A stretch of 64,000 nucleotides of DNA, from the NCBI GenBank assembly GCA_014236755.1, contig JACCKY010000014.1:1-64000 (forward strand), read 5' to 3'. Positions 1 through 64,000 of this stretch are shown here, piece after piece; within the stretch, counting starts at the first letter, position 1; every line of letters begins with the position of its first letter. Under the pieces are notes generated by a model. It did no database searches, had not been told where the DNA came from, and was given only the letters and a program-made list of their open reading frames with translations. This DNA comes from Candidatus Petromonas tenebris. GTDB taxonomy: Bacteria; Bacillota; Clostridia; Peptostreptococcales; Caminicellaceae. The position numbers and the translations under genes were made by a program.

Positions 1-151
1 AGCCCTTTGGGCCCTTTGAACCACTAGATTTTCTTAGACTATTAGCAAATTTAGAAACATCAATTTGAGATAAAATCATTTCTAATTTAGTTTCTTGCTG
101 AAATTTTATAATTTCTTCAAAGGAAATCAGACTCATTTGTCGAATATACAT
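1..151 (-). CDS. N-terminus of a DDE transposase, cut by the window edge
   Basis: Reading leftwards from an ATG at 151 there is an open frame of 50 codons that runs off the window. It begins MYIRQMSLISFEEIIKF and continues to a Ser/Gly/Lys-rich stretch (SSGSKGPKG). This pattern resembles the N-terminus of DDE transposases of the IS1182/IS5-like type found in Clostridia; the family name is recalled, not searched. The catalytic part lies outside the window, so it is unknown whether the element is intact. The inverted repeat at 158-221 sits just upstream of the start and may belong to the end of this element. Confidence 0.55.
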   Translation of the reverse strand, partial: MYIRQMSLISFEEIIKFQQETKLEMILSQIDVSKFANSLRKSSGSKGPKG

Positions 152-157
152 TAAGTG

Positions 158-221
158 GTTTCACTCCCTTCGGGTGATTTTGGTCTCACTTAATCTATTC
201 GACATATTGGGAGTGAAACCC
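158..221. repeat. Inverted repeat upstream of the transposase start
   Basis: GGTTTCACTCCC at 158-169 is matched by GGGAGTGAAACC at 210-221, separated by about 40 bases. A smaller hairpin (TCACTCCCTTCGGGTGA) lies inside the left part. It may be part of the left end of the insertion element or a transcription stop protecting it. The rest of 222-460 is very AT-rich and shows no gene that I can support. Confidence 0.45.
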
Positions 222-460
222 TTTTTGTTTACAAAATAAATTTAGTAAAATCAACAATTTAGAAATATGAAATTTGCTCACATATAAAAATAGTACTATT
301 GTAAAAATCAAATTATTATAAAAATATTTATAACACTTGAGAAGATAATGTGTAGAGGGAATATTCAAAAGATATAATCAATTTACTATCGGTCGAATGG
401 ATTACAGTTATAATTAACATTTTTCAATGCCTACCAATAAAATAATACTTCCCACAAATA

Positions 461-1612
461 TCAGCATTTTGATAATTCCCCAGTAACAACAAGTTCAACA
501 TTTACAATACTTTCATGTAAATAGGGTAAATAATCTTTCCTAAAATTTCTTTGAATCTCTTTAAGACAAATGCAATTTTCCTTCAAGTAATCGTTCATCA
601 AATCATTTAATTTTTCTTTACTTGAATCTATTGAATCTTTTAAAGTTAAATTTACTTTTTTACAAATACGTTTTCGATATGGTACCTGAAATAACGCTTC
701 TTCTGGAAAAACTTTTCCACTATAACGATTATATTCAATTTCAGATTTTTTTATGTCAAATTCGTAGATAATCGGCAAATCAGGATATCTTCTTTTAAAA
801 TATCGTAACGTATTATCATAATCATCTATATTAAATTGCATTGTTTTTACAAACCATGGCGGTAGCTCATACCCTTTAAATCGACTATAGTTTTTATTCG
901 TAACAGGTACAGAATCTTTCAAAAGAGTCATTATAAATTTTTCTCCATCTTTTCTTATTAGTATAAAATCATCCAAATGATAGAAATAACTATAGGATAA
1001 TAATCTAAAGACTTCTCGCGAACGCCAAGTTAGGATAGGGTACTTGATTATATTTTCAGAATCAGTCAAATATCCGCTACCCATAAGAAAATATATAGGT
1101 GCTTGAATTTTTATTTTCGACAATTTGGATCTCAATTGAGAGATGAATTTTTTAGCTGTGTTTGTCAATAGCAAATTGAAAAGAATATAATTTTCCCTGA
1201 CTAGCTTATTCCTTATTTCATACGGATCCAAATCTAGAACATTCCACGATTTATCAATTTTTAAAAAACCATTGACAGCCACATCAAAGATGTTTTGCTC
1301 CTTCAAATTTCTCAATACCTCATTTATCATATCTTTATCAATTAAATGTATTTTTATAAACGATGAATATTCTTTTAATAACCCTGATAATGTCAAATCG
1401 TCAGTTTTCAGTTTAATATACCCGACCCGATTATTTACTTGTGATAATTCTTCAGTAAAATCTTTCAATACTATAACAGTATCAATGTTTTTTCCATCGA
1501 TTGGTAAGTTTTGCAAAAAAGAATCACTATTACTTGAAAAGAAAACAGTTCCATTTTCAGCATATTGAAATACAACTTTATCCTTTTGATAAACAATTCC
1601 CAATTGCCTCAT
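461..1612 (-). CDS. Degenerate hydantoinase/oxoprolinase (HyuA)-like protein, probable pseudoenzyme
   Basis: A 383-residue protein with no obvious active site. Residues about 140-210 align by eye, without large gaps, with the intact HyuA-like protein at 7237-8793: both share the order EN..x..LN/NLLLT..AK, then a Tyr/Phe-Leu strand, then IIKYPILT or AIKYPILT. The N-terminal phosphate loop of the intact copy (DVGGTNTD) is here replaced by YQKDKVVF, the second loop (DVGGTTSD) by a RKDGEKF stretch, and the GLGGGT motif is absent. The protein stops just after the strand that carries the adenosine motif in the intact copy, so it is about 135 residues shorter. I chose ATG at 1612 over GTG at 1615 because GGAAG lies suitably upstream. 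It is the last gene of a minus-strand unit with a DUF917 protein and a sigma-54 activator. The frame has no internal stops, so I infer a maintained, non-enzymatic role rather than a decaying pseudogene. Confidence 0.6.
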   Translation of the reverse strand: MRQLGIVYQKDKVVFQYAENGTVFFSSNSDSFLQNLPIDGKNIDTVIVLKDFTEELSQVNNRVGYIKLKTDDLTLSGLLKEYSSFIKIHLIDKDMINEVLRNLKEQNIFDVAVNGFLKIDKSWNVLDLDPYEIRNKLVRENYILFNLLLTNTAKKFISQLRSKLSKIKIQAPIYFLMGSGYLTDSENIIKYPILTWRSREVFRLLSYSYFYHLDDFILIRKDGEKFIMTLLKDSVPVTNKNYSRFKGYELPPWFVKTMQFNIDDYDNTLRYFKRRYPDLPIIYEFDIKKSEIEYNRYSGKVFPEEALFQVPYRKRICKKVNLTLKDSIDSSKEKLNDLMNDYLKENCICLKEIQRNFRKDYLPYLHESIVNVELVVTGELSKC

Positions 1613-1670
1613 CACATATCACTTCCAATCAAATTCTAAAAGTATTTTTCATAAAATATTCCTTGCTAAA

Positions 1671-2762
1671 CTAATAATGATAATAATATTGAAAATAAAT
1701 TTTTTCGAGGGATTCATAAATTGATTTAAATCCAAAAGATTTTGGTCCAATAACACTTAAAGCTGTCGGTGTTCTCAGTTGAAGGGGAGCTGGAGTTCCA
1801 ATAATTGCTACATTTTGTCCAACATGAATATCTGTCACATTAATAGGTTTTAATCGTTCCAAATCTATTATTGTGATCAAATCAGGAACACTTCCAATAA
1901 TTTTCTTATTTTTAAATATCATTAAATTTTCATTATGAAAATAAATATTATAATCTCCAATAACATATGAACTTATATTCGCATTATCCATATCATTTAT
2001 ATTATTTATCTGACCACGTACTAACTCGATTGATGTTCCATATAATGAATTTTTTGTAACTATTTTCAAATTTTGCAACAATTCATCATAAGTATTCGAT
2101 TTTATAAAAGCTTCTCCAATATTTATCGCAAATGTATACGTATTGGGAATCAAGATTGATTTTAAAACTTTATGAAGTGCTTGGTATCCTGTAAAGAAAG
2201 CCAATCCATTTGTTTGTGCTATTTTTTGGCGGATATTTAAATCAATATAACTGGCATCTTCATTATTATATACGTGGTAATTATTTTCAACATCTTGAAA
2301 AATGACTGGTGTAATTTTTATATTATTGAACTGAAATGTTGTCATCTGCATCTCAGGAAATGCACGTCCCATAGTATCTCCATCAATAATCGGTAAACCA
2401 GTGGTATAAGCTACAACGAGAGGATAAATCAAATTAATCCCGGCACCCTCAACTGTAAATAAAGTTCTAATTTTATTGCCTGTTGAAGCAGATAGTTTTT
2501 TTAACAAACTCTTTCCTTCTTTCCCGGTTGGCATATATTCTTCAATTACTTCTGGAGAACCAACAACCCCAACCGCTGCTCCATATTCATCTATTGATAA
2601 TTCATCTAGTCCAATCAAATCTACAGAAAATTCGTTATCAAAATAATTATCAATTATTTGTTTAATAAGATGAACCTTACCACCCCCTCCAGATCCTAAA
2701 AATTGACTTCCTATCAAGAGTGCTTTCAGATTTGATTTGTCTATTTTCTTCAAATTTAGCAC
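1671..2762 (-). CDS. DUF917 family protein (regulatory-side paralogue)
   Basis: A 363-residue protein clearly homologous along its length to the protein at 6146-7237. Shared motifs are GSGGGG near residue 25, an EGAG segment near 105 (EAGG in the paralogue), the block IIDGDTMGRAFPEMQMTTF near 125-145, and a C-terminal PDLI..I.LE..KP segment followed by LRTP. DUF917 (Pfam S-methyl thiohydantoin desulfurase family) usually sits next to hydantoinase/oxoprolinase-type ATPases. Here the neighbour is the degenerate HyuA-like protein, 58 bases downstream; the sigma-54 activator ends 35 bases upstream, so the three are probably cotranscribed. Unlike its HyuA partner it keeps the conserved motifs, so it may still bind the ligand. 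Catalytic activity cannot be judged. Confidence 0.85.
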   Translation of the reverse strand: MLNLKKIDKSNLKALLIGSQFLGSGGGGKVHLIKQIIDNYFDNEFSVDLIGLDELSIDEYGAAVGVVGSPEVIEEYMPTGKEGKSLLKKLSASTGNKIRTLFTVEGAGINLIYPLVVAYTTGLPIIDGDTMGRAFPEMQMTTFQFNNIKITPVIFQDVENNYHVYNNEDASYIDLNIRQKIAQTNGLAFFTGYQALHKVLKSILIPNTYTFAINIGEAFIKSNTYDELLQNLKIVTKNSLYGTSIELVRGQINNINDMDNANISSYVIGDYNIYFHNENLMIFKNKKIIGSVPDLITIIDLERLKPINVTDIHVGQNVAIIGTPAPLQLRTPTALSVIGPKSFGFKSIYESLEKIYFQYYYHY

Positions 2763-2797
2763 CTCACTTATAAAATATTTTAAAAGTTTCTTTTGAA

Positions 2798-4378
2798 TTA
2801 AGTAATATCATACTTTTTTAACCATCTATATAAAGTTGCTAAACTAATACCTAAAAATTCTGCTAATTGTTTTTTGTTCTCACTTGAATAACCAAATTCA
2901 TCAAGCAAATGAATCAGCTCTTGCTTATTGGGTTTTCGTGATTTATTAGAATATTTATTCCTCTTTGTATTAATATATATTTCTCTTTTTTCATCTATTG
3001 TTTGATTTAATATTTCTCTAGGAAGTGTCTGTGTCGTAATTATTTCTTTTTCTTCAGTTGAGACAATATATTCTACTATATTCATCAGTTCTCTGATATT
3101 TCCTGGCCATCGATACCGTTTTAGGATATTAATAACTTCTTTAGAAGGAATTTTGAAAGGTTTGTTGTTAATAATACAATGTTTTTTAATATAATAATGA
3201 ATTATATTTTCAATATCATCAGTTCTTTCTCTAAGAGGGGGTATGTATATTGGAATAACATTTAATCTGTAAAAAAGATCTTTTCTAAATTCCTTTTTTT
3301 TTATCATATCTTCTAAATTTTGATGTGTTGCACTAATAATTCTAACATCTACTTTAATCGGTTTTATCCCACCAACTTTTTCAATGACTTTTTCTTGAAG
3401 AACTCTCAAAATTTTTGCTTGAAGATTTAAAGACATATCACCAATTTCATCAAGAAAAAGCGTTCCATTATTTGCCGCTTCAAATTTTCCAATTTTACCG
3501 CTTTTTAAAGCTCCTGTGAAAGAACCCTTTTCATATCCAAATAACTCACTTTCTAAAAGATTCTCAGGAATTGAAGCACAGTTAACTGCGACAAAAGGCT
3601 GATTGGCTCTATGACTCTTGTCATGAATTAATTTTGCAAATTGTTCTTTTCCTACCCCACTTTCACCCCTAATTAAAACTGTTGAATCTATAGTGGCAAT
3701 CTTATCAATAGTGTCGAGCACTTCAATCAATTTCGAATTCTGACCAATAATAGTGTTTTCAACAACACTTTTTCGAATTTCTGTCTTATCAATAATTGGT
3801 TGGGAATTTTCAATTTTTTTAGCATAAAAGAAATTTCCATTTGTAGATGTGAAGGCTTTCCTAAAAATTTTATATGTCAAATGTTTTTTGCTCACTTCAT
3901 CAATTCCTGTATTAGTTGAATTGATTGAAATTTGTTTTTCATTAATCAACTTTTCCAATTCAATATGTTTTGATACCTTGTTCTCATAAATTTTTTTATT
4001 ATGCTCATCTAAAAATAAGACACCCATTTCCATCACGTCGCCGATTTCTTGTATCATTTGAAAATAAATATTTTCACGTTTTTGCAGCCTCGTATTTTCG
4101 AGAAAAAGATTCAACAATTTTAGATGCAGTCCATAATTTTCGTCAAATTTTTCTTTTATCCACAGAACTGCAATTTCATGATGGAAACTAACTCTTGCAT
4201 CAGATGGGAAATCTCGAATTACACAATTTTCATATTGCTCATAATAAAATTTGAAATTTCTAAATTCAACAGGTATACCATGCGTATAAAGTATTTTTTC
4301 TCTGTTAAATAAAAGTATTGTCTTATAGTTAAATTCATCGTAAATTCTCAAGAATCTTTTCAATTTTTCAGTTACCAT
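2798..4378 (-). CDS. Sigma-54-dependent transcriptional activator (AAA+ enhancer-binding protein)
   Basis: A 526-residue bacterial enhancer-binding protein. Residues 1-200 hold no sensor domain I recognise with certainty; there is a weak PAS-like segment near 110-185. The AAA+ domain follows, with Walker A GESGVGKE near 238-245, the sigma-54 contact loop GSFTGA near 285-290 (a Ser variant of GAFTGA), Walker B LFLDEIGDM near 306-314 and an RLNVIPI segment. Residues about 485-526 form a Fis-type helix-turn-helix (QLAEFLGISLATLYRWLKKY). It is transcribed away from the permease operon, whose perfect -24/-12 promoter and phased ATGAGAA repeats lie in the shared intergenic region, so I infer it activates that operon. 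The absence of a clear ligand domain makes the two enzyme-like proteins encoded downstream candidates for the sensing role. Confidence 0.93.
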   Translation of the reverse strand: MVTEKLKRFLRIYDEFNYKTILLFNREKILYTHGIPVEFRNFKFYYEQYENCVIRDFPSDARVSFHHEIAVLWIKEKFDENYGLHLKLLNLFLENTRLQKRENIYFQMIQEIGDVMEMGVLFLDEHNKKIYENKVSKHIELEKLINEKQISINSTNTGIDEVSKKHLTYKIFRKAFTSTNGNFFYAKKIENSQPIIDKTEIRKSVVENTIIGQNSKLIEVLDTIDKIATIDSTVLIRGESGVGKEQFAKLIHDKSHRANQPFVAVNCASIPENLLESELFGYEKGSFTGALKSGKIGKFEAANNGTLFLDEIGDMSLNLQAKILRVLQEKVIEKVGGIKPIKVDVRIISATHQNLEDMIKKKEFRKDLFYRLNVIPIYIPPLRERTDDIENIIHYYIKKHCIINNKPFKIPSKEVINILKRYRWPGNIRELMNIVEYIVSTEEKEIITTQTLPREILNQTIDEKREIYINTKRNKYSNKSRKPNKQELIHLLDEFGYSSENKKQLAEFLGISLATLYRWLKKYDIT

Positions 4379-4548
4379 TTGATCACTCCAACATTAAATG
4401 AATTGAATCCCTTCATTCTTAATCCTTTCAACAAGACTATCAAATAAAATGAATCACGTAATCATATAATTATTGAAAGAATTTATTTTTTTGTAATAAA
4501 GTATATTGCTATCAGTATATATGAAAATCTATTTAAAAGCAATATAAT

Positions 4549-4605
4549 ATGAGAAAATATGAGAAAAAATGAGAATATGAGCCAAAAAATGAGAATATAT
4601 GAGAA
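4549..4605 (+). promoter_or_regulatory. Phased ATGAGAA repeats, candidate enhancer for the sigma-54 activator
   Basis: ATGAGAA occurs at 4549, 4559, 4569, 4589 and 4599, with a variant ATGAGCC at 4577. The starts are therefore about one helical turn apart, and an inverted half-site TCTCA follows at 4613. The block lies about 120-180 bases upstream of the -24 element, the usual distance for activator sites of sigma-54 promoters. The binding protein is inferred from position, not shown. Confidence 0.6.
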
Positions 4606-4726
4606 ACAATCATCTCAACCACTCAGAAATTTCATAATTTCTAGAAAAAATATTTACAATTATTGGATGACACACCTTTATTTATGCAAATTTTCTGTTT
4701 TTTTTGCATATTTCAAAAATATTTTT

Positions 4727-4742
4727 TGGCACACAATTTGCT
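4727..4742 (+). promoter_or_regulatory. Sigma-54 (-24/-12) promoter of the permease-DUF917-HyuA-racemase operon
   Basis: TGGCACACAATTTGCT matches the sigma-54 consensus TGGCAC-N5-TTGCT exactly. It lies 55 bases before the permease start, leaving room for a transcription start near 4754 and the AGGAGG-like site (CGGAGGTG) at about 4784-4791. This directly explains the divergently encoded sigma-54 activator. Confidence 0.9.
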
Positions 4743-4797
4743 TTAAATAATGACAAGGCATTACCAATTAATTTAATAAACTACGGAGGTGTAAAGA

Positions 4798-6105
4798 ATG
4801 TCACACGAAAGGAAAAAAAGTAAACTTATTGAAAAACACGCTTTAGAAAGCATTCCTGATTCTGAAAGAAAGCATTGGATCAGCATTGCAATGATATGGA
4901 TTGGCGCAATTATTAGTGTCTCTTCATTGATGGTTGGAGGAGTGCTTGTATCAGGATTACCATTACTTCATGCTATTCTTGCTGGATTGACCGGTTATGG
5001 AATTGTCGTCCTTTATATGACCTTCCAGGGCATTCAAGGAGCTGATCTAGGTCGACCGACTGTAGCTTCTGCAAGTTCAGCATTTGGGAAAAAAGGAGCA
5101 TCATTTATTATATCTTTTATAATTGGTGTTTCTGTTATGGGGTGGTTTGGTGTCCAAACAAGCATTACAGGAAGTGCTTTTTCTAGCATCATGAAAGATT
5201 GGATTGGAATCAATATTCCTGTTCAACTCTCCTCTGCATTATGGGGCATTATTATGCTTACAACAGCTATTTACGGATATAAAGCTCTTGCTTATCTTAA
5301 TTATGTTGCTGTCCCGTCATTGTTTATTCTTTCACTTTATGGGATTGTAACAGTCATCTCTAAATTTGGTCTGAGCACATTGTTCAATTACACACCTAGT
5401 ACCTCGCTTTCTTTCTGGCAAGGCGTTGCTATAACAGTTGGTGGATTCGCAGTTGGAGGTGTTATAGCCCCAGATTATTCACGTTATGCAAGAGATCGAA
5501 AAGGTGCTATCCTTTCGTCACTTTTTGGTGTTCTCCCTATGGGAATCTTCTTGTTGATAGCTGGAGCATTAATGTCTATCATGGCAGGAACAGCAGATAT
5601 GACATCAGTAGTTTCTAGCTTAGGGTTTCCTTTTATCGGACTTCTTATTTTAATTCTTGCAACATGGACAACTAATGCAGTTAATGCTTATTCTGCTGGA
5701 ATTGCAATCACAAGTATGTTTCAGTTAAAAGATGAAAAACGAGCTATGGCTACAGCTATTGCAGGTCTAATTGGTACATTACTTGCGGTATTTGGTATTA
5801 TGAATCACTTTGTTCCATTTTTAATTACTTTGACTTCAGGAATTTCTCCAATAGCAGGTGTAATGATCGCTGATTATTGGATTAAATTGAAAGGTAATAA
5901 AGAACAGTGGAGGGAACGTGAAGGCATTCATTGGATTGGTGTTATTGCATGGATTAGTGGATTCATAGTTGGCTATTTTATCACCTTTGGAAGTGCACCA
6001 ATCAATGCAATTATTACAGCAATGATTGTAAATGTTGTTTTTGATAAGATATTTATTAAAACTAGTCAAAATCCTGAAATAGTGAATACAACACAAGAAC
6101 AATAA
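4798..6105 (+). CDS. NCS1-family cytosine/purine/hydantoin permease
   Basis: A 435-residue integral membrane protein with about 12 hydrophobic segments, a charged N-terminus ending in a HALESIPDSERKHW block, and the mid-protein motif GGVIAPDYSRYARD typical of nucleobase:cation symporter-1 proteins (CodB-like). It probably imports a cyclic amide, nucleobase or hydantoin-type substrate with a cation. It is first in the sigma-54 operon; the next gene starts 40 bases downstream with its own GGAGG. The neighbours (DUF917, HyuA-like ATPase, racemase) favour a hydantoin or related ring amide over cytosine, but substrate specificity cannot be read from the sequence. Confidence 0.88.
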   Translation: MSHERKKSKLIEKHALESIPDSERKHWISIAMIWIGAIISVSSLMVGGVLVSGLPLLHAILAGLTGYGIVVLYMTFQGIQGADLGRPTVASASSAFGKKGASFIISFIIGVSVMGWFGVQTSITGSAFSSIMKDWIGINIPVQLSSALWGIIMLTTAIYGYKALAYLNYVAVPSLFILSLYGIVTVISKFGLSTLFNYTPSTSLSFWQGVAITVGGFAVGGVIAPDYSRYARDRKGAILSSLFGVLPMGIFLLIAGALMSIMAGTADMTSVVSSLGFPFIGLLILILATWTTNAVNAYSAGIAITSMFQLKDEKRAMATAIAGLIGTLLAVFGIMNHFVPFLITLTSGISPIAGVMIADYWIKLKGNKEQWREREGIHWIGVIAWISGFIVGYFITFGSAPINAIITAMIVNVVFDKIFIKTSQNPEIVNTTQEQ

Positions 6106-6145
6106 CATTACAATCGTTCAATATAAAAAAATAGGAGGAATTATA

Positions 6146-7237
6146 ATGCGAAAAATTGATTCTCAAGCACTTGAAGATATTGCTTTAGGAGCTGCCCTTT
6201 TAGGAACCGGTGGTGGTGGAGATCCTTATGTTGGAAAATTAATGGCTAAACAGGCCATCGAAGAATATGGTCCAGTGACTTTATTAAGTCCTGATGAAGT
6301 GCCGGAAGATGCTTTAGTAGTACCTTCTGCAATGATGGGAGCCCCAACGGTCTTAGTAGAAAAACTAATGAATGGAGAAGAGCTAATTCGTTCTTTTAAA
6401 GGATTAGAAAATTATCTCGGCAAAAAAATATATGCTACTCTCCCTATTGAGGCAGGAGGGGTAAATTCCATGATTCCATTTGTGGTTGCTGCTCGCATGG
6501 GAATCCCTATAATCGATGCAGATGGTATGGGGCGTGCCTTCCCAGAACTTCAAATGCTAACATTTCATTTAGGCGGACTAAATGCAACTCCTATGGTTCT
6601 ATCTGATGAAAAAGGTAATGATATTATTTTTAAAACCGTAAATAACTATTTCACTGAAAATTCTGCTAGAAGCACAGTAGTATTGATGGGTGGATCAGCA
6701 ACACTTAGTATCTATCCTATGACTGGAAAAGATGTAAAAGAACATGGTGTCACTGGAATCATATCATTCTCTGAAAAAATTGGTAAGGGAATTAAGGAAT
6801 CTCGTAAAAATGGACAAAATCCTATAGATGTGCTGCAACAAATAACGGGTGGTTTTGAATTATTTAGAGGAAAAGTTACTGATGTCCTTCGAAAAACAGA
6901 AGGAGGTTTTAACAAGGGTCAAGCTGTAATTGATGGATTGGAAAGTTATAAAGGTGAAACACTAGTTGTAGAGTTTCAAAATGAAAATTTGATTGCTCGC
7001 AAGGGTGAAAAAATTCTAGCAACGACTCCCGATCTAATTTGTATAGTAAATTTAGAAACTTCTATTCCTTTTACAACTGAAGCACTCAAATATGGTCAAC
7101 GAGTTTTGGTATTAGGCATCCCATGCGATCCAAAATTTAGAACCCCTGAAGGAATAAAAACTGTCGGACCACGATATTTTAAATATGATATAGATTATGT
7201 GCCAATTGAGGATTTAGTGAAAGGAGATGTTAAATAA
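6146..7237 (+). CDS. DUF917 family protein (S-methyl thiohydantoin desulfurase family)
   Basis: A 363-residue soluble protein with the family hallmarks: GTGGGGDP near residue 22, IEAGGVNS near 102, PIIDADGMGRAFPELQM near 122-138, and a C-terminal PDLICIVNLE then FRTPEG. DUF917 proteins are commonly paired with hydantoinase/oxoprolinase ATPases, and here the HyuA-like gene starts on the last base of this gene (TAATG overlap), so the two are translationally coupled and probably form a complex. The likely substrate class is a cyclic amide or thiohydantoin; the precise reaction is not known to me. Preceded by AGGAGGAA. Confidence 0.88.
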   Translation: MRKIDSQALEDIALGAALLGTGGGGDPYVGKLMAKQAIEEYGPVTLLSPDEVPEDALVVPSAMMGAPTVLVEKLMNGEELIRSFKGLENYLGKKIYATLPIEAGGVNSMIPFVVAARMGIPIIDADGMGRAFPELQMLTFHLGGLNATPMVLSDEKGNDIIFKTVNNYFTENSARSTVVLMGGSATLSIYPMTGKDVKEHGVTGIISFSEKIGKGIKESRKNGQNPIDVLQQITGGFELFRGKVTDVLRKTEGGFNKGQAVIDGLESYKGETLVVEFQNENLIARKGEKILATTPDLICIVNLETSIPFTTEALKYGQRVLVLGIPCDPKFRTPEGIKTVGPRYFKYDIDYVPIEDLVKGDVK

Positions 7238-8793
7238 TGGGATACCGTATAGGAATTGATGTAGGAGGTACAAATACTGATGCCGTAATAGTTGATGAAA
7301 ATTTAAATCTTGTTGAAAGTATAAAAACACCAACAACAACTGATGTTACAACTGGAATTTTTAATGCTCTCAGTGGCGTTTTGAAAAAATCTGGAATTGA
7401 TAAAAATAAGATAACATATGCTATGTTAGGTACTACCCATTGTACTAATGCAATTGTAGAACGAAAAAAACTTTGTAAAGTGGGGGTTATCCGAATCGGC
7501 AAGCCTGCTTCAGCAGCAATTAGTGCGATGTCTGACTGGCCAGGTGATTTGAAAAAAGCCATTAGTGATAATTACTTCTTGGTTTCTGGTGGACATGAAT
7601 TTGATGGTCGAGAAATTGCACCTCTAGATGAAAATGAAATTCGTACTGTGGCTAAAAGCCTTAAGGGTAAAGTTGATTCTATTGCAATTACTTCAATCTT
7701 TTCATTTGTTTCAGCTAATCATGAAAATCGAGCAGCTCAAATCTTAAGAGAAGAGTTAGGTGATATTTTTATATCTCTTTCTCACGAAATTGGCTCATTG
7801 GGATTATTGGAAAGAGAAAATGCAACTATATTAAATTCAGCTTTAACAGATGTAGCTAAAACCATGGCATTATCTTTTAAAGAGGGACTCAGTCGAGAAG
7901 GCGTTAATAATGCAAAAGTCTATTTATGCCAAAATGACGGAACTCTTATGTCTGTAGATTATGCTATTAAATACCCTATTCTAACTATTGCATGTGGTCC
8001 AACAAATAGTATTCGTGGCGCATCCTTTTTAACTAAAAAAAGCAACGCAATTGTATTAGATGTGGGGGGCACTACAAGTGATATCGGGGTAATTGTAAAT
8101 AACTTTCCAAGAGAATCTTCACTAGCAGTAACAATCGGTGGCGCACGCACTAATTTTCGAATGCCTGACCTAATCTCCATAGGTTTAGGCGGAGGTACTA
8201 TCATTCATGAAAAAGAGGGAGAAATCCAAATTGGACCTCAAAGTGTTGGATACAAAATTACCGAAGAAGCTCTTGTTTTTGGCGGAAAAACTTTAACTGC
8301 TACAGATATCGCTGTACGCCTAGGTGTAGCACAAGTTGGAGATCCTCAAAAAGTAGCACACATTGATGAAAACTTTGCTAGAAGAGCCTATGATAAAATG
8401 ATGCAGTTAGTTAGTGATAGTATTGATAAAATGAAGCTTTCTAACGCCGATGCAGAGGTTATCTTAGTAGGAGGAGGAAGTATTCTTATCAGCGATAAAC
8501 TAGATGGAGTTTCTGAGATTTTACGTCCTGAAAACTTTGCGGTCGCAAATGCTCTGGGCTCAGCTATCGCCCAAGTAAGTGGGCAGGTAGAACTGGTGTA
8601 TAAGTTGGATTCTATCAGTCGAGAAAAAGCTTTAGAAGAAACTAGAAAAATAGTCATAAATGAAGCGATTAAAGCTGGTGCAGACCCATCTAGTATAAAG
8701 ATTGTTGAAATTGAAGATATTCCTCTAGCATACCTTCCAGGTAATGCTACAAGAATTCGTGCAAAAGCTGCTGGTGATCTTTCAAGTAACTAA
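7237..8793 (+). CDS. Hydantoinase/oxoprolinase family ATPase (HyuA-like)
   Basis: A 518-residue ASKHA-fold protein. The N-terminal phosphate motif IGIDVGGTNTDAVIVD is at residues 4-19, a TNAIVERK segment near 70, the second phosphate motif LDVGGTTSDIGV near 275, GLGGGTI near 313 and the adenosine motif ILVGGGS near 410. These are the ATP-binding elements of ATP-dependent hydantoinases and 5-oxoprolinases. At 518 residues it is shorter than classical N-methylhydantoinase A (about 700) and has no HyuB partner in view; instead it overlaps the DUF917 gene. I infer ATP-driven opening or activation of a cyclic amide jointly with the DUF917 protein. A degenerate relative is encoded at 461-1612. Confidence 0.9.
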   Translation: MGYRIGIDVGGTNTDAVIVDENLNLVESIKTPTTTDVTTGIFNALSGVLKKSGIDKNKITYAMLGTTHCTNAIVERKKLCKVGVIRIGKPASAAISAMSDWPGDLKKAISDNYFLVSGGHEFDGREIAPLDENEIRTVAKSLKGKVDSIAITSIFSFVSANHENRAAQILREELGDIFISLSHEIGSLGLLERENATILNSALTDVAKTMALSFKEGLSREGVNNAKVYLCQNDGTLMSVDYAIKYPILTIACGPTNSIRGASFLTKKSNAIVLDVGGTTSDIGVIVNNFPRESSLAVTIGGARTNFRMPDLISIGLGGGTIIHEKEGEIQIGPQSVGYKITEEALVFGGKTLTATDIAVRLGVAQVGDPQKVAHIDENFARRAYDKMMQLVSDSIDKMKLSNADAEVILVGGGSILISDKLDGVSEILRPENFAVANALGSAIAQVSGQVELVYKLDSISREKALEETRKIVINEAIKAGADPSSIKIVEIEDIPLAYLPGNATRIRAKAAGDLSSN

Positions 8794-8811
8794 ATTTAGG
8801 AGGTAATTATA

Positions 8812-9540
8812 TTGAAAATTAAAGTGATTGTTCCAATAATCGCAAAGACATTTGAAGACGAAGTACGTCGAGAATTAGCATCTTTAGCCACTCCAGGAGT
8901 AGAATATGATGTTGAGAGTTTAGACTATGGCCCTGCCTCTATCGAATCTGAATATGATGAAGCAATTGCAGTTCCCGATATTCTAAATAAAGTATATAAA
9001 GCTGAGAAAGAAGGTTTCGACGGTGTAATTCTAGATTGTTTTGGCGACCCAGGTGTTCGAGCTGCTAGGGAAATCTCTAATTTAGTGGTGTTTGGAGGAT
9101 TTGAACCTCCTATGTTGATTGCAGCTGGTCTAGGAGACAAAATTGCAATAGTTACCGTATTACAAGAAGTTATTCCTATGATTAATGGTCTGATTTCTAA
9201 GGCTGGTTTAAAGGATCGCGTGGCTGCTGTGCGCCATGTAGATATCCCAGTGTTAGAATTAATTGATATTCAAAAATTAAAGGATGCTCTATTTGAACAA
9301 AGTGTAGAGGCAATTAAACAAAACCATGCTCAGGTCATTGTCCTCGGATGTACCGGTATGATGGGAGTTTCCAACGAACTTATGGAAAGATTGGCTGAAG
9401 CAGGCTATGATATACCTGTAGTAGACGCTTTTGCCGCTTCCCTCCGACTGACAGAAGCAACTATTTCCTTAGGACTACGACCTAGTAAACTCACTTATAT
9501 GCCCGTTCGAGCAAAAGAGCGAAAATGGTGGGGAGAATAA
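8812..9540 (+). CDS. Aspartate/glutamate/hydantoin racemase family protein
   Basis: A 242-residue cytosolic protein with the two-cysteine active-site layout of the family: LDCFGDPGV near residues 65-73 and VLGCTGMMG near 179-187. This is the pattern of hydantoin racemases. It starts with TTG at 8812 behind AGGAGGTAAT and lies 18 bases after the HyuA-like gene, ending in a terminator at 9549-9575, so it is the last gene of the sigma-54 operon. It would let the cell use both enantiomers of the imported ring compound. Other Asp/Glu racemase superfamily roles such as maleate isomerase-like cannot be excluded. Confidence 0.87.
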   Translation: MKIKVIVPIIAKTFEDEVRRELASLATPGVEYDVESLDYGPASIESEYDEAIAVPDILNKVYKAEKEGFDGVILDCFGDPGVRAAREISNLVVFGGFEPPMLIAAGLGDKIAIVTVLQEVIPMINGLISKAGLKDRVAAVRHVDIPVLELIDIQKLKDALFEQSVEAIKQNHAQVIVLGCTGMMGVSNELMERLAEAGYDIPVVDAFAASLRLTEATISLGLRPSKLTYMPVRAKERKWWGE

Positions 9541-9548
9541 AAGACTAA

Positions 9549-9575
9549 GAGAGCCAATTTTACGGCTCTCTTTTG
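9549..9575 (+). terminator. Intrinsic terminator after the racemase gene
   Basis: GAGAGCC (9549-9555) pairs with GGCTCTC (9564-9570) around an 8-base loop and is followed by TTTTG. It closes the sigma-54 operon and separates it from the dipeptidase gene. Confidence 0.85.
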
Positions 9576-9652
9576 TTTGAAAGATCTAATAGAAATAACG
9601 GCTAATGGTAAGAATAATAAATCGATGTTTAGTTTTAGAATGGAGGAAAATT

Positions 9653-10711
9653 ATGTATTTGCAAGATAATAAGCTTTCAGAATTAGCAAGAAAAATTCAA
9701 AAAGAATTTGTGATTATTGATGCTCATTCTGATCTCCTATTTGATGTAGTTAGGAAAAGACAGATGGGACGACGAAAAATAATTGAAACTGATTATTTGC
9801 CGAGTTTTATTGATGGGGGGATCAATATTATTGTTGCCTCATTATATATTGACGATGAGTTTTTACCTGAAATGGCATTGAGACGTGCCCTTCAACAAAT
9901 AAGTGCTTTGTATGAAGAAATTGATGAATCTTTTGGAAAGTTCGTATTATGTAAGAATTTTCAAGATATCGAACAAGCACTCATGAAAAATCAATTAGGT
10001 ATTCTTATTTCATTTGAAGGAGTTGAACCTTTATACAATGATTTAAGTTTATTGAATATTTTCTATGAGCTGGGAGTAAGAATCCTTGGTCTCGTTTGGA
10101 GTAGAAGGAATTTTTCAGCTGACGGGTGCCATTTTAATCAAATAAAAATTGGTACTAGAGGGGGCCTTACTGATTTTGGGATAAAACTGATTGAAAAAGG
10201 AAATCAACTTGGCATGTTGGTAGATGTAAGCCATTTAAATGATAAAGGCTTTTGGGATGTCATTAAATTCTCGAAATCGACTATCATCGCTTCTCATTCA
10301 AACTGCAGAGCACTTGCAAGCACCATGCGAAATCTCACTGACCAGCAAATCAAAGCTATAGCTGAAAAAAATGGTGTTATTGGCATAAATGCTTCAAATT
10401 TACTCGTAGCTGATAAACCTAGTGATGCTACTTTAGAATATATGGTAAAACACGTGAAACATATAATCGATCTGGTGGGAGCAGAACATGTCGGCTTAGG
10501 CTTAGACCTTTGTGATTCACTTATTTCATATCTTTCTCCTTTTACATTGAAAACGATGCCTTTCACTCCTTTTGATGTATTACAAGGGCATAAGGACTTG
10601 AATAAATTTATTGAAGCAATGCTAAATATAGGTTTACAAGAAACCCAGATTCGTCAAATATTAGGTCAAAATTTCTTAAGAGTTCTCAAGTCACTTAGCC
10701 CTGATTCATAA
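9653..10711 (+). CDS. Membrane-dipeptidase family (M19) metallopeptidase
   Basis: A 352-residue protein of peptidase family M19 (renal dipeptidase-like). Zinc-ligand motifs are visible in order: DAHSD near residue 24, SFEGVEPL near 120, VDVSHLN near 188, SHSNCRAL near 211 and HVGLGLDLCD near 280. I start it at ATG 9653, which has TGGAGGAAA seven bases upstream, rather than at an upstream ATG at 9605 that has none. No signal peptide is seen, so it is probably cytosolic. It follows the terminator of the hydantoin-type operon; hydrolysis of dipeptides or N-carbamoyl/cyclic-derived amides would fit the context, but a functional link is only inferred. Confidence 0.9.
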   Translation: MYLQDNKLSELARKIQKEFVIIDAHSDLLFDVVRKRQMGRRKIIETDYLPSFIDGGINIIVASLYIDDEFLPEMALRRALQQISALYEEIDESFGKFVLCKNFQDIEQALMKNQLGILISFEGVEPLYNDLSLLNIFYELGVRILGLVWSRRNFSADGCHFNQIKIGTRGGLTDFGIKLIEKGNQLGMLVDVSHLNDKGFWDVIKFSKSTIIASHSNCRALASTMRNLTDQQIKAIAEKNGVIGINASNLLVADKPSDATLEYMVKHVKHIIDLVGAEHVGLGLDLCDSLISYLSPFTLKTMPFTPFDVLQGHKDLNKFIEAMLNIGLQETQIRQILGQNFLRVLKSLSPDS

Positions 10712-10994
10712 ATCAGTATACTTAAATATCTCATAATACGAATCCCTATTTATCCACATAAGCCCGATTCGGTAAAATGCACATATAATTTATTGCCCTA
10801 CTCCAAGAAAATCCTTTATTACTTACTTGACTTGTGCAAAAATTCTAGGGCGTTAGCCCAAAGATTTTATATAATTCACATAAATTGATATTAAGTGTAG
10901 CTAATATATATGTCTATGTAATTATGGACCTAAAGGTAGCCCCTTTAAATAACTGTATTGCATCTCTAAGCGTTAGCTTAGCTTTTTCTTGACT

Positions 10995-11020
10995 TATTAT
11001 AGCTCTATAGAGCTATAATA
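10995..11020. repeat. Perfect 26-base palindrome at the end of a transposase remnant
   Basis: TATTATAGCTCTA followed by its exact reverse complement occupies 10995-11020. It sits at the 3' edge of the broken transposase and is flanked by related direct copies of an AAGTGTAGCTAATATA-like sequence (near 10893 and 11021). It may mark the element end or a terminator. The remainder of 10712-10994 contains a small GGGC/GCCC hairpin near 10850 but no gene that I can support. Confidence 0.5.
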
Positions 11021-11802
11021 AAGTGTAAGCTAAATATACAATTAACCAAAAACTTGTAAAGCTTTTAATTTTACGCATTTGATAATGCTTTAATCCTAGT
11101 CTATCTTTGAGATATAGAAATGATGTTTCTATTTCCCAACGATTAGAGTAATACTTCAAAATCAATATCTGAAGTATATCCTATAAAGTCAGATATCTTA
11201 ATTCTTATACCTTTTGGATAGATACATCTATTAAGTTTAAATCCACTAATAGTATGGTATCCGTAGGATAGATTATTTTCAAAAAGAGCTTTTGATGCAA
11301 ACTAACTATCAGTTAGAATATAAACTTTGTTTTCCACACGAGTATTTGATTTAGCAAAAGCATTAACTAGTTCATTAGCTATTTCGATTTTAGTTTTAAA
11401 ATTTAAATTATGCTCTTTACAGTAGTTTTTATCTAAGTACTGTTTAAATTCTAAAGGAACAGAATGGGTTTTAGTTATAAGCTGAGATGAAACTATACAG
11501 TGACCCCATACTGATTTACCTTCAGTATGGGAAAAGTGATATCCTAGAGATTCAATATGTTTGGTGTCTTTACTTTTAGTGATGACTATATCATCTATAG
11601 CAATAAATATAGGTTCATTAGCCTTCGGCTTAACTAGAGCTAATAAGTTATTTAGTCTACTAATATTAAGGGACTCTTCATCCCAAGGTGAATTATTTAG
11701 AAACTTAGTTACGCAGCTTCCCTCTTTACTACCTAAGACTTTGTTAGACAGATTAGAAATATTTCTTTTATTTTTTACATGAAAAAATATTTCATAGTAC
11801 AA
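11015..11802 (-). pseudogene. Broken DDE transposase (IS4/IS701-like)
   Basis: From 11802 leftwards the frame encodes 166 residues, including an FIAIDDIVITK block (first catalytic Asp region) and ending YILTDS. The frame then meets TAG where a Trp codon is expected, and continues as FASKALFENNLSYGYHTISG and KGIRIKISDFIGYTSD. After an internal deletion and frame change comes YYSNRWEIETSFLYLKDRLG and HYQMRKIKSF, the typical C-terminal part with the last catalytic Glu. The gene is therefore inactivated by a stop, a deletion and a frameshift. The family label is by pattern memory. Confidence 0.75.
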
Positions 11803-11855
11803 ATAATATAAATGATGCTATAATATTTTGAGAATAAATGTGAGGTGCAAAGTAT

Positions 11856-12758
11856 ATGACAGAAAAGGAAAAGAATGAATTCGAAAATGAAGATAGTATT
11901 GCTGGAAGTGGATGCGAAGTATTAATACCCTTTGATGAAAGAAAGCCCCTTAAAGAAATTGAACGATTAATAGTTAAACAATTTAGAAAAAAGATATGGG
12001 CCAAATTTATAAAAGCGATAAAAGAATACAATTTAATCAAAAATGGAGATAAGATAGCTGTTGCAATTTCTGGTGGGAAAGATAGTATGCTTATGGCAAA
12101 ACTTTTTCAAGAGTTAAAACGTCATAGGCAAATGGACTTTGAATTAGAGTTTATAGTTATGGACCCAGGTTATCATGAAAATATAAAGGAGCTTTTGATT
12201 GATAACTGTAAATATTTAAATATACCTATAAAAATTTTCGAATCTGGTATTTTTAGAATAGTAGACGATATAGCAAAGGATTATCCATGCTATATGTGTG
12301 CAAAAATGCGTCGTGGTGCTCTTTACTCAAAGGCTGCGGAGCTTGGTTGCAATAAGTTAGCTCTTGGTCATCACTTTAACGATGTTATTGAAACTACATT
12401 GTTAAATATATTTTACTCTGGAAATTTTAAAACGATGCTTCCAAAATTAAAATCTACAAACTTTGAAAATATGGAATTGATAAGACCTATGTATTTTATT
12501 CAGGAGGAACATATAGAAAGATTTACTCAAATAAGTGGGATATGGCCTCTTAACTGTGCTTGTATGGTTGCTGCAAAAAAGACCTCTAGCAAGCGTTACG
12601 AGATGAAAGAACTTATAAAGAATTTAAAATCAAATTTTAAAGATGTAGATAAATCAATTTTTAATGCTGCTAAAAACGTTAATATGGATGCTATTTTAGG
12701 CTGGGAAAAAAGTGGAAAGAAGTATTCGTATCTAGATTTTTATGATGAAGAATTGTAA
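11856..12758 (+). CDS. TtcA-like tRNA 2-thiocytidine synthetase family protein (PP-loop ATPase)
   Basis: A 300-residue N-type ATP pyrophosphatase. The PP-loop AVAISGGKDSMLMA is near residues 68-81, a CYMCAKMRRG motif (CxxC) near 147-156, LGHHFNDVIET near 171, and a Cys-rich site NCACMVAAKK near 230. TtcA-type proteins use ATP and a [4Fe-4S] cluster held by these cysteines to put sulfur on a tRNA base. The N-terminal 40 residues are acidic and extra relative to short homologues. It stands alone, with no sulfur-carrier gene nearby. A role in another tRNA or small-molecule thiolation cannot be excluded. Confidence 0.8.
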   Translation: MTEKEKNEFENEDSIAGSGCEVLIPFDERKPLKEIERLIVKQFRKKIWAKFIKAIKEYNLIKNGDKIAVAISGGKDSMLMAKLFQELKRHRQMDFELEFIVMDPGYHENIKELLIDNCKYLNIPIKIFESGIFRIVDDIAKDYPCYMCAKMRRGALYSKAAELGCNKLALGHHFNDVIETTLLNIFYSGNFKTMLPKLKSTNFENMELIRPMYFIQEEHIERFTQISGIWPLNCACMVAAKKTSSKRYEMKELIKNLKSNFKDVDKSIFNAAKNVNMDAILGWEKSGKKYSYLDFYDEEL

Positions 12759-12864
12759 GAATAGGATTGTAAAATATTTTTGTACCTAGTATTACTATTG
12801 TTAAACAATATTTATAAATGATATAATTTAGGTAATAAGTTATAAAAGTTAGGGGCTGGCTTAA

Positions 12865-13008
12865 GTGGAGGGTATACTTAAAGAGATTTTAGGCAAATTA
12901 AATTCAATTGAAGATGACATAAGCTCCATGAAAACAGAAATAAAAATAGAAGATCTAAAAGAATCAATTTCTTCACAGATTGGTTCAGTAATATCTATCA
13001 ATTTATGA
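12865..13008 (+). CDS. Short coiled-coil-like ORF, possibly a remnant
   Basis: A 47-codon frame from GTG at 12865 (after AGGGGCT) to TGA at 13006. The product is amphipathic and probably helical (EGILKEILGKLNSIEDDI, then SSMKTEIKIEDL). A -10-like TATAAT at 12822-12827, with TTGTTA 18 bases before it, lies upstream. It is followed by the inverted repeat at 13033-13081. I do not recognise it; it could be the surviving start of a longer helical protein. Confidence 0.35.
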   Translation: MEGILKEILGKLNSIEDDISSMKTEIKIEDLKESISSQIGSVISINL

Positions 13009-13032
13009 GACATAAGATTTATCCCATGATAA

Positions 13033-13081
13033 AAATCAGTCAAGGTTGAAATGCACTGATAAATCAGACCTTGACTGATTT
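13033..13081. terminator. Inverted repeat between convergent genes
   Basis: AAATCAGTCAAGGT (13033-13046) pairs exactly with ACCTTGACTGATTT (13068-13081). A 14-base perfect stem at a convergent junction is probably a bidirectional transcription stop, though the T-tract is poor. Confidence 0.55.
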
Positions 13082-13185
13082 CCAAGTTTTAAAAGATTTA
13101 GTAGTTAACAGGTTCATGGAAAATTATGGTCAACAATTTAAGCACAGATTTTTTACATTATCCAATTTAATTACATGTCTCTATA

Positions 13186-15165
13186 TTACAGAGTTTTTTC
13201 ATTATACCATCCAATTATTTTCCTTGAGTTTTTTAGGTGAAAGATTACAATATATTTTCCGGCTTCCGGATAACCTCTTTTATAAGTCCTAAGCAGTTTT
13301 TCGATTTTTTCTTTATCCCGAATTTCAATTTTTTCACCTTCTATAATTTCCGGTTGAACAGTTTCAAAATCCATTGTTTCTTTATATATTCTATCGACAT
13401 CCTTTGAATTTTTTAGTTTACCAACAACTGCAAAATCAATATCTTCAGGCAACACTCTTAAATAATTATAGTATCCTTTTTGCTTAAAAAAGTTTTCCAG
13501 ACCTTTATATGATTTATCCCATTCTAGATGGATTATCTTATTGTAATATAGTTTATCATGTAATTCTTTGGTATCATCTGTATACATAATCCTAATGCTT
13601 GCCCAACCTTCTCTATTTGACGTCATTTCCTCATAGGTTTGGTTTAATATATCTTTTTGTATAACATTTATCAATTCATTAATTTCGTTTTTATCTGTAA
13701 GCTTTACTTGTCTATCAACATAACGTGCATTGATATCTACATAATCAACCTTGCTTAAATTCACTCTAAATATACCATTATTGATTATCTTATACTCTTC
13801 TGACTCATATATTTTTTTAATATATGGATTATCTTCTATAAAACTTTGGGGGACTGTATATTTTCTCATAAGGGTGTCTCCATTACTATACTTATATCCT
13901 ATAGCAATATTTCTAGTGATAAAATTATGTCTTTTATCTATAGCCTCCTTATTGTTAACTATCAGTCTATGAAGCTCTTTTATAGGGATGAAATTATCCT
14001 TTTTATGAAACAACCTAGAATCTTGTTTAAAAGTCTTACTATTTATGCTATATCCAAAGTACGCACTTTCTACTTTATCAAGATCAGGTAGGTGTTTTTC
14101 ATAGCCCGTTAAATCTAACTCCATTATCGTCAACAAAAGCCCTGATGCTACGATAAATGGAACTAGCCCAATTAGCCTATTAAAAACCCATATGGACTTT
14201 TGAACTATCATCTCTGATATGATGTAGCCTAGAAGGGCGCCTATGAAAAAACCGAAATACAACCAGATCTGATTATCTTTTGCCATTTCAGAAAAATATA
14301 GTCCTCCTAAGATCATAGTACAAAATGTAAACCCATATTTAAACAGAGGCTTTAATATATTAAAAGCAATTGGATCAGTTGCATTTTCCAGATTTCTTTT
14401 AATATATAGGAACCTTGAAGCAAAGAACAATATTGCTAGTAGCATTAAATACCATATTATTAGTAAAGGATCTGTATTTCCTCCGTTAAAGCCGTTAGTA
14501 AGCGGGATGACATTCATGGCAAAGTTTTCTAAAATCGTGTTGTCAGCAACAAATCCAAATAATATTCTATCAAGGGTTGCCAATACCAGCCCTGTTAGAC
14601 CTAAAGGTAAAAAGAGGAAAATCAAAGAAAGCACAGCTTGAACAAAAGAAACACCGCTTATCATACCAGTGAATACAGTCATTAAAAACACAGTAAAATT
14701 AAGAAGTAATGTAATAAAAAACCACCTATATACATCGGTAAGTACGATTTCTGTACCTGTATACAGATTTGTATATGCTATAAGCATAATTAATAAATTT
14801 ATTAAAATTGGCAGAGTAAGTATTACTAGGCCAGATACAATATGACTGTTTAAAAGCATTGTTCTAGTAAATGGAAAGGAGTGGGTCATACCCGATGAGT
14901 TTTTTAGCTGCAAATATCTAAATATAAGGGTTGCTAGTATTATTGGAACTGCTACTGTATATATCAGCTCAAATCCACTTTTATATATATCTAAGAATTT
15001 TTCTATGGTATAATTTACTCTATCTAGATTATTGCTGTTAATCATAAAAATGTATATTGGTCCTGTAAAAAGTAAAGCTAGAAAATATAAAGCTCCTATC
15101 CCCCAAAATCTTTTCAAGTCTTCTTTTATGATGGTTTTACTAAAAAAGGATGTTTCTGATTTCAT
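13186..15165 (-). CDS. ABC transporter permease of a YtrABC-like operon
   Basis: A protein of about 659 residues. The first 370 residues contain several hydrophobic segments (about 8-10 predicted by eye), followed by a roughly 290-residue soluble region rich in charged residues, as in large Firmicute ABC-2-like permeases of GntR-controlled operons. I start it at the ATG at 15165 because GGGGGG lies seven bases upstream; an ATG at 15186 in the same frame lacks this. It overlaps the ATPase gene by 26 bases, implying coupling. By analogy with Bacillus YtrABCDEF it may respond to cell-envelope stress, but the substrate is unknown. Confidence 0.8.
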   Translation of the reverse strand: MKSETSFFSKTIIKEDLKRFWGIGALYFLALLFTGPIYIFMINSNNLDRVNYTIEKFLDIYKSGFELIYTVAVPIILATLIFRYLQLKNSSGMTHSFPFTRTMLLNSHIVSGLVILTLPILINLLIMLIAYTNLYTGTEIVLTDVYRWFFITLLLNFTVFLMTVFTGMISGVSFVQAVLSLIFLFLPLGLTGLVLATLDRILFGFVADNTILENFAMNVIPLTNGFNGGNTDPLLIIWYLMLLAILFFASRFLYIKRNLENATDPIAFNILKPLFKYGFTFCTMILGGLYFSEMAKDNQIWLYFGFFIGALLGYIISEMIVQKSIWVFNRLIGLVPFIVASGLLLTIMELDLTGYEKHLPDLDKVESAYFGYSINSKTFKQDSRLFHKKDNFIPIKELHRLIVNNKEAIDKRHNFITRNIAIGYKYSNGDTLMRKYTVPQSFIEDNPYIKKIYESEEYKIINNGIFRVNLSKVDYVDINARYVDRQVKLTDKNEINELINVIQKDILNQTYEEMTSNREGWASIRIMYTDDTKELHDKLYYNKIIHLEWDKSYKGLENFFKQKGYYNYLRVLPEDIDFAVVGKLKNSKDVDRIYKETMDFETVQPEIIEGEKIEIRDKEKIEKLLRTYKRGYPEAGKYIVIFHLKNSRKIIGWYNEKTL

Positions 15166-16051
15166 ATCCAACGCCCCCCAATTCATATATAAATATTTCT
15201 TCTAAGGAAAGAGGTAATATATCTAAAATTATAGGTTTGTATTTGTTAAAGCTTGATATAACCTTGTCCTTTTCTCCCTTCACAATTAATAAGTCTACAC
15301 TACCCCTTTTTTCTTGGTGTAGTATTTCAAGTTCTTTGGTCAGGTTTTGGGGGAAATCGTCTTTATATGCAGTTTGGATTTTATGAACATCGGACTTTAA
15401 GTCATCTAAATTATTTTCAATAAGCATTTTTCCCCTATACATAATGCCTACATAATCACATATGTTTTCCAGTTCTTTCAAGTTGTGGGATGAAACTAGT
15501 ACAGTAGTTTCTCTTTCAGCAACATCTTCAACTACAAGGTTCCATATTTTTCTTCTCATCAAAGGGTCCAGTCCATCTATTGGTTCATCTAGTATCATTA
15601 CTTCAGGCATTGTTGATAATGTAAGCCAAAATAATACCTGCCTTTGCATTCCCTTTGAAAGCTTATTTATTTTTTTGTTTTCATCTATCTCAAATATTTC
15701 TTGTAACTCTTTATACCGCCTTTCATTCCAATTGGGATATATGGTTTTATAAAAAGAAGCCATGTTCTTAATGGTATATTGAGGAAAAAAATATAAATCG
15801 TCTGGTATGTAACCTATCTTTGATTTTAAGTTTATGTTTTCATATACTTTTTGCCCCAGGATTTTTACATCACCCTTATCCTGTTTATATATCCCAGTGA
15901 GATGTTTTATCAATGTTGTCTTACCGGCTCCATTAGGTCCTACTAATCCATATATAGAGCCTTTTTGTACGTTTAAATATACATCATCAAGTGCTTTGAA
16001 ACCATCAAAGTATTTATATAAATTTTTTACTTCAATCATTTTTTTCTCCAC
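15140..16051 (-). CDS. ABC transporter ATP-binding protein (YtrB-like)
   Basis: A 303-residue ABC ATPase with Walker A GPNGAGKTT near residues 39-47, a signature variant LSKGMQRQ near 132-139, Walker B VMILDEPIDGLDP near 151-163 and the H-loop SSHNLKEL near 187. The C-terminal 90 residues are the variable tail common in this class. It overlaps both neighbours: the GntR regulator upstream (20 bases) and the permease downstream. It energises the 13186-15165 permease. Confidence 0.92.
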   Translation of the reverse strand: MEKKMIEVKNLYKYFDGFKALDDVYLNVQKGSIYGLVGPNGAGKTTLIKHLTGIYKQDKGDVKILGQKVYENINLKSKIGYIPDDLYFFPQYTIKNMASFYKTIYPNWNERRYKELQEIFEIDENKKINKLSKGMQRQVLFWLTLSTMPEVMILDEPIDGLDPLMRRKIWNLVVEDVAERETTVLVSSHNLKELENICDYVGIMYRGKMLIENNLDDLKSDVHKIQTAYKDDFPQNLTKELEILHQEKRGSVDLLIVKGEKDKVISSFNKYKPIILDILPLSLEEIFIYELGGVGYEIRNILF

Positions 16052-16421
16052 CCTTCACTCTTTCATAAACTTCTTCAAGTAAATTTAATAGCTCAGCTCT
16101 GTCTAGACCCAGATAGATTAGTTCCGATAAATTTTTCACAACTTCACTTTTAAGTTTTTCCACCTTTTCTTCATTCACCTTTTCTATTTTTTCAGACACA
16201 AAGCTTCCTCTACCTCGTACAGAATATATATATCCTTGTCTCTCCAACTCCCTATATGCTTTTTGAATGGTATTAGGATTTATAGTAAGCTGTTTTGCCA
16301 ATTCTCTGACGGATGGGATTTTCTCACCTGATTTAAGTACATCTCGTATTATTAGTTGCTTAAACTTCTCTACCAATTGTTCATATATGGGCTTCCTACT
16401 TTTGAAATCTATTTGTATCAT
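16032..16421 (-). CDS. GntR-family repressor of the ABC operon (YtrA subfamily)
   Basis: A 129-residue protein with a winged helix of the GntR type in residues 1-75 (KSGEKIPSVRELAKQLTINP, then a YSVRGRGSFVSE wing) and a short helical effector/dimer tail, the size of the YtrA subfamily. It is the first gene of the operon and overlaps the ATPase gene. An inverted repeat overlapping the -10 box of its own promoter (16463-16479) is a likely operator, giving autorepression. Confidence 0.93.
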   Translation of the reverse strand: MIQIDFKSRKPIYEQLVEKFKQLIIRDVLKSGEKIPSVRELAKQLTINPNTIQKAYRELERQGYIYSVRGRGSFVSEKIEKVNEEKVEKLKSEVVKNLSELIYLGLDRAELLNLLEEVYERVKGGEKND

Positions 16422-16462
16422 TTGACACCTCCTTTTGCATTGCGCACTAAATGTACTATGAT

Positions 16463-16507
16463 TACTAATACACTTAGTATTATATTTTCATTTTATATCT
16501 GTGTCAA
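16463..16507 (-). promoter_or_regulatory. Promoter and operator of the GntR/ABC operon
   Basis: On the minus strand TTGACA (16507-16502) and TATAAT (16484-16479) are separated by exactly 17 bases. The perfect inverted repeat TACTAAGTGTATTAGTA (16479-16463 on the minus strand) abuts the -10 box, where a bound repressor would block polymerase. Its GTGTA core recalls known YtrA-type operators. Confidence 0.75.
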
Positions 16508-16603
16508 TAGGTGTATTTAAAAATTAAGAAATATTGATAAAATCTAGAAAAGGCCAGAAAAATAATGAGAAAAAATGGTATAATAGCAATTGCATAAAAA
16601 ATA

Positions 16604-16630
16604 ACCCCAAAATTTTCATGGGGTATTTTA
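16604..16630 (-). terminator. Intrinsic terminator after the transglutaminase gene
   Basis: ACCCC and GGGGT flank AAAATTTTCAT; on the minus strand the stem is followed by a TTATTTTTT tract. It ends transcription of the transglutaminase pair that reads leftwards. Confidence 0.75.
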
Positions 16631-16703
16631 ATACTACTATCGATTAATTTATGTTCCATAAGGCAGGTCTGGTTTAATTAAGGGGAACGCTAGGATAGAC
16701 TAT

Positions 16704-17537
16704 CTATAAGTAAACGGGATTCATATCTCGGTTCCTGTAGTACTTCCAAGCCATTCTATAATCCTCCCTTTGAAGTGTTGAAATAAATTTTTGGTATCTA
16801 TCAGCCAGGTATTTAAAATTCGGTCGTGTTGCAGAGTTTAGTAGATAAGCAGATTCTGTTGCCCTAGCTTTTCTATTTTTATTTAAAGCGTTAATTATTT
16901 CATCGGCAGTTCCTATACCTATACCATGCCCGTAATAGGTGCTATTACCTAAATCTATTACATTCTCCCCTTGCCATTCAGGTGTTTTGGGGTTTACATC
17001 GGGGTTTTTAAAATATCTACAGTCTCCCGGAAAATAGTCAGCTTCATTTCTATAAAGACCGATTCCTAGATCTCTATCAATATAGGCCCAGTTCATTAAA
17101 TGTATATTTGCAAACATTGTATTAAATAGCTTTTGAGGAAATATATTAAGAAGTGCTTTGTAAAAAACTATTACCATTGCCGTAGCGCATTCAGTACCGT
17201 ATTTTGAACTATTTATATAAATATCTCTAATTGCATCAGAAGGGAGTACTCCCTGCTTTAATTGAAAGCCGCCTTCATTAGTTCGGGTCCAATAATCGGT
17301 ATTGCACCTAGATTCGCGAAAGGTTTCAAAGGAAAATTTACTCTTATGTAGCTCTATGGCAGCATTAATGATATTTTTCCTCAAATTCAGTTCAAATTCT
17401 AACTGATATAGTGAATCGTATCTATAAGTCGCACTACTTGATAGCATCTTATTAATAATTTTTCTTTCAATACTGCCTTGAGGATACTTATTTATAATAT
17501 TATCGTCAACAATTATTTCTCCTGCAATTTTAATCAA
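16704..17537 (-). CDS. tgl: Protein-glutamine gamma-glutamyltransferase (spore-coat transglutaminase)
   Basis: A 277-residue protein matching the bacterial spore transglutaminase pattern. The catalytic Cys is C117 in KYGTECATAMVIVFYKAL, nearly the same position as Cys116 of Bacillus subtilis Tgl, and a YYGHGIGIGTADEII segment near 205 holds a His of the active site. Other family blocks are CNTDYW.R...GGF near 78-91 and NWAY.DRD.G near 149. The enzyme cross-links coat proteins through glutamyl-lysine bonds, so the host probably sporulates. It is about 30 residues longer than the Bacillus enzyme. Its start overlaps the upstream unknown gene by 8 bases. Confidence 0.9.
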   Translation of the reverse strand: MIKIAGEIIVDDNIINKYPQGSIERKIINKMLSSSATYRYDSLYQLEFELNLRKNIINAAIELHKSKFSFETFRESRCNTDYWTRTNEGGFQLKQGVLPSDAIRDIYINSSKYGTECATAMVIVFYKALLNIFPQKLFNTMFANIHLMNWAYIDRDLGIGLYRNEADYFPGDCRYFKNPDVNPKTPEWQGENVIDLGNSTYYGHGIGIGTADEIINALNKNRKARATESAYLLNSATRPNFKYLADRYQKFISTLQREDYRMAWKYYRNRDMNPVYL

Positions 17538-18528
17538 TATACTCCCCCCTTATAGCAATTTGTATTTGTTTTTCGATGGGATATTGTATCCAATCATTCC
17601 AATACTCCATATTTTTACGATGCAATCTAAATGAGAAGTTTGAAAGAAGTGTTTTTGTATCATCATCTAGTTTTCTAAACTCATCCAAAAGCTTATATTC
17701 TTCTTTAGTTAATGATTTTAATATTTCTCCAGTATCAGTTGAGGCAATTTTACATAAATATTTAGCTTCCCAAGCTATAGCATAGGGCTTAGGATGCGGA
17801 GTTTGCTGAAAACTTTCTCCTGTGAAATATAGAAATAAACTGTTATCCTCGATCCAGTTGAGGCAGGATAAATACTTTTCTTCTTTATCTGTTTTATCGT
17901 CCATATCTATGCATGGTATAAAGCCAAGGAGTTTACATGCCAACTCAAAATCTTTTGGATGTGAAGATTGTAAGCGGTTTGCAATCAGAACAAGACTCTC
18001 GGGATCACGACATTCAAAAAAAGCCCAAACTAAGTCATGTATAAAGAAACCCCTTCTATGTCGATTAAAAATCATATCCACCATAGTAGGTAAGAAAGTT
18101 TTATCTTTATATATTTTAGTAATAAGTGTTGCAGCAATGTCTAGCAGCTTGTCGTATTTATTATTTATTCCATCATCGGCAAAACCTGTATCTAAGATCC
18201 ATTTCAAAACAGAATGAATCGTTTGTATATAATCGGACGGCAAAGATTCAGAAGCTTTATTATTTGCACTATTAGTTAATATTTCATCCGTGATTTCTAA
18301 AGCAATTCTGTTTCGTGAATTTAAACTGCTTAAAAGACTAAACTCCTCAATTGTTGACTTTAATATAAATAATGAAGGAAAATGTAGATTTTCATCATTA
18401 AGTAACTTTATGGCTTTTTTAGTATTGTTTTCTACCAATTCATGAAAAAAATTTTTCAGCTCTTTTACTCCCATGTGAAGTCGGATTTTGTCCAAGGGGT
18501 TTATGATATTTAAACAGTCATTAACCAC
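17530..18528 (-). CDS. Unknown protein coupled to the transglutaminase
   Basis: A 332-residue, mostly alpha-helical soluble protein with no signal peptide or membrane segment. I recognise no domain; the spacing of Leu/Ile-rich helices recalls HEAT-like or ARM-like repeats, but this is an impression only. It overlaps the downstream transglutaminase gene by 8 bases and is separated from the upstream divergent gene by 250 AT-rich bases, so the two form an operon with translational coupling. It may be a substrate, chaperone or targeting partner of the transglutaminase at the spore surface; this is inference from gene order. Confidence 0.75.
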   Translation of the reverse strand: MVNDCLNIINPLDKIRLHMGVKELKNFFHELVENNTKKAIKLLNDENLHFPSLFILKSTIEEFSLLSSLNSRNRIALEITDEILTNSANNKASESLPSDYIQTIHSVLKWILDTGFADDGINNKYDKLLDIAATLITKIYKDKTFLPTMVDMIFNRHRRGFFIHDLVWAFFECRDPESLVLIANRLQSSHPKDFELACKLLGFIPCIDMDDKTDKEEKYLSCLNWIEDNSLFLYFTGESFQQTPHPKPYAIAWEAKYLCKIASTDTGEILKSLTKEEYKLLDEFRKLDDDTKTLLSNFSFRLHRKNMEYWNDWIQYPIEKQIQIAIRGEYID

Positions 18529-18778
18529 ATTATCTCTCCTTTCTTTTTCAAGTACATATTACTTAGATAGAAAATTCATAATCTAGAAAAGACTTTCAGA
18601 TTTATAAGAATAAAAAGATACAATATATCAATATTGTTATTATTTTGATTCAATCTTTATGCTAAAAAAATATAATTTTACTTAAAGGAAAGGTAGAACA
18701 GGTCATGAATTGCTATATAATAAAAAGAGAAAATAGTATAAAAGTTTTTTTGGAGATAATTAGAGAAAGGGAAGAGTT

Positions 18779-19429
18779 ATGAGAAAAATTGTTTGTAAAA
18801 TATGTGGAAATGATGTACAAACTATAAGAGACCAGCAATTTGATATGTGTTACTATTATTGTGAATATTGTGAATTTATTTTTATCGATGAGAGAGAAAT
18901 TCTTTCAAAGGAGGAAGAACTTCAACAGTATGAGCTACATGAAAATTCAATTGAAAACGAAGGCTATGTAAATATGTTTAAAAGATTTATAGAAAAAAGC
19001 ATTATTCCCTACAAAGATAATATAAGGAATGGGTTAGACTTTGGATGCGGTCCGGGGCCGGTGTTGGCTGAATTGCTTAAAAGAGAGGGGTTACAAGTAG
19101 ATATATACGACCCATATTTTGCCCCTGAAAAGGTTTTTGAAAGTAAAAGATACGACTTGATAACTTCTACAGAAGTGTTTGAGCATCTAAAAGAACCAAT
19201 AGAAACTCTAAAACTTTTAAAAGAACATCTCAATGGCAAGGGTATTTTAGCAATTATGACGTTATTTCATCCCAATAACGAAGAAAAGTTCAAAAAATGG
19301 TGGTATAGGAGGGACCCTACCCATATTTCATTTTACACCCCTAGAACCTTTAGGTATTTAGCAAACAAGTTCCATATGGATGTTTTAAAGATTGATCAGA
19401 AGAATATATGTGTTTTACAGAATTGTTAA
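18779..19429 (+). CDS. Class I SAM-dependent methyltransferase with N-terminal zinc-ribbon-like cysteines
   Basis: A 216-residue protein. Residues 6-40 contain C-KICG and CYYYCEYCEF, a probable zinc ribbon. The SAM motif LDFGCGPGPVL is near residues 87-97, STEVFEHLKEP near 132 is the motif IV region, and HISFYTPRTFRYLA near 186 is typical of methyltransferase-23/11 family proteins. The substrate is unknown; relatives act on sugars, quinones or small metabolites. It stands alone. Confidence 0.85.
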   Translation: MRKIVCKICGNDVQTIRDQQFDMCYYYCEYCEFIFIDEREILSKEEELQQYELHENSIENEGYVNMFKRFIEKSIIPYKDNIRNGLDFGCGPGPVLAELLKREGLQVDIYDPYFAPEKVFESKRYDLITSTEVFEHLKEPIETLKLLKEHLNGKGILAIMTLFHPNNEEKFKKWWYRRDPTHISFYTPRTFRYLANKFHMDVLKIDQKNICVLQNC

Positions 19430-19506
19430 CTTGTTGTTTATAAAAATTCACTATATCTTTATTTTTCAAAAAACACTATAAATAACAAAGCCCAAGGCTT
19501 AATTTA

Positions 19507-19616
19507 TTAGGATTTTGAGAATCCTTCTGGTTCATGTGAAGATTTGCCCTCTTTAAAAAATAGCAGTAGCAACAAATGCTTTAAAATCACTCAGAAGGAA
19601 ACCTCAAAATCCCTAA
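19507..19616. repeat. Long imperfect hairpin element
   Basis: The arms TTAGGATTTTGAG..CCTTCTG (from 19507) and CAGAAGG..CTCAAAATCCCTAA (to 19616) are imperfect reverse complements of about 27 bases around a 55-base centre. It is in the gap between the methyltransferase and the DUF2148 gene and resembles a MITE or a structured RNA. The rest of 19430-19834 is AT-rich with no gene. Confidence 0.5.
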
Positions 19617-19834
19617 AGTAATATAAATTTAATCTTAGAATTGTATATCTATATAATAAGATTATTAAATGTATAAGAGATGAAAAAACAAAATGATGAC
19701 TTTCTATTTCCCTGCTATTCTAGCACTTAAAGATGAGAATAATCAATATTAGAAAGATTATTTTCAATATAAAGTTGAAATCCTATTAAAATAAAAATAT
19801 AATTAATTATAAAAAGAAAAGGGGAGGAAAACAA

Positions 19835-20365
19835 ATGCTTATAAATAGTGGCGAACTGGAAAGAAAAGCGATATTGAGTACTGCTGAAAGAATGTGTGTC
19901 GCTGCCCGTACAGCGCCAAAGGGCAAAGGAGTTGACAACATAGTAACAGCAGTATTAACAGATTCTGAAAAAGAAAGCCTGGCAATAGAAATGGATAAAA
20001 TAGCCCAAAATGAAGGAATAGATTTTTTTGCAAGGGATGCTAAAAACTTAAGAGAGGCAGAAGCGGTAGTTTTAATAGGGACAAAAATAAAAACAAGAGG
20101 TATTCCCTACTGTGGATTTTGTGGTTTTGGAAACTGTCAGGGGAAAATTGAACACGGTGGAGTCTGTGCCTTTGACGTAGGTGACCTAGGAATTGCTATT
20201 GGTTCTGCAGTCAGTATATCAGCCGATGATAGAGTTGATAACCGTATCATGTTCAGTATAGGAAAAGCTGCTCTGAATTTAAATCTGCTGGGAGAAGACA
20301 TTGCCATAGCTTATGGCATTCCGCTAGTAGCAAAAGGAAAAAGTATTTTCTTTGATAGAAAATAA
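19835..20365 (+). CDS. DUF2148 ferredoxin-domain protein
   Basis: A 176-residue protein of the DUF2148 family (annotated as containing a ferredoxin-like domain). The cysteine-rich centre CGFCGFGNCQGKIEHGGVC near residues 92-111 could hold an iron-sulfur cluster, and the N-terminal RMCVAARTAPKGKGVDNI block is family-typical. The function is unknown; relatives occur in anaerobic bacteria and archaea. Preceded by GGGGAGGAAA; no obvious operon partner, since the next gene starts 76 bases later. Confidence 0.85.
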   Translation: MLINSGELERKAILSTAERMCVAARTAPKGKGVDNIVTAVLTDSEKESLAIEMDKIAQNEGIDFFARDAKNLREAEAVVLIGTKIKTRGIPYCGFCGFGNCQGKIEHGGVCAFDVGDLGIAIGSAVSISADDRVDNRIMFSIGKAALNLNLLGEDIAIAYGIPLVAKGKSIFFDRK

Positions 20366-20441
20366 TAACATTTTTGATGCATTGTTATTGTTATTGAAGA
20401 GGAAATAGTAGAGGAGTTTCTTGAAAGGATAGGAAAGTAGA

Positions 20442-20867
20442 ATGAAGAAGGAATATCTTGAGTTAATTAAAGAACTTGAGGCATACAATGTATCCGCCGA
20501 TGAAGTAAGGAAGCTGATAAGGAAGAAGGTAGATATGCCAAAAGTTAAACTTAAAACTATATCTTTGCCATATCTTAATTCTATTTCTCCGACGATTGAA
20601 AGTACAGCTTTAAAATTATCAGAAGAGCAAGGAGAACTTTGCAGAGCCATAGGAAAATTTAGAGGTATGAATGGAGAAAGGGAAGGAATTAAACTGTCCG
20701 ATGGAGAGGCATATAATGAGATAACTAAAGAGCTTTTGGATGTGGCTCAAACGGCTATAACTATGATACTGGTTTTAGAAAAACAACATGGAATAAATGT
20801 AGAAAAATATATAAATGAACATATAGAAAAATTGATTGAGAAGGGTTATGTGGAAGTTTTAGAGTAG
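20442..20867 (+). CDS. MazG-like nucleotide pyrophosphohydrolase
   Basis: A 141-residue all-alpha protein. The metal motif EEQGE (ExxE) is near residues 67-71 and KELLD (ExxD) near 97-101, as in MazG-type NTP pyrophosphohydrolases. The first 45 residues are an extra helical segment. It may clear non-canonical nucleotides; the substrate is not predictable. A terminator follows immediately. Confidence 0.8.
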   Translation: MKKEYLELIKELEAYNVSADEVRKLIRKKVDMPKVKLKTISLPYLNSISPTIESTALKLSEEQGELCRAIGKFRGMNGEREGIKLSDGEAYNEITKELLDVAQTAITMILVLEKQHGINVEKYINEHIEKLIEKGYVEVLE

Positions 20868-20872
20868 ATATT

Positions 20873-20905
20873 AAGTAGACTTATGTATGTAAGTCTGCTT
20901 TTTTA
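20873..20905 (+). terminator. Intrinsic terminator after the MazG-like gene
   Basis: AAGTAGACTTA pairs with TAAGTCTGCTT and is followed by TTTTTTATT. Confidence 0.85.
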
Positions 20906-20910
20906 TTGTA

Positions 20911-21093
20911 TAGGAATTCAAACATTTTTTGAAAAAAATTGCAGGTATAAAACAAAGTAAATTCAAGGGATGCAAGAAATTACAAACTTTTACCAGTTAA
21001 ATATTAAAAAGGCTAACTAAGAGCTAATCAGGGCTACCAACTACGAACTACTAACTACGAACCAACAAATGCGTCGAAGACGCCTTTGTTCTT
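20911..21093 (+). repeat. Dispersed modular repeat, copy 1
   Basis: Begins TAGGAATTCAAACATTTTTT and ends with the hairpin ACAAATGCGTC-GAA-GACGCCTTTGT. It is nearly identical to the ends of copy 3 (58739-59015) but lacks about 90 internal bases present there (the segment with GCTAACTGCTGACCGCTC). The end hairpin with its T-rich tail could act as a terminator. Confidence 0.85.
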
Positions 21094-21230
21094 TCATTAT
21101 TGTCCATAGAATTAGTGGTTTTACAAACAACATTATTTTTAAAGGAGCATGAATTTTTGTATGTATGAAGTGATAGACATGGGAATTAAGGTAATACTAT
21201 CTTAAAATGAATATAAAAATAAAAAAAGCG

Positions 21231-21259
21231 TTTACAAATTTCTAAAAATTATATATAAT
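21231..21259 (+). promoter_or_regulatory. Promoter of the iclR-type gene
   Basis: TTTACA (21231-21236) and TATAAT (21254-21259) are 17 bases apart, 65 bases before the regulator start. Confidence 0.65.
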
Positions 21260-21323
21260 AAACACAAGAGTTGGATATATCAGAACTTTGTTTGGTATTA
21301 TCAAACAAAAGGGGAGTAGATAT

Positions 21324-22112
21324 ATGGGTGCTAATATTAAACTGAAACCAAAGTTAATTCAATCGATTGATAGGGCTCTTCAAATATTAGAATCATTTTC
21401 CAATGAAGAGAAGGAGCTAGGCGTTACAGAGATAGCTAATAGACTAGATTTGCATAAGAGTACTGTACATGGAATATTAACTACTTTAGAATATAGAGGA
21501 TATATTAAAAAAAATGTAAAAACAGGAAAGTATCAACTTGGATTGAAACTACTTGAACTAGGAAATTTAGTGCATGACAGTATGGATTTGATTAGTTTGG
21601 CTAAGCCATATTTACAAGAATTAGTTAATAAGCATCAGGAAACTGTTCATTTAGTAGTATATGATAGAGGAGAGGTAATATATATAGATAAAATTGAAGG
21701 CAAAGGTGCAATTAAAATCATGTCGCGAATTGGTAAAAGAAATCCAGTTCATTGTACAGGAGTAGGAAAATGTTTACTCGCCTTTAGAGAAGACCATGAA
21801 ATAGAAATGATATTAAAACAAGATCTTAAAAAATATACGGTTAATACCATTACAGATTCAGAAAAGCTTAAGGAACAAATATTAGAAATTAGGAAAAATG
21901 GATATGCTTTTGATATGGAAGAGATAGAGTTAGGGCTTAGATGTATAGCTGCACCAATTAGAGACCATAGGAGAAAGGTGGTTGCTGCTATCAGTTTATC
22001 AGGACCTTCCATGAGAATGGACCAAGAAAGGATGCAAAATTTAGTAACAGATGTTAAGAAAGCTGCAGATATGATATCAAGAAATTTAGGATATATAGAT
22101 ATGCATTTCTAA
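21324..22112 (+). CDS. IclR-family transcriptional regulator
   Basis: A 262-residue regulator with the IclR winged helix in residues 10-75 (SIDRALQILESF, then LGVTEIANRLDLHKSTVHGIL) and the ligand-binding domain after it, including HCTGVGKCLLAF near 149 and the ELGLRCIAAPI segment near 210. I start it at ATG 21324, preceded by AAAGGGGAG; the longer frame from 21288 lacks a site. IclR proteins often control aromatic or carboxylate catabolism, and the catabolic operon starting at 22664 reads in the same direction, so local control of it is likely. The gene is flanked by inverted copies of the dispersed repeat. Confidence 0.93.
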   Translation: MGANIKLKPKLIQSIDRALQILESFSNEEKELGVTEIANRLDLHKSTVHGILTTLEYRGYIKKNVKTGKYQLGLKLLELGNLVHDSMDLISLAKPYLQELVNKHQETVHLVVYDRGEVIYIDKIEGKGAIKIMSRIGKRNPVHCTGVGKCLLAFREDHEIEMILKQDLKKYTVNTITDSEKLKEQILEIRKNGYAFDMEEIELGLRCIAAPIRDHRRKVVAAISLSGPSMRMDQERMQNLVTDVKKAADMISRNLGYIDMHF

Positions 22113-22148
22113 AATTTAGCTTGTCGAGTTATGAAAGTTATTCCAGTT

Positions 22149-22335
22149 AAGAACAAAGGCGTCTTCGACGCATTTGTTGGTTCGTAGTTAATAGTTCGTA
22201 GTTGGTAGCATATGAAGGTCGTTCTTTAGGGTCTTTCCTGTAGCCCGTCACCTGTCACCTTTTTGCCATGAGCGGTCAGCAGTTAGCTGTTAGCCTTTTT
22301 AATATTTAACTTTTCAAAAAATGTTTGAGTTCCTA
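22149..22335 (-). repeat. Dispersed modular repeat, copy 2 (inverted)
   Basis: On the minus strand it begins TAGGAACTCAAACATTTTTT and ends with the same GCGTC-GAA-GACGC hairpin as copies 1 and 3. It lacks a different internal block (about 60 bases after the left end) than copy 1. The remaining gap to 22663 holds a possible leader with two AGGAGG-like sites (near 22542 and 22651) and no gene I can support. Confidence 0.85.
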
Positions 22336-22663
22336 TGCAATAAAAATATCAATCAAAGTTTAGGAGAATGTATGAATATATAAATGAATTATATAATTTT
22401 AAAGTGCCTTAATTGGCTATTTTTTTCACCAGTGTATCAGAACGGCGTTTGATAATGTAGTAAAGCTCGCTTCAGTGATAATTTGCATGCATAAAGCAAA
22501 AAGCTTATTAGAAATAAATTTTTAATTACACTAATTAAGAAAGGAGGATGGATTTTCATAAAAAACATTATTTCTAGAATAGTATCATCAAGGGAAACGT
22601 TTGTAACGACTCTACTTAGAAATTTGACCCGGTAGCTTAAAAATCAAATGAGGAGGATTAGGA

Positions 22664-23914
22664 ATGAGTGTAGAAAACAAAATAGCTGTAAAAGAGAGTA
22701 GATTTGAAAAAGGCTCTAATATAGTACAAGGATTAAAAGACTTACCGAAATCACTAAATTCTAAAACAATTACAGCTGGCGTTGTTGCAGCAATATTTGG
22801 ATGTACTGGTCCAGCACTATTAGTTATTAAAGCAGCAACAGACGGTGGATTAACACAAGTTCAAGCTATTTCTTGGTTATTCTCTATTTACTTCTTTGGA
22901 GGTTTAATAAGTATTTTTATGGCACTTAAATATAAGATGCCAATTAATGGAGCTTATTCCATTCCAGCAGCTGCTATGATGATTGGAGCACTTCAGAACT
23001 TTACGGTGTATGAAGCTGCAGGTGCTTATTTTGTATCAGGGGTACTTGTATTAATACTTGGTTTTTCGGGTTTAATTGGTAAGTTTATGAAATGGATGCC
23101 TCTACCAATTGTTATGTCGATGATTGCAGGTGCTTTGATAAGATTTGGAACAGGTATAATCACTTCTGCACAGCAAGTACCGTTAATGGGAATAGCAGCT
23201 TTATTTGGCTTTTTAGTTTTACCGAAGATTTCAAAGAAGATACCACCTGTTCTTGGAGCATTATTGCTAGGAATAATTACGGTTAGTTTAACTGGCGGAC
23301 TTACTTGGAATACTGCAGAGTTCAAGTTTATTGCCCCACAACTTATAATGCCTCAATTTAGTTTAGATGCAATAATATCCATAGCAATTCCCTTGACAAT
23401 ATTGGTTATTGGAGCAGAAAATGCTCAGGCGACAGGTGTATTACTATCACAGAATTATAAAGCTCCAGTAAATGCAATGACTATTATAAGTGGAATTGGT
23501 GGCATGTTAGCTTCCCTGTTTGGGGGGCATAACGCAAACATAGCTGGGCCTATGACAGCCATATGTGCATCTGAGGAGGCAGGAGATGATAAAGAAGCGA
23601 GATATGCTGCAACTGTTGTAAATGGAGTAATTTTTAGTGCGTTTGGATTAGTTGCTAGTTTGGCATTAGCATTTGTAAAAGGGTTACCAAAGGCCTTAAT
23701 AGGAATAGTAGCAGGATTAGCAATGATTAATGTGTTATATAGTGCTTTCAATGAAGGTTTTGCAACTAAGAAATTTAAGTTTGGGTCATTTTTTGCACTC
23801 ATTATAGCTATGAGTGGAATAACACTATTTAAGATAAGTGCACCATTCTGGGCATTATTAGGTGGCGTTGTTGTTTCATACTTAACTGAACCAAATGACT
23901 TCAAGAACAGGTAG
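22664..23914 (+). CDS. BenE-family benzoate/carboxylate:H+ symporter-like transporter
   Basis: A 416-residue membrane protein with about 11-12 hydrophobic segments. The order IFGCTGPALLVIKAA near 43, INGAYSIPAAAMMIG near 94, and FGGHNANIAGPMTAICAS near 287-304 matches the BenE benzoate transporter family (a branch of the NCS2/UraA fold). It is expected to import an aromatic or unsaturated carboxylate with protons. It heads an operon with an iron-sulfur protein and a LarA-family enzyme, so its substrate is probably theirs. Preceded by GAGGAGGATT. Confidence 0.88.
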   Translation: MSVENKIAVKESRFEKGSNIVQGLKDLPKSLNSKTITAGVVAAIFGCTGPALLVIKAATDGGLTQVQAISWLFSIYFFGGLISIFMALKYKMPINGAYSIPAAAMMIGALQNFTVYEAAGAYFVSGVLVLILGFSGLIGKFMKWMPLPIVMSMIAGALIRFGTGIITSAQQVPLMGIAALFGFLVLPKISKKIPPVLGALLLGIITVSLTGGLTWNTAEFKFIAPQLIMPQFSLDAIISIAIPLTILVIGAENAQATGVLLSQNYKAPVNAMTIISGIGGMLASLFGGHNANIAGPMTAICASEEAGDDKEARYAATVVNGVIFSAFGLVASLALAFVKGLPKALIGIVAGLAMINVLYSAFNEGFATKKFKFGSFFALIIAMSGITLFKISAPFWALLGGVVVSYLTEPNDFKNR

Positions 23915-23965
23915 TAATTTAAATCAATATATAGTAAAGAATATACAAAAAAGGAGGAAGTATTT

Positions 23966-24595
23966 ATGCGTTTAGCAACTTTAAAAGCTGAAATAATTGA
24001 AGAGAAATGTATTGGATGTAGAACATGTGAAAAAGTATGTCCTACTTTAGCAATTAAAATGGTAGATAGGGTAGCAGTAATAGACTTAGATAAGTGTACA
24101 GGGTGTGGAAACTGTGAACAAAGATGTCCTGTATATGCTATCGAATTAAAAAGAAGAGAAGAGCCAGTAAAGCTTTATGTAGATCCTTCAACGGTAGATC
24201 AAAAAGAAATTGAAAAAATATGTACTAAAGCAAAATTCAATCCAGAACAAATTATTTGTTATTGTACAGAAACCAGAGCAGAAGAAGTTGCAGCAGCAAT
24301 TATTAAAGGGGCTGACACTCCTGAGAAAATCAGCTTAGCTACTGGAATTAGAACAGGTTGTAAAGTTGAGTGTATTCAACCAGTTCTTAGATTATTAGAA
24401 GCTGCAGGAATAAATCCAGAAAGGCCAGAAGGATGGCAGTGGTACGGCAAGACACCTACAATTTGGGATATTCCAGAGGAAGTTAAAGAAAAGTATAACA
24501 ATAGAGGATTCTATTTTGATAAAGATATTGAGTTATTAGATAAAGTTGCAGAGACTAGAAAAAAAGCGGTAGAAGAAGAGAAGGAGGTAATATAG
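23966..24595 (+). CDS. Iron-sulfur protein: 2[4Fe-4S] ferredoxin plus BFD-like [2Fe-2S] domain
   Basis: A 209-residue protein. C15, C18, C21 and C25 and then C44, C47, C50 and C54 form two [4Fe-4S] motifs of the bacterial ferredoxin kind. A second domain has C98 and C100 (CYC) and C132 and C136 (CKVEC), the layout of BFD-like [2Fe-2S] domains but with CxxxC instead of CxxC. The C-terminal 60 residues are charged and helical. It ends two bases before the LarA-family start, so the two are tightly coupled and may form one complex. It would carry electrons between ferredoxin or a dehydrogenase and its partner; direct evidence is absent. Confidence 0.88.
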   Translation: MRLATLKAEIIEEKCIGCRTCEKVCPTLAIKMVDRVAVIDLDKCTGCGNCEQRCPVYAIELKRREEPVKLYVDPSTVDQKEIEKICTKAKFNPEQIICYCTETRAEEVAAAIIKGADTPEKISLATGIRTGCKVECIQPVLRLLEAAGINPERPEGWQWYGKTPTIWDIPEEVKEKYNNRGFYFDKDIELLDKVAETRKKAVEEEKEVI

Positions 24596-24596
24596 T

Positions 24597-26030
24597 ATGA
24601 ATAAGCCAATTCAACCTATTGCACCAAGAGTATCTCAGTATGGAGTTGATCCAAAGTTTGTAACTAAAAGAATGTCTGAATATCCTGAAATGGTATCAGT
24701 GATGTTGAGAGATTTATTTGATGATACACCAGAAGTAATTTTTCCAAGTGACAAGGGGTTAGAAGCAGTTAGAGAAGCAGCACTTAAAGCTTTAGAAAAC
24801 GTTGATATGAGTATGATTAAACCCGGCGACTCAGTTAATGTATGTGCTTCACACCATGGTTTTACTATATTAGGTGGAGAGCCTTATGCTGTATTACTAA
24901 AAACAGTTAGAGATGTAATTGCAGAGAGAACAGGGACAGAAGACATTAGACTAAGAGCTGGGGTAGGTTTAAGGTTTAGAGAAACTGAAGAATATATGAA
25001 AGCCTTTGGATTAGATAAATATTACAATGGAAAAGTAAAAGGGGTAGCTCCTGTAGACGAAGGTATACCAATTGAGACGGAAATAGGAACACTTTATGGG
25101 ATTAAGGCTATATATGATGCAGACTGGATCGTTCATGTACATAATAGTGATGTAAGAGAAGTACATTTTCATAGACAAGTAGATAGAGCAGTTAAGCCTT
25201 TTGGTATGTCATATGCAAGAATAGAAACCAGATCAACATATCATCAAAACTTAGGACCAAGAGCTGCTAACTTTACTGCACGTTCAATTTTTGAGTCGGA
25301 TTTTGTTCAGAGCAAGTTTGCCTTTACAGCATTCTTAGATATGTCTCCTGTAGGGGTAGTAGGGGTAGATGCTGATAATAGTTTATATGATTTGAATGAT
25401 AGATTAACTGTAGCAGGGTGTAAGTACTATGGAAAAATAATGACTCTGCTAGGAGAAATTGATGAATGCATAGTTGGCCTTGATTTCCCATGCCCTGTAC
25501 CATATGTTTTTGCTGCAGGGGTAATATATGCTAACTTTGTTGGCGCTAATATGGACTTATTTGACCTAGACAACTCATTATCACCTTATACTTGGTATAC
25601 AGAGGCATTCTATGGAAAAGATGGTAAACCCCTTGTTGGTAGCATTCCTCCAGTAAATCCTGCAATCAAGATGGTTGTGCATAACTATGCTTGGGGAGGA
25701 TACCCAAGTGCATTCTTTAGTCACCATATACCTACAATAGTTGTTGGTCGCGAACAAGCAGATAAATTCAATATGGACCCACAAAACCTAGATTATATGA
25801 AACATTCAGTTATATCTGACAGCTTAGATTCTGCAATGGAATATGCATATAAAGTAGCTAAAACTGATAAAGTATTAATCTTCGATGGTGCTGCTGGAGG
25901 AATGAACGTAAGTGAATCTCTTGCAAAACTATTGATTGAAAAAGCCCCTGAAGTTAGTAAAAGAGTAGATGAAGAATTATTACCAAAGTGGTTAAAACAA
26001 CGTGGAATTGATCCAGCAGCTGTAAAATAA
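24597..26030 (+). CDS. Divergent LarA-family (nickel-pincer nucleotide) enzyme
   Basis: A 477-residue protein with the LarA/DUF2088 layout: a Rossmann-like KPGDSVNVCAS strand near residue 75, a TEDIRLRAGVGLR segment near 114, and a key block at 178-216. In that block H190, K200 and H216 have spacings of 10 and 16, exactly those of His174, Lys184 (cofactor tether) and His200 (nickel ligand) in Lactiplantibacillus LarA. The second catalytic histidine of LarA (His108, in TGTHR) aligns with R126 here, and the DPTR substrate-binding arginine region reads SHHG. It is about 50 residues longer than typical LarA. With larC, larB and larE downstream the cofactor is available. I infer a nickel-pincer hydride-transfer enzyme acting on a hydroxy acid, but probably not a simple racemase. 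Confidence 0.78.
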   Translation: MNKPIQPIAPRVSQYGVDPKFVTKRMSEYPEMVSVMLRDLFDDTPEVIFPSDKGLEAVREAALKALENVDMSMIKPGDSVNVCASHHGFTILGGEPYAVLLKTVRDVIAERTGTEDIRLRAGVGLRFRETEEYMKAFGLDKYYNGKVKGVAPVDEGIPIETEIGTLYGIKAIYDADWIVHVHNSDVREVHFHRQVDRAVKPFGMSYARIETRSTYHQNLGPRAANFTARSIFESDFVQSKFAFTAFLDMSPVGVVGVDADNSLYDLNDRLTVAGCKYYGKIMTLLGEIDECIVGLDFPCPVPYVFAAGVIYANFVGANMDLFDLDNSLSPYTWYTEAFYGKDGKPLVGSIPPVNPAIKMVVHNYAWGGYPSAFFSHHIPTIVVGREQADKFNMDPQNLDYMKHSVISDSLDSAMEYAYKVAKTDKVLIFDGAAGGMNVSESLAKLLIEKAPEVSKRVDEELLPKWLKQRGIDPAAVK

Positions 26031-26097
26031 ACATTAGAGAATGAGCTTCTAAATAAAATTTACCTCTTGTGTTAATTAATTTTAGTAAAGTAAGCTA

Positions 26098-26217
26098 AGC
26101 AGCCTATAAGATTTCTGCTGAGGAGATTTTGAAGGACGGCCTTTCCAGTTAAGTGTTTTAGTGATAAAAGAAAACAGTCCTTCACTGATAGTCGGCTGAA
26201 GATTCTTATAGGTTGCT
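26098..26217. repeat. Long imperfect hairpin between the LarA-like gene and the next operon part
   Basis: AGCAGCCTATAAGA..TTCTGCTGA..GAAGGAC from 26098 faces GTCCTTC..TCGGCTGAAGA and TCTTATAGGTTGCT ending at 26217, giving imperfect arms of about 42 bases. There is no T-tract. It may be a MITE, an mRNA-processing hairpin that sets different expression of the two halves of the operon, or a structured RNA. Confidence 0.55.
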
Positions 26218-26287
26218 ATTATTATCAGGATTCAGTTCAATAAGTTGAATCTACAAGATATCCTAAATTATTGTTTGGAGGTATATA

Positions 26288-27106
26288 ATGGTTAAACACG
26301 AAGAAATTGTTGACATTAGGGATATTATATTTGAGTCAATAATGGATGCAAAGTTTACTGCACAAATTACAGCCGAAAGGGAAGGCCTTATTTCAGGAAG
26401 TAAATATGCATTTGAAAAATTAATGGACATCGGAGTAGATATTGAGTTTTTGGTTGCTGATGGCAAAACCGTTTCGAAAGGCGATTTAGTTGCAAAATTT
26501 GAGGGTAATCCAAAACAAATAACCTTAGCAGAAGAAATAATAATAGGAAAATTGGCGAAAACTTCAGGCATAGCTACAGCATCTAATAAAGCATCGAAGC
26601 TAGGAGGAGAAAGCTGTAAGATAGCATCTGGTGCTTGGAAGAAAATGCCTCCAGAAATAAAAGATGTTGTGAGGGAGGCTATAGTGACAGGTGGAGCTTC
26701 TCCAAGACTTTTTGATGTTCCTTTTGTATATTTAGATAAAAATTATGTTCGTATTTTTGGTAGTATTTCAAAGGCTTTAGAGGCTACTAAAAACTTAGAG
26801 GGATATATAAAAGTGGTTCAACTGAAAGCTGAAACCGGATCAATTGAATATGAAACTAGAGAAGCTGTGAAAGCTTTAGCCGATGTAATAATGGTTGACA
26901 CGGGAAGAATTGAAGATGCTATTAAAGCTATTAATATCTTAAAAAAATTAGGTGTTAGATCTGATAAAAAAGTTGCCTTTGCCAAGGGTGTGAAGATTTC
27001 AGATATTCCACGTTGTAGAGAAGTTGGTATAGATTTATTATGCATTGGAAAGGAAATAGTAGATGCACCTCTTTTAGATATGAAGTTGGATATTGTTCCT
27101 AGTTAG
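26288..27106 (+). CDS. Quinolinate/nicotinate phosphoribosyltransferase-like protein (NadC/ModD fold)
   Basis: A 272-residue protein of the QPRTase fold: an N-terminal alpha/beta domain with EREGLISGSKYAFEKL near residue 36 (the G.(I/L).SG element of NadC and ModD) and a barrel with KLAKTSGIATAS near 88, ASGAWKKMPPE near 112 and VVQLKAETGSIEYETREAVKAL near 176. NadC proper makes NaMN from quinolinate and PRPP; ModD relatives have no assigned role. The location among nickel-pincer genes is notable because that cofactor is a pyridine-dicarboxylate mononucleotide. It is followed 12 bases later by the CinA/MoaB-fold gene, so they are coexpressed. The reaction is not established. Confidence 0.8.
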   Translation: MVKHEEIVDIRDIIFESIMDAKFTAQITAEREGLISGSKYAFEKLMDIGVDIEFLVADGKTVSKGDLVAKFEGNPKQITLAEEIIIGKLAKTSGIATASNKASKLGGESCKIASGAWKKMPPEIKDVVREAIVTGGASPRLFDVPFVYLDKNYVRIFGSISKALEATKNLEGYIKVVQLKAETGSIEYETREAVKALADVIMVDTGRIEDAIKAINILKKLGVRSDKKVAFAKGVKISDIPRCREVGIDLLCIGKEIVDAPLLDMKLDIVPS

Positions 27107-27117
27107 GAGATGAAAAT

Positions 27118-28017
27118 ATGAACTTAAACCTATTAGAGAAAACAGAAATTTGGATTGGAAAACTAAAATTAGAAGAAGCCAATCTTAATGAAATTGCAGG
27201 CGTAGTTGCTGAAGTGCTTGAACTTCCACGGGATAAGGTGTTAGTAGTAGATGTTAGAGAAGATCATATAACGTTAGATGTATTACAACATGAGCTAAAA
27301 GCTGAAGCTGTTTACGGCAAAAAGAAAGAGTTGTTAAACAAATTATCTTTTATACCTGGAGTAAATATTTTCGAAGATACAGATATTCATTCAGCAGGGA
27401 TACTAGGAATGATTGGATTAGATGAAGAGGATACCAGCACAGTTATAAAAAATACAAATAAGATTGCCGAGGAAATTCAAAAGCGAATAGCTAAGAGAGT
27501 TATAGTGTATCCAACAGGTTTTGAGGTTAAAAGAGGAATGATAGAAGACACGAATACGCCCTTAATTATGGAAATGTTAAAGGAAAAAGGATATAAAGTT
27601 AGTTCAGGTGATGCGATTGATGACGATGTTGATTTAATTGCTGGAAAGATACGACAAGCAGTAAATGCTGGGTACGGTTTAGTTATAACTACCGGTGGAG
27701 TAGGAGCTGAAGATAAGGATAAGACTGTTGAAGCTATTTTAAAGTTGGATCCTAATGCAGCAACACCATATATAGCTAAATTTCAAAAGGGGACAGGTAG
27801 ACATGAAAAAGATGGAGTTAGAATTGGCATAGGAAGAGTAGGACAAACTCTTATAATTGCACTACCTGGACCTAATGATGAAGTGAAAATTGGTATTGAA
27901 GTAATAATTAGATGTTTAGAAATAGGAGTAAATAAAGAAACTTTAGCAAATGAATTAGCAAAATCTTTGAGAGACAAGTTAAGAAAAAAACATCATAAAC
28001 AACATTACAAGCATTGA
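27118..28017 (+). CDS. CinA/MoaB-fold (molybdopterin-binding-like) protein
   Basis: A 299-residue protein. Residues about 1-125 form an unrecognised N-terminal domain. Residues 126-280 carry the MoCF-fold motifs PTGFEVKRGMIEDTNTP near 139-155, an SSGDAIDDDVD turn near 169, and ITTGGVGAEDKDKTVEAI near 192-209, as in MoaB, MogA and the N-terminal part of CinA. The C-terminus is His/Lys-rich (KKHHKQHYKH). It lies between the QPRTase-like gene and the hydratase gene, with no other molybdopterin genes in view, so a nucleotide-modifying role is as plausible as a molybdenum-cofactor role. Confidence 0.8.
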   Translation: MNLNLLEKTEIWIGKLKLEEANLNEIAGVVAEVLELPRDKVLVVDVREDHITLDVLQHELKAEAVYGKKKELLNKLSFIPGVNIFEDTDIHSAGILGMIGLDEEDTSTVIKNTNKIAEEIQKRIAKRVIVYPTGFEVKRGMIEDTNTPLIMEMLKEKGYKVSSGDAIDDDVDLIAGKIRQAVNAGYGLVITTGGVGAEDKDKTVEAILKLDPNAATPYIAKFQKGTGRHEKDGVRIGIGRVGQTLIIALPGPNDEVKIGIEVIIRCLEIGVNKETLANELAKSLRDKLRKKHHKQHYKH

Positions 28018-28030
28018 TGGAGGGGGAAAA

Positions 28031-28813
28031 ATGAATAATATACAGATAAAAGAAGCTGCAGACTTTTTGGCTAAAGCTAGCAGGACACTTGAACCTATGG
28101 ATGCTTTGACCAAAATATACAGTGATATAACAGTTGATGATGCTTATAAAATTCAGCTAGAAAATATCAATAAAAAAGTTGCCGATGGCAGAACAATTAT
28201 AGGTAAAAAAATTGGGTTGACTAGTCATGCGATGCAGGAAATGCTAGGAGTTCCTGAACCTGATTATGGGCACCTGTTAGATGATATGTTAGGAGATGAA
28301 GAAGTACCTATAAAGGTTTCTTCATTACTGCAACCTAAGATCGAACCAGAATTAGCTTTTATATTGAAAGATGAACTAAAGGGTCCAGGAATAACAGTTG
28401 CAAATGTAATTGAAGCAACTGCAGGAGTAATGCCTGCCTTAGAAATAATAGATAGTAGAATTAAAGATTGGAAAATAAAAATACAAGATACAGTTGCAGA
28501 TAATGCTTCAAGTGCAATGGTAGTTTTAGGTGGAAAGATGATGCCAATAAGTGAATTGGATTTAAGACATATTGGGTTAGTATTAGAAAAAAATGGACAA
28601 ATTATTGATACAGCAGCAGGAGCAGCAGTTTTAGGAAATCCGGCAATAGCTGTAGCTTGGCTAGCAAATAAATTAGCTCAATATGATATTTCATTAAAAC
28701 CAGGAGAAATAATTTTAGCAGGCTCTCTTACTAAAGCCTATGAAATAGAAGCTGGCGATCTATTTACTGCAACATTTGATAAACTTGGAACAGTAAAAGT
28801 ATTATTTAAATAA
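28031..28813 (+). CDS. 2-oxopent-4-enoate hydratase family protein (MhpD/DmpE or DmpH type)
   Basis: A 260-residue member of the fumarylacetoacetate-hydrolase-like hydratase/decarboxylase family. Family blocks are [23 protein letters not shown] near 58-80, a metal-site [10 protein letters not shown] near 97-106, and [14 protein letters not shown] near 130-143. In the meta-cleavage pathway these enzymes turn 2-oxopent-4-enoate into 4-hydroxy-2-oxovalerate (DmpE/MhpD) or decarboxylate 4-oxalocrotonate (DmpH). The two types are close in sequence and I cannot separate them here; with only one copy in the operon the hydratase role fits better, because dehydrogenase and aldolase genes follow. Confidence 0.85.
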
Positions 28814-28833
28814 ATATAGGGGGTACAAGAAAG

Positions 28834-29706
28834 ATGAGTAAAAAAATTAAGGCAGCTATAGTAGGACCAGGAAACATAGGAATGGATTTAATGTATAAAC
28901 TAATTGATAGTAAGTATATTGAGCTGGATAGTGTGATAGGAATTGATCCTAATTCTAATGGTTTAAGGTTAGCTAGGGAAAATGGTTTTAAGACATTTCA
29001 TACTGGGTTGGAAGCGATTATAGGAAATAAAGATATAAAGATAGTTTTTGATGCGACAAGTGCAAAGGCTCATTTAAAGCACGCTGAAATGTTAAAAAAT
29101 GATAACAAAATAGCTATAGATTTAACACCAGCTGCTGTTGGACCATATGTTGTTCCTCCAGTAAACTTCGATGAAAATGTTGATAGTATAAACATAAACA
29201 TGGTAACCTGTGGAGGTCAAGCAACTATACCGATAGTAGCAGCTATTAATGAGGTAGCAGATGTTGAGTACGCAGAAATAGTGGCAACAATATCAAGTAA
29301 AAGTGCAGGACCAGGAACTAGACAAAATATTGATGAATTTACTGAAACAACATCAAAGGCTATAGAAAAAGTTGGTGGAGCAAAGAAGGGTAAGGCTATT
29401 ATTATATTAAATCCTGCTGAGCCACCTATAATAATGAGAGATACGGTTCATGTTAAAGTAGCTAATCCGGATGAAAAGGCAATAAACGATGCTGTTATAA
29501 ATATGGTTAGCAAAGTTAAAGAATATGTACCAGGCTACCAATTGAAAGTGCCTCCAATTATTGATGGAGATAAAGTAACTGTAATGCTTGAAGTTGAGGG
29601 GGCAGGAGCTTTCTTGCCTAAATATTCAGGTAATCTTGATATAATGACTGCAGCCGCAAAGGCAGCAGGAGAAAAAATAGCTCAAAGATTGTTGGAAAAA
29701 GAGTAA
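28834..29706 (+). CDS. mhpF: Acetaldehyde dehydrogenase (acylating), DmpF/MhpF type
   Basis: A 290-residue protein with the NAD-binding [13 protein letters not shown] near residue 11 and the catalytic-cysteine segment [16 protein letters not shown] near 125. The [18 protein letters not shown] segment near 162 is diagnostic of the DmpF/MhpF class. It converts acetaldehyde to acetyl-CoA with NAD and CoA and normally forms a channelling complex with the 4-hydroxy-2-oxovalerate aldolase, whose gene starts 12 bases later. An ordinary 290-320 residue size; no defect seen. Confidence 0.95.
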
Positions 29707-29717
29707 GGAGGATAAAA

Positions 29718-30755
29718 ATGGGAAAAAAAATTAGAATTGTAGATACTACATTAAGGGATGGAATGCATGCAGTAGCACATCAATTTACTCCTGAAGATAT
29801 GGCTGAAATAGCTTTGAAATTAGATGAAGCGGGAGTTGATACTATTGAGGTAAGCCATGGTGATGGATTAGGAGGTTCTTCATTCCAATACGGGTTTGCA
29901 GCTGCATCTGATCAAGAGTACCTAGAGGCTGTTTCTAAGGTATTAAAAAGAAGTAAATTGGCAGTTTTACTGTTGCCGGGTATAGGAACTCAAGAGCACT
30001 TGGAAATGGCAGCTCAATATGGAGCTAAAGTTGCAAGGATTGCAACTCATGTAACAGAAGCTGACGTTGGAGAACAACATATAAAATTAGCTAAGAAACT
30101 TGGTATGGAAGCAATCGGATTTCTGATGATGTCCCATATGGTAGATAAAGAAAAAGTAGTAGAGCAGGCAAAACTATTTGAAAGTTATGGTGCAGATACG
30201 ATTTATGTAACAGATTCAGCAGGGGCCCTTGCACCAAATGAAGTTAGAGAACGAATAGAGGCAGTGAAAAAAGCTGTATCTGTGCCTATTGGACATCATG
30301 CTCATAATAATTTAGGCTTAGCTATAGCTAACTCTTTAGCAGCTATAGAAGCAGGTGCCGATATTGTTGATGGAACATGTAAAGGTCTGGGTGCAGGTGC
30401 AGGAAATGCACAGTTAGAAGTGTTGGCAGCAGTATTAAATAAATTGGGTTATGAGACCGGAATTGATTTATATAAAATTATGGATGTAGCAGATGATATT
30501 GTAGCTCCAAAGATGAAAAGACCGCAAGTAATTGATAAAAACTCGTTATCTATAGGATATGCTGGAACTTATGGAAGTTTCTTATTACATGCTCTAAGGG
30601 CATCTGAAAAGTTTGGAGTAGATGCTAGAGATATATTAATCGAAATGGGTAGAAGAAAAACTGTAGGTGGGCAAGAGGATATGATTGTAGATGTTGCCTA
30701 CGAACTTAGCAAAAAAAATCAAATGATAGATAAAACTGGATTACAGATTGGATAA
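29718..30755 (+). CDS. mhpE: 4-hydroxy-2-oxovalerate aldolase, DmpG/MhpE type
   Basis: A 345-residue TIM-barrel aldolase of the HMG-CoA-lyase-like superfamily. The metal and base motif DTTLRDGMHAVAHQF is at residues 9-23, EVSHGDGLGGSS near 43-54, YVTDSAGAL near 171-179 and the metal site GHHAHNNLGLA near 196-206. It cleaves 4-hydroxy-2-oxovalerate to pyruvate and acetaldehyde, which is passed to the acetaldehyde dehydrogenase partner encoded just upstream. With the hydratase gene this completes a meta-cleavage lower pathway in an organism that otherwise looks anaerobic. Confidence 0.96.
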   Translation: MGKKIRIVDTTLRDGMHAVAHQFTPEDMAEIALKLDEAGVDTIEVSHGDGLGGSSFQYGFAAASDQEYLEAVSKVLKRSKLAVLLLPGIGTQEHLEMAAQYGAKVARIATHVTEADVGEQHIKLAKKLGMEAIGFLMMSHMVDKEKVVEQAKLFESYGADTIYVTDSAGALAPNEVRERIEAVKKAVSVPIGHHAHNNLGLAIANSLAAIEAGADIVDGTCKGLGAGAGNAQLEVLAAVLNKLGYETGIDLYKIMDVADDIVAPKMKRPQVIDKNSLSIGYAGTYGSFLLHALRASEKFGVDARDILIEMGRRKTVGGQEDMIVDVAYELSKKNQMIDKTGLQIG

Positions 30756-30808
30756 ATTATACAACTCAATAGATTATCGGTATTACCAGTAAAGAAGGGA
30801 AACAAAAA

Positions 30809-31642
30809 ATGATAAAATTCGTTGGGAAAGATTTACTAGAGGCTTTTGTTAAAATAAGTCCTTACATTAATGAATTGACATATAGTGATAACTTTATTGC
30901 TGTAGCAGATACTGAAAAATATATTGCTTATACACCTGCTAAAGGACTTAAGCTAAATGTTAAAGTTGGAACTAGGGTTAAAGAAGGAAGTACTGCAGAT
31001 TTAGCTATGAAGAATGGAAAAAAGACTGTGCTAAACATTTCTAAAGAAGTTTACGGTTTACCCTTTAAAGCAATAGCTGAGCCTATATATGATGAGGACG
31101 GCAAAATAATTGGCGCAGTATTAATTGGCACAAGTACAGATAATGAAGAGAAGTTAAAAAATACGGTAGATAATTTTGCTGAATCCTTTGAATATGTGAA
31201 TAAAACTATTCAAGAAATTTCACTGGCTGCAAGCAATCTTGCAGAAATAAGTGAAAAATTAGCTGAAATGGTTGTAGAGACCCAAATCAAAGTTAAAAAG
31301 AGTGATGAAATAATAGGAATGATAAAGCACTTAGCAAGTCAAACTAAACTATTAGGTTTGAATGCTGCAATAGAAGCAGCTAGAGCTGGAGATTATGGAA
31401 GAGGGTTTGCAATTGTGGCTAACGAGATACATCGACTATCAGAACAAAGTAACGATTCAGTTGAAAATGTGTCCTCGATTTTAGATGAAATGATAGAAAA
31501 CATTGAAGAAATTAATAAAAGTTCTCAAGAAACTAGTGCTGTATGCCAACAACAAGCTTCTGCCTCACAAGAAATAGCAGCCACAATAGATGAATTAGCT
31601 AAAAGACTAGATGAGTTAAAAGAATTTAGTGATATAATTTAA
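30809..31642 (+). CDS. Soluble methyl-accepting chemotaxis protein
   Basis: A 277-residue chemoreceptor without membrane segments. Residues 1-110 form a compact alpha/beta sensor-like domain (PAS/Cache-like, not identified further; blocks YTPAKGLKLNVKVGTRV and AIAEPIYDEDGKIIGAV). Residues 120-277 are the coiled-coil signalling domain, whose hairpin tip LASQTKLLGLNAAIEAARAG near 175-194 contacts CheA and CheW. It follows the aldolase gene by 53 bases in the same direction, so it may sense a metabolite of the pathway inside the cell. Too short to hold the usual methylation helices of long receptors. Confidence 0.88.
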   Translation: MIKFVGKDLLEAFVKISPYINELTYSDNFIAVADTEKYIAYTPAKGLKLNVKVGTRVKEGSTADLAMKNGKKTVLNISKEVYGLPFKAIAEPIYDEDGKIIGAVLIGTSTDNEEKLKNTVDNFAESFEYVNKTIQEISLAASNLAEISEKLAEMVVETQIKVKKSDEIIGMIKHLASQTKLLGLNAAIEAARAGDYGRGFAIVANEIHRLSEQSNDSVENVSSILDEMIENIEEINKSSQETSAVCQQQASASQEIAATIDELAKRLDELKEFSDII

Positions 31643-31741
31643 TGGTTGCTATTTTGAAAGTTTGTATAAGAGTTTAAGGAGTGGTTTCTTTCGATATTAA
31701 ACTACAAAAAACAAACTAGGGAATATTGCTGGACATTATAG

Positions 31742-31770
31742 TTGATTATAATATAAAAATTGATTATAAT
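31742..31770 (+). promoter_or_regulatory. Probable promoter of the lar cofactor genes, in a tandem repeat
   Basis: TTGATTATAATATAA occurs twice, at 31742-31756 and 31760-31774. TTGATT of the first copy (31742-31747) and TATAAT of the second (31765-31770) are 17 bases apart, a good promoter. It lies about 170 bases upstream of the first small gene, with a terminator-like hairpin between them. Confidence 0.55.
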
Positions 31771-31887
31771 ATAAGAGGGATGAGAAAAATAATAGACAAA
31801 GAAGTCATTCGAAGGAAAGAATTCCTTTAAATTCTTATTTTATTATAACTATATAACAAATATATTAATATGTTAAAGAAAATAAGA

Positions 31888-31932
31888 CCATGAAGGTCTT
31901 CCAAAGATATAGGAGGCCTTCATGGATTTTTT
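31888..31932 (+). terminator. Terminator-like hairpin just before the lar genes
   Basis: CCATGAAGGTCTTCC (31888-31902) pairs with GGAGGCCTTCATGG (31912-31925) and is followed by ATTTTTTATTT. Only 18 bases separate it from the next start codon, so there is no room for a promoter after it. It could be a leaky operon terminator or an attenuator for the lar genes. Confidence 0.75.
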
Positions 31933-31950
31933 ATTTATAAAAATTAACTT

Positions 31951-32160
31951 ATGATGTTTAACATACCGCTACCGGGAGGAACAACGGACCCTGCTGTTGA
32001 AGTTATATTGGCAGCCATGCTATTAGGGTCTTATGCTGCAGTTATTGTATTTACTGATAGATACCGTGTAATTATAGATGATAAATATGATATAATTATA
32101 AAAAATAAAGAATTTTTAAGCAAAAATAATATAATTGATGAAGGTGAGATAATAGTATGA
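31951..32160 (+). CDS. Small unknown protein translationally coupled to larC
   Basis: A 69-residue frame whose TGA overlaps the larC start (ATGA), a classic coupling arrangement. The product has one hydrophobic segment near residues 17-35 (VILAAMLLGSYAAVIVFTD) and a charged Asp/Lys-rich tail. No strong ribosome binding site precedes its ATGATG start; a GGGAGGA lies inside the frame. I do not recognise it. It may be a small membrane protein linked to nickel or cofactor delivery, or only a translated leader. Confidence 0.5.
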   Translation: MMFNIPLPGGTTDPAVEVILAAMLLGSYAAVIVFTDRYRVIIDDKYDIIIKNKEFLSKNNIIDEGEIIV

Positions 32161-33392
32161 AGATACTTTATTACGATTGTTTTTCAGGTATTAGTGGAGA
32201 TATGAACTTGGGAGCTATGATAGATTTAGGTGTAGATAAAGATTATTTAATAAATGAGCTTTCAAAATTAAATTTAGATTCAGAGTTTGAGCTAAAAGTA
32301 AGTAGAGCTAACAGAAAAGGAATAGATGGTACAAAGGTAGATGTGGTGTTAAAAAATAATCATAATCACCACCATAGTCATGAGCATTATAATGAGATAC
32401 ATACTCATAGTCATGTTCATAGAAACTTGAAAGATATTGAAAACATTATAAACTCAAGTGATTTAAGTGATAAGGTGAAAAAACTAAGTATGAAAATATT
32501 CATGGAGGTTGCTAAGGCAGAGGCTAAAGTTCATGGAAAATCTTTGTATGAGGTTCATTTCCACGAGGTAGGAGCTATAGATTCGATTGTTGATATAGTT
32601 GGAGCTGCAATATGCATTGACTACTTAGACGTAGATAAAATTATGGCTTCCCACGTTGAATTAGGTGGAGGCTCTGTAAAATGTGAACATGGAATTATTC
32701 CAGTGCCAGCACCGGCAACAATAGAGATATTAAAAGGAATACCAATCAAGTTAGGTAAGGTAGAGTTTGAGACTACAACTCCAACAGGGGCGGCAATATT
32801 GGCAGCAGTTGTGGATGAATTTAGCAGCAATTTAAACTTAGCTATTGATAAAGTTGGCTATGGCATTGGTAATAGAGACCTGGAAATACCCAATGTGTTA
32901 AGAGTCTATTTAGCTGAGGAAATTAAAGAGAAAAATGATACAAAAAATAATAATTATATTTTGGAAACAAATATTGATGATATGAATCCAGAACTGTATG
33001 GGTATATAGAAGAAAAATTGCTTAAAAATGGAGCACTAGATGTATATAAAACGCCTATAATTATGAAAAAGGGACGTCCTGCAACAAAACTCACTGTTTT
33101 GGTTAAAGAGAGAAATGAAGAAGCAGTAAAAGAAGTGATATTTAAAGAAACTACGTCCATAGGGTTAAGAAAATATAAAGTTGAAAAAATAATGCTTGAT
33201 AGGGATTTTACAAAAGTGAGAACTTCCTATGGAGATGTAACGATAAAGAGTAGCTATTATAAGGGCGAGAAGGTTAAATATAAACCAGAATATGAAGATT
33301 GTAAGAAGCTTGCACAGCAATATAATGTATCAATTAATGATGTATATAAAGAAGTTAATAAATTAGTAGAGAAGGATTTTAACGATAAATAA
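32157..33392 (+). CDS. larC: LarC, pyridinium-3,5-bisthiocarboxylate mononucleotide nickel insertase
   Basis: A 411-residue protein covering both halves of LarC in one frame, whereas some lactobacilli need a ribosomal frameshift. The N-terminus DCFSGISGDMNLGAM is diagnostic, residues 69-89 are a His-rich nickel-binding loop (NHHHSHEH and HTHSHVH), and FHEVGAIDSIVDIVGAA near 132-148 is the conserved core. It installs nickel into the cofactor using CTP in the characterised enzyme. It is in a unit with larB and larE and downstream of the LarA-like gene. Confidence 0.95.
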   Translation: MKILYYDCFSGISGDMNLGAMIDLGVDKDYLINELSKLNLDSEFELKVSRANRKGIDGTKVDVVLKNNHNHHHSHEHYNEIHTHSHVHRNLKDIENIINSSDLSDKVKKLSMKIFMEVAKAEAKVHGKSLYEVHFHEVGAIDSIVDIVGAAICIDYLDVDKIMASHVELGGGSVKCEHGIIPVPAPATIEILKGIPIKLGKVEFETTTPTGAAILAAVVDEFSSNLNLAIDKVGYGIGNRDLEIPNVLRVYLAEEIKEKNDTKNNNYILETNIDDMNPELYGYIEEKLLKNGALDVYKTPIIMKKGRPATKLTVLVKERNEEAVKEVIFKETTSIGLRKYKVEKIMLDRDFTKVRTSYGDVTIKSSYYKGEKVKYKPEYEDCKKLAQQYNVSINDVYKEVNKLVEKDFNDK

Positions 33393-33503
33393 TCTCAAAC
33401 ATAAAGGTTTATAAATAGTTTATAAGATTTTGTTAAAGAATTATAGATTAAGCATGAAAGTGATTTAATGAGCATACAAAAGCTAATTAAAGGAGGATAG
33501 AAG

Positions 33504-34250
33504 ATGAATATAGCAGAAATAAAAAAGATGTTAGAAGAAGTACGATCAGGTAAACTAGAGATAGATGAGGCAGTTAACCAAATTAAGGATTTACCATTTA
33601 AAGAGTTAGGGTTTGCCACAATAGATAATCACAGGGAAATTAGAAACGGGTATCCGGAAGTAATTTACTGTGAGGGTAAAACAGTAGAGCAAGTAAAAAA
33701 AATTGTTGAATTCATGCTCACAAAAAATAATGATATATTGGCTACAAGGGCAAATGAAGAAATGTATAATGAAATTAAGAAAATTTGTCCGGATGCACAT
33801 TATAATAAATTAGGAAGAACTATATCCATTAAGAAAACCAAAGAAGAATATACAGATAGCTATATAGCCATAGTTGCAGCAGGGACATCAGATTTGCCTG
33901 TAGTAGAAGAGGCATATGAAACAGCAAAAATATTAGGAAATAGAGTTGAAAAAATTATTGATGTTGGTGTTGCAGGCATACATAGACTATTTGCCAAACT
34001 AGATGTTTTGAGGAAGGCAAAAGTAGTAATAGTAGTAGCAGGAATGGAAGGTGCTCTGGCAAGCGTTGTTGGAGGACTTGTAGATAAACCTGTTATAGCA
34101 GTGCCAACTAGTGTAGGGTATGGTGCTAATTTTGGAGGACTAGCATCATTACTTTCTATGTTGAATAGTTGTGCCAGTGGAATAAGCGTAGTAAATATAG
34201 ATAATGGGTTTGGAGCAGCTTATAATGCTAGTATAATAAACAAATTATAA
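33504..34250 (+). CDS. larB: LarB, nickel pincer cofactor biosynthesis carboxylase/hydrolase
   Basis: A 248-residue protein whose C-terminal half is PurE/AIR-carboxylase-like: VAAGTSDLPVVEEA near 124-137, VAGMEGALASVVGG near 178-191, and NSCASGISVVNIDNG with C223, matching the reactive Cys221 of characterised LarB. LarB carboxylates the pyridinium ring of NaAD and releases AMP, giving the dicarboxylate mononucleotide. AAAGGAGGA precedes the start, 111 bases after larC. The size is normal and no defect is seen. Confidence 0.95.
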   Translation: MNIAEIKKMLEEVRSGKLEIDEAVNQIKDLPFKELGFATIDNHREIRNGYPEVIYCEGKTVEQVKKIVEFMLTKNNDILATRANEEMYNEIKKICPDAHYNKLGRTISIKKTKEEYTDSYIAIVAAGTSDLPVVEEAYETAKILGNRVEKIIDVGVAGIHRLFAKLDVLRKAKVVIVVAGMEGALASVVGGLVDKPVIAVPTSVGYGANFGGLASLLSMLNSCASGISVVNIDNGFGAAYNASIINKL

Positions 34251-34363
34251 GTTGCGGAAATGTAACAATTTGTTTCTTTTTAATAGCAAGGATAAAAGTT
34301 ATATGTTTAATCTAAATAGATTCAACTAAAAATTTGCGTGTGTATAAGGGGAGGAGCATATAT

Positions 34364-35170
34364 ATGGAACTAAATCAAAAACTACAAAAGCTTCAAGAGA
34401 TTCTAAAGGAACTAGATAGTGCTGTAGTAGCCTTTTCAGGTGGAGTGGATAGTACATTTCTGTTAAAGGTTGCCCATGATGTATTAGGTGAAAATGTTAT
34501 TGCTGTTACAGCAACTTCATCGACTTATCCCGAAAGAGAATTAAAAGAAGCCATAAAATATGCTAAAGAATTTAAAGTTAGACATGAAATTATAGAGTCA
34601 GAGGAATTAGATATTGATGGATTTGCAAAAAATCCAACAAACAGATGCTATTACTGTAAACATGAATTGTTTTCAAAGTTAAGAGAAGTAGCAAAACAAA
34701 ATAATATTAAATATGTGTTAGATGGTTCCAATTATGACGATATAGGAGATTTTAGACCAGGTATGGAGGCTGCCAAAGAATTAAAAGTAATTAGTCCATT
34801 AAAGGAAGCAAAATTAACTAAGGAAGATATAAGAATGCTATCAAAGAACATGAATGTGCCAACATGGGATAAGCCTGCATTTGCTTGCCTTTCATCGAGA
34901 TTTCCATATGGTCAGGAAATTACAGCTGAAAAATTAAAAATGGTTGAACTAGCTGAGCAATTTTTGCTAGATATGGGCTTTAAACAGGTCAGAGTAAGGC
35001 ATCATGGGGAAATAGCGAGGATAGAAGTTAGTCGCAATGAAAGAGAAAAGTTTTTTGAAGCCGACATTATGGATACCATTGGAGCAGAATTTAAGAAAAT
35101 AGGCTTTACATATGTAACCCTTGACATATTAGGATACAGAACAGGGAGTATGAATGAAGTGTTAAAGTAA
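34364..35170 (+). CDS. larE: LarE, sacrificial sulfur transferase for the nickel pincer cofactor
   Basis: A 268-residue PP-loop ATPase: AFSGGVDSTFLL near residues 28-39, NRCYYCKHELF near 97, and ACLSSRFPYG near 172-181, holding the cysteine equivalent to the sulfur-donating Cys176 of Lactiplantibacillus LarE. It adenylates and thiolates the two carboxylates of the cofactor precursor. I start it at ATG 34364, preceded by GGGGAGGAG; the longer frame from 34334 has no site. The gene ends before a strong terminator, closing the lar unit. Confidence 0.94.
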   Translation: MELNQKLQKLQEILKELDSAVVAFSGGVDSTFLLKVAHDVLGENVIAVTATSSTYPERELKEAIKYAKEFKVRHEIIESEELDIDGFAKNPTNRCYYCKHELFSKLREVAKQNNIKYVLDGSNYDDIGDFRPGMEAAKELKVISPLKEAKLTKEDIRMLSKNMNVPTWDKPAFACLSSRFPYGQEITAEKLKMVELAEQFLLDMGFKQVRVRHHGEIARIEVSRNEREKFFEADIMDTIGAEFKKIGFTYVTLDILGYRTGSMNEVLK

Positions 35171-35203
35171 ATATATACTAACTGTACATTTTTTTATTAC
35201 TTT

Positions 35204-35242
35204 CAACTCTATTTATAATAAATAGAGTTGTTTTATTTTTTT
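35204..35242 (+). terminator. Intrinsic terminator after larE
   Basis: CAACTCTATTTAT and ATAAATAGAGTTG form a 13-base perfect stem, followed by TTTTATTTTTTT. Confidence 0.92.
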
Positions 35243-35382
35243 AGGAGTATTTTTATTCCATTATTATACAGAGGATTAACGGCTTTACAAATAGCAGTAA
35301 TTTAATGTATAATAGTATACGCATATATTATTATCTGGTACTAATAGTAGCACATAATTTATTTGATGGAGGAGATAGAGTT

Positions 35383-35895
35383 ATGGAATTAAGCCAACTT
35401 TTTAAAATCCAAGAGATTATAGAAAATCAAATCAAGAACTTATCGGATATCGATGAAGATATTGTAGGAAAAGAAAATATCTTTGATCTTAAGTTTCTGG
35501 CTCTTCAAGTCAAGACTGGTGAAATTGCCAATCTTACAAAATGTTATAAGTATTATAAGATAAAAGAAAACATATCAAGGGAGAAACTGATAATAAGATA
35601 TATAGATGCAATAAAGTTTTTGCTATCTATAGGAAATACCTATGAGTTCAATATCATAAATAAAGAAGCAATTGATGCAATAGAAAAAAGCGACAATATT
35701 ATAAAATTGTTTTCCAGTATTTTTGACGATATCAGAGATTTAAAGGAAGCTATACTTCAAAAAGATTATATTAATTCCTTATTGATTTACATAAGACTTT
35801 TTGCAAGATATATAAATCTGGGAGAATGTTTAGGGCTTGAATTTGAAGAAATCTACAATTATTACATGAAAAATAACTGCCTCCAGAATTCCTAA
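35383..35895 (+). CDS. Dimeric dUTPase-like protein with altered metal ligands
   Basis: A 170-residue all-alpha protein of the dimeric dUTPase/MazG-like type. ATG 35383 is chosen for its GGAGGAGA site; the frame opens at 35305 without one. The core reads LQVKTGEIANLTKCYKYY and then IIRYIDAIKFLLSIGN, matching family blocks usually written VELGELANE..KFW and EEYVDGLHFILSLG. Two of the four expected acidic metal ligands are replaced by basic residues (E to K in KTGE, E to R in RYID), while the second Glu and the Asp remain. It may therefore have weak or different activity. It stands alone, between two hairpins. Confidence 0.7.
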   Translation: MELSQLFKIQEIIENQIKNLSDIDEDIVGKENIFDLKFLALQVKTGEIANLTKCYKYYKIKENISREKLIIRYIDAIKFLLSIGNTYEFNIINKEAIDAIEKSDNIIKLFSSIFDDIRDLKEAILQKDYINSLLIYIRLFARYINLGECLGLEFEEIYNYYMKNNCLQNS

Positions 35896-35900
35896 CTCTA

Positions 35901-35924
35901 ACTCCCACTTTTAAAAGTGGGAGT
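35901..35924. terminator. Perfect 24-base palindrome after the dUTPase-like gene
   Basis: ACTCCCACTTTTAAAAGTGGGAGT is fully self-complementary. There is no T-tract on the plus side, so its role as terminator is uncertain. Confidence 0.6.
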
Positions 35925-35970
35925 ATTATAATCAGTTGATATGAATAATTATACACAATAAAAATTTATA

Positions 35971-36016
35971 AAAATTTGCAGATAAATAAATTTAGCTGCA
36001 AATTTTTACTTTTTGA
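35971..36016 (+). terminator. Second hairpin with T-rich tail
   Basis: AAAATTTGCAG (35971-35981) pairs with CTGCAAATTTT (35996-36006), followed by TACTTTTTG. Confidence 0.65.
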
Positions 36017-36118
36017 TTAAGAAGTGTTAAAAATGGATACATTACAATCACTTAAATGATGCAAAATAGGAATCTTAGGAAATTAATTCTGAAAATTCAA
36101 TAAAATACCAAAAAAGTC

Positions 36119-36147
36119 TTGAAATTATATTAAAAATTTTATATAAT
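36119..36147 (+). promoter_or_regulatory. Promoter-like sequence far upstream of the GNAT gene
   Basis: TTGAAA (36119-36124) and TATAAT (36142-36147) are 17 bases apart. The GNAT gene starts about 395 bases after the predicted start of transcription, so there is either a long leader or a separate short RNA. Apart from the tandem repeat at 36295-36322 I see no gene in 36017-36548. Confidence 0.5.
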
Positions 36148-36294
36148 AATACTGTAAATATTATACTTGTCTAAAAGTATACTATTATCCTATCTTGATT
36201 CTTGAATTATACTTTTCAATTAAATTACTTTCTATAATTCGAATCAAATTGCCCACTTGGGAAACAAATTTATTATTAAAATTGAATCTACTCA

Positions 36295-36322
36295 CTGTAG
36301 GTGACCTTCTGTAGGTAACCTT
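36295..36322 (+). repeat. Tandem 14-base repeat in a long leader
   Basis: CTGTAGGTGACCTT is followed directly by CTGTAGGTAACCTT. Each unit holds a small dyad (AAGGTNACCTT-like), so it could be a protein-binding site in the gap upstream of the GNAT gene. Confidence 0.6.
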
Positions 36323-36548
36323 GCCAATCTTTAATAGGTATAGGTATCTTTGCTTTATGCTCTTTTTTACTCAGTCCTACTATTCAAATTTAAACTTTAC
36401 TAAAGAAAACAATAATTATTGATATCAAAAATATGAATATTCGGTTTGTGTTTAAATTTATTATGAAAAAATTTTAATAATTAAAATAATCTTTTAAATA
36501 ATAGTCATATTATGTATAAGATACACTAATAGAAAGGAGTGGAAAAAT

Positions 36549-37259
36549 ATGTCAAAAACAATGGAAAGGGGTATCTTAAAGAAGAAAACAAAAGATGGAT
36601 ACGAAAGAAAGCTATACCATATGGAGCTGATTGGAGAAAATTATTTACCAGAGATTATAGAGCTACAGGATGTTGTAGTAAATAACCTTAACATGTCTGA
36701 AATTTTCCAGTCAGATAGCGAGGAGTTTTTCAAATATGAGCTACGAAAGGGAGGCAAAATAATCGGAGTTTTTTCTGAGAAAAAATTGATTGCCTACCGT
36801 TTTATTACTGTCCCTAAAACTGACAGCATGAATTTGGGAATAGATTTAGCACTACCTAAAAAGGAACTTGAAAGAGTAGGACATCTTGAAACAACAATAG
36901 TCCATCCAGATTACAGAGGTAATGGACTTCAAAGAAAAACCCTGTACTATGCCCTAGAGATATTTAATGAGATGAACTGTAACCATATTTGTAGTACTAT
37001 TTCTCCTAAAAACTATCATAGTTTAAGAAATGTAATGTCAGGAGGGCTAGTGATAAAAAAATTGAAGGAGAAATATGGTGGAAAGATGAGATATATTCTG
37101 CATAGAGATCTAAAACAAACTCCTAGAAAAGAATATGATAAAATTATAGATATTGATAATGTGGAGACTGTTAAAAGGGAAAGAATATTAGAACAGGGCT
37201 TTGTTGGATATCAGGCCTTGAAGAAAGCTGAGGGATTTGCGGTAAGATATGGAATGTAA
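36549..37259 (+). CDS. GNAT-family N-acetyltransferase
   Basis: A 236-residue protein with the GNAT fold. The acetyl-CoA motif TTIVHPDYRGNGLQRKTLYYAL is at residues 118-139 with the R/Q-x-x-G-x-G-like DYRGNGLQRK core, and a later ISPKNYHSLRNVMSGG segment near 156-171 matches motif B. The N-terminal 60 residues are unusually basic. The substrate is unknown; it lies next to, but is convergent with, speD, so a polyamine-acetylating role is possible but unproven. GAAAGGAGTG precedes the start. Confidence 0.8.
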   Translation: MSKTMERGILKKKTKDGYERKLYHMELIGENYLPEIIELQDVVVNNLNMSEIFQSDSEEFFKYELRKGGKIIGVFSEKKLIAYRFITVPKTDSMNLGIDLALPKKELERVGHLETTIVHPDYRGNGLQRKTLYYALEIFNEMNCNHICSTISPKNYHSLRNVMSGGLVIKKLKEKYGGKMRYILHRDLKQTPRKEYDKIIDIDNVETVKRERILEQGFVGYQALKKAEGFAVRYGM

Positions 37260-37277
37260 TAAAGAGCATAAAAAATA

Positions 37278-37317
37278 AAAACTACCTTTCCATAATATTA
37301 AGGAACGGTAGTTTTTT
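37278..37317. terminator. Bidirectional terminator between the GNAT gene and speD
   Basis: AAAACTACCTTTCC and GGAACGGTAGTTTTTT form a stem with A-rich left and T-rich right flanks, serving both convergent genes. Confidence 0.85.
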
Positions 37318-37332
37318 AGTTTAAGCTGAACT

Positions 37333-38154
37333 TTAAAGCTTGGGAATGTTTCTACCATAGAAAATTTCAGACATTTCTTTTTTTAGTCTTTGTTTTATTT
37401 TTATCTTTTCTTTAGGCAGAAGTTCTTCTTCTACAGTTCCGAATAAATAGTTGTCCAGATCAAACTCCTTAAGCATCATTTTTGTATGGAATATATTTTC
37501 CTGAAATACATTTACATCAATCATTTGATAAAGTTCCTTAGTTTTTTTAGAAATAAAGTTTTGAATAGAGTTGATTTTATGGTCTATAAAGTGTTTTCTC
37601 CCCTTTGTATTTCGTGTGAATCCTCTAACTCTGTAGTCAATGATTGCAATGTCGGATTCAAAGCTTTCTATAAGATAGTTAAGAGCCCTAAGAGGTGAAA
37701 TCTTGCCACAGGTAGAGACGTCTATATCAGCCCTAAATGTACTTATACCGTCGTCGGGATGACTTTCAGGATAGGTATGGACTGTTATATGACTTTTATC
37801 TAAATGAGCGACTACATTCTTTGGAAGAGGAGTTTCCACTTCTTTTTCACTTTGACCACTTTCTTCAAACAGTTCTATCTGTTCTTCTGATACAAGCATA
37901 GTAACGCTTGCTCCTTGAGGTTCATAGTCTTGTTTTGCAATGTTAAGGATGTTTGCTCCAATCATATTTGCGACGTTAGTCAATATATTAGTAAGCCTTT
38001 CTGCATTATATTGCTCATCGATATATTCAATATATTCCTTACGCATTTCAGGAGTTTTAGCGTAGCATATGTCATAAATATTAAAGCTCAAGGTTTTTGT
38101 CAGATTATTAAATCCATAAAGTTTTAATTTTTTTTCAGCTTTTTCCAGTCCCAT
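37333..38154 (-). CDS. speD: S-adenosylmethionine decarboxylase proenzyme (Escherichia coli-type)
   Basis: A 273-residue protein of the long bacterial SpeD class. The self-cleavage site is K120-S121 in [16 protein letters not shown], which yields the pyruvoyl group from S121. Other class blocks are [18 protein letters not shown] near 138-155 and [18 protein letters not shown] near 177-197. The enzyme makes decarboxylated SAM for spermidine synthesis. No speE is adjacent. The start has AGGAGGCC upstream. Confidence 0.96.
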
Positions 38155-38275
38155 AATGGCCTCCTTACAAGTATTGACAATTTGAAATAATAAGTACGTT
38201 ATTAAATATTATCCCCTCAACTAACTATTATAAACTTTATACGATGATTTATAAAGCATAAACTTTTATTTAAAT

Positions 38276-38705
38276 TTTTCTTATAGACCTCTACTAAAGT
38301 ATCTATTGCCTAGTTCACTTCTGTGGATGCAGATACCTATTTTTCAGATAGGTTATTCAATTTTTCAACTTCATGACTTATTTTTTTATTTCTTTAGCAA
38401 AATCATAACTTCTACAAGAGTCATGAACAGGAGAGCTGCTTTGGAATCAAGAATGGTACAAGTAGACATGTATCATCGAGTATCTGAACTACCTTACCAC
38501 TGCTTGTAACTTCGATTATTAAGTCTAAATCTTGATAATTTATATCGTCTATTGACTGTGAATAAGGTGTAGATAACTCTTTAGCCAATCAGATTCCTGG
38601 AGTATCGATATTCTTGTCTATCGCAATGTCAATAGAAATATCACCTATACTATCAAAATAGTCAATTAAGCTAGTCTCTCTGGCACCTACAATTGATAAT
38701 TTCAT
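38276..38705 (-). pseudogene. Decayed signalling protein with NAD-binding-like N-terminus
   Basis: From an ATG at 38705 leftwards the minus strand encodes MKLSIVGARETSLIDYF, then IDIAIDKNIDTPGI, a TGA stop, LAKELSTPYSQSIDDI and YQDLDLIIEVTSSGKVVQIL. This looks like the Rossmann-type N-terminus found on some clostridial sensor proteins. Downstream, fragments in shifted frames (DSKAALLFMTLVE, then HEVEKLNNLSEK) suggest the linker and coiled-coil region of a kinase or chemoreceptor. Several stops and frameshifts show it is inactive. The rest of 38155-38953 holds only AT-rich sequence and the speD promoter region. Confidence 0.6.
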
Positions 38706-38953
38706 TAAAAAACCCCTTGTTTAAATCAGATTCAAGGGCTGCTAGCAGCGTAAAATTGCATAAACACAGAATAAATGTAATTTGATTATAAAATGTTTGT
38801 CAATACAAAAGTGAATAGGCTAGCGTCTAGATTTGTAAGATGTTGAAAGGCATCTATTATTTTTAAATATTAGAATAAATATATTAGATATTCTAAGAAA
38901 AATGAAGGATAATAGAGTAAAATGATAAAAAAATAGAAAGAGGAGAGAAAATC

Positions 38954-39847
38954 ATGAACGAAAGAAAATTGAGAATATTTTATGAAGTAGCAGTAAAACT
39001 TAATATGACAGAAGTAGCAAAAAAACTGTACATTAGCCAGCCCGCCGTTAGCCAAACCATAAAAGAAATTGAAGAAGAATTCGGTGTAAAGTTTTTTGAC
39101 AGGATAGGCAGAAAACTTTACCTAACCTATGAAGGAAAAGTATTTTTAAACTATGTGAGGCGAATATTGAATTTGTACGATGAATGCTCAAAAACAATTA
39201 AAGACATTAAAGGACTTAAAAAAGGCAAACTTAAAATAGGAGCAAGTACAACTATTGGCATATATATACTTACAGATATAATAGGAAAGTTCACCAAAAA
39301 ACATAAAGAAGTAGATACTTCTATTACAATTGAAAATACTAAAATTATCACAGATATGATTTTGGAAAACAAAATAGATTTTGCTTTTGTAGAAGGCCCG
39401 GTTTACTCAGATGAAATAATAGTAGAAAAATTTTGTAATGATGAGCTAGTTTTTATAACCCCTCCTGACCATCCCTGGTCAAAACTAAAAAGTATAGATA
39501 TGAAAAAAATAGCAGAAGAAAAAATAATAATGAGAGAACAGGGCAGTGGTACAAGAGAAATTGTAGAAAATGTTTTAAATACTAATGGTATTCATTATAA
39601 AGTAGATTTTGAACTGGGTAATATAGAAGCTATTAAGAAAGCCGTTGAAGCTGGTCTTGGAATTTCATGTATATCCAAAAGGTGCATAAAAAAGGAAGTG
39701 GAAGACGGAAGACTTGCAGTTATACGACTAAAAAGAATTAGGATAATTAGAAAACTTAACCTTATATATCATAAAGATAAGTATTTATCTAATCTTTTTA
39801 ATGAATTTATTAATTTTGCAAAAAAAGAAACTGTTGCAATCGACTGA
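38954..39847 (+). CDS. LysR-family transcriptional regulator
   Basis: A 297-residue LysR regulator: the winged helix in residues 1-60 (MTEVAKKLYISQPAVSQTIKEIEEEFG) and a periplasmic-binding-like effector domain with GKLKIGASTTIGIYILTDII near 90. It precedes a YeiH-type transporter gene by 177 bases. In that gap lies a perfect TTATAAGT-TAAT-ACTTATAA dyad, a good LysR site. This arrangement resembles CysL/YeiE-YeiH pairs, so I infer it controls the transporter. Confidence 0.93.
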   Translation: MNERKLRIFYEVAVKLNMTEVAKKLYISQPAVSQTIKEIEEEFGVKFFDRIGRKLYLTYEGKVFLNYVRRILNLYDECSKTIKDIKGLKKGKLKIGASTTIGIYILTDIIGKFTKKHKEVDTSITIENTKIITDMILENKIDFAFVEGPVYSDEIIVEKFCNDELVFITPPDHPWSKLKSIDMKKIAEEKIIMREQGSGTREIVENVLNTNGIHYKVDFELGNIEAIKKAVEAGLGISCISKRCIKKEVEDGRLAVIRLKRIRIIRKLNLIYHKDKYLSNLFNEFINFAKKETVAID

Positions 39848-39915
39848 TTTTAACTAATGTTCAATTTACGAATTTCTTAACTGTAAATATCCTGTTAAAG
39901 TTAATATTGCTTTTA

Positions 39916-39935
39916 TTATAAGTTAATACTTATAA
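39916..39935. promoter_or_regulatory. Candidate LysR operator upstream of the YeiH-like gene
   Basis: TTATAAGTTAATACTTATAA is a perfect 8-4-8 inverted repeat fitting the T-N11-A pattern of LysR sites, located about 90 bases before the transporter start. Confidence 0.55.
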
Positions 39936-40024
39936 TTTATATATGATAATATTATTTTACTTAGACAATAAATGCCTGTAAAATATGAATTGTACTACGA
40001 AATTTATATCTAGGAGGGCATTTT

Positions 40025-41023
40025 ATGATTGTTAAAAAGTATTTAAACGGAGTATTGGTTGTAGGAATAATTACAATTTCATCATTTCTTATTCAAGAAA
40101 TTTCTTTTATAGAGAGGTTAAATTTAAGTTCCCTTATTATCGCCATATTACTTGGTGCATTAGTTAAAAATACCATAGGCATTAATGAAAGCATGAAACT
40201 TGGAATCAAGTTCTGTGCTAAAAAAGTTTTAAAACTGGCAATTATATTTTTAGGATTTAAATTGAGCATTTCTCAAATTACAAAAATAGGACCTAAGGCC
40301 ATTATACTAATATTCATTGTTTGTACTATTACAATGATTTTCACAAAATATCTGGGTAAAAAATTTAAAATACCTGAAAAACGTTCAATCTTAATAGGAA
40401 GTGGGATATCTATATGTGGAGCTTCTGCAGTAGCTGCAGTAAATGCAGTTACAAAGTCCGATGAAAAAGATGCAGCCTTTGCGATAGGCATTGTTACAGT
40501 TTTTGGCACTATATTTATGTTCGTATATCCTATAATATTTAAAATTTTAGATTTGAGTACATCTTTCTATACATTATGGGCAGGAAGCTCTATACATGAA
40601 GTGGCACAGGTTGTTGCTGCAGGATTTGCCGTATCTAATGATGCTGGAACTTATTCCACTTTAGTAAAACTAACAAGGGTTTTATATATAATCCCTGCTA
40701 CAATTTATCTAAGTATAAAGTATATGAAAGAAAGTAACAGTGAAAAATTCAGTCTTAAAAATATATCAGTACCTTGGTTCGTATTTATGTTTTTAGCAGT
40801 AGTAATTATTAATTCATTTATTTCTATTCCATCTAATGTATTAACAGAGCTAATTAATTTAGATAATTACCTGATGACAGCTGCAATGGCTGGACTAGGT
40901 CTTGAACTTAGTATAAGTGATATGAAAAAAGTTGGAATTAAGCCTTTATATCTTGGAGCAATTGCCTCTTTATTTATATCGATATTTAGTGCTGTAGTTA
41001 TAAAATTAATTGGTCTAGCATAA
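40025..41023 (+). CDS. YeiH-family putative sulfate/sulfite exporter (UPF0324)
   Basis: A 332-residue membrane protein with about 10 hydrophobic segments. Family blocks are LGALVKNTIGIN near 43, ISICGASAVAAVNAV near 129-143 and GSSIHEVAQVVAAGFAVS near 191-208. Members are linked to sulfite or taurine-derived sulfur export, always under a LysR regulator as here. Preceded by AGGAGGGC. A terminator overlaps its stop codon. Confidence 0.88.
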   Translation: MIVKKYLNGVLVVGIITISSFLIQEISFIERLNLSSLIIAILLGALVKNTIGINESMKLGIKFCAKKVLKLAIIFLGFKLSISQITKIGPKAIILIFIVCTITMIFTKYLGKKFKIPEKRSILIGSGISICGASAVAAVNAVTKSDEKDAAFAIGIVTVFGTIFMFVYPIIFKILDLSTSFYTLWAGSSIHEVAQVVAAGFAVSNDAGTYSTLVKLTRVLYIIPATIYLSIKYMKESNSEKFSLKNISVPWFVFMFLAVVIINSFISIPSNVLTELINLDNYLMTAAMAGLGLELSISDMKKVGIKPLYLGAIASLFISIFSAVVIKLIGLA

Positions 41024-41053
41024 AAAATAGCGGATTTTATCCGCTATTTTTTA
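41022..41053 (+). terminator. Intrinsic terminator after the YeiH-like gene
   Basis: AAAAAATAGCGG pairs with CCGCTATTTTTT; the stop codon is inside the left arm. Confidence 0.9.
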
Positions 41054-41120
41054 TATTCTTTATAATTTATTAACGAAACTACTATACCTGAAAATATTTG
41101 CATATTAGCCTTCTCATCTT

Positions 41121-42938
41121 TTAAAGCTTTAATAAAAGTTCTGCACCCTCTCTTATAGCTTCTACAGCTGATGCTACCTCTTTACAATCACCAATAAAAA
41201 GATATCTGTCATTACCTATTAACTTTTTAAATGTATCATCAGGTTTATTCCCTACAGCTATAACTATATCATCAAATTCCTGTATCTTTTCAATTCCGTC
41301 TAAATCATATGACAATTTTTTATCAGATATATGATTTATTTTGGCTTTTGTAATTATATTTACATTAAATTTTTTAAGTCTATTTATGATTAATTTTTTT
41401 ATCATTGGAAATATCCCATCTCCTAATTCATCTTTTGCTTCCAATATCGTTATATTCTTACCTTTTTGGGCAAGGAATTCTGCTGTTTCAAGTCCTGTTA
41501 AACCGCCACCAATCACTATAATATCTTGACCTTGCGGCAACTTACCTGCTAAAACATCAATGGCCCAATAAAAAGCACCCATATTTACATTAAGATTTAT
41601 AGGAACAGACCCTGTTGCAATTACAACTTTATCATGGGGTAAATCTTTTATTTCTTCAATAGTCATTTTCCTGTTTAAATGAATATTAACATTATATTTC
41701 TTCAAATCCCTTTCCAAATATTTTACAACTCTGCCTATTTCTTCTTTATGTGGTGGTATTTTGGCTACATTTAACTGACCGCCAAGTTTATCTTCTTTTT
41801 CAAATAATTCAACCTTATGACCCTTTTTTGCTAGATATTTAGATGCAGACATACCTGCAGGTCCACCGCCTATTACAGCTATATTCAAAGACTTGTCAGT
41901 TTTGACCTGGAATTCTAATTCTCTGCCAACTTCAGGGTTCATCAAACATGAAACTGGTAAACCTTTTAAAATATATGCTAAACATGCTTGATTGCAATGT
42001 ATACAATACCTTATGTCTTCACTGTTACCTTCTTTAAGTTTAGCAATGCAATCAGGATCTCCTATTAAACCTCTTGCAATTCCAATAAAATCAGCTACAT
42101 TGTCCTTTAGTATTTTTTCCCAATCGTTAGCATAGCCAAGTTTATTTGCAGCTATTATTGGTATATTAACATTATCTTTTATTGTCTTTATAAGTTCTGA
42201 TAAAGGCTTATCATCTAGTCCCATAGGTGATATATGGTATTCTGCTGTTGCCCCAATTCCTGCTGAAATATTAAGCCCATCAGCACCATTTTCCTCAAGC
42301 ATTTTTGATAACTTTATACTTTCTTCAATATTAAAGCCGTCAGAAGTAAAATCACTGGCATTGATCCTACAAATAACTGTTATATCAGGAACAAAGTTTT
42401 TAACTTTCCGTAATATTTCCAGAGCAAATTTAGCTCTTCCTTCAAGGGATCCACCGTATTCATCTGTTCTTTTATTTATATCAGGTGATAAAAATTGATT
42501 TACAAACCAGCCATGGGCAAAATGAAGTTCTACAAGGTCAAAACCTGCTTTTTTTGCCCTTAATGTAGCGTTTGCGAAATCTTCAATAAATCCTTCTATC
42601 TCATCCTTAGTAAAATCGACAGGTTTATATTTGGGATTGTGCATAGCAAGTTGTATTCCCACTTTCGCTCCGTTTTTTTGTAACAAATAGGACAATTTCT
42701 TAAGACCATCTATCTTGTTATCATCATCTATACCGAGCTGATTTACGAAAAATTTACCAAATTTATTTACATAACTTGCTTCTACAATAACCAATGAAAC
42801 ATCTTTTGACCTTCTATCATAATATTTCATTTCTCTATTACTAACAAATCCGTCTTGGGCTAAATTTGTAACCGTTGGTAACATTACAAATCTATTTTTT
42901 AATTGAAGACTCCCTATTTTTCCATTACTAAATAGCAT
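41121..42938 (-). CDS. NADH:flavin oxidoreductase, 2,4-dienoyl-CoA reductase (FadH)/old-yellow-enzyme family
   Basis: A 605-residue protein. Residues 1-330 form the FMN TIM barrel (HFAHGWFVNQFLSPDINKRTDEYGG near 144-168). CIHCNQACLAYILKG and SCLMNP near 312-335 hold the [4Fe-4S] cysteines. Residues 350-605 carry FAD and NAD(P) binding folds (GGGPAGMSASKYLAKKG near 357 and GGGLTGLETAEFLAQKG near 475). Such enzymes reduce activated C=C bonds in enoates or dienoyl-CoA. It is monocistronic, with its own start after GGGAGAG. The physiological substrate is unknown; it is not in the lar operon. Confidence 0.9.
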   Translation of the reverse strand: MLFSNGKIGSLQLKNRFVMLPTVTNLAQDGFVSNREMKYYDRRSKDVSLVIVEASYVNKFGKFFVNQLGIDDDNKIDGLKKLSYLLQKNGAKVGIQLAMHNPKYKPVDFTKDEIEGFIEDFANATLRAKKAGFDLVELHFAHGWFVNQFLSPDINKRTDEYGGSLEGRAKFALEILRKVKNFVPDITVICRINASDFTSDGFNIEESIKLSKMLEENGADGLNISAGIGATAEYHISPMGLDDKPLSELIKTIKDNVNIPIIAANKLGYANDWEKILKDNVADFIGIARGLIGDPDCIAKLKEGNSEDIRYCIHCNQACLAYILKGLPVSCLMNPEVGRELEFQVKTDKSLNIAVIGGGPAGMSASKYLAKKGHKVELFEKEDKLGGQLNVAKIPPHKEEIGRVVKYLERDLKKYNVNIHLNRKMTIEEIKDLPHDKVVIATGSVPINLNVNMGAFYWAIDVLAGKLPQGQDIIVIGGGLTGLETAEFLAQKGKNITILEAKDELGDGIFPMIKKLIINRLKKFNVNIITKAKINHISDKKLSYDLDGIEKIQEFDDIVIAVGNKPDDTFKKLIGNDRYLFIGDCKEVASAVEAIREGAELLLKL

Positions 42939-43083
42939 TCATATCTCTCCCTTCTATATAACATTTTAAAACTTATTGTTATATTAGTAAAATAATACAG
43001 TATTATAATATATATAAGTAAATATTTATATATATTATAATACTGTCCTTTATTTTTGCTGGGCACGCTCCTAAGCAATAAAA

Positions 43084-43123
43084 AGAGCCATACAGCACAT
43101 TTAAATAATACTGTATAGCTCAT
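43084..43123. terminator. Terminator downstream of the alcohol dehydrogenase gene
   Basis: GAGCCATACAG and CTGTATAGCTC form an imperfect stem with an A-tract to the left and a T-tract to the right, so it can stop transcription in both directions; the dehydrogenase gene reads into it from the right. Confidence 0.8.
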
Positions 43124-43156
43124 TTTTATATAACTATATTCAATTCATGAATCAAA

Positions 43157-44314
43157 CTACATTGCTTGTTTAAATATCCCCATAATTTCATCTAAACTTG
43201 CTTGTTTTGGATTGGTTAACCCACATGCATCTTTCAAAGCATTTTCTGAAAGTATTTTTATATCTTCTTCTTTAGCTCCTAATTCCTTCAATCCTGATGG
43301 AATACCTACATCAGCAGATAATTTTTTGATTGCTTCTATAGCTCTTTCAGCTGCCTCTTCAACTGAAAGCCCTTCGATATTTTCTCCCATAGTCTTAGCT
43401 ATATCAGCTAATCTTTCAGGTGCTACTTGAGCGTTATATTTTTGAACGTGAGGTAATAGCACCGCATTACATACTCCGTGTGGTAAGTCATAAAAACCTC
43501 CTAGCTGGTGAGCCATGGCATGAACATAACCTAAGCCTGCATTATTAAAGGCCATACCAGCTAAAAATTCAGCGTAAGCCATCTTATCTCTTGCTTCATG
43601 ATCTTCACCGTTTTCAACAACTTTTCTTAAATATTGAGAAATTAGCTCAACAGCTTTTAAAGCACAAGCATCTGTTAAAGGTGTAGCATCAGTTGATACA
43701 TATGCCTCTACTGCATGTGTTAGTGCATCCATACCTGTAGCGGCAGTTAATGATTTTGGCATTGCTAACATTAATAACGGATCATTTACTGCTAAGTTAG
43801 GTGTTGTACGCCAGTCCACAATAGCCATTTTTATGTGTCTTTCTTCATCAGTTATAATACAGAATCTTGTCATTTCACTTGCTGTTCCAGCTGTTGTATT
43901 TACCGCAACTAGAGGTAACATAGGCTTAGTCGATTTATTTACACCTTCATAATCTTTAATTGATCCTCCGTTTGAAGCAACTAAACCAATACCTTTAGCA
44001 CAATCATGAGGAGAACCTCCACCAAAAGATATGATGAAATCACAAGAATTTTCTTTTAATAATTTTAATCCATCTTCTACATTTTTAACAGTTGGGTTAG
44101 GTTGAGTACCATCAAAAATAACGTATTCTATTCCCTCTGTCTCTAATACTTCGGTTAATTTGTTTATCAAACCGATATTTACCAATACTTTGTCAGTTAC
44201 TATTAAAGCTTTTTTAAGCCCTAAAGATTTTATTTCTTTTCCTGCTTCTTTTAAACAACCAGGCCCCATTAAACTTACAGGTGGCATGAAAAATCTGAAA
44301 GTTCTATCCATCAT
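43157..44314 (-). CDS. Iron-containing alcohol dehydrogenase
   Basis: A 385-residue group III dehydrogenase. The coenzyme-binding [15 protein letters not shown] is near residues 96-110, [13 protein letters not shown] near 140, and the iron-ligand segments [14 protein letters not shown] near 195 and [26 protein letters not shown] near 264-289. It resembles the 1,3-propanediol/butanol type (about 385 residues) and probably reduces aldehydes during fermentation. It is divergent from an AraC-type regulator at 44533, the likely controller. Confidence 0.94.
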
Positions 44315-44532
44315 TTATCCTCCTTAAAAATTATTATTTCGGAAATATTTTTTACAATTCGATAATACAATATTCATTTAAAAAAAACTAACTCAAAATT
44401 TAAAAAAATAAATCAAATTTTAAAATGTGTAACTACAAGCCATAGATAAAAAATTAACACATTACGCATCTTATGATATAATTTTAATTACAATTTAACC
44501 TGTCAGAAAACTATAACAAGTGAGGTGATGTC

Positions 44533-45408
44533 ATGCTGAATAGTTTTGATAGAAATTTAGAACTTTTAAAGGGATTTGAAACTAAGTATTTAAGGATTTT
44601 ATATTATGATTTTCCAGAGCATTATAAAGATAAATATAAGTCTTATGAATATAGTAGACTATGTATGATAATAGAAGGGAAAAAAAAAATAAAAGTTAAC
44701 GAAGAAAATTTTTTCAAATATGATAGTAACCAGTTTGTTCTTTTGCCTCCTTATTCTAGTGTAGAAATGGAAATAAATACGCCCACTAAAGCTTTAGTTT
44801 TAGAACTTAATAATGACTTAATTGAAAATATAAGCAATAAAATATCTTTAGATTTTAAAATAGAAACTGGTAAATTAGTTAACAATAATTTATATATCGG
44901 GAAAAGATGTAATGAGATAAAAAATTGTATTTCAAGAATAATTAAAATATATAAAGGGACTGATAAAAACAAAGAATTTCTAATAGATTTATGTGGTCAG
45001 GAAATTATATACCATTTACTTAAAATAAAAGGTACAAATCTAATATTAAGCACAGAATATAATAATCCCATTTATAAAGCTATTAGATATATGGAAGAAA
45101 ACTATTGCCAAGCTATAAAAATAAAAAACATAGCATGGAATTTAAATATGTCTGAATCTAACTTCTCATTGTATTTTAAAAAAATAGTAGGAGTTTCACC
45201 AAAGGACTATTTAAAAAATATTAGGTTATTAAAAGCAAAAGAGCTATTAAAAAAGCATAATGTTACAGAGGTAGCTTATAGTGTAGGTTATGAAAATATA
45301 TCCTACTTTATTAAATTGTTTAAAAATAAATATGGTGTTACTCCAAAGCAGTATAAAAAAGAGGCTGTAAGTAAATTTGTGACTGGTTTAAATAACCAGG
45401 TTTCATAG
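44533..45408 (+). CDS. AraC-family transcriptional regulator
   Basis: A 291-residue regulator. Residues 1-160 form a cupin-like N-terminal domain (AraC_N type; VLLPPYSSVEMEI block near 73). Residues 185-280 hold the double helix-turn-helix (IKIKNIAWNLNMSESNFSLYFKK and then VTEVAYSVGYENISYFIKLFKNKYGVTPKQYK). It is divergently placed 218 bases from the iron-alcohol dehydrogenase, suggesting local control in response to an aldehyde or alcohol. Confidence 0.93.
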   Translation: MLNSFDRNLELLKGFETKYLRILYYDFPEHYKDKYKSYEYSRLCMIIEGKKKIKVNEENFFKYDSNQFVLLPPYSSVEMEINTPTKALVLELNNDLIENISNKISLDFKIETGKLVNNNLYIGKRCNEIKNCISRIIKIYKGTDKNKEFLIDLCGQEIIYHLLKIKGTNLILSTEYNNPIYKAIRYMEENYCQAIKIKNIAWNLNMSESNFSLYFKKIVGVSPKDYLKNIRLLKAKELLKKHNVTEVAYSVGYENISYFIKLFKNKYGVTPKQYKKEAVSKFVTGLNNQVS

Positions 45409-45473
45409 GATATTAAAATTTTCAAATATGTTAAGGTTAAAGTAAACGGATAAATCCGCCCTTAACATAATTT

Positions 45474-45656
45474 TTAAATTTTAACAAATCCACACCTTTC
45501 AGTGGCGATATCATCAATACCTAAAAGTCTTAGTGCCTCAGGTTCACATGCTACAAGGTACAATTTCGCATAATGATTGTATATTTTTTGGCATGTACCT
45601 TCACTGGCATCGATAGTGTTACTAAAATTTTTAATCGTATTTTTTTGAGACAGCAT
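45474..45656 (-). pseudogene. ISL3-like transposase fragment
   Basis: A 60-codon piece with TIDASEGTCQKIYNHYA followed by LRLLGIDDIAT. The second block resembles the LGIDEFA segment with the first catalytic Asp of ISL3-type transposases, after which the frame is lost. No other part of the element is visible. The rest of 45409-45953 shows no gene. Confidence 0.6.
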
Positions 45657-45953
45657 AAAAATATACTTTTCATATCTAAATGAATTTTTAGAAGCTAAGA
45701 ATAAAATAAGAAGGTTGATTCAGTTCAAGGTACTATGCATAGCTAATATATGCTAGTGCCTTTTTAGTTTAATTGATGTAAATCTTTTAGCAAACCCAAC
45801 AAAGTTGAAATAATACATAAAAAATAGCAAAATTTGATTAAATAGAAATTATGTGATAAATAAAAATTGGACTTTAAGAAATAAATATAAACTGTATAAT
45901 ATAACTTATACAATTAAAAAATGACCATAAGAGAGAAGAATAGGAGGAAAAAA

Positions 45954-47042
45954 ATGGGTGGAGTATGGGGTAGAAACATAAAATTATCGATTTTTGGAGA
46001 ATCTCATGGTAAGGGAGTAGGTGTAATTATAGATGGACTGCCTTCTGGAATAGAGTTAGATATTGAAGATATACAGTTTGAAATGAACAGGAGACGTCCA
46101 GGAAAGGATCCTTTTTCAACGCCTCGAAATGAAACTGATAAAGTAGAAATAATGAGTGGCTATTTTAATGATAGGACTACGGGAACACCCTTATGTGCCT
46201 TTATAGCAAATAAGGATCAGAGGTCTAAAGACTATGGAAAAACAAAGGATCTAATGAGACCCGGTCATGCAGACTATACGGGTTATCATAGGTATAGTGG
46301 ATTCAATGACTTCAGAGGAGGAGGGCATTTTTCCGGAAGACTTACGGCTCCTTTAGTTTTTGCAGGTGCCCTTTCAAAACAAATACTTAGACAAAAGGGA
46401 GTAATTATAGGAAGTCATATATATCAAATAGGGACTATAAATGATATCCCCTTTGACAAAGTAAATATAAAAGCAGAGACTTTAAATGATCTTAGAAAAA
46501 AAGACTTTCCTGTCATCGATGAGGAAAAGGGAAAAAAAATGAAGGATATGATTTTAGAAGTTAAGAAGGAAGGAGACTCCATCGGTGGAATAATAGAATG
46601 TGCTGCAATAAATCTGCCTCCAGGAGTAGGAGAACCATTTTTTGATTCTGTTGAGAGTACCCTTTCCCATCTATTGTTTTCAATTCCTGCTGTAAAGGGA
46701 GTGGAATTTGGAACAGGGTTCGATATGGCAAAAATGAAGGGTTCTAAAGCAAATGATGAATATTATATAAAAAATGATGTGGTAAAAACCTATACAAATA
46801 ATAATGGAGGAATTTTAGGAGGAATAACTAACGGAATGCCTGTAATATTCAAGGCAGCTTTTAAGCCGACTCCTTCCATATCGAAACCTCAGAGAACTGT
46901 AGATATATCTATCATGGAAAATACAGAAATACAAATAGAAGGACGGCATGACCCATGCATAGTTCAAAGGGCGATTCCAGTTGTAGAAGCCGCGACAGCC
47001 ATTGCACTCTTAGATCATTTGGTTACTGACTATAAAAAATAA
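45954..47042 (+). CDS. aroC: Chorismate synthase
   Basis: A 362-residue protein with the chorismate synthase signature near the start (FGESHGKGVGVIIDGLPSG, residues 14-32), RRRPGKDPFSTPRNETDKV near 44-62 and RPGHADYTG.HRY near 101. It converts EPSP to chorismate using reduced FMN. I start it at ATG 45954 because TAGGAGGAAA lies eight bases upstream; the longer frame from 45921 lacks a site. Other aro genes are not in view. Confidence 0.96.
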   Translation: MGGVWGRNIKLSIFGESHGKGVGVIIDGLPSGIELDIEDIQFEMNRRRPGKDPFSTPRNETDKVEIMSGYFNDRTTGTPLCAFIANKDQRSKDYGKTKDLMRPGHADYTGYHRYSGFNDFRGGGHFSGRLTAPLVFAGALSKQILRQKGVIIGSHIYQIGTINDIPFDKVNIKAETLNDLRKKDFPVIDEEKGKKMKDMILEVKKEGDSIGGIIECAAINLPPGVGEPFFDSVESTLSHLLFSIPAVKGVEFGTGFDMAKMKGSKANDEYYIKNDVVKTYTNNNGGILGGITNGMPVIFKAAFKPTPSISKPQRTVDISIMENTEIQIEGRHDPCIVQRAIPVVEAATAIALLDHLVTDYKK

Positions 47043-47123
47043 AATTTTTAACATGATTGTAAAATAGGCACAATATATTATAAAATATAAATATAAAAAT
47101 AAATTTATATAGGAGGGCTTAAG

Positions 47124-47942
47124 TTGAATACTAAGGAGATAATGGATATAGCCCTTGAATTGGCAGGACTTGAGGATATACCCGCTGATTCAGGAGTAAT
47201 AGTTGAAGGTAAAGATATCAAAAAGGTTTTAATTGGAGTAGATATGGAAACTCCAGAATTACTGCTGGGAAAAGAGCTTGGAGTAGACTGTGTCATCAGC
47301 CATCACCCTACCACAGGAAAGCCAAGGGTAAAGTTTCATAAGGTAATGGAAGTGCAGATTGACAGGATGGTTAAGTTTGGCGTTCCAATAAATAAAGCAC
47401 AGAAGGCATTAAAGAAAAAAGTAGGAAAGGTTGACAGAGCTACCCATGTAACAAATTTTGACAGAGTAGCTTCGGCTGCCAGACTCCTTAAAATGCCCTA
47501 TTTAAACATACACATGCCGGCAGATAAAATCACTGAAAACTACGTACAAAGTTTTATTGATAAAAGGTTTGAGGATAAACCAAAAGCTACATTGAAAGAT
47601 GTTATAGAAGAATTAAAAGAGATAGATGAGTACAAAAACGCAATTGCTGGGCCCGTCATAAGAGTAGGGAGTGAAAAGGATTATGCAGGAAAAATAGCAG
47701 TTCTTATGGCAGGAGGGACCAATGGTGGAGCAGATGTCTTTAAGGCCTATTTTGAAGCTGGTGTAGGAACTATCGTCTGCATGCATGTTCCTGAGGATGT
47801 CATAGAAGAAGTAGAAAAACAAAATATAGGGAATGTAATAGTTGCAGGACATATGGCAAGCGACTCCATTGGACTTAACATCATAATAAAAGAGCTTGAA
47901 AAAAAAGGCATAGAAGCAATAAAAATGTCAGGAATATTGTAG
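47124..47942 (+). CDS. Nif3-like (DUF34) dinuclear-metal protein
   Basis: A 272-residue member of the Nif3/DUF34 family (often labelled GTP cyclohydrolase I type 2). The metal-site motif ISHHPTTGKPR near residues 59-69 and the C-terminal IVAGHMASDSIGLN near 238-251 are visible. At 272 residues it lacks the inserted domain of the longer bacterial form. Its role is uncertain. It starts with TTG or ATG at 47124 after AGGAGGGC. A perfect palindromic terminator follows. Confidence 0.85.
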   Translation: MNTKEIMDIALELAGLEDIPADSGVIVEGKDIKKVLIGVDMETPELLLGKELGVDCVISHHPTTGKPRVKFHKVMEVQIDRMVKFGVPINKAQKALKKKVGKVDRATHVTNFDRVASAARLLKMPYLNIHMPADKITENYVQSFIDKRFEDKPKATLKDVIEELKEIDEYKNAIAGPVIRVGSEKDYAGKIAVLMAGGTNGGADVFKAYFEAGVGTIVCMHVPEDVIEEVEKQNIGNVIVAGHMASDSIGLNIIIKELEKKGIEAIKMSGIL

Positions 47943-47950
47943 TAAATATA

Positions 47951-47980
47951 AGACCTCTGACTAAATTTAGTCAGAGGTCT
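47951..47980. terminator. Perfect palindromic terminator after the Nif3-like gene
   Basis: AGACCTCTGACTAAA and its exact complement TTTAGTCAGAGGTCT form a 15-base stem, followed by TATATTTTCC. Confidence 0.85.
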
Positions 47981-48160
47981 TATATTTTCCATAAAATAAA
48001 ACCTTTGTTTTAAATATTGAAGAAATACCATATATTTATAAAAGACTTTGTTTTTTAAAACAAAAAGTTGTATAATATATTTTAAATAAAAGGAATTTTC
48101 ACAATTTTATAGAATAGTATAAAAAATATGAAATAATTGATGAAGATAAGGAGGAAGAAT

Positions 48161-50233
48161 ATGAAGAACTATAAGGTTGACCAAATAAGAAACATTGCAT
48201 TATTAGGACATGGTGGCAGCGGAAAGACTACTTTAGTTGAATCAATGCTTTATACTACAAAGGTTATCAAGCGAATGGGCAAGGTCGAAGAAGGAAATAC
48301 AGTATCGGATTTTGATAAAGAAGAAATAGCAAGAAAGTTTTCAATTGGAACTTCAGTTATTCCTGTAGAGTGGAATAATTCTAAATATAATATTTTAGAT
48401 GCTCCAGGATATTTTGATTTTGCAGGAGAAGTAATTAGTGCCCTTAGAGTTGCCGGCGGAGCAATAATAATGTTGGATGCTACTGCAGGTGTAGAAGTTG
48501 GAACAGAAAAGGCATGGAGATATACTGAAGAGAGAAAAATGCCAAAGCTTATCTTCATAAATAAGATGGACAAGGAAAACGTTAACTATGAAAAACTGAT
48601 AAATGAGTTAAGGGATACTTTCGGCAAAAAAATAGCTCCCTTTGCTATACCAATGGGAGAAGGTGAAGCTTTTAAAGGATTTGTAAATGTTGTAGACCTT
48701 GTAGGTAGAGAATATAACGGTAAGGAATGTGTGGACGTAGAAGTGCCGGAAGATATGCACGCCATGATAGATCCTGTTAGAGAGATGTTAATCGAATCAG
48801 TTGCGGAAAGTGATGAAGAACTTTTAGAAAAATACTTTGAAGGAGAAGAATTTACAACGGAAGAGATACATGAAGGCCTAAGGAAGGGTGTCTTAGCCGG
48901 TGAAGTAGTTCCAGTTTTAGTAGGATCTACTGCAAATAACATAGGTATTCATACGCTTCTTGACATGATATATGATTATATGCCGACTCCTAAGGATATG
49001 CATGATGGAATTTATGAAGGTATTAACCCTAAAAACGATGAACCGACAACTAGGAAGGTAGATGAAAAAGAGCCTTTCTCAGCACTAGTATTCAAAACTA
49101 TTGTTGACCCCTTTGTAGGTAAAATTTCATTATTTAAGGTTTACTCGGGAAAATTGACTAAAGATATGGAAGTTATCAATGCAAATAAGGACGAGACAGA
49201 AAAAATAGGTAGTCTTTTTATGCTGAGAGGTAAAAATCAGCTTGAATGCAGTGAAGTTGTAGCCGGAGATATAGGAGCAACTGCAAAGCTTCAACATACA
49301 GAGACAGGAGATACTCTCTGTGATAAAAATGCTCCAATTAAATACGAAGGAATTAAATTCCCAGAGCCATGCTTGTTTATGGCGGTTGAACCAAAGTCAA
49401 AAGGTGACGAGGAAAAGATAGGTACTGCACTTCATAGATTAACTGAGGAAGATCCAACATTTATAGTTGAAAGGAATAATGAGACTAAGCAGCTTCTTAT
49501 AGGAGGTCAAGGAAGCATACAGCTTACAGTAATTACTCATAAGCTGAAAAACAATTTTGGAGTTGAGGTAGAACTTTCCGAGCCTAAAGTAGCCTATAGG
49601 GAAACTATCAAGGGAACCGCAAGCGTTCAAGGAAAACACAAGAAACAAAGTGGTGGAGCAGGTCAGTATGGAGATGTTCATATAAGATTTGAACCTTCTA
49701 CTAAAGAATTTGAGTTCCATGAAGAGATATTCGGTGGAGCTGTTCCAAAGCAGTATATACCTGCCGTTGAAAAAGGACTTAGGGAGTCAATGGAGAAAGG
49801 TGTGCTTGCAGGGTATCCCGTAGTAAACGTTAAAGCAACCCTGTTTGATGGTTCCTACCATTCAGTAGACTCAAGTGAGATGGCATTTAAGATTGCAGCT
49901 TCTTTAGCATTTAAGAAGGGAATACAACAGGCAAAACCTGTACTTCTAGAACCTATTATGCACGTTGAGATATTGGTTCCTGAAGAATACATGGGGGATA
50001 TAATGGGAGATATGAACAAGAGAAGAGGTAGAATACTAGGTATGGAACCTCAGAAAGACGGTTATCAGCTTGTAATCGCTGAAGCTCCTCAAGCCGAGAT
50101 GTTTTCTTATGCTCCTGACCTTCGCTCAATGACCCAGGCTAGAGGAAGCTTTACAATGAGATTTGAAAAATATGAAGAGGTACCGAACCAATTGGCGAGT
50201 AAAATAATTGAAGCTGCTGCAGCAAAAGAATAG
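48161..50233 (+). CDS. Elongation factor G-like GTPase (EF-G2 type)
   Basis: A 690-residue five-domain translational GTPase. G1 reads GHGGSGKTTLVE near residues 17-28 rather than the AHIDAGKT of canonical EF-G, G3 is DAPGYFDFAGE near 76 and G4 is NKMDKEN near 130. Later blocks are KQSGGAGQYGDVHI near 494 and the domain V segment RRGRILGMEPQ near 623. The G1 form marks the EF-G-like (EF-G2) group found beside canonical fusA in many Firmicutes; its role is not settled. I start it at ATG 48161 after AAGGAGGAAG. It is monocistronic. Confidence 0.9.
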   Translation: MKNYKVDQIRNIALLGHGGSGKTTLVESMLYTTKVIKRMGKVEEGNTVSDFDKEEIARKFSIGTSVIPVEWNNSKYNILDAPGYFDFAGEVISALRVAGGAIIMLDATAGVEVGTEKAWRYTEERKMPKLIFINKMDKENVNYEKLINELRDTFGKKIAPFAIPMGEGEAFKGFVNVVDLVGREYNGKECVDVEVPEDMHAMIDPVREMLIESVAESDEELLEKYFEGEEFTTEEIHEGLRKGVLAGEVVPVLVGSTANNIGIHTLLDMIYDYMPTPKDMHDGIYEGINPKNDEPTTRKVDEKEPFSALVFKTIVDPFVGKISLFKVYSGKLTKDMEVINANKDETEKIGSLFMLRGKNQLECSEVVAGDIGATAKLQHTETGDTLCDKNAPIKYEGIKFPEPCLFMAVEPKSKGDEEKIGTALHRLTEEDPTFIVERNNETKQLLIGGQGSIQLTVITHKLKNNFGVEVELSEPKVAYRETIKGTASVQGKHKKQSGGAGQYGDVHIRFEPSTKEFEFHEEIFGGAVPKQYIPAVEKGLRESMEKGVLAGYPVVNVKATLFDGSYHSVDSSEMAFKIAASLAFKKGIQQAKPVLLEPIMHVEILVPEEYMGDIMGDMNKRRGRILGMEPQKDGYQLVIAEAPQAEMFSYAPDLRSMTQARGSFTMRFEKYEEVPNQLASKIIEAAAAKE

Positions 50234-50244
50234 ATTATACTAAA

Positions 50245-50272
50245 AAGCCCCTACAGTGAATCGTAGGGGCTT
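50245..50272 (+). terminator. Intrinsic terminator after the EF-G-like gene
   Basis: AAGCCCCTAC pairs with GTAGGGGCTT around AGTGAATC; only AAATTTG follows. Confidence 0.8.
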
Positions 50273-50438
50273 AAATTTGTTATATAGCAATGAACAAAGA
50301 ATTAAAAAGAAAATATAAGAATTAATGAAAAAATAATTAAAAACTATAAGATGATAAGAAAAAATCGTATATTTTCAAAGAATATGAGCAAAAATAAAAC
50401 TTGAAAATCTAAAAAAGATTTATTATTATCAAATCAAG

Positions 50439-50455
50439 GTCAAAGAAAGTCAAAG
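50439..50455 (+). promoter_or_regulatory. CtsR operator
   Basis: GGTCAAAGAAAGTCAAA contains the direct heptad repeat (GTCAAA-N4-GTCAAA) recognised by CtsR, directly in front of ctsR. It indicates autoregulated heat and protein-stress control of the ctsR-mcsA-mcsB-clpC operon. Confidence 0.9.
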
Positions 50456-50470
50456 TAAAAAGGTGATATT

Positions 50471-50926
50471 ATGGCTAGACTGAGTGATCTAATAGAAGCA
50501 TTTATAAAGGAAATGCTTAGAAATTCTGAAAAAAGGGCAATTGAAATTAAAAGAAATGAGCTTGCAAATAATTTTAACTGTGCCCCATCTCAAATAAACT
50601 ATGTATTGTCAACGCGATTTACAATAGAGAGGGGATACGCTGTTGAAAGTAAACGTGGGGGCGGAGGTCATATAAGGATTATCAGACTGGATGTAGATGA
50701 TAAGCAGCATATATACAGTATGATAAATCAAATAGGTGATAGTATTAATATGATGAAGGCTATATCTATAGTTAATTTTCTCCTTGAAAAGGGTATTATT
50801 AAAGAAAGAGAAGCCAAAATTATGTTAGCAGCCATTAACAATAGGACGCTTAGCGTGGATTCTGAAGTAAAGAATAATGTAAGGGCAAGTGTTTTAAAAT
50901 CTATGCTTGCGTCTCTTTTAAGATAG
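50471..50926 (+). CDS. ctsR: CtsR, heat-shock repressor
   Basis: A 151-residue winged-helix repressor. ELANNFNCAPSQINYVLSTRFT near residues 35-56 is the DNA-binding helix-turn-helix, and VESKRGGGGHIRII near 62-75 is the glycine-rich wing that senses heat. It represses the operon it heads through the operator at 50439. McsA and McsB encoded downstream modulate it, and ClpC degrades it. Confidence 0.96.
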   Translation: MARLSDLIEAFIKEMLRNSEKRAIEIKRNELANNFNCAPSQINYVLSTRFTIERGYAVESKRGGGGHIRIIRLDVDDKQHIYSMINQIGDSINMMKAISIVNFLLEKGIIKEREAKIMLAAINNRTLSVDSEVKNNVRASVLKSMLASLLR

Positions 50927-50936
50927 GAGGGGTAGT

Positions 50937-51449
50937 ATGATTTGTCAAAAGTGTAATGAAAAAGAAGCTACTGTTCATGTTACCAAAATTGTTAACAATC
51001 AGAAAACTGAAATGCACTTGTGTGAAGAATGTGCCAGAAAAAATGATGGCATAGCCTTTGAAACTCCATTTACAATAAATAATTTTTTAACGGGACTTCT
51101 GGATTCGATTCATAGCTCACCAATTAAGGTGGACTATATTAAAACTACCACTTGTAGTAAGTGTGGAATGAATTACGGTAAATTCAAGCAGCTTGGAAGA
51201 CTTGGCTGCTCCGAGTGCTATAAGACCTTTAATGAAAAACTGATGCCTCTTATAAAGAGGGTCCATGGAAGTGAGAATCATACAGGAAAGGTGCCTAAGA
51301 AGGCAGGTAGTCAAATCAGACTAAGACGTAGAGTTCTAAATCTCAAAAAAGAGCTTCGAAGAGCAATTGATAAAGAAGAATTTGAAAGGGCAGCTCAGCT
51401 TAGAGATGAAATAAAGCTTTTGGAAAAAGATTTAGAAAAAAGTGAGTAG
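50937..51449 (+). CDS. mcsA: McsA, activator of the McsB arginine kinase
   Basis: A 170-residue protein with paired zinc-binding cysteines (CQKC near 3, CEEC near 28, CSKC near 77, CSEC near 94) and a C-terminal UVR motif (EEFERAAQLRDEIKLLEKDL). It binds and stimulates McsB. It starts 10 bases after ctsR behind AGGAGGGG and is cotranscribed. Confidence 0.95.
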   Translation: MICQKCNEKEATVHVTKIVNNQKTEMHLCEECARKNDGIAFETPFTINNFLTGLLDSIHSSPIKVDYIKTTTCSKCGMNYGKFKQLGRLGCSECYKTFNEKLMPLIKRVHGSENHTGKVPKKAGSQIRLRRRVLNLKKELRRAIDKEEFERAAQLRDEIKLLEKDLEKSE

Positions 51450-51460
51450 GGGGTAGTAAT

Positions 51461-52498
51461 ATGACTAAATGGATAAACGGTGAAGGGCCTCTTGATGATA
51501 TAGTTATAAGTAGCCGCATAAGACTAGCAAGAAACCTGGAGGAATATCCATTTCCTATTGCCCTTACCAATGAAAAGAGTAAAGAAGTAATTAAAAAAAT
51601 AAGTGATGCCATCATAAATGGCAATACAGCTCTAAAGGATGATTTTTCCCTTATTGAAATAGACAAAATTTCTGATAATGAAAAGCAGGTTCTTATAGAA
51701 AAACATCTTATAAGTCCTAACTTAGTAGAGACTCCACAAAAAAGTGCAGTCCTTATAAATAAAGATGAGTCTGTTAGTATTATGATTAATGAAGAGGATC
51801 ATCTTCGTATTCAATGTCTTTTCCCGGGGTTTCAGCTTGATGAGACTTGGGATTTGGCAGATAAGATAGATGACATTTTGGAAGAGAATATACAATATGC
51901 TTTTGACGAAAAAATTGGCTATCTTACCTCTTGTCCAACCAATGTAGGTACAGGTATAAGAGCATCCGTAATGATTCATTTGCCCGCTTTAACAATAACC
52001 GGATATATGGATAGGATTCTTCAGGCAGCTAACCAGATAGGATTGACGGTTAGGGGGTTATATGGAGAAGGTACTGAATCTGAAGGAAATATATACCAGA
52101 TATCAAATCAGGTGACATTAGGGAGAGCGGAGGAAGAAATAATAGATACTCTAAAGGAAGTCACCAAGCAGATAATGGGCAAGGAGCATGATGCTAGGGC
52201 AACTCTTCTTGCAAATAACAGAATAAAACTGGAGGATAAGATATGCAGATCCTTTGGTATATTAACAAATGCAAGGATAATAGGATCTAAGGAAGCCTTA
52301 AGGCTTATTTCAGATGTAAGGTTGGGAATAGACCTGGGTATAATACAAAATGTTGATGTCAAGACTATTAATAATCTTATGATAGAAATTCAAGCAGGGG
52401 TCCTTCAAAAGATATATGGCAAGAGCCTCAGTGCTAACGAAAGGGATATAAAAAGAGCAAAACTAATTAGAAAAAAACTAAACTTAAATAAGGAATAA
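51461..52498 (+). CDS. mcsB: McsB, protein arginine kinase
   Basis: A 345-residue phosphagen-kinase-like enzyme: [17 protein letters not shown] near residues 16-32 (nucleotide-binding arginines), [21 protein letters not shown] near 165-185 and [20 protein letters not shown] near 205-224, the family signature. It phosphorylates arginines on damaged proteins, marking them for ClpCP, and inactivates CtsR. Operon position between mcsA and clpC is standard. Confidence 0.96.
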
Positions 52499-52512
52499 AG
52501 GAGGTAAAATCT

Positions 52513-54951
52513 ATGTTTATGTTTAATAAATTTACCGAGAGAGCACAGAAAGCCATAGCTTTAGCTCAGGAAGAGGCAAAAAGATTAAATCATAATTATG
52601 TAGGAACAGAGCATTTACTTCTAGGGCTAGTGAGTGAAGGCGAGGGAATTGCTGCCAAGGCTTTAATAAACTTAGGTATAGATTTAGATAAACTAAGACA
52701 AAAAGTTGAGTCCTTGGTGGGTAGAGGAGAAGGAGAAACTGCGCTTGTAGGAATTACTCCAAGAACTAAGAGAGTATTTGAAATCAGTTTTGCAGAAGCG
52801 AGGAATCTGAACCATAATTATGTGGGAACAGAGCATCTTCTTTTAGCCCTTATTAGAGAAGGAGAAGGGGTAGCTGCTAGGGTTTTAAAGGATATGGGAC
52901 TGGATTTTGAAAAGATTTCTCAGGAAGTTTTAAATCTATTGGGTAATCAACAGAGTTCAGAGAATCCTAGAGCTGGTAAGACTAGTGAAAAGTATAAGAA
53001 TACTCCGACATTAAATAAATTTGGTAGAGATTTAACCGAAATGGCACAAGAAGGCAAACTTGATCCTGTTATAGGAAGAGAAAAGGAGATAGAAAGAGTT
53101 ATACAGGTACTTAGTAGAAGAACTAAAAATAATCCTTGTCTTATAGGAGAGCCTGGAGTAGGAAAGACGGCAGTAGTTGAAGGATTGGCTCAAAAAATTG
53201 TAGATGGAAATATACCTGAAATCCTAAGAGATAAAAGAGTAATTACTCTGTCGCTGGCATCAATGGTAGCGGGTTCAAAATATAGAGGTGAATTTGAACA
53301 AAGACTCACCAAGGTAATGGATGAAATAAGGAAGGCAGGCAATGTTATACTCTTTATCGATGAAATGCATACGATTATAGGAGCTGGTGGAGCCGAAGGA
53401 GCAATAGATGCTTCAAATATACTAAAACCTGCTCTAGCCAGAGGTGAACTTCAGGCTATTGGAGCAACAACTCTTGATGAGTATAAAAAACACATAGAAA
53501 AAGACTCAGCCCTTGAAAGAAGATTTCAGCCTATTATGGTTGAAGAACCGACGGTGGAAGAAACCGTTGAAATCCTTAAGGGGCTAAGGGATAGATATGA
53601 AGCTCATCATAGAGTCAAAATCAGCGATGAGGCATTAAAGGCAGCGGCTGAACTATCCCATAGATATATTACAGACAGATTTTTGCCTGATAAGGCCATC
53701 GACCTTATAGATGAGGCGGCATCAAAAATCAGACTGCAAATGGCTACCCAGCCTGAAGATTTAAAGGACTTGGAAGAAAAGCTTGAAAAAATAATGCAGG
53801 AAAAGGAAGAGGCCGTAAGTACTCAGAACTTTGAGAAAGCTGCCAAGCTTAGAGACGAAGAAAAAAATATAAGAGAAGAGCTTGAAAATAAAAAGAATAA
53901 CTGGAAGGTAAGACAAAATGATAATGCCACTGTGGGAGAAGATGAAATAGCCCAAGTAGTTTCATTCTGGACGGGAATACCTGTCAATAAATTAGCTCAG
54001 GAAGAATCAGAAAGGCTTTTAAATATGGAAAAAATCCTTCACAAAAGGGTAATTGGACAGGAAGAAGCTGTAGAGGCAGTTTCTCGTGCAATAAGAAGGG
54101 CGAGAGTAGGCCTCAAGGATCCGAAGAGGCCAGTTGGTTCATTTATATTCTTAGGCCCTACAGGGGTAGGGAAGACAGAGCTTACAAAAGCCCTTGCAGA
54201 GTCGCTGTTCGGCGATGAAAATGCTATGATAAGAATAGACATGTCAGAGTATATGGAAAAACATGCGGTTTCAAAGCTTGTAGGTTCTCCTCCAGGATAT
54301 GTTGGATACGATGAGGGAGGACAACTGACAGACAAGGTTAGAAGAAAACCTTATTCAGTAATACTGTTTGATGAGATAGAAAAAGCCCATCCTGATGTGT
54401 TCAACATTTTGCTTCAAATGCTTGATGATGGTAGACTTACAGATGCTAAAGGAAGAACTGTGGACTTTAAAAATACAGTAATAATTATGACTTCGAATGT
54501 TGGAGCTCAAAGAATTAAAAAGCAAAAGGTTTTAGGTTTTGCAGGTGTCACTGAAGACATGAAAAAGAATGAATATGAAAAGATGAAGGAAAATGTAATG
54601 GAAGAACTGAGAAGACAGTTTAGACCTGAATTTTTAAATAGAATTGACGATATAATAGTATTCCATCAGTTAGAAAAAGAACATATTAAAGAGATTGTAG
54701 ACTTGATGATAAAGGACTTAACAAAGAGGCTTGCAGACCTTAATATTTCCATTGAAGTATCAGACAAAGCCAAGGAATACCTTGTAGAAAAGGGTTATGA
54801 TGAGGAGTATGGGGCAAGACCATTAAAAAGATTGATAACTAAGGTTATAGAAGATAAGCTTTCAGAGGAAATACTTCTTGGAAAAATTTCTAAAGAAGAT
54901 GATATACTAGTAGATATGGAAGATGAAAAACTGGTATTTAATAAGAAATAA
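52513..54951 (+). CDS. clpC: ClpC, AAA+ unfoldase of the Clp protease
   Basis: An 812-residue Hsp100 protein. The N-terminal double Clp_N repeat (two copies of [13 protein letters not shown] near 25 and 101) binds phospho-arginine in homologues. AAA-1 has GEPGVGKT near 212, a UVR-containing middle domain ([18 protein letters not shown]) is near 440, and AAA-2 has [10 protein letters not shown] near 550. It feeds substrates to ClpP. It is the last gene of the CtsR-controlled operon. Confidence 0.97.
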
Positions 54952-54959
54952 TTTTAAAA

Positions 54960-54986
54960 GGGATTCTACATGTTACGTGGAATCCC
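54960..54986 (+). terminator. Hairpin after clpC
   Basis: GGGATTC and GAATCCC frame an inner TAC/GT pairing; no clear T-tract follows, so termination may be weak and radA may partly be read through. Confidence 0.55.
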
Positions 54987-55041
54987 TATATAGTTTAGAT
55001 TAGAAATTATGTGGTAAAATATAGTATTTGAGGTGGACATT

Positions 55042-56418
55042 GTGGGTAAAATAAAAACAAGATACGTATGTCAGGAGTGTGGTTACATATCCCTCAAGTG
55101 GATGGGTAAATGTCCCGAATGTGAAAGCTGGCAGAGTTTTGTTGAGGAGTTTGTTGAAAGTAAAAAAGGAAATAATAAAAACTCTATTGGCAATCTTGGA
55201 AAGCCAATAAAGCTCAAAGATATAGAGCTCGAGATGGAAAACCGATTTTCCACTTTCAACGGGGAACTCGACAGAGTTTTGGGAGGAGGAATAGTCAGAG
55301 GATCCTTAGTTTTGGTCGGTGGAGATCCGGGAATAGGAAAATCTACTCTTCTAATCCAGGTAGCCAATAACATAGGTAAGAAAAATTTGTCTGTTCTATA
55401 CGTATCTGGTGAGGAATCTTTAAAACAGATAAAAATGAGGGCAGACAGATTAAAAATAGATAATGAAAATCTTTTCATAGTTTCCGAAAATAATTTGGAA
55501 TACATTTCAAAATATGTAGAAGAATATAAACCCGATCTGTTAATCATTGATTCAATACAAACAATATACAACCCGGATATAGCGTCAGCACCTGGAAGTG
55601 TCAGTCAGGTGAGGGAAGGAACAGCTACTCTGATGAAGCTCTCCAAAAAGATGGGGATTGCTACTTTTATAGTGGGACATGTTACTAAAACAGGATCAAT
55701 AGCAGGTCCAAAGGTGTTGGAACATATGGTAGATACAGTTCTCTATTTTGAAGGAGAAAAGCACAACGTATATAGAGTGCTCAGAGCTGTTAAAAATCGA
55801 TTTGGATCTACAAACGAAATAGGTATTTTTGAAATGACTAACGATGGACTTATAGAAGTTACTAATCCCTCCCATCTATTTTTAGCCCATAGGCCTAAGA
55901 AAGTTGCAGGTTCCGTAGTAGTAGCAAGCATAGAAGGCACAAGACCTGTTTTGATCGAGCTTCAGGCTCTTATCAGTCCCACGAATTTTGGAACCCCTAG
56001 GAGAATGGCTACTGGAATTGATTACAATAGAGTTGTGATGCTTATGGCGGTACTAGAGAAAAAAGTCGGACTTAGGCTTCAGGCTCAGGATGGCTATATA
56101 AATGTAGTAGGAGGTATTCAATTAAGCGAACCGGCGGTAGACTTAGCTATTGTAGCCGCAGTGGCATCCAGCTTTAGAAATAAAGTTATTGATTATCAAA
56201 CTATTATATTTGGAGAAGTAGGACTTACCGGTGAAGTTAGATCAGTAAACTTTGCAGAAAAAAGAATTAGAGAAGCTGAAAAAATGGGCTTTAAGACCTG
56301 TGTGATACCTAAGGGAAATTTAGGAGGACTACCTAAATTGGAAAATGTAGAGGTTATAGGGGTGGAAAATGTTTATGAAGCCCTGGATATAATACTGGGA
56401 GGTAAAGCGGTTGGTTAG
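55042..56418 (+). CDS. radA: RadA, DNA repair ATPase/branch-migration helicase
   Basis: A protein of about 458 residues. The N-terminal zinc finger CQECGYISLKWMGKCPEC is near 9-26, Walker A GGDPGIGKST near 93-102, the family motif KNRFGST near 254 and a C-terminal Lon-protease-like domain. I prefer GTG at 55042, spaced eight bases after GAGGTGG; GTG at 55033 is in frame but overlaps that site. It processes recombination intermediates and is coupled to disA by an 8-base overlap. Confidence 0.95.
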   Translation: MGKIKTRYVCQECGYISLKWMGKCPECESWQSFVEEFVESKKGNNKNSIGNLGKPIKLKDIELEMENRFSTFNGELDRVLGGGIVRGSLVLVGGDPGIGKSTLLIQVANNIGKKNLSVLYVSGEESLKQIKMRADRLKIDNENLFIVSENNLEYISKYVEEYKPDLLIIDSIQTIYNPDIASAPGSVSQVREGTATLMKLSKKMGIATFIVGHVTKTGSIAGPKVLEHMVDTVLYFEGEKHNVYRVLRAVKNRFGSTNEIGIFEMTNDGLIEVTNPSHLFLAHRPKKVAGSVVVASIEGTRPVLIELQALISPTNFGTPRRMATGIDYNRVVMLMAVLEKKVGLRLQAQDGYINVVGGIQLSEPAVDLAIVAAVASSFRNKVIDYQTIIFGEVGLTGEVRSVNFAEKRIREAEKMGFKTCVIPKGNLGGLPKLENVEVIGVENVYEALDIILGGKAVG

Positions 56419-57502
56419 AGAAGAGAAAATAAGGGGAGAAGAAATAACTGAATGCTTAAGAAGTTTGGCTCCGGGAACGTCTTTAAGGGAGGGGCTGGAA
56501 AATATACTAAAGGCCAAAACAGGAGCTTTAATTGTTATAGGAGACAATGAAGAGGTAATGAGATTAGTGGATGGAGGATTTTATATAAATACTGAGCTGA
56601 CTCCTGCATACTTGTATGAATTAGCCAAGATGGATGGAGGAATTATACTTAGTTCTGACGAAAAAAAGATTCTATATGCTAATACCCAACTTAACCCTGA
56701 CCCGTCTATACCTTCATCTGAAACCGGCATAAGACACAGGACCGCCGAAAGGGTGGCCAGACAGACGGGGAATATGGTTATATCCATATCCCAAAGGAGA
56801 AACATAATAACTCTTTATAAGGGCTGGTCGAAATACATACTGCAGGATATAAACAAGGTATTAACTAAGGCTAATCAAGCCATACAGACCCTTGAAAAAT
56901 ATAAGTCAGTCCTTGACCAGGCCATGATAAGCCTGAGCGCCCTGGAGCTTGAAGATTTGGTAACTCTATATGATGTATGTTTGGTTATACAGAGAACAGA
57001 AATGGTAATGAGAATAGCCAATGAAATCGAAAAATATATAAATGAATTAGGAAACGAAGGAAGACTTGTAAGTATGCAGTTAGAGGAGTTAATAGTATTC
57101 GTCAAAGAAGATGGCAGACATGTGATTTGGGACTACAAAATTGATGCTGAAGAAAATGATATAGAAAGTATTAGTAAAAAGCTTAGAAATTTATCCTCGG
57201 AAGAGCTTTTGGATTTATCAAATATTGCACAAATTTTAGGATATAAATACGACATAAATACATTGGATATGCCGGTTATGCCTAGAGGATACAGAATACT
57301 TGCAAAGATACCGAGGCTTCCAATGGCAGTAATCAGAAATATAGTAGAGCATTTTAAAAACTTTCAAAAAATATTAAAGGCAAGCATTGAAGAATTATAT
57401 GATGTAGAAGGAATTGGCGAAATAAGAGCTAAAAATATAAAGGAAGGACTCAAGAGAGTAAGGGATCAGGTTCTTTTAGACAGACATCTTTTGAAAAAAT
57501 AG
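56411..57502 (+). CDS. disA: DisA, DNA-integrity scanning diadenylate cyclase
   Basis: A 363-residue protein. The N-terminal DAC domain has MDGGIILSSD near residues 75-84 (DGA in most homologues) and the RHRTAERVARQ motif near 108-118. A helical linker follows, and a C-terminal HhH domain (ELYDVEGIGEIRAKNIKEGL near 325-344) binds branched DNA. It makes cyclic-di-AMP and signals DNA integrity before sporulation. It starts with TTG at 56411 inside the end of radA, matching the known RadA control of DisA. Confidence 0.95.
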   Translation: MVREEKIRGEEITECLRSLAPGTSLREGLENILKAKTGALIVIGDNEEVMRLVDGGFYINTELTPAYLYELAKMDGGIILSSDEKKILYANTQLNPDPSIPSSETGIRHRTAERVARQTGNMVISISQRRNIITLYKGWSKYILQDINKVLTKANQAIQTLEKYKSVLDQAMISLSALELEDLVTLYDVCLVIQRTEMVMRIANEIEKYINELGNEGRLVSMQLEELIVFVKEDGRHVIWDYKIDAEENDIESISKKLRNLSSEELLDLSNIAQILGYKYDINTLDMPVMPRGYRILAKIPRLPMAVIRNIVEHFKNFQKILKASIEELYDVEGIGEIRAKNIKEGLKRVRDQVLLDRHLLKK

Positions 57503-57543
57503 CTATAGTGTAAAATTTTGATTTATTTTTATAAAAAAGCCAT

Positions 57544-57575
57544 AAAGCTACTAGGTTTTAACTAGTAGCTTTTAA
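57544..57575. terminator. Bidirectional terminator between disA and the convergent gene
   Basis: AAAGCTACTAG and CTAGTAGCTTT form an 11-base stem around GTTTTAA. Confidence 0.8.
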
Positions 57576-57589
57576 TAATGTATCGATTT

Positions 57590-57994
57590 TTAGTAAAGAC
57601 TGAACTTTCCTAGTGTTCCTATTTGTTTACATTCTTTAAGAATAACGTCATATAAATTTATATCTAGAGTATTGGACAAAGCAGCAAGATAAAATAAATT
57701 ATTACCAATCTCTTCTTCAATTTTTTCCCTGCAGCTTTCGCATAGATTTCCTCTGAGATGGTTGTCCATATAATTTTTAACCTCATCGTAGCTTATGTTA
57801 TCGGGTAGTTCCTGTTTGGAAGCCTTTATGGTTACACATCCACAGCTAGTTATAGATTTAATGACAGCTCTATTTATCCTTGCAGATGACTCTTGGAGCT
57901 TAGTAATTATATCTAATATACTCTTATGTCTTGTCAAAACATCTTCAACAGAATTTTGAAACTCATCACATAATATGTCTTTCATATAACTCAC
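57590..57994 (-). CDS. Conserved clostridial protein with CGC and CESC motifs (DUF1573-like annotation)
   Basis: A 134-residue soluble helical protein. SITSCGCVTI near residues 48-57 and GNLCESCREKIEEEIGNNLFYLAAL near 81-105 contain four cysteines that could bind metal, and the second block resembles the ExxE-rich helix of MazG-like proteins. I recall similar proteins in Clostridia, usually labelled DUF1573 or unknown, but cannot confirm the label. The gene is monocistronic and convergent with disA. Confidence 0.75.
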   Translation of the reverse strand: MSYMKDILCDEFQNSVEDVLTRHKSILDIITKLQESSARINRAVIKSITSCGCVTIKASKQELPDNISYDEVKNYMDNHLRGNLCESCREKIEEEIGNNLFYLAALSNTLDINLYDVILKECKQIGTLGKFSLY

Positions 57995-58152
57995 TCCTAA
58001 TTAGAGGTTGTATCGATAATTATCATATTTAATTTTAGCATAATCATAACCAAAGTTAAAGGGTATTATGCTGTGTTTACAGACATTCTGAAAATTTGTC
58101 TTAATAAAACTAGTTGACAATTATAATGCTGTATGATAAAATAATTTATTTC

Positions 58153-58181
58153 TTGACACTTATTGGGAAATGTTGTATACT
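58153..58181 (+). promoter_or_regulatory. Promoter of the CarD-family gene
   Basis: TTGACA (58153-58158) and TATACT (58176-58181) are 17 bases apart. The start of transcription would be near 58188, after the first possible upstream start codon, which supports translation from 58215. A second TTGACA-17-TAAAAT pair lies at 58114-58142. Confidence 0.8.
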
Positions 58182-58214
58182 GGAAATGTGGAATGTCTAT
58201 TAGGGGGTAATTCT

Positions 58215-58691
58215 ATGTTTAATATAGGTGATAAAGTTGTTTATCCTATGCATGGCGCAGGGATTATAGAGTCAATTGAAGAAAAAGAAATCTTAGGAGA
58301 TAAAAGAAAATATTACATTCTGAAATTGCCTCTAAGAAATATGAAGGTGATGATTCCTTTAGATAATGTTGAGTCTATGGGTCTAAGGGAAATTATTTCA
58401 CAAAAGGAAGTAGAACAAGTTATTGCAGTACTTAATGATGATAAAACTAAGATGCCTAAAAACTGGAATCGTAGATATAGAGCCAATATGGATAAGATTA
58501 AAAGTGGAGATATCTATGAAGTTGCTGGCGTTGTTCGCAATCTAATGTTAAGAGATAAGGAAAAGGGCCTTTCTACAGGAGAAAGAAAAATGCTCAATAA
58601 TGCAAAACAGATATTAATAAGTGAGTTAGTACTAGTAAATGATTCTGATGAAGTTAGTGTAGAGCAACTTATAAACGACGCAATTCAATAA
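58215..58691 (+). CDS. CarD/CdnL-family RNA-polymerase-binding regulator
   Basis: A 158-residue protein. Residues 1-60 form the Tudor-like RNA-polymerase interaction domain (NIGDKVVYPMHGAGIIESIEEKEILG), and the helical DNA-binding domain follows, with NWNRRYRANMDKIKSGD near 90-106 and EVAGVVRNLMLRDKEKGLS near 108-126. It stabilises the open promoter complex in homologues. I start it at ATG 58215 behind TAGGGGGTAA. It is monocistronic. Confidence 0.93.
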   Translation: MFNIGDKVVYPMHGAGIIESIEEKEILGDKRKYYILKLPLRNMKVMIPLDNVESMGLREIISQKEVEQVIAVLNDDKTKMPKNWNRRYRANMDKIKSGDIYEVAGVVRNLMLRDKEKGLSTGERKMLNNAKQILISELVLVNDSDEVSVEQLINDAIQ

Positions 58692-58738
58692 TTAAATAAT
58701 AGTAAGGCGTCTTTTATAGACGCTTATATTTTATAGTA

Positions 58739-59015
58739 AAGGAACTCAAACATTTTTTGAAAAAATTGCAGGTATAAAACAAAGTAAATTCAAGGCATGC
58801 AAGAAATTACAAACTTTTACCAGTTAAATATTAAAAAGGCTAATAGCTAACTGCTGACCGCTCATGGCAAAAAGATGACGGGCCGCAAGAAAGACCCTAA
58901 AGAACGACTAGGATTTGCCAAGAGCCAAGAGCTAAGAACTAAGAGCTAATCAGGGTTACCAACTACGAACTACTAACTACGAACCAACAAATGCGTCTAA
59001 GACGCCTTTGTTCTT
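58739..59015 (+). repeat. Dispersed modular repeat, copy 3 (longest)
   Basis: The longest of three copies, about 277 bases, with the same left end (AGGAACTCAAACATTTTTTG) and the same right hairpin (GCGTCTAAGACGC with ACAAA/TTTGT flanks). It contains all blocks found in copies 1 and 2, plus AGAGCTAAGAACTAAGAGCT tandem-like words. Together with a small GCGTC/GACGC hairpin at about 58706-58725 it fills the gap after the CarD gene. No coding frame is credible in it. Confidence 0.85.
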
Positions 59016-59179
59016 TTTAGATATAGGTTTTAGTGCTTTTTTTTTGAAAACAACAGTACAATAAAATCATAGATTAAATATATTTAACATTGTTATAAAG
59101 TAAATAAAATAATATATTGGTATTATATTGTTATAAAATATTGGTAGAATGGGTATAATCCAAAAAGGAGGTGACAATT

Positions 59180-60298
59180 TTGTTAAATAAAATCATACGA
59201 GGTGCATTAACCTTAGCAGGAGCTTCGGCTGGGTATGCTATTGGAATTCTGGTTACGAAAATTATCAGAGTCCAAAGATTAATTGAAATTTCTCCGTTTA
59301 CACCACTAACAGAGCTTGTCATAAGCATAGTTGGGGCAGTTGTGTTTGGATTTATACTTTTTGCCATGACTCCTTGGCTGATGAGAAAAGGATTAAGATC
59401 AGCAAACTGTGTGGAAACAGAGCTTCAAAAGATACCAACTACCGATATTTTAGTAGGTTCCATTGGACTTATTATTGGTCTTATTATAGCTTATCTGATT
59501 AGTCAATTATTAATAAACATACCTATTCCTTTTGTGGGAAATATACTTTCTGTTATAATATATATATTCTTAGGATATTTAGGTATAAGCATTGCAACTA
59601 AAAAAATAAATGACCTAATTAATCTCCCGAATATATTTAAGTGGAACATAGGTAAAGAAAAAGATATTGCAAAAGAAGATTATAAATACCAGCCTAAGAT
59701 ACTGGATACAAGTGTTATAATTGATGGTAGGATTGCCGATGTTTGTAAAACTGGATTTGTAGAAGGGCCTCTTATCATACCGGAATTTGTTTTGGAGGAA
59801 CTTAGACATATAGCCGATTCATCGGATTCTCTTAAAAGAAATAGAGGTAGAAGAGGACTGGATATACTCAACAAGATTCAAAAAGAGTTAATAATGGAAG
59901 TACAGATAGTTGATACAGATTTTGAAGATATAGCTGAAGTAGATAGTAAGTTGGTAAGACTTGGGCAAATGATGAATGGCAAGATAATAACAAACGATTT
60001 TAATTTAAACAAAGTATCAGAGTTACAGGGAGTACCTGTTTTAAATATAAATGAATTGGCTAATGCAGTTAAACCCGTTGTACTACCTGGGGAAGAGATG
60101 GTGGTACAGGTAATCAAAGAAGGAAAAGAAATGGGCCAAGGTGTTGCTTATCTGGATGATGGCACTATGATAGTGGTAGATGGAGGAAAGAAGCATATAG
60201 GAGAAACAATGGATGTTATGGTGACTAGCGTACTCCAGACCGCAGCAGGACGAATGATTTTTGCTAAACCAAAACATATGGTAAATAAAACAGCTTGA
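59180..60298 (+). CDS. PIN/TRAM-domain membrane protein (YacL-like)
   Basis: A 372-residue protein. About four membrane segments lie in residues 1-145, then a PIN nuclease domain (ILDTSVIIDGRIADVCKTGF near 174-193, EELRHIADSSD near 207, and ITNDFNLNKV near 273) and a C-terminal TRAM domain. The PIN acidic residues are present, so it may be a membrane-tethered ribonuclease. I choose TTG 59180, with AAAGGAGGTG ideally spaced; GTG 59171 overlaps that site. It lies upstream of ispD and ispF, as in many Firmicutes. Confidence 0.92.
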   Translation: MLNKIIRGALTLAGASAGYAIGILVTKIIRVQRLIEISPFTPLTELVISIVGAVVFGFILFAMTPWLMRKGLRSANCVETELQKIPTTDILVGSIGLIIGLIIAYLISQLLINIPIPFVGNILSVIIYIFLGYLGISIATKKINDLINLPNIFKWNIGKEKDIAKEDYKYQPKILDTSVIIDGRIADVCKTGFVEGPLIIPEFVLEELRHIADSSDSLKRNRGRRGLDILNKIQKELIMEVQIVDTDFEDIAEVDSKLVRLGQMMNGKIITNDFNLNKVSELQGVPVLNINELANAVKPVVLPGEEMVVQVIKEGKEMGQGVAYLDDGTMIVVDGGKKHIGETMDVMVTSVLQTAAGRMIFAKPKHMVNKTA

Positions 60299-60302
60299 GA
60301 GT

Positions 60303-60330
60303 AAAAGCCCAGCGAAATGCCGGGCTTTTT
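60303..60330 (+). terminator. Intrinsic terminator after the PIN/TRAM gene
   Basis: AAAAGCCC and GGGCTTTTT with a short GC-containing loop. Confidence 0.88.
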
Positions 60331-60445
60331 AGTTTGTGCAATTTATGGTATATTTAAACTATCTAAAAAAACTGAGGATTTAACTTTTTAAATATAATGA
60401 ACTTAATAGAACTAAAAGAAAAAAGTAAGATGGGAGTAATAAAAT

Positions 60446-61165
60446 ATGATAAAGGAAGGTCTTATAACAGCATTAATTGCAGCTGCAGGACAAGGAAAGA
60501 GAATGAAGAGTGATGTAAACAAACAATATTTAAATATAAATGACAAACCTATACTTGTTCACACACTGGAAATGTTTGACAAAAGTCAGATCATAGATGA
60601 TATAATCCTTATAGTAAAGAAAGATGAAATAGACTTTTGTAAAAAAGAAATAATAAATAAATATAAATTTAATAAAACCATAAAAATAGTTTCTGGGGGA
60701 AAAGAGAGACAAGAATCAATATATAATGGGTTGAAAGCGGCCAATAAGAAAACTAAGGTGGTAGTAACCCATGATGGGGCTAGACCTTTTGTAACACTAG
60801 ATATAATTGAGAAAAGCATATATGAAGCTATTAAGTATAAAGCAGTTGGAGTAGGAGTTCCTGTTAAGGATACGATAAAGGTCATAGATAATGATAATTA
60901 TATAATAGATACTCCAAATAGAAGTAAACTCTGGAAAATTCAAACCCCACAAACGTTTTTATATGACATTCTTTTAAGAGCTCATGAAATAGCTTTGCAT
61001 GATGGATTTCTAGGAACTGATGATAGTGTACTGGTGGAGAGGATAGGCGTTAAAGTAAAGATGATTAAAGGGAGTTATGAAAATATAAAAATTACAACTC
61101 CAGAGGATATGATTTTAGGAGATGCCATTTTAAAGAGTAGAAGGTCGAATAAAGAAAAAATATAA
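60446..61165 (+). CDS. ispD: 2-C-methyl-D-erythritol 4-phosphate cytidylyltransferase
   Basis: A 239-residue nucleotidyltransferase of the MEP isoprenoid pathway. The CTP loop AAGQGKRMKSDVNKQYL is near residues 13-29, HDGARPFV near 109-116, the IPVKDTIK-like VPVKDTIK near 136, and QTPQTF near 165-170. It makes CDP-methylerythritol. A second MEP gene, ispF, follows after 180 bases. The start at 60446 has a weak site (GATGGGAG) upstream. Confidence 0.95.
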   Translation: MIKEGLITALIAAAGQGKRMKSDVNKQYLNINDKPILVHTLEMFDKSQIIDDIILIVKKDEIDFCKKEIINKYKFNKTIKIVSGGKERQESIYNGLKAANKKTKVVVTHDGARPFVTLDIIEKSIYEAIKYKAVGVGVPVKDTIKVIDNDNYIIDTPNRSKLWKIQTPQTFLYDILLRAHEIALHDGFLGTDDSVLVERIGVKVKMIKGSYENIKITTPEDMILGDAILKSRRSNKEKI

Positions 61166-61345
61166 AAATTTCCCGGGAAATATGTCAAAATATAAAATTA
61201 TAGAATTAATATTTATTTTACCTGATTATAATACTTTAGTTTTAGAAGTGGAGATGAGGTAGCTAGATAAAATTTCACAATAATTTGGCAGGCAATAAAA
61301 ACTCCTACTAAGTTGTTTAATTTTTATAAGGGAAGGATGAACCCT

Positions 61346-61819
61346 ATGAGAATAGGAATAGGATACGATGTACATAAGCTAGTGGAAGGAAGAAAACTGA
61401 TACTAGGAGGAGTGGAGATACCATATGAAAAGGGACTACTAGGTCATTCAGATGCCGATGTACTGCTCCATGCCATAAAGGATGCAATGCTGGGAGCAGT
61501 AGCCCTTGGGGATATTGGAAAACACTTCCCCGATACCGATGATAGATATAAAGGGGCTTCAAGTATTAAACTTTTAAAAGAGGTAAATAATAAAGTGAAT
61601 GATAAAGGTTATAAAATCAACAATATCGATGTAGTTATAATTGCACAAAAGCCCAAGATGGCTCCCTATGTAGAAAAAATGAGAAAAAATATAGCTGAAG
61701 CATTGGAGATTGATATAGAGTGCATAAATGTTAAAGCGACTACTACTGAAGGGCTAGGTTTTACCGGGGAAGGTAAAGGAATTGCAGCTCAAGCAGTAGT
61801 TACTGTTGACAAAATATAA
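61346..61819 (+). CDS. ispF: 2-C-methyl-D-erythritol 2,4-cyclodiphosphate synthase
   Basis: A 157-residue enzyme of standard length. The metal motif GIGYDVHKL is at residues 4-12, [20 protein letters not shown] near 32-51 (second His ligand) and the C-terminal [22 protein letters not shown] near 130-151. It acts two steps after IspD. I start it at ATG 61346, ten bases after GGGAAGG; an ATG at 61337 is too close to that site. Confidence 0.96.
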
Positions 61820-61917
61820 TATTTTATATATTATATTTATAAATTTAGTAAATGTTAGGTTTCGATTTAAAAGCATCTATGGTTAAACTTTCATATGATT
61901 ATAATAAATCTGACTAT

Positions 61918-62145
61918 GAAGGGAAATAGTAAAGATGGGTAGCCTAAAGAGAGTGAAACCCTTGGCTGGAAGGTTTCACAGGATATACACATTTTGAACC
62001 CGTCCCGGAGTCTGTGACTGAAAATAGTAGGTCATACGGTGGCAATATCGTTATCATTGCAATGAGGGAGTCTGGATTTCCAGACTAATTAGAGTGGTAC
62101 CGCGAAAAAACCTTCGTCTCTAAATAGAACGAAGGTTTTATTTTG
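61918..62145 (+). ncRNA. T-box riboswitch controlling proS
   Basis: The T-box sequence AGAGTGGTACCGCG is at 62091-62104, followed by the terminator stem AAAACCTTCGT/ACGAAGGTTTT (62107-62139) with a T-rich tail. Upstream, a long stem I region (about 61920-62025) contains GAACCCGTCC, where a CCC or CCG proline specifier is plausible. Uncharged tRNA-Pro would favour the antiterminator and raise prolyl-tRNA synthetase expression. The exact specifier was not derived by folding. Confidence 0.92.
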
Positions 62146-62180
62146 TTTTAAATTAGTAAAATAGAGAGGAGAGATTTGAA

Positions 62181-63626
62181 ATGGCCAAAAAGGATAAAGA
62201 CTTTGTTAAAGAGATTACTCCTATGGAAGTTGACTTTCCACAGTGGTATACAGATGTAATTTTAAAAACTGATCTTGTCGACTATTCACCCGTTAAGGGC
62301 TTCATGGTTATAAAACCATACGGATATGCTCTATGGGAAAACATTCAACAGTTTTTGGACAGGAGATTTAAGGAAACAGGCCATAAGAACTGTTATTTCC
62401 CACTACTTATTCCTGAGAGTTTGCTTCAAAAGGAAGCAGAGCATGTTGAAGGCTTTGCTCCAGAGGTTGCATGGGTAACCCACGGAGGAAAAGAAGAGCT
62501 TGCTGAAAGACTATGTGTTAGACCTACTTCAGAAACTATAATTTGTTCAATGTATGCAAAATGGTTGAAGTCCTACAGAGAACTTCCATATCTATACAAT
62601 CAATGGTGTAGCGTTGTTAGATGGGAGAAGAGTACAAGACCATTCTTAAGAACAGCAGAGTTTTTATGGCAGGAAGGGCATACACTACATGAGACCTATG
62701 ATGAAGCCCAAGAAGAAACACTTCAGATGCTGAACATATATAAGGAAATGGCAGAAGAGCTACTTGCGATACCTGTTGTTACAGGTAGAAAGAGTGAAAG
62801 AGAAAAGTTTGCGGGAGCCCATGCTACTTATACAATGGAGGCTTTAATGCATGATGGTAAAGCACTACAAGCTGGGACATCACATAATCTAGGGCAACAC
62901 TTTACAAAGGCCTTTGATATAACATTCCTAGATAGAAACGGGGATTTGCAAAACCCATACCATACCTCATGGGGAGTATCAACAAGATTGATTGGTGGTC
63001 TCATAATGGTTCATGGAGACAATAGAGGATTGGTTCTACCTCCAAGAGTAGCTCCAACTCAGGCAGTAATTATTCCAATTGCACAGCACAAAGAAGGGGT
63101 TCTTGACAAGGCTTATGAGCTTAAGAAGCTTCTTGAAGATAAAGGCATAAGAGTTGAACTAGATGACAACGAAAACTATTCACCAGGATGGAAGTTCAAT
63201 GAATATGAAATGAAAGGAGTACCAGTTCGTATAGAAATTGGACCAAGAGATATTAAAAATAATCAGGTGATGGTAGCCAGAAGAGATACTCTCGAAAAAG
63301 AGGCTGTTTCATTAGAAGGACTAGATGAAACTATATCTAAGCTGTTAGAAGATATTCATAAGGATATGCTTGAAAGAGCTAGAAAGCATAGAGATGATAA
63401 TACTTACTATATAGATAGCTTTGATGATTTCAAAGAAAAGATGGCTGAGAAGCCAGGTTTTGCTAAAGCTATGTGGTGTGGAGAAAGAGATTGCGAAGAG
63501 AACATAAAGGCTGAAACAAGTGCCACAATAAGATGTATACCATTCGAACAAGAAAACTTAGGAGATAAATGTCATTTCTGTGATAGAGAAGCAAAGCACA
63601 TGGTTTATGTAGCAAAAGCTTATTAA
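62181..63626 (+). CDS. proS: Prolyl-tRNA synthetase, short archaeal/eukaryotic-like type
   Basis: A 481-residue class II synthetase lacking the editing insertion of the long bacterial form. Motif 2 is near [21 protein letters not shown] (residues about 149-169), motif 3 near [24 protein letters not shown] (270-293), and a C-terminal zinc-like domain holds [20 protein letters not shown] and [13 protein letters not shown]. It charges tRNA-Pro. Expression is controlled by the T-box immediately upstream. The start is ATG 62181 with GAGAGGAGAG. Confidence 0.95.
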
Positions 63627-63633
63627 AAATTAG

Positions 63634-63677
63634 TTTGTCGACCCTCGGTGATGTAAAAAACTCCGGGGGTCGACAAA
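63634..63677. terminator. Strong GC-rich hairpin between proS and the CRISPR leader
   Basis: TTTGTCGACCC (63634-63644) pairs exactly with GGGTCGACAAA (63667-63677), and the inner bases CGG/CCG extend the stem. It stands out in an AT-rich region. It may end proS transcription or belong to the array leader region. Confidence 0.7.
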
Positions 63678-63774
63678 TTAATATACACTTCAAACCTGCA
63701 TAACTTCGTGATAAAATTATAATATAAAGTATTTACTAAAATCATAAATCTTTATTTTTGTCGGTTTTTGCTGG

Positions 63775-64000
63775 GCTTTAATCGTACCAGAATGGAATTG
63801 AAATGCTGATAGAAGGTTTGGCTTTAATCGTACCAGAATGGAATTGAAATTACGCTTAAGTCAGGAGTAGGAAATAATTCATCAGTGCTTTAATCGTACC
63901 AGAATGGAATTGAAATTTCGTCACTTTGAATACTTGCTAATTATATTGTATTCAGCTTTAATCGTACCAGAATGGAATTGAAATTGGTATTAGTGGAGGG
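63775..64000 (+). CRISPR. CRISPR array start, type I-B-like repeat, continuing beyond the window
   Basis: Four identical 30-base repeats (beginning GCTTTAATCG and ending GGAATTGAAAT) lie at 63775-63804, 63821-63850, 63887-63916 and 63955-63984. Spacers are 16, 36 and 38 bases, and the fourth is cut by the window. The ATTGAAAT 3' end is the handle typical of clostridial type I-B repeats, so the array reads to the right and 63678-63774 is the AT-rich leader. The first spacer, only 16 bases, is abnormally short. No cas gene is in the window. Confidence 0.96.

Follow-up and report, generated by a model that had tools for sequence, protein, structure and literature searches.

The question raised by this locus is which reaction a LarA-like protein may catalyze when it lies beside a ferredoxin. 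The window, a 64,000-nucleotide stretch of Candidatus Petromonas tenebris (contig JACCKY010000014.1, positions 1 to 64,000), contains on its forward strand the open reading frame 24597-26030, whose product was named LarAx. A preliminary description made from the sequence had placed this frame (477 aa) correctly and had read it as a LarA-family enzyme with one catalytic His replaced by Arg.

Gene content of the locus

LarAx belongs to a conserved cluster that comprises a ferredoxin (FdBfd), LarAx, BenE, the nucleotide-handling pair QPT and MoCF, and MhpD-MhpF-MhpE. Genes for synthesis of the nickel-pincer nucleotide (NPN) follow. The features of the window are listed below, with counts from a comparison of 45 distinct LarAx loci.

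21288-22112, forward strand: IclR-type regulator (PF01614/PF09339), in 34 of 45 loci, sometimes farther from the core genes
22664-23914, forward strand: BenE-type aromatic-acid transporter (PF03594, 258.6 bits), in 25 of 45 loci
23966-24595, forward strand: FdBfd, two 4Fe-4S motifs and a BFD-like [2Fe-2S] domain (PF00037, PF04324), proposed electron donor
24597-26030, forward strand: LarAx, predicted LarA-fold protein of 477 aa, proposed nickel-pincer-dependent ring-opening 2-furoate reductase
26288-27106, forward strand: QPT, quinolinate phosphoribosyltransferase paralogue, co-conserved with LarAx
27118-28017, forward strand: MoCF, MogA/CinA-type nucleotide-binding domain (PF00994) plus a further domain of about 120 aa at the N-terminus
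28031-28813, forward strand: MhpD, 2-hydroxypenta-2,4-dienoate (2-oxopent-4-enoate) hydratase type (TIGR03220)
28834-29706, forward strand: MhpF, acetylating acetaldehyde dehydrogenase (PF09290)
29718-30755, forward strand: MhpE, 4-hydroxy-2-oxovalerate aldolase (PF00682, PF07836)
32157-33392, forward strand: LarC, nickel insertion in NPN synthesis (TIGR00299 and NF052512, above cut-off)
33504-34250, forward strand: LarB, NPN synthesis (NF033503, 309 bits, above cut-off)
34334-35170, forward strand: LarE, NPN synthesis (TIGR00268, 357 bits, above cut-off)

Relationship of LarAx to LarA

The sequence of LarAx was searched against several collections. No LarA model was matched in Pfam or NCBIfam, and no LarA match was obtained among PDB sequences using phmmer and hmmsearch. 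A whole-genome search with Lar_N (PF09861) retrieved four ordinary LarA genes and one DUF362-like protein, and LarAx was not among them; it was also absent from the plasmid collection searched. In a profile-profile alignment with 18 LarA proteins (hhalign), LarAx was in register over residues 57-248, with a weak score (E 0.022).

H190, K200, H216, R126, and SHHG (85-88) were all found where they had been placed, with spacings of 10 and 16. The generic motif PH.FAG.SGG.K was absent, the actual segment being REVHFHRQVDRAVK. LarA_Sp has the same 10/16 spacing (N185-K195-H211) (PMC12611868). K200 and H216 are present in all 42 homologues compared, and the 10/16 spacing alone is not above chance. 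The 17-column segment from K to H scored no better than chance placements in a profile test, and the motif was rejected as stand-alone proof of kinship with LarA. The case from sequence only is thin.

The predicted structure gave a clearer result. The AlphaFold model of LarAx (pLDDT 82.5, pTM 0.84) contains the two-domain fold of LarA. Eleven LarA-family entries matched it with Z values of 17.4-19.4 over 332-349 residues, compared to 6.4 for the best unrelated chain, and Foldseek agreed in placing LarA structures at the top. The model thus makes a strong structural case for a LarA fold. The assignment to the LarA family therefore held for the fold (Z 17-19 versus 6.4) and failed for sequence recognition by Pfam, NCBIfam, and PDB searches. 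Because the fold and the weak, in-register profile alignment concur, kinship with LarA is above chance.

In the model, K200 starts helix 199-206 and H216 ends helix 208-216, followed by a long helix and a strand. This order of elements, which carries no distances, would fit the placement expected for LarA Lys184 and His200. The suggestion of a separate branch was supported by the missing Lar_N match, and LarAx, which the tested LarA HMMs do not recognise, is very distantly related to lactate racemase.

Conserved and variable residues

Residue conservation was determined among 42 non-redundant LarAx homologues, down to 42% identity. K200, H216, H180, H192, R187, E188, R193, E210, G88, and F89 were invariant. 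The sites that correspond to functional residues of LarA are as follows.

24849-24863, forward strand: SHHGF (residues 85-89), LarA Asp72-Thr74-Arg75 site, with invariant G88 and F89
24972-24974, forward strand: R126, aligned by profile with LarA His108, replaced by G in two distant members of the 42 homologues
25164-25172, forward strand: H190-H192, with H190 in 39 of 42 (three distant members have Y or D) and H192 in 42 of 42
25194-25196, forward strand: K200, invariant, candidate cofactor tether (LarA Lys184)
25242-25244, forward strand: H216, invariant, candidate nickel ligand (LarA His200)

The positions proposed for the tether Lys and the nickel His were therefore unchanged in every homologue (42/42). 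The catalytic pair His108/His174 of LarA was not kept, as R126 occupies the first site and H190 is variable. As had been expected, LarAx is unlikely to be an ordinary two-base racemase. The exchange of His108 for Arg, which had been taken as the defining feature, did not hold up, because both R126 and H190 vary in distant members. H192 is a better candidate than H190 for a general acid.

The Asp72/Arg75 site of LarA was not kept either, with H86 or E/Q at one position and the invariant F89 at the other. An Arg75-type residue in LarA binds both the NPN phosphate and the substrate carboxylate (PMC12611868). As F89 is invariant at this site, the Arg is replaced by Phe, and since LarAx has neither of the NPN-binding residues Asp and Arg of LarA, its cofactor binding must differ. 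The stable features of the family are the Lys/His pair, H192, and the loss of the ribose/phosphate/carboxylate Asp/Arg site.

Nickel-pincer cofactor genes

The genes for LarC, LarB, and LarE follow the aldolase gene at a distance of 1.4 kb, past a gene for a methyl-accepting-domain protein (30809-31642). This protein, encoded directly after MhpE, perhaps senses the substrate or directs chemotaxis toward it.

Among 398 Bacillota genomes surveyed, 26 (about 7%) contained full-length LarAx; two more were left out because of a contig-end LarAx fragment or a marginal match. LarB was present in 25-26 of the 26 LarAx genomes versus 217 of 398 overall (Fisher 2e-6 to 8e-8), the LarB of G362 (E 2.6e-51) being probably near the cut-off. 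LarC was found in 25 and LarE in all 26. These counts are not fully independent, because 12 of the 26 genomes belong to a single family (f25). Two LarAx genomes, 99% and 100% complete, contained LarB, LarC, and LarE and yielded no Lar_N protein in the search, so that LarAx appears to be the sole cofactor user there. The cofactor genes thus accompany LarAx, often within the same locus. Given this nearly constant co-occurrence and the two genomes lacking a recognisable LarA, LarAx likely uses the nickel-pincer cofactor and would carry it bound. The LarA fold and the cofactor link are well supported; the substrate and the reaction we infer.

Three smaller observations concern these genes. In locus L011, a CbiM-type cobalt/nickel uptake gene (19761-20717) lies between the IclR and LarE genes, consistent with nickel demand, and in L008 a CbiM-type homologue comes after LarC. 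In G098 (contig C2, 802408-803302), a stretch of 65 codons next to LarC resembles the N-terminus of LarAx and is apparently what remains of a broken second copy.

The QPT and MoCF pair

QPT scored 104 bits against the nadC equivalog (cut-off 198), compared to 356 bits for the true NadC elsewhere in the genome, and the quinolinate-site motifs (TRKT / HR in NadC) are changed to AWKKMP / YLDKNY. On these grounds, QPT was rejected as NadC. The MoCF model (pLDDT 86.9) matched MogA/MoaB with Z values of 13-15 across residues 122-273, and the structural matches listed were filled by MogA.

QPT and MoCF stay with LarAx even where MhpD, MhpE, and MhpF are absent, and their role may be to make or alter a nucleotide cofactor. 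As LarAx has lost the nucleotide-binding Asp and Arg of LarA, it is attractive to suppose that the two proteins produce a modified pincer nucleotide, and this is only a guess.

Conservation of the gene cluster

FdBfd adjoined LarAx in all 45 loci, in agreement with the earlier idea that the Fe-S gene would co-occur with the branch carrying Arg for His. QPT was found in 40 loci, MoCF in 39, MhpD in 36, MhpE in 34, and MhpF in 33; loci missing QPT or MoCF were mostly at contig ends. The MhpD of the window scored 302.6 bits against TIGR03220, under the cut-off of 408.8, and this was still its best family. The distant loci L023 and L024 kept QPT, FdBfd, and MoCF, and no MhpD, MhpE, or MhpF was found on the available locus DNA of the distant members L023-L025. 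Therefore, QPT-FdBfd-LarAx-MoCF looks like the oldest core.

Optional genes encode an Fe-dependent alcohol dehydrogenase (Fe-ADH, 9 of 45 loci), a tungsten-type aldehyde:ferredoxin oxidoreductase (AOR, 10), and a UbiD decarboxylase (8). Several AOR-bearing loci also encode an Fe-S protein and a ThiS-type protein. L093, L099, L107, L017, and L019 carry near LarAx another LarA homologue, which is Lar_N-positive and is preceded in the first three by a xanthine-dehydrogenase-type molybdenum hydroxylase. An M24 creatinase/prolidase-like hydrolase, often adjoining BenE, occurs in 21 of 45 loci (e.g., L018, 7774-8946) and is absent from the window cluster; it perhaps frees the acid from a conjugate. 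Upstream of the regulator, the window contains a DUF2148 ferredoxin-domain gene (19835-20365), and none was seen in the other LarAx loci.

Evidence for a possible furan substrate

The UbiD-type gene provided the main clue to the substrate. In the 8 loci that contain it, it lies beside LarAx, and most of these loci also carry the aldehyde oxidoreductase and the alcohol dehydrogenase. Its product showed 65-68% identity to PDB 6h6v and scored 650-690 bits, compared to 210-240 bits for the next PDB family; by bit score it is the 6h6v orthologue and not AroY, VdcC, or UbiD. The 6H6V structure is given as HmfF (PMC8988006). The HmfF of Pelotomaculum thermopropionicum is described as a decarboxylase of furan-2,5-dicarboxylate (FDCA) that can also carboxylate 2-furoate (PMC6644310), and it thus converts the two acids into each other.

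The order of G212 was searched with 6h6v independently of LarAx. Four HmfF genomes were found, and in all four HmfF was about 3.3 kb or less from LarAx. In G178 and G343, from two more families, HmfF, Fe-ADH, and AOR were no more than 16 kb from LarAx. With a threshold of 600 bits, HmfF occurred in 6 of 26 LarAx genomes versus 2 of 372 others; these statistics are not independent, because the profile drew partly on LarAx-adjacent loci and f25 accounts for 12 of the 26 LarAx genomes. G003 and G231, which have no LarAx, contained an HmfF-like gene that is more distant (53%).

Two further points agree with a furan acid. In the aerobic furoate cluster hmfABCDE of Pseudomonas, benE adjoins (PMC6678421). 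By stoichiometry, 2-furoic acid (C5H4O3) plus 2H gives C5H6O3, which equals 2-hydroxypenta-2,4-dienoate, the MhpD substrate type. The preliminary description had favored oxidation, elimination, or one-base epimerisation of a hydroxy acid; the neighboring genes suggest reduction of an aromatic furan acid instead.

Other substrates and routes were considered. Phenol and catechol were rejected, as a C6 ring gives no C5 outflow without a further cleavage gene. Pyridines were set aside because the core has no ammonia-releasing gene. A hydroxylation route in the style of D. furfuralis or Hmf was also rejected, since no more than 2-3 loci contain a molybdenum hydroxylase, beside the second LarA and outside the core.

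Several observations count against furoate. HmfF occurs in no more than 8 of 45 loci, the window's own cluster has none, and the M24 hydrolase (21/45 loci) is unaccounted for. The low MhpD score, the lack of MhpD, MhpE, and MhpF on the available DNA of the distant members, and the replaced NPN-binding residues also weigh against the reading. FDCA decarboxylation was assigned to the Pelotomaculum enzyme in vitro. The route proposed for D. furfuralis, an anaerobe, passes through an oxidised intermediate, 5-oxo-4,5-dihydrofuran-2-carboxylate (PMC11384913), which speaks against a reductive reading.

Proposed reaction and alternative explanations

We give about even chances to the reading that LarAx, in anaerobic catabolism of furfural and furoate, opens the ring of 2-furoate reductively with the nickel-pincer cofactor and electrons from ferredoxin. 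LarAx would carry NPN or a variant of it, with Lys200 as tether and His216 on the nickel, and would not be a racemase. Electrons from FdBfd would reduce the cofactor; a reduced NPN form has been linked to 340 nm absorption in LarA enzymes (PMC12611868). The reduced cofactor would deliver hydride to C5 of 2-furoate, the ring C-O bond would break by elimination as the ring oxygen leaves C5, and an invariant acid, probably His192, would protonate the leaving enolate to give 2-hydroxypenta-2,4-dienoate. Chemically, hydride at C5 with loss of the ring oxygen gives the dienoate directly. One proton donor instead of two bases would be enough, which fits the residue pattern of LarAx. MhpD would then hydrate the dienoate, MhpE would split the product into pyruvate and acetaldehyde, and MhpF would convert acetaldehyde to acetyl-CoA. 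As MhpF would return the two electrons, the fermentation would balance. In related loci, furfuryl and HMF alcohols and aldehydes may enter through the Fe-dependent alcohol dehydrogenase and the tungsten-type aldehyde oxidoreductase, and FDCA through HmfF. We regard the bound cofactor, the substrate, the electron donor, the site of hydride transfer, and the functions of QPT and MoCF as putative. We know of no precedent for ferredoxin reduction of unactivated furoate via NPN. The fuller claim, that LarAx is the first anaerobic furan-ring opener, a ferredoxin-fed nickel-pincer oxidoreductase that needs neither CoA nor oxygen and possibly uses a QPT/MoCF-modified cofactor, we hold tentatively, at somewhat under even chances.

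Three alternatives were weighed against this ring-opening reduction. LarAx could be NPN-dependent and redox-neutral, racemising, epimerising, or isomerising a hydroxy acid of the pathway while FdBfd serves another step. The characterised LarA relatives are all 2-hydroxy acid racemases or epimerases (PMC7583248, PMC11770544), and in 2020 authors expected single-His members to shift hydride within the substrate. We nevertheless consider this role rather unlikely, because FdBfd is a constant neighbor, the conserved core would otherwise have no ring-attacking gene, and neither the two bases nor the substrate-carboxylate Arg is conserved. It is likewise unlikely that ferredoxin and NPN open or dearomatise another (hetero)aromatic acid and that furans are confined to the HmfF subset. 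The rarity of HmfF is in favor of such a substrate, and BenE and AOR are compatible with it, but the MhpD-F-E outflow calls for a C5 acid equivalent to 2-furoate + 2H, and among pathway-specific enzymes only HmfF is linked repeatedly.

The remaining alternative concerns the cofactor: the LarA fold might work without the Lar cofactor, or with a differently built one from QPT and MoCF. The co-occurrence of LarB, LarC, and LarE, also in genomes without other Lar_N proteins, and the invariant Lys and His make this quite improbable, even though the cofactor-binding Asp72/Arg75 are replaced and QPT and MoCF are conserved together with LarAx, distant members included.

Comparison with known systems

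LarAx shares with the LarA superfamily (lactate racemase, malate racemase Mar2, and LarA_Ip) the predicted two-domain fold, the spacing of 16 residues between the candidate Lys and His, and linked or co-occurring LarB, LarC, and LarE. It differs in the lack of an HMM or PDB sequence match (9-14% identity), the absence of the DxTR motif and the two-base pair, the ferredoxin partner, and the catabolic, aromatic-acid-like cluster. Single-His LarA homologues were reported in 2025 from another branch, in which Asn replaces the other His (PMC12611868). Two of these, LarA_Bw and LarA_Sp (9q3j, 9q3k), were the best structural matches to LarAx (Z 19.4) and resemble it in the 10/16 spacing and the loss of one catalytic base. 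In contrast to LarAx, they keep the His108 equivalent and occur in a carbohydrate-type context, and identity in the structural alignment is 11-13%.

The aerobic Hmf pathway (hmfABCDE with HmfF/G; Cupriavidus, Pseudomonas) has HmfF, BenE, and the 2-furoate hub in common with LarAx loci. It leads to 2-oxoglutarate by way of furoyl-CoA and a molybdenum dehydrogenase, whereas the conserved LarAx core has no CoA ligase and its outflow is MhpD/F/E. The lower meta-cleavage pathway (DmpE/F/G, MhpD/F/E) shares the hydratase, the acetaldehyde dehydrogenase, and the aldolase. Unlike that pathway, the LarAx cluster has no dioxygenase, and the dienoate would arise from a reduction, with no oxygen-dependent cleavage.

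In the literature searched, mostly open-access, no paper was found that connects a nickel-pincer enzyme with furans or furoate. The cluster reads like a previously undescribed oxygen-free route for opening furoic acid, a breakdown product of plant sugars. Characterised nickel-pincer enzymes are all isomerases that hide a redox step. A ferredoxin-wired enzyme, if true, would perform an open reduction and extend the cofactor to dearomatising chemistry, and to our knowledge LarAx would be the first LarA-type member working as an oxidoreductase. Furfural and HMF inhibit biomass fermentation, and FDCA is a plastics monomer. According to a review, further furanic pathways may come to light in anaerobic bacteria, and there is a need for alternatives to the oxygen-dependent route (PMC6604932). 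As the cluster is common in the sampled Bacillota genomes and is present in named isolates, the idea is directly testable.

DUF362 proteins (PF04015) resemble Lar_N weakly. They were rejected as closer kin of LarAx because their hhalign alignment to it was weaker than that of LarA. DUF362-like proteins and an unusual 435-aa protein with weak Lar_N matches were observed in L005 (50-1198 and 1453-2394) and L070 (799-2106), and these matches suggest a wider LarA-like superfamily with loose borders.
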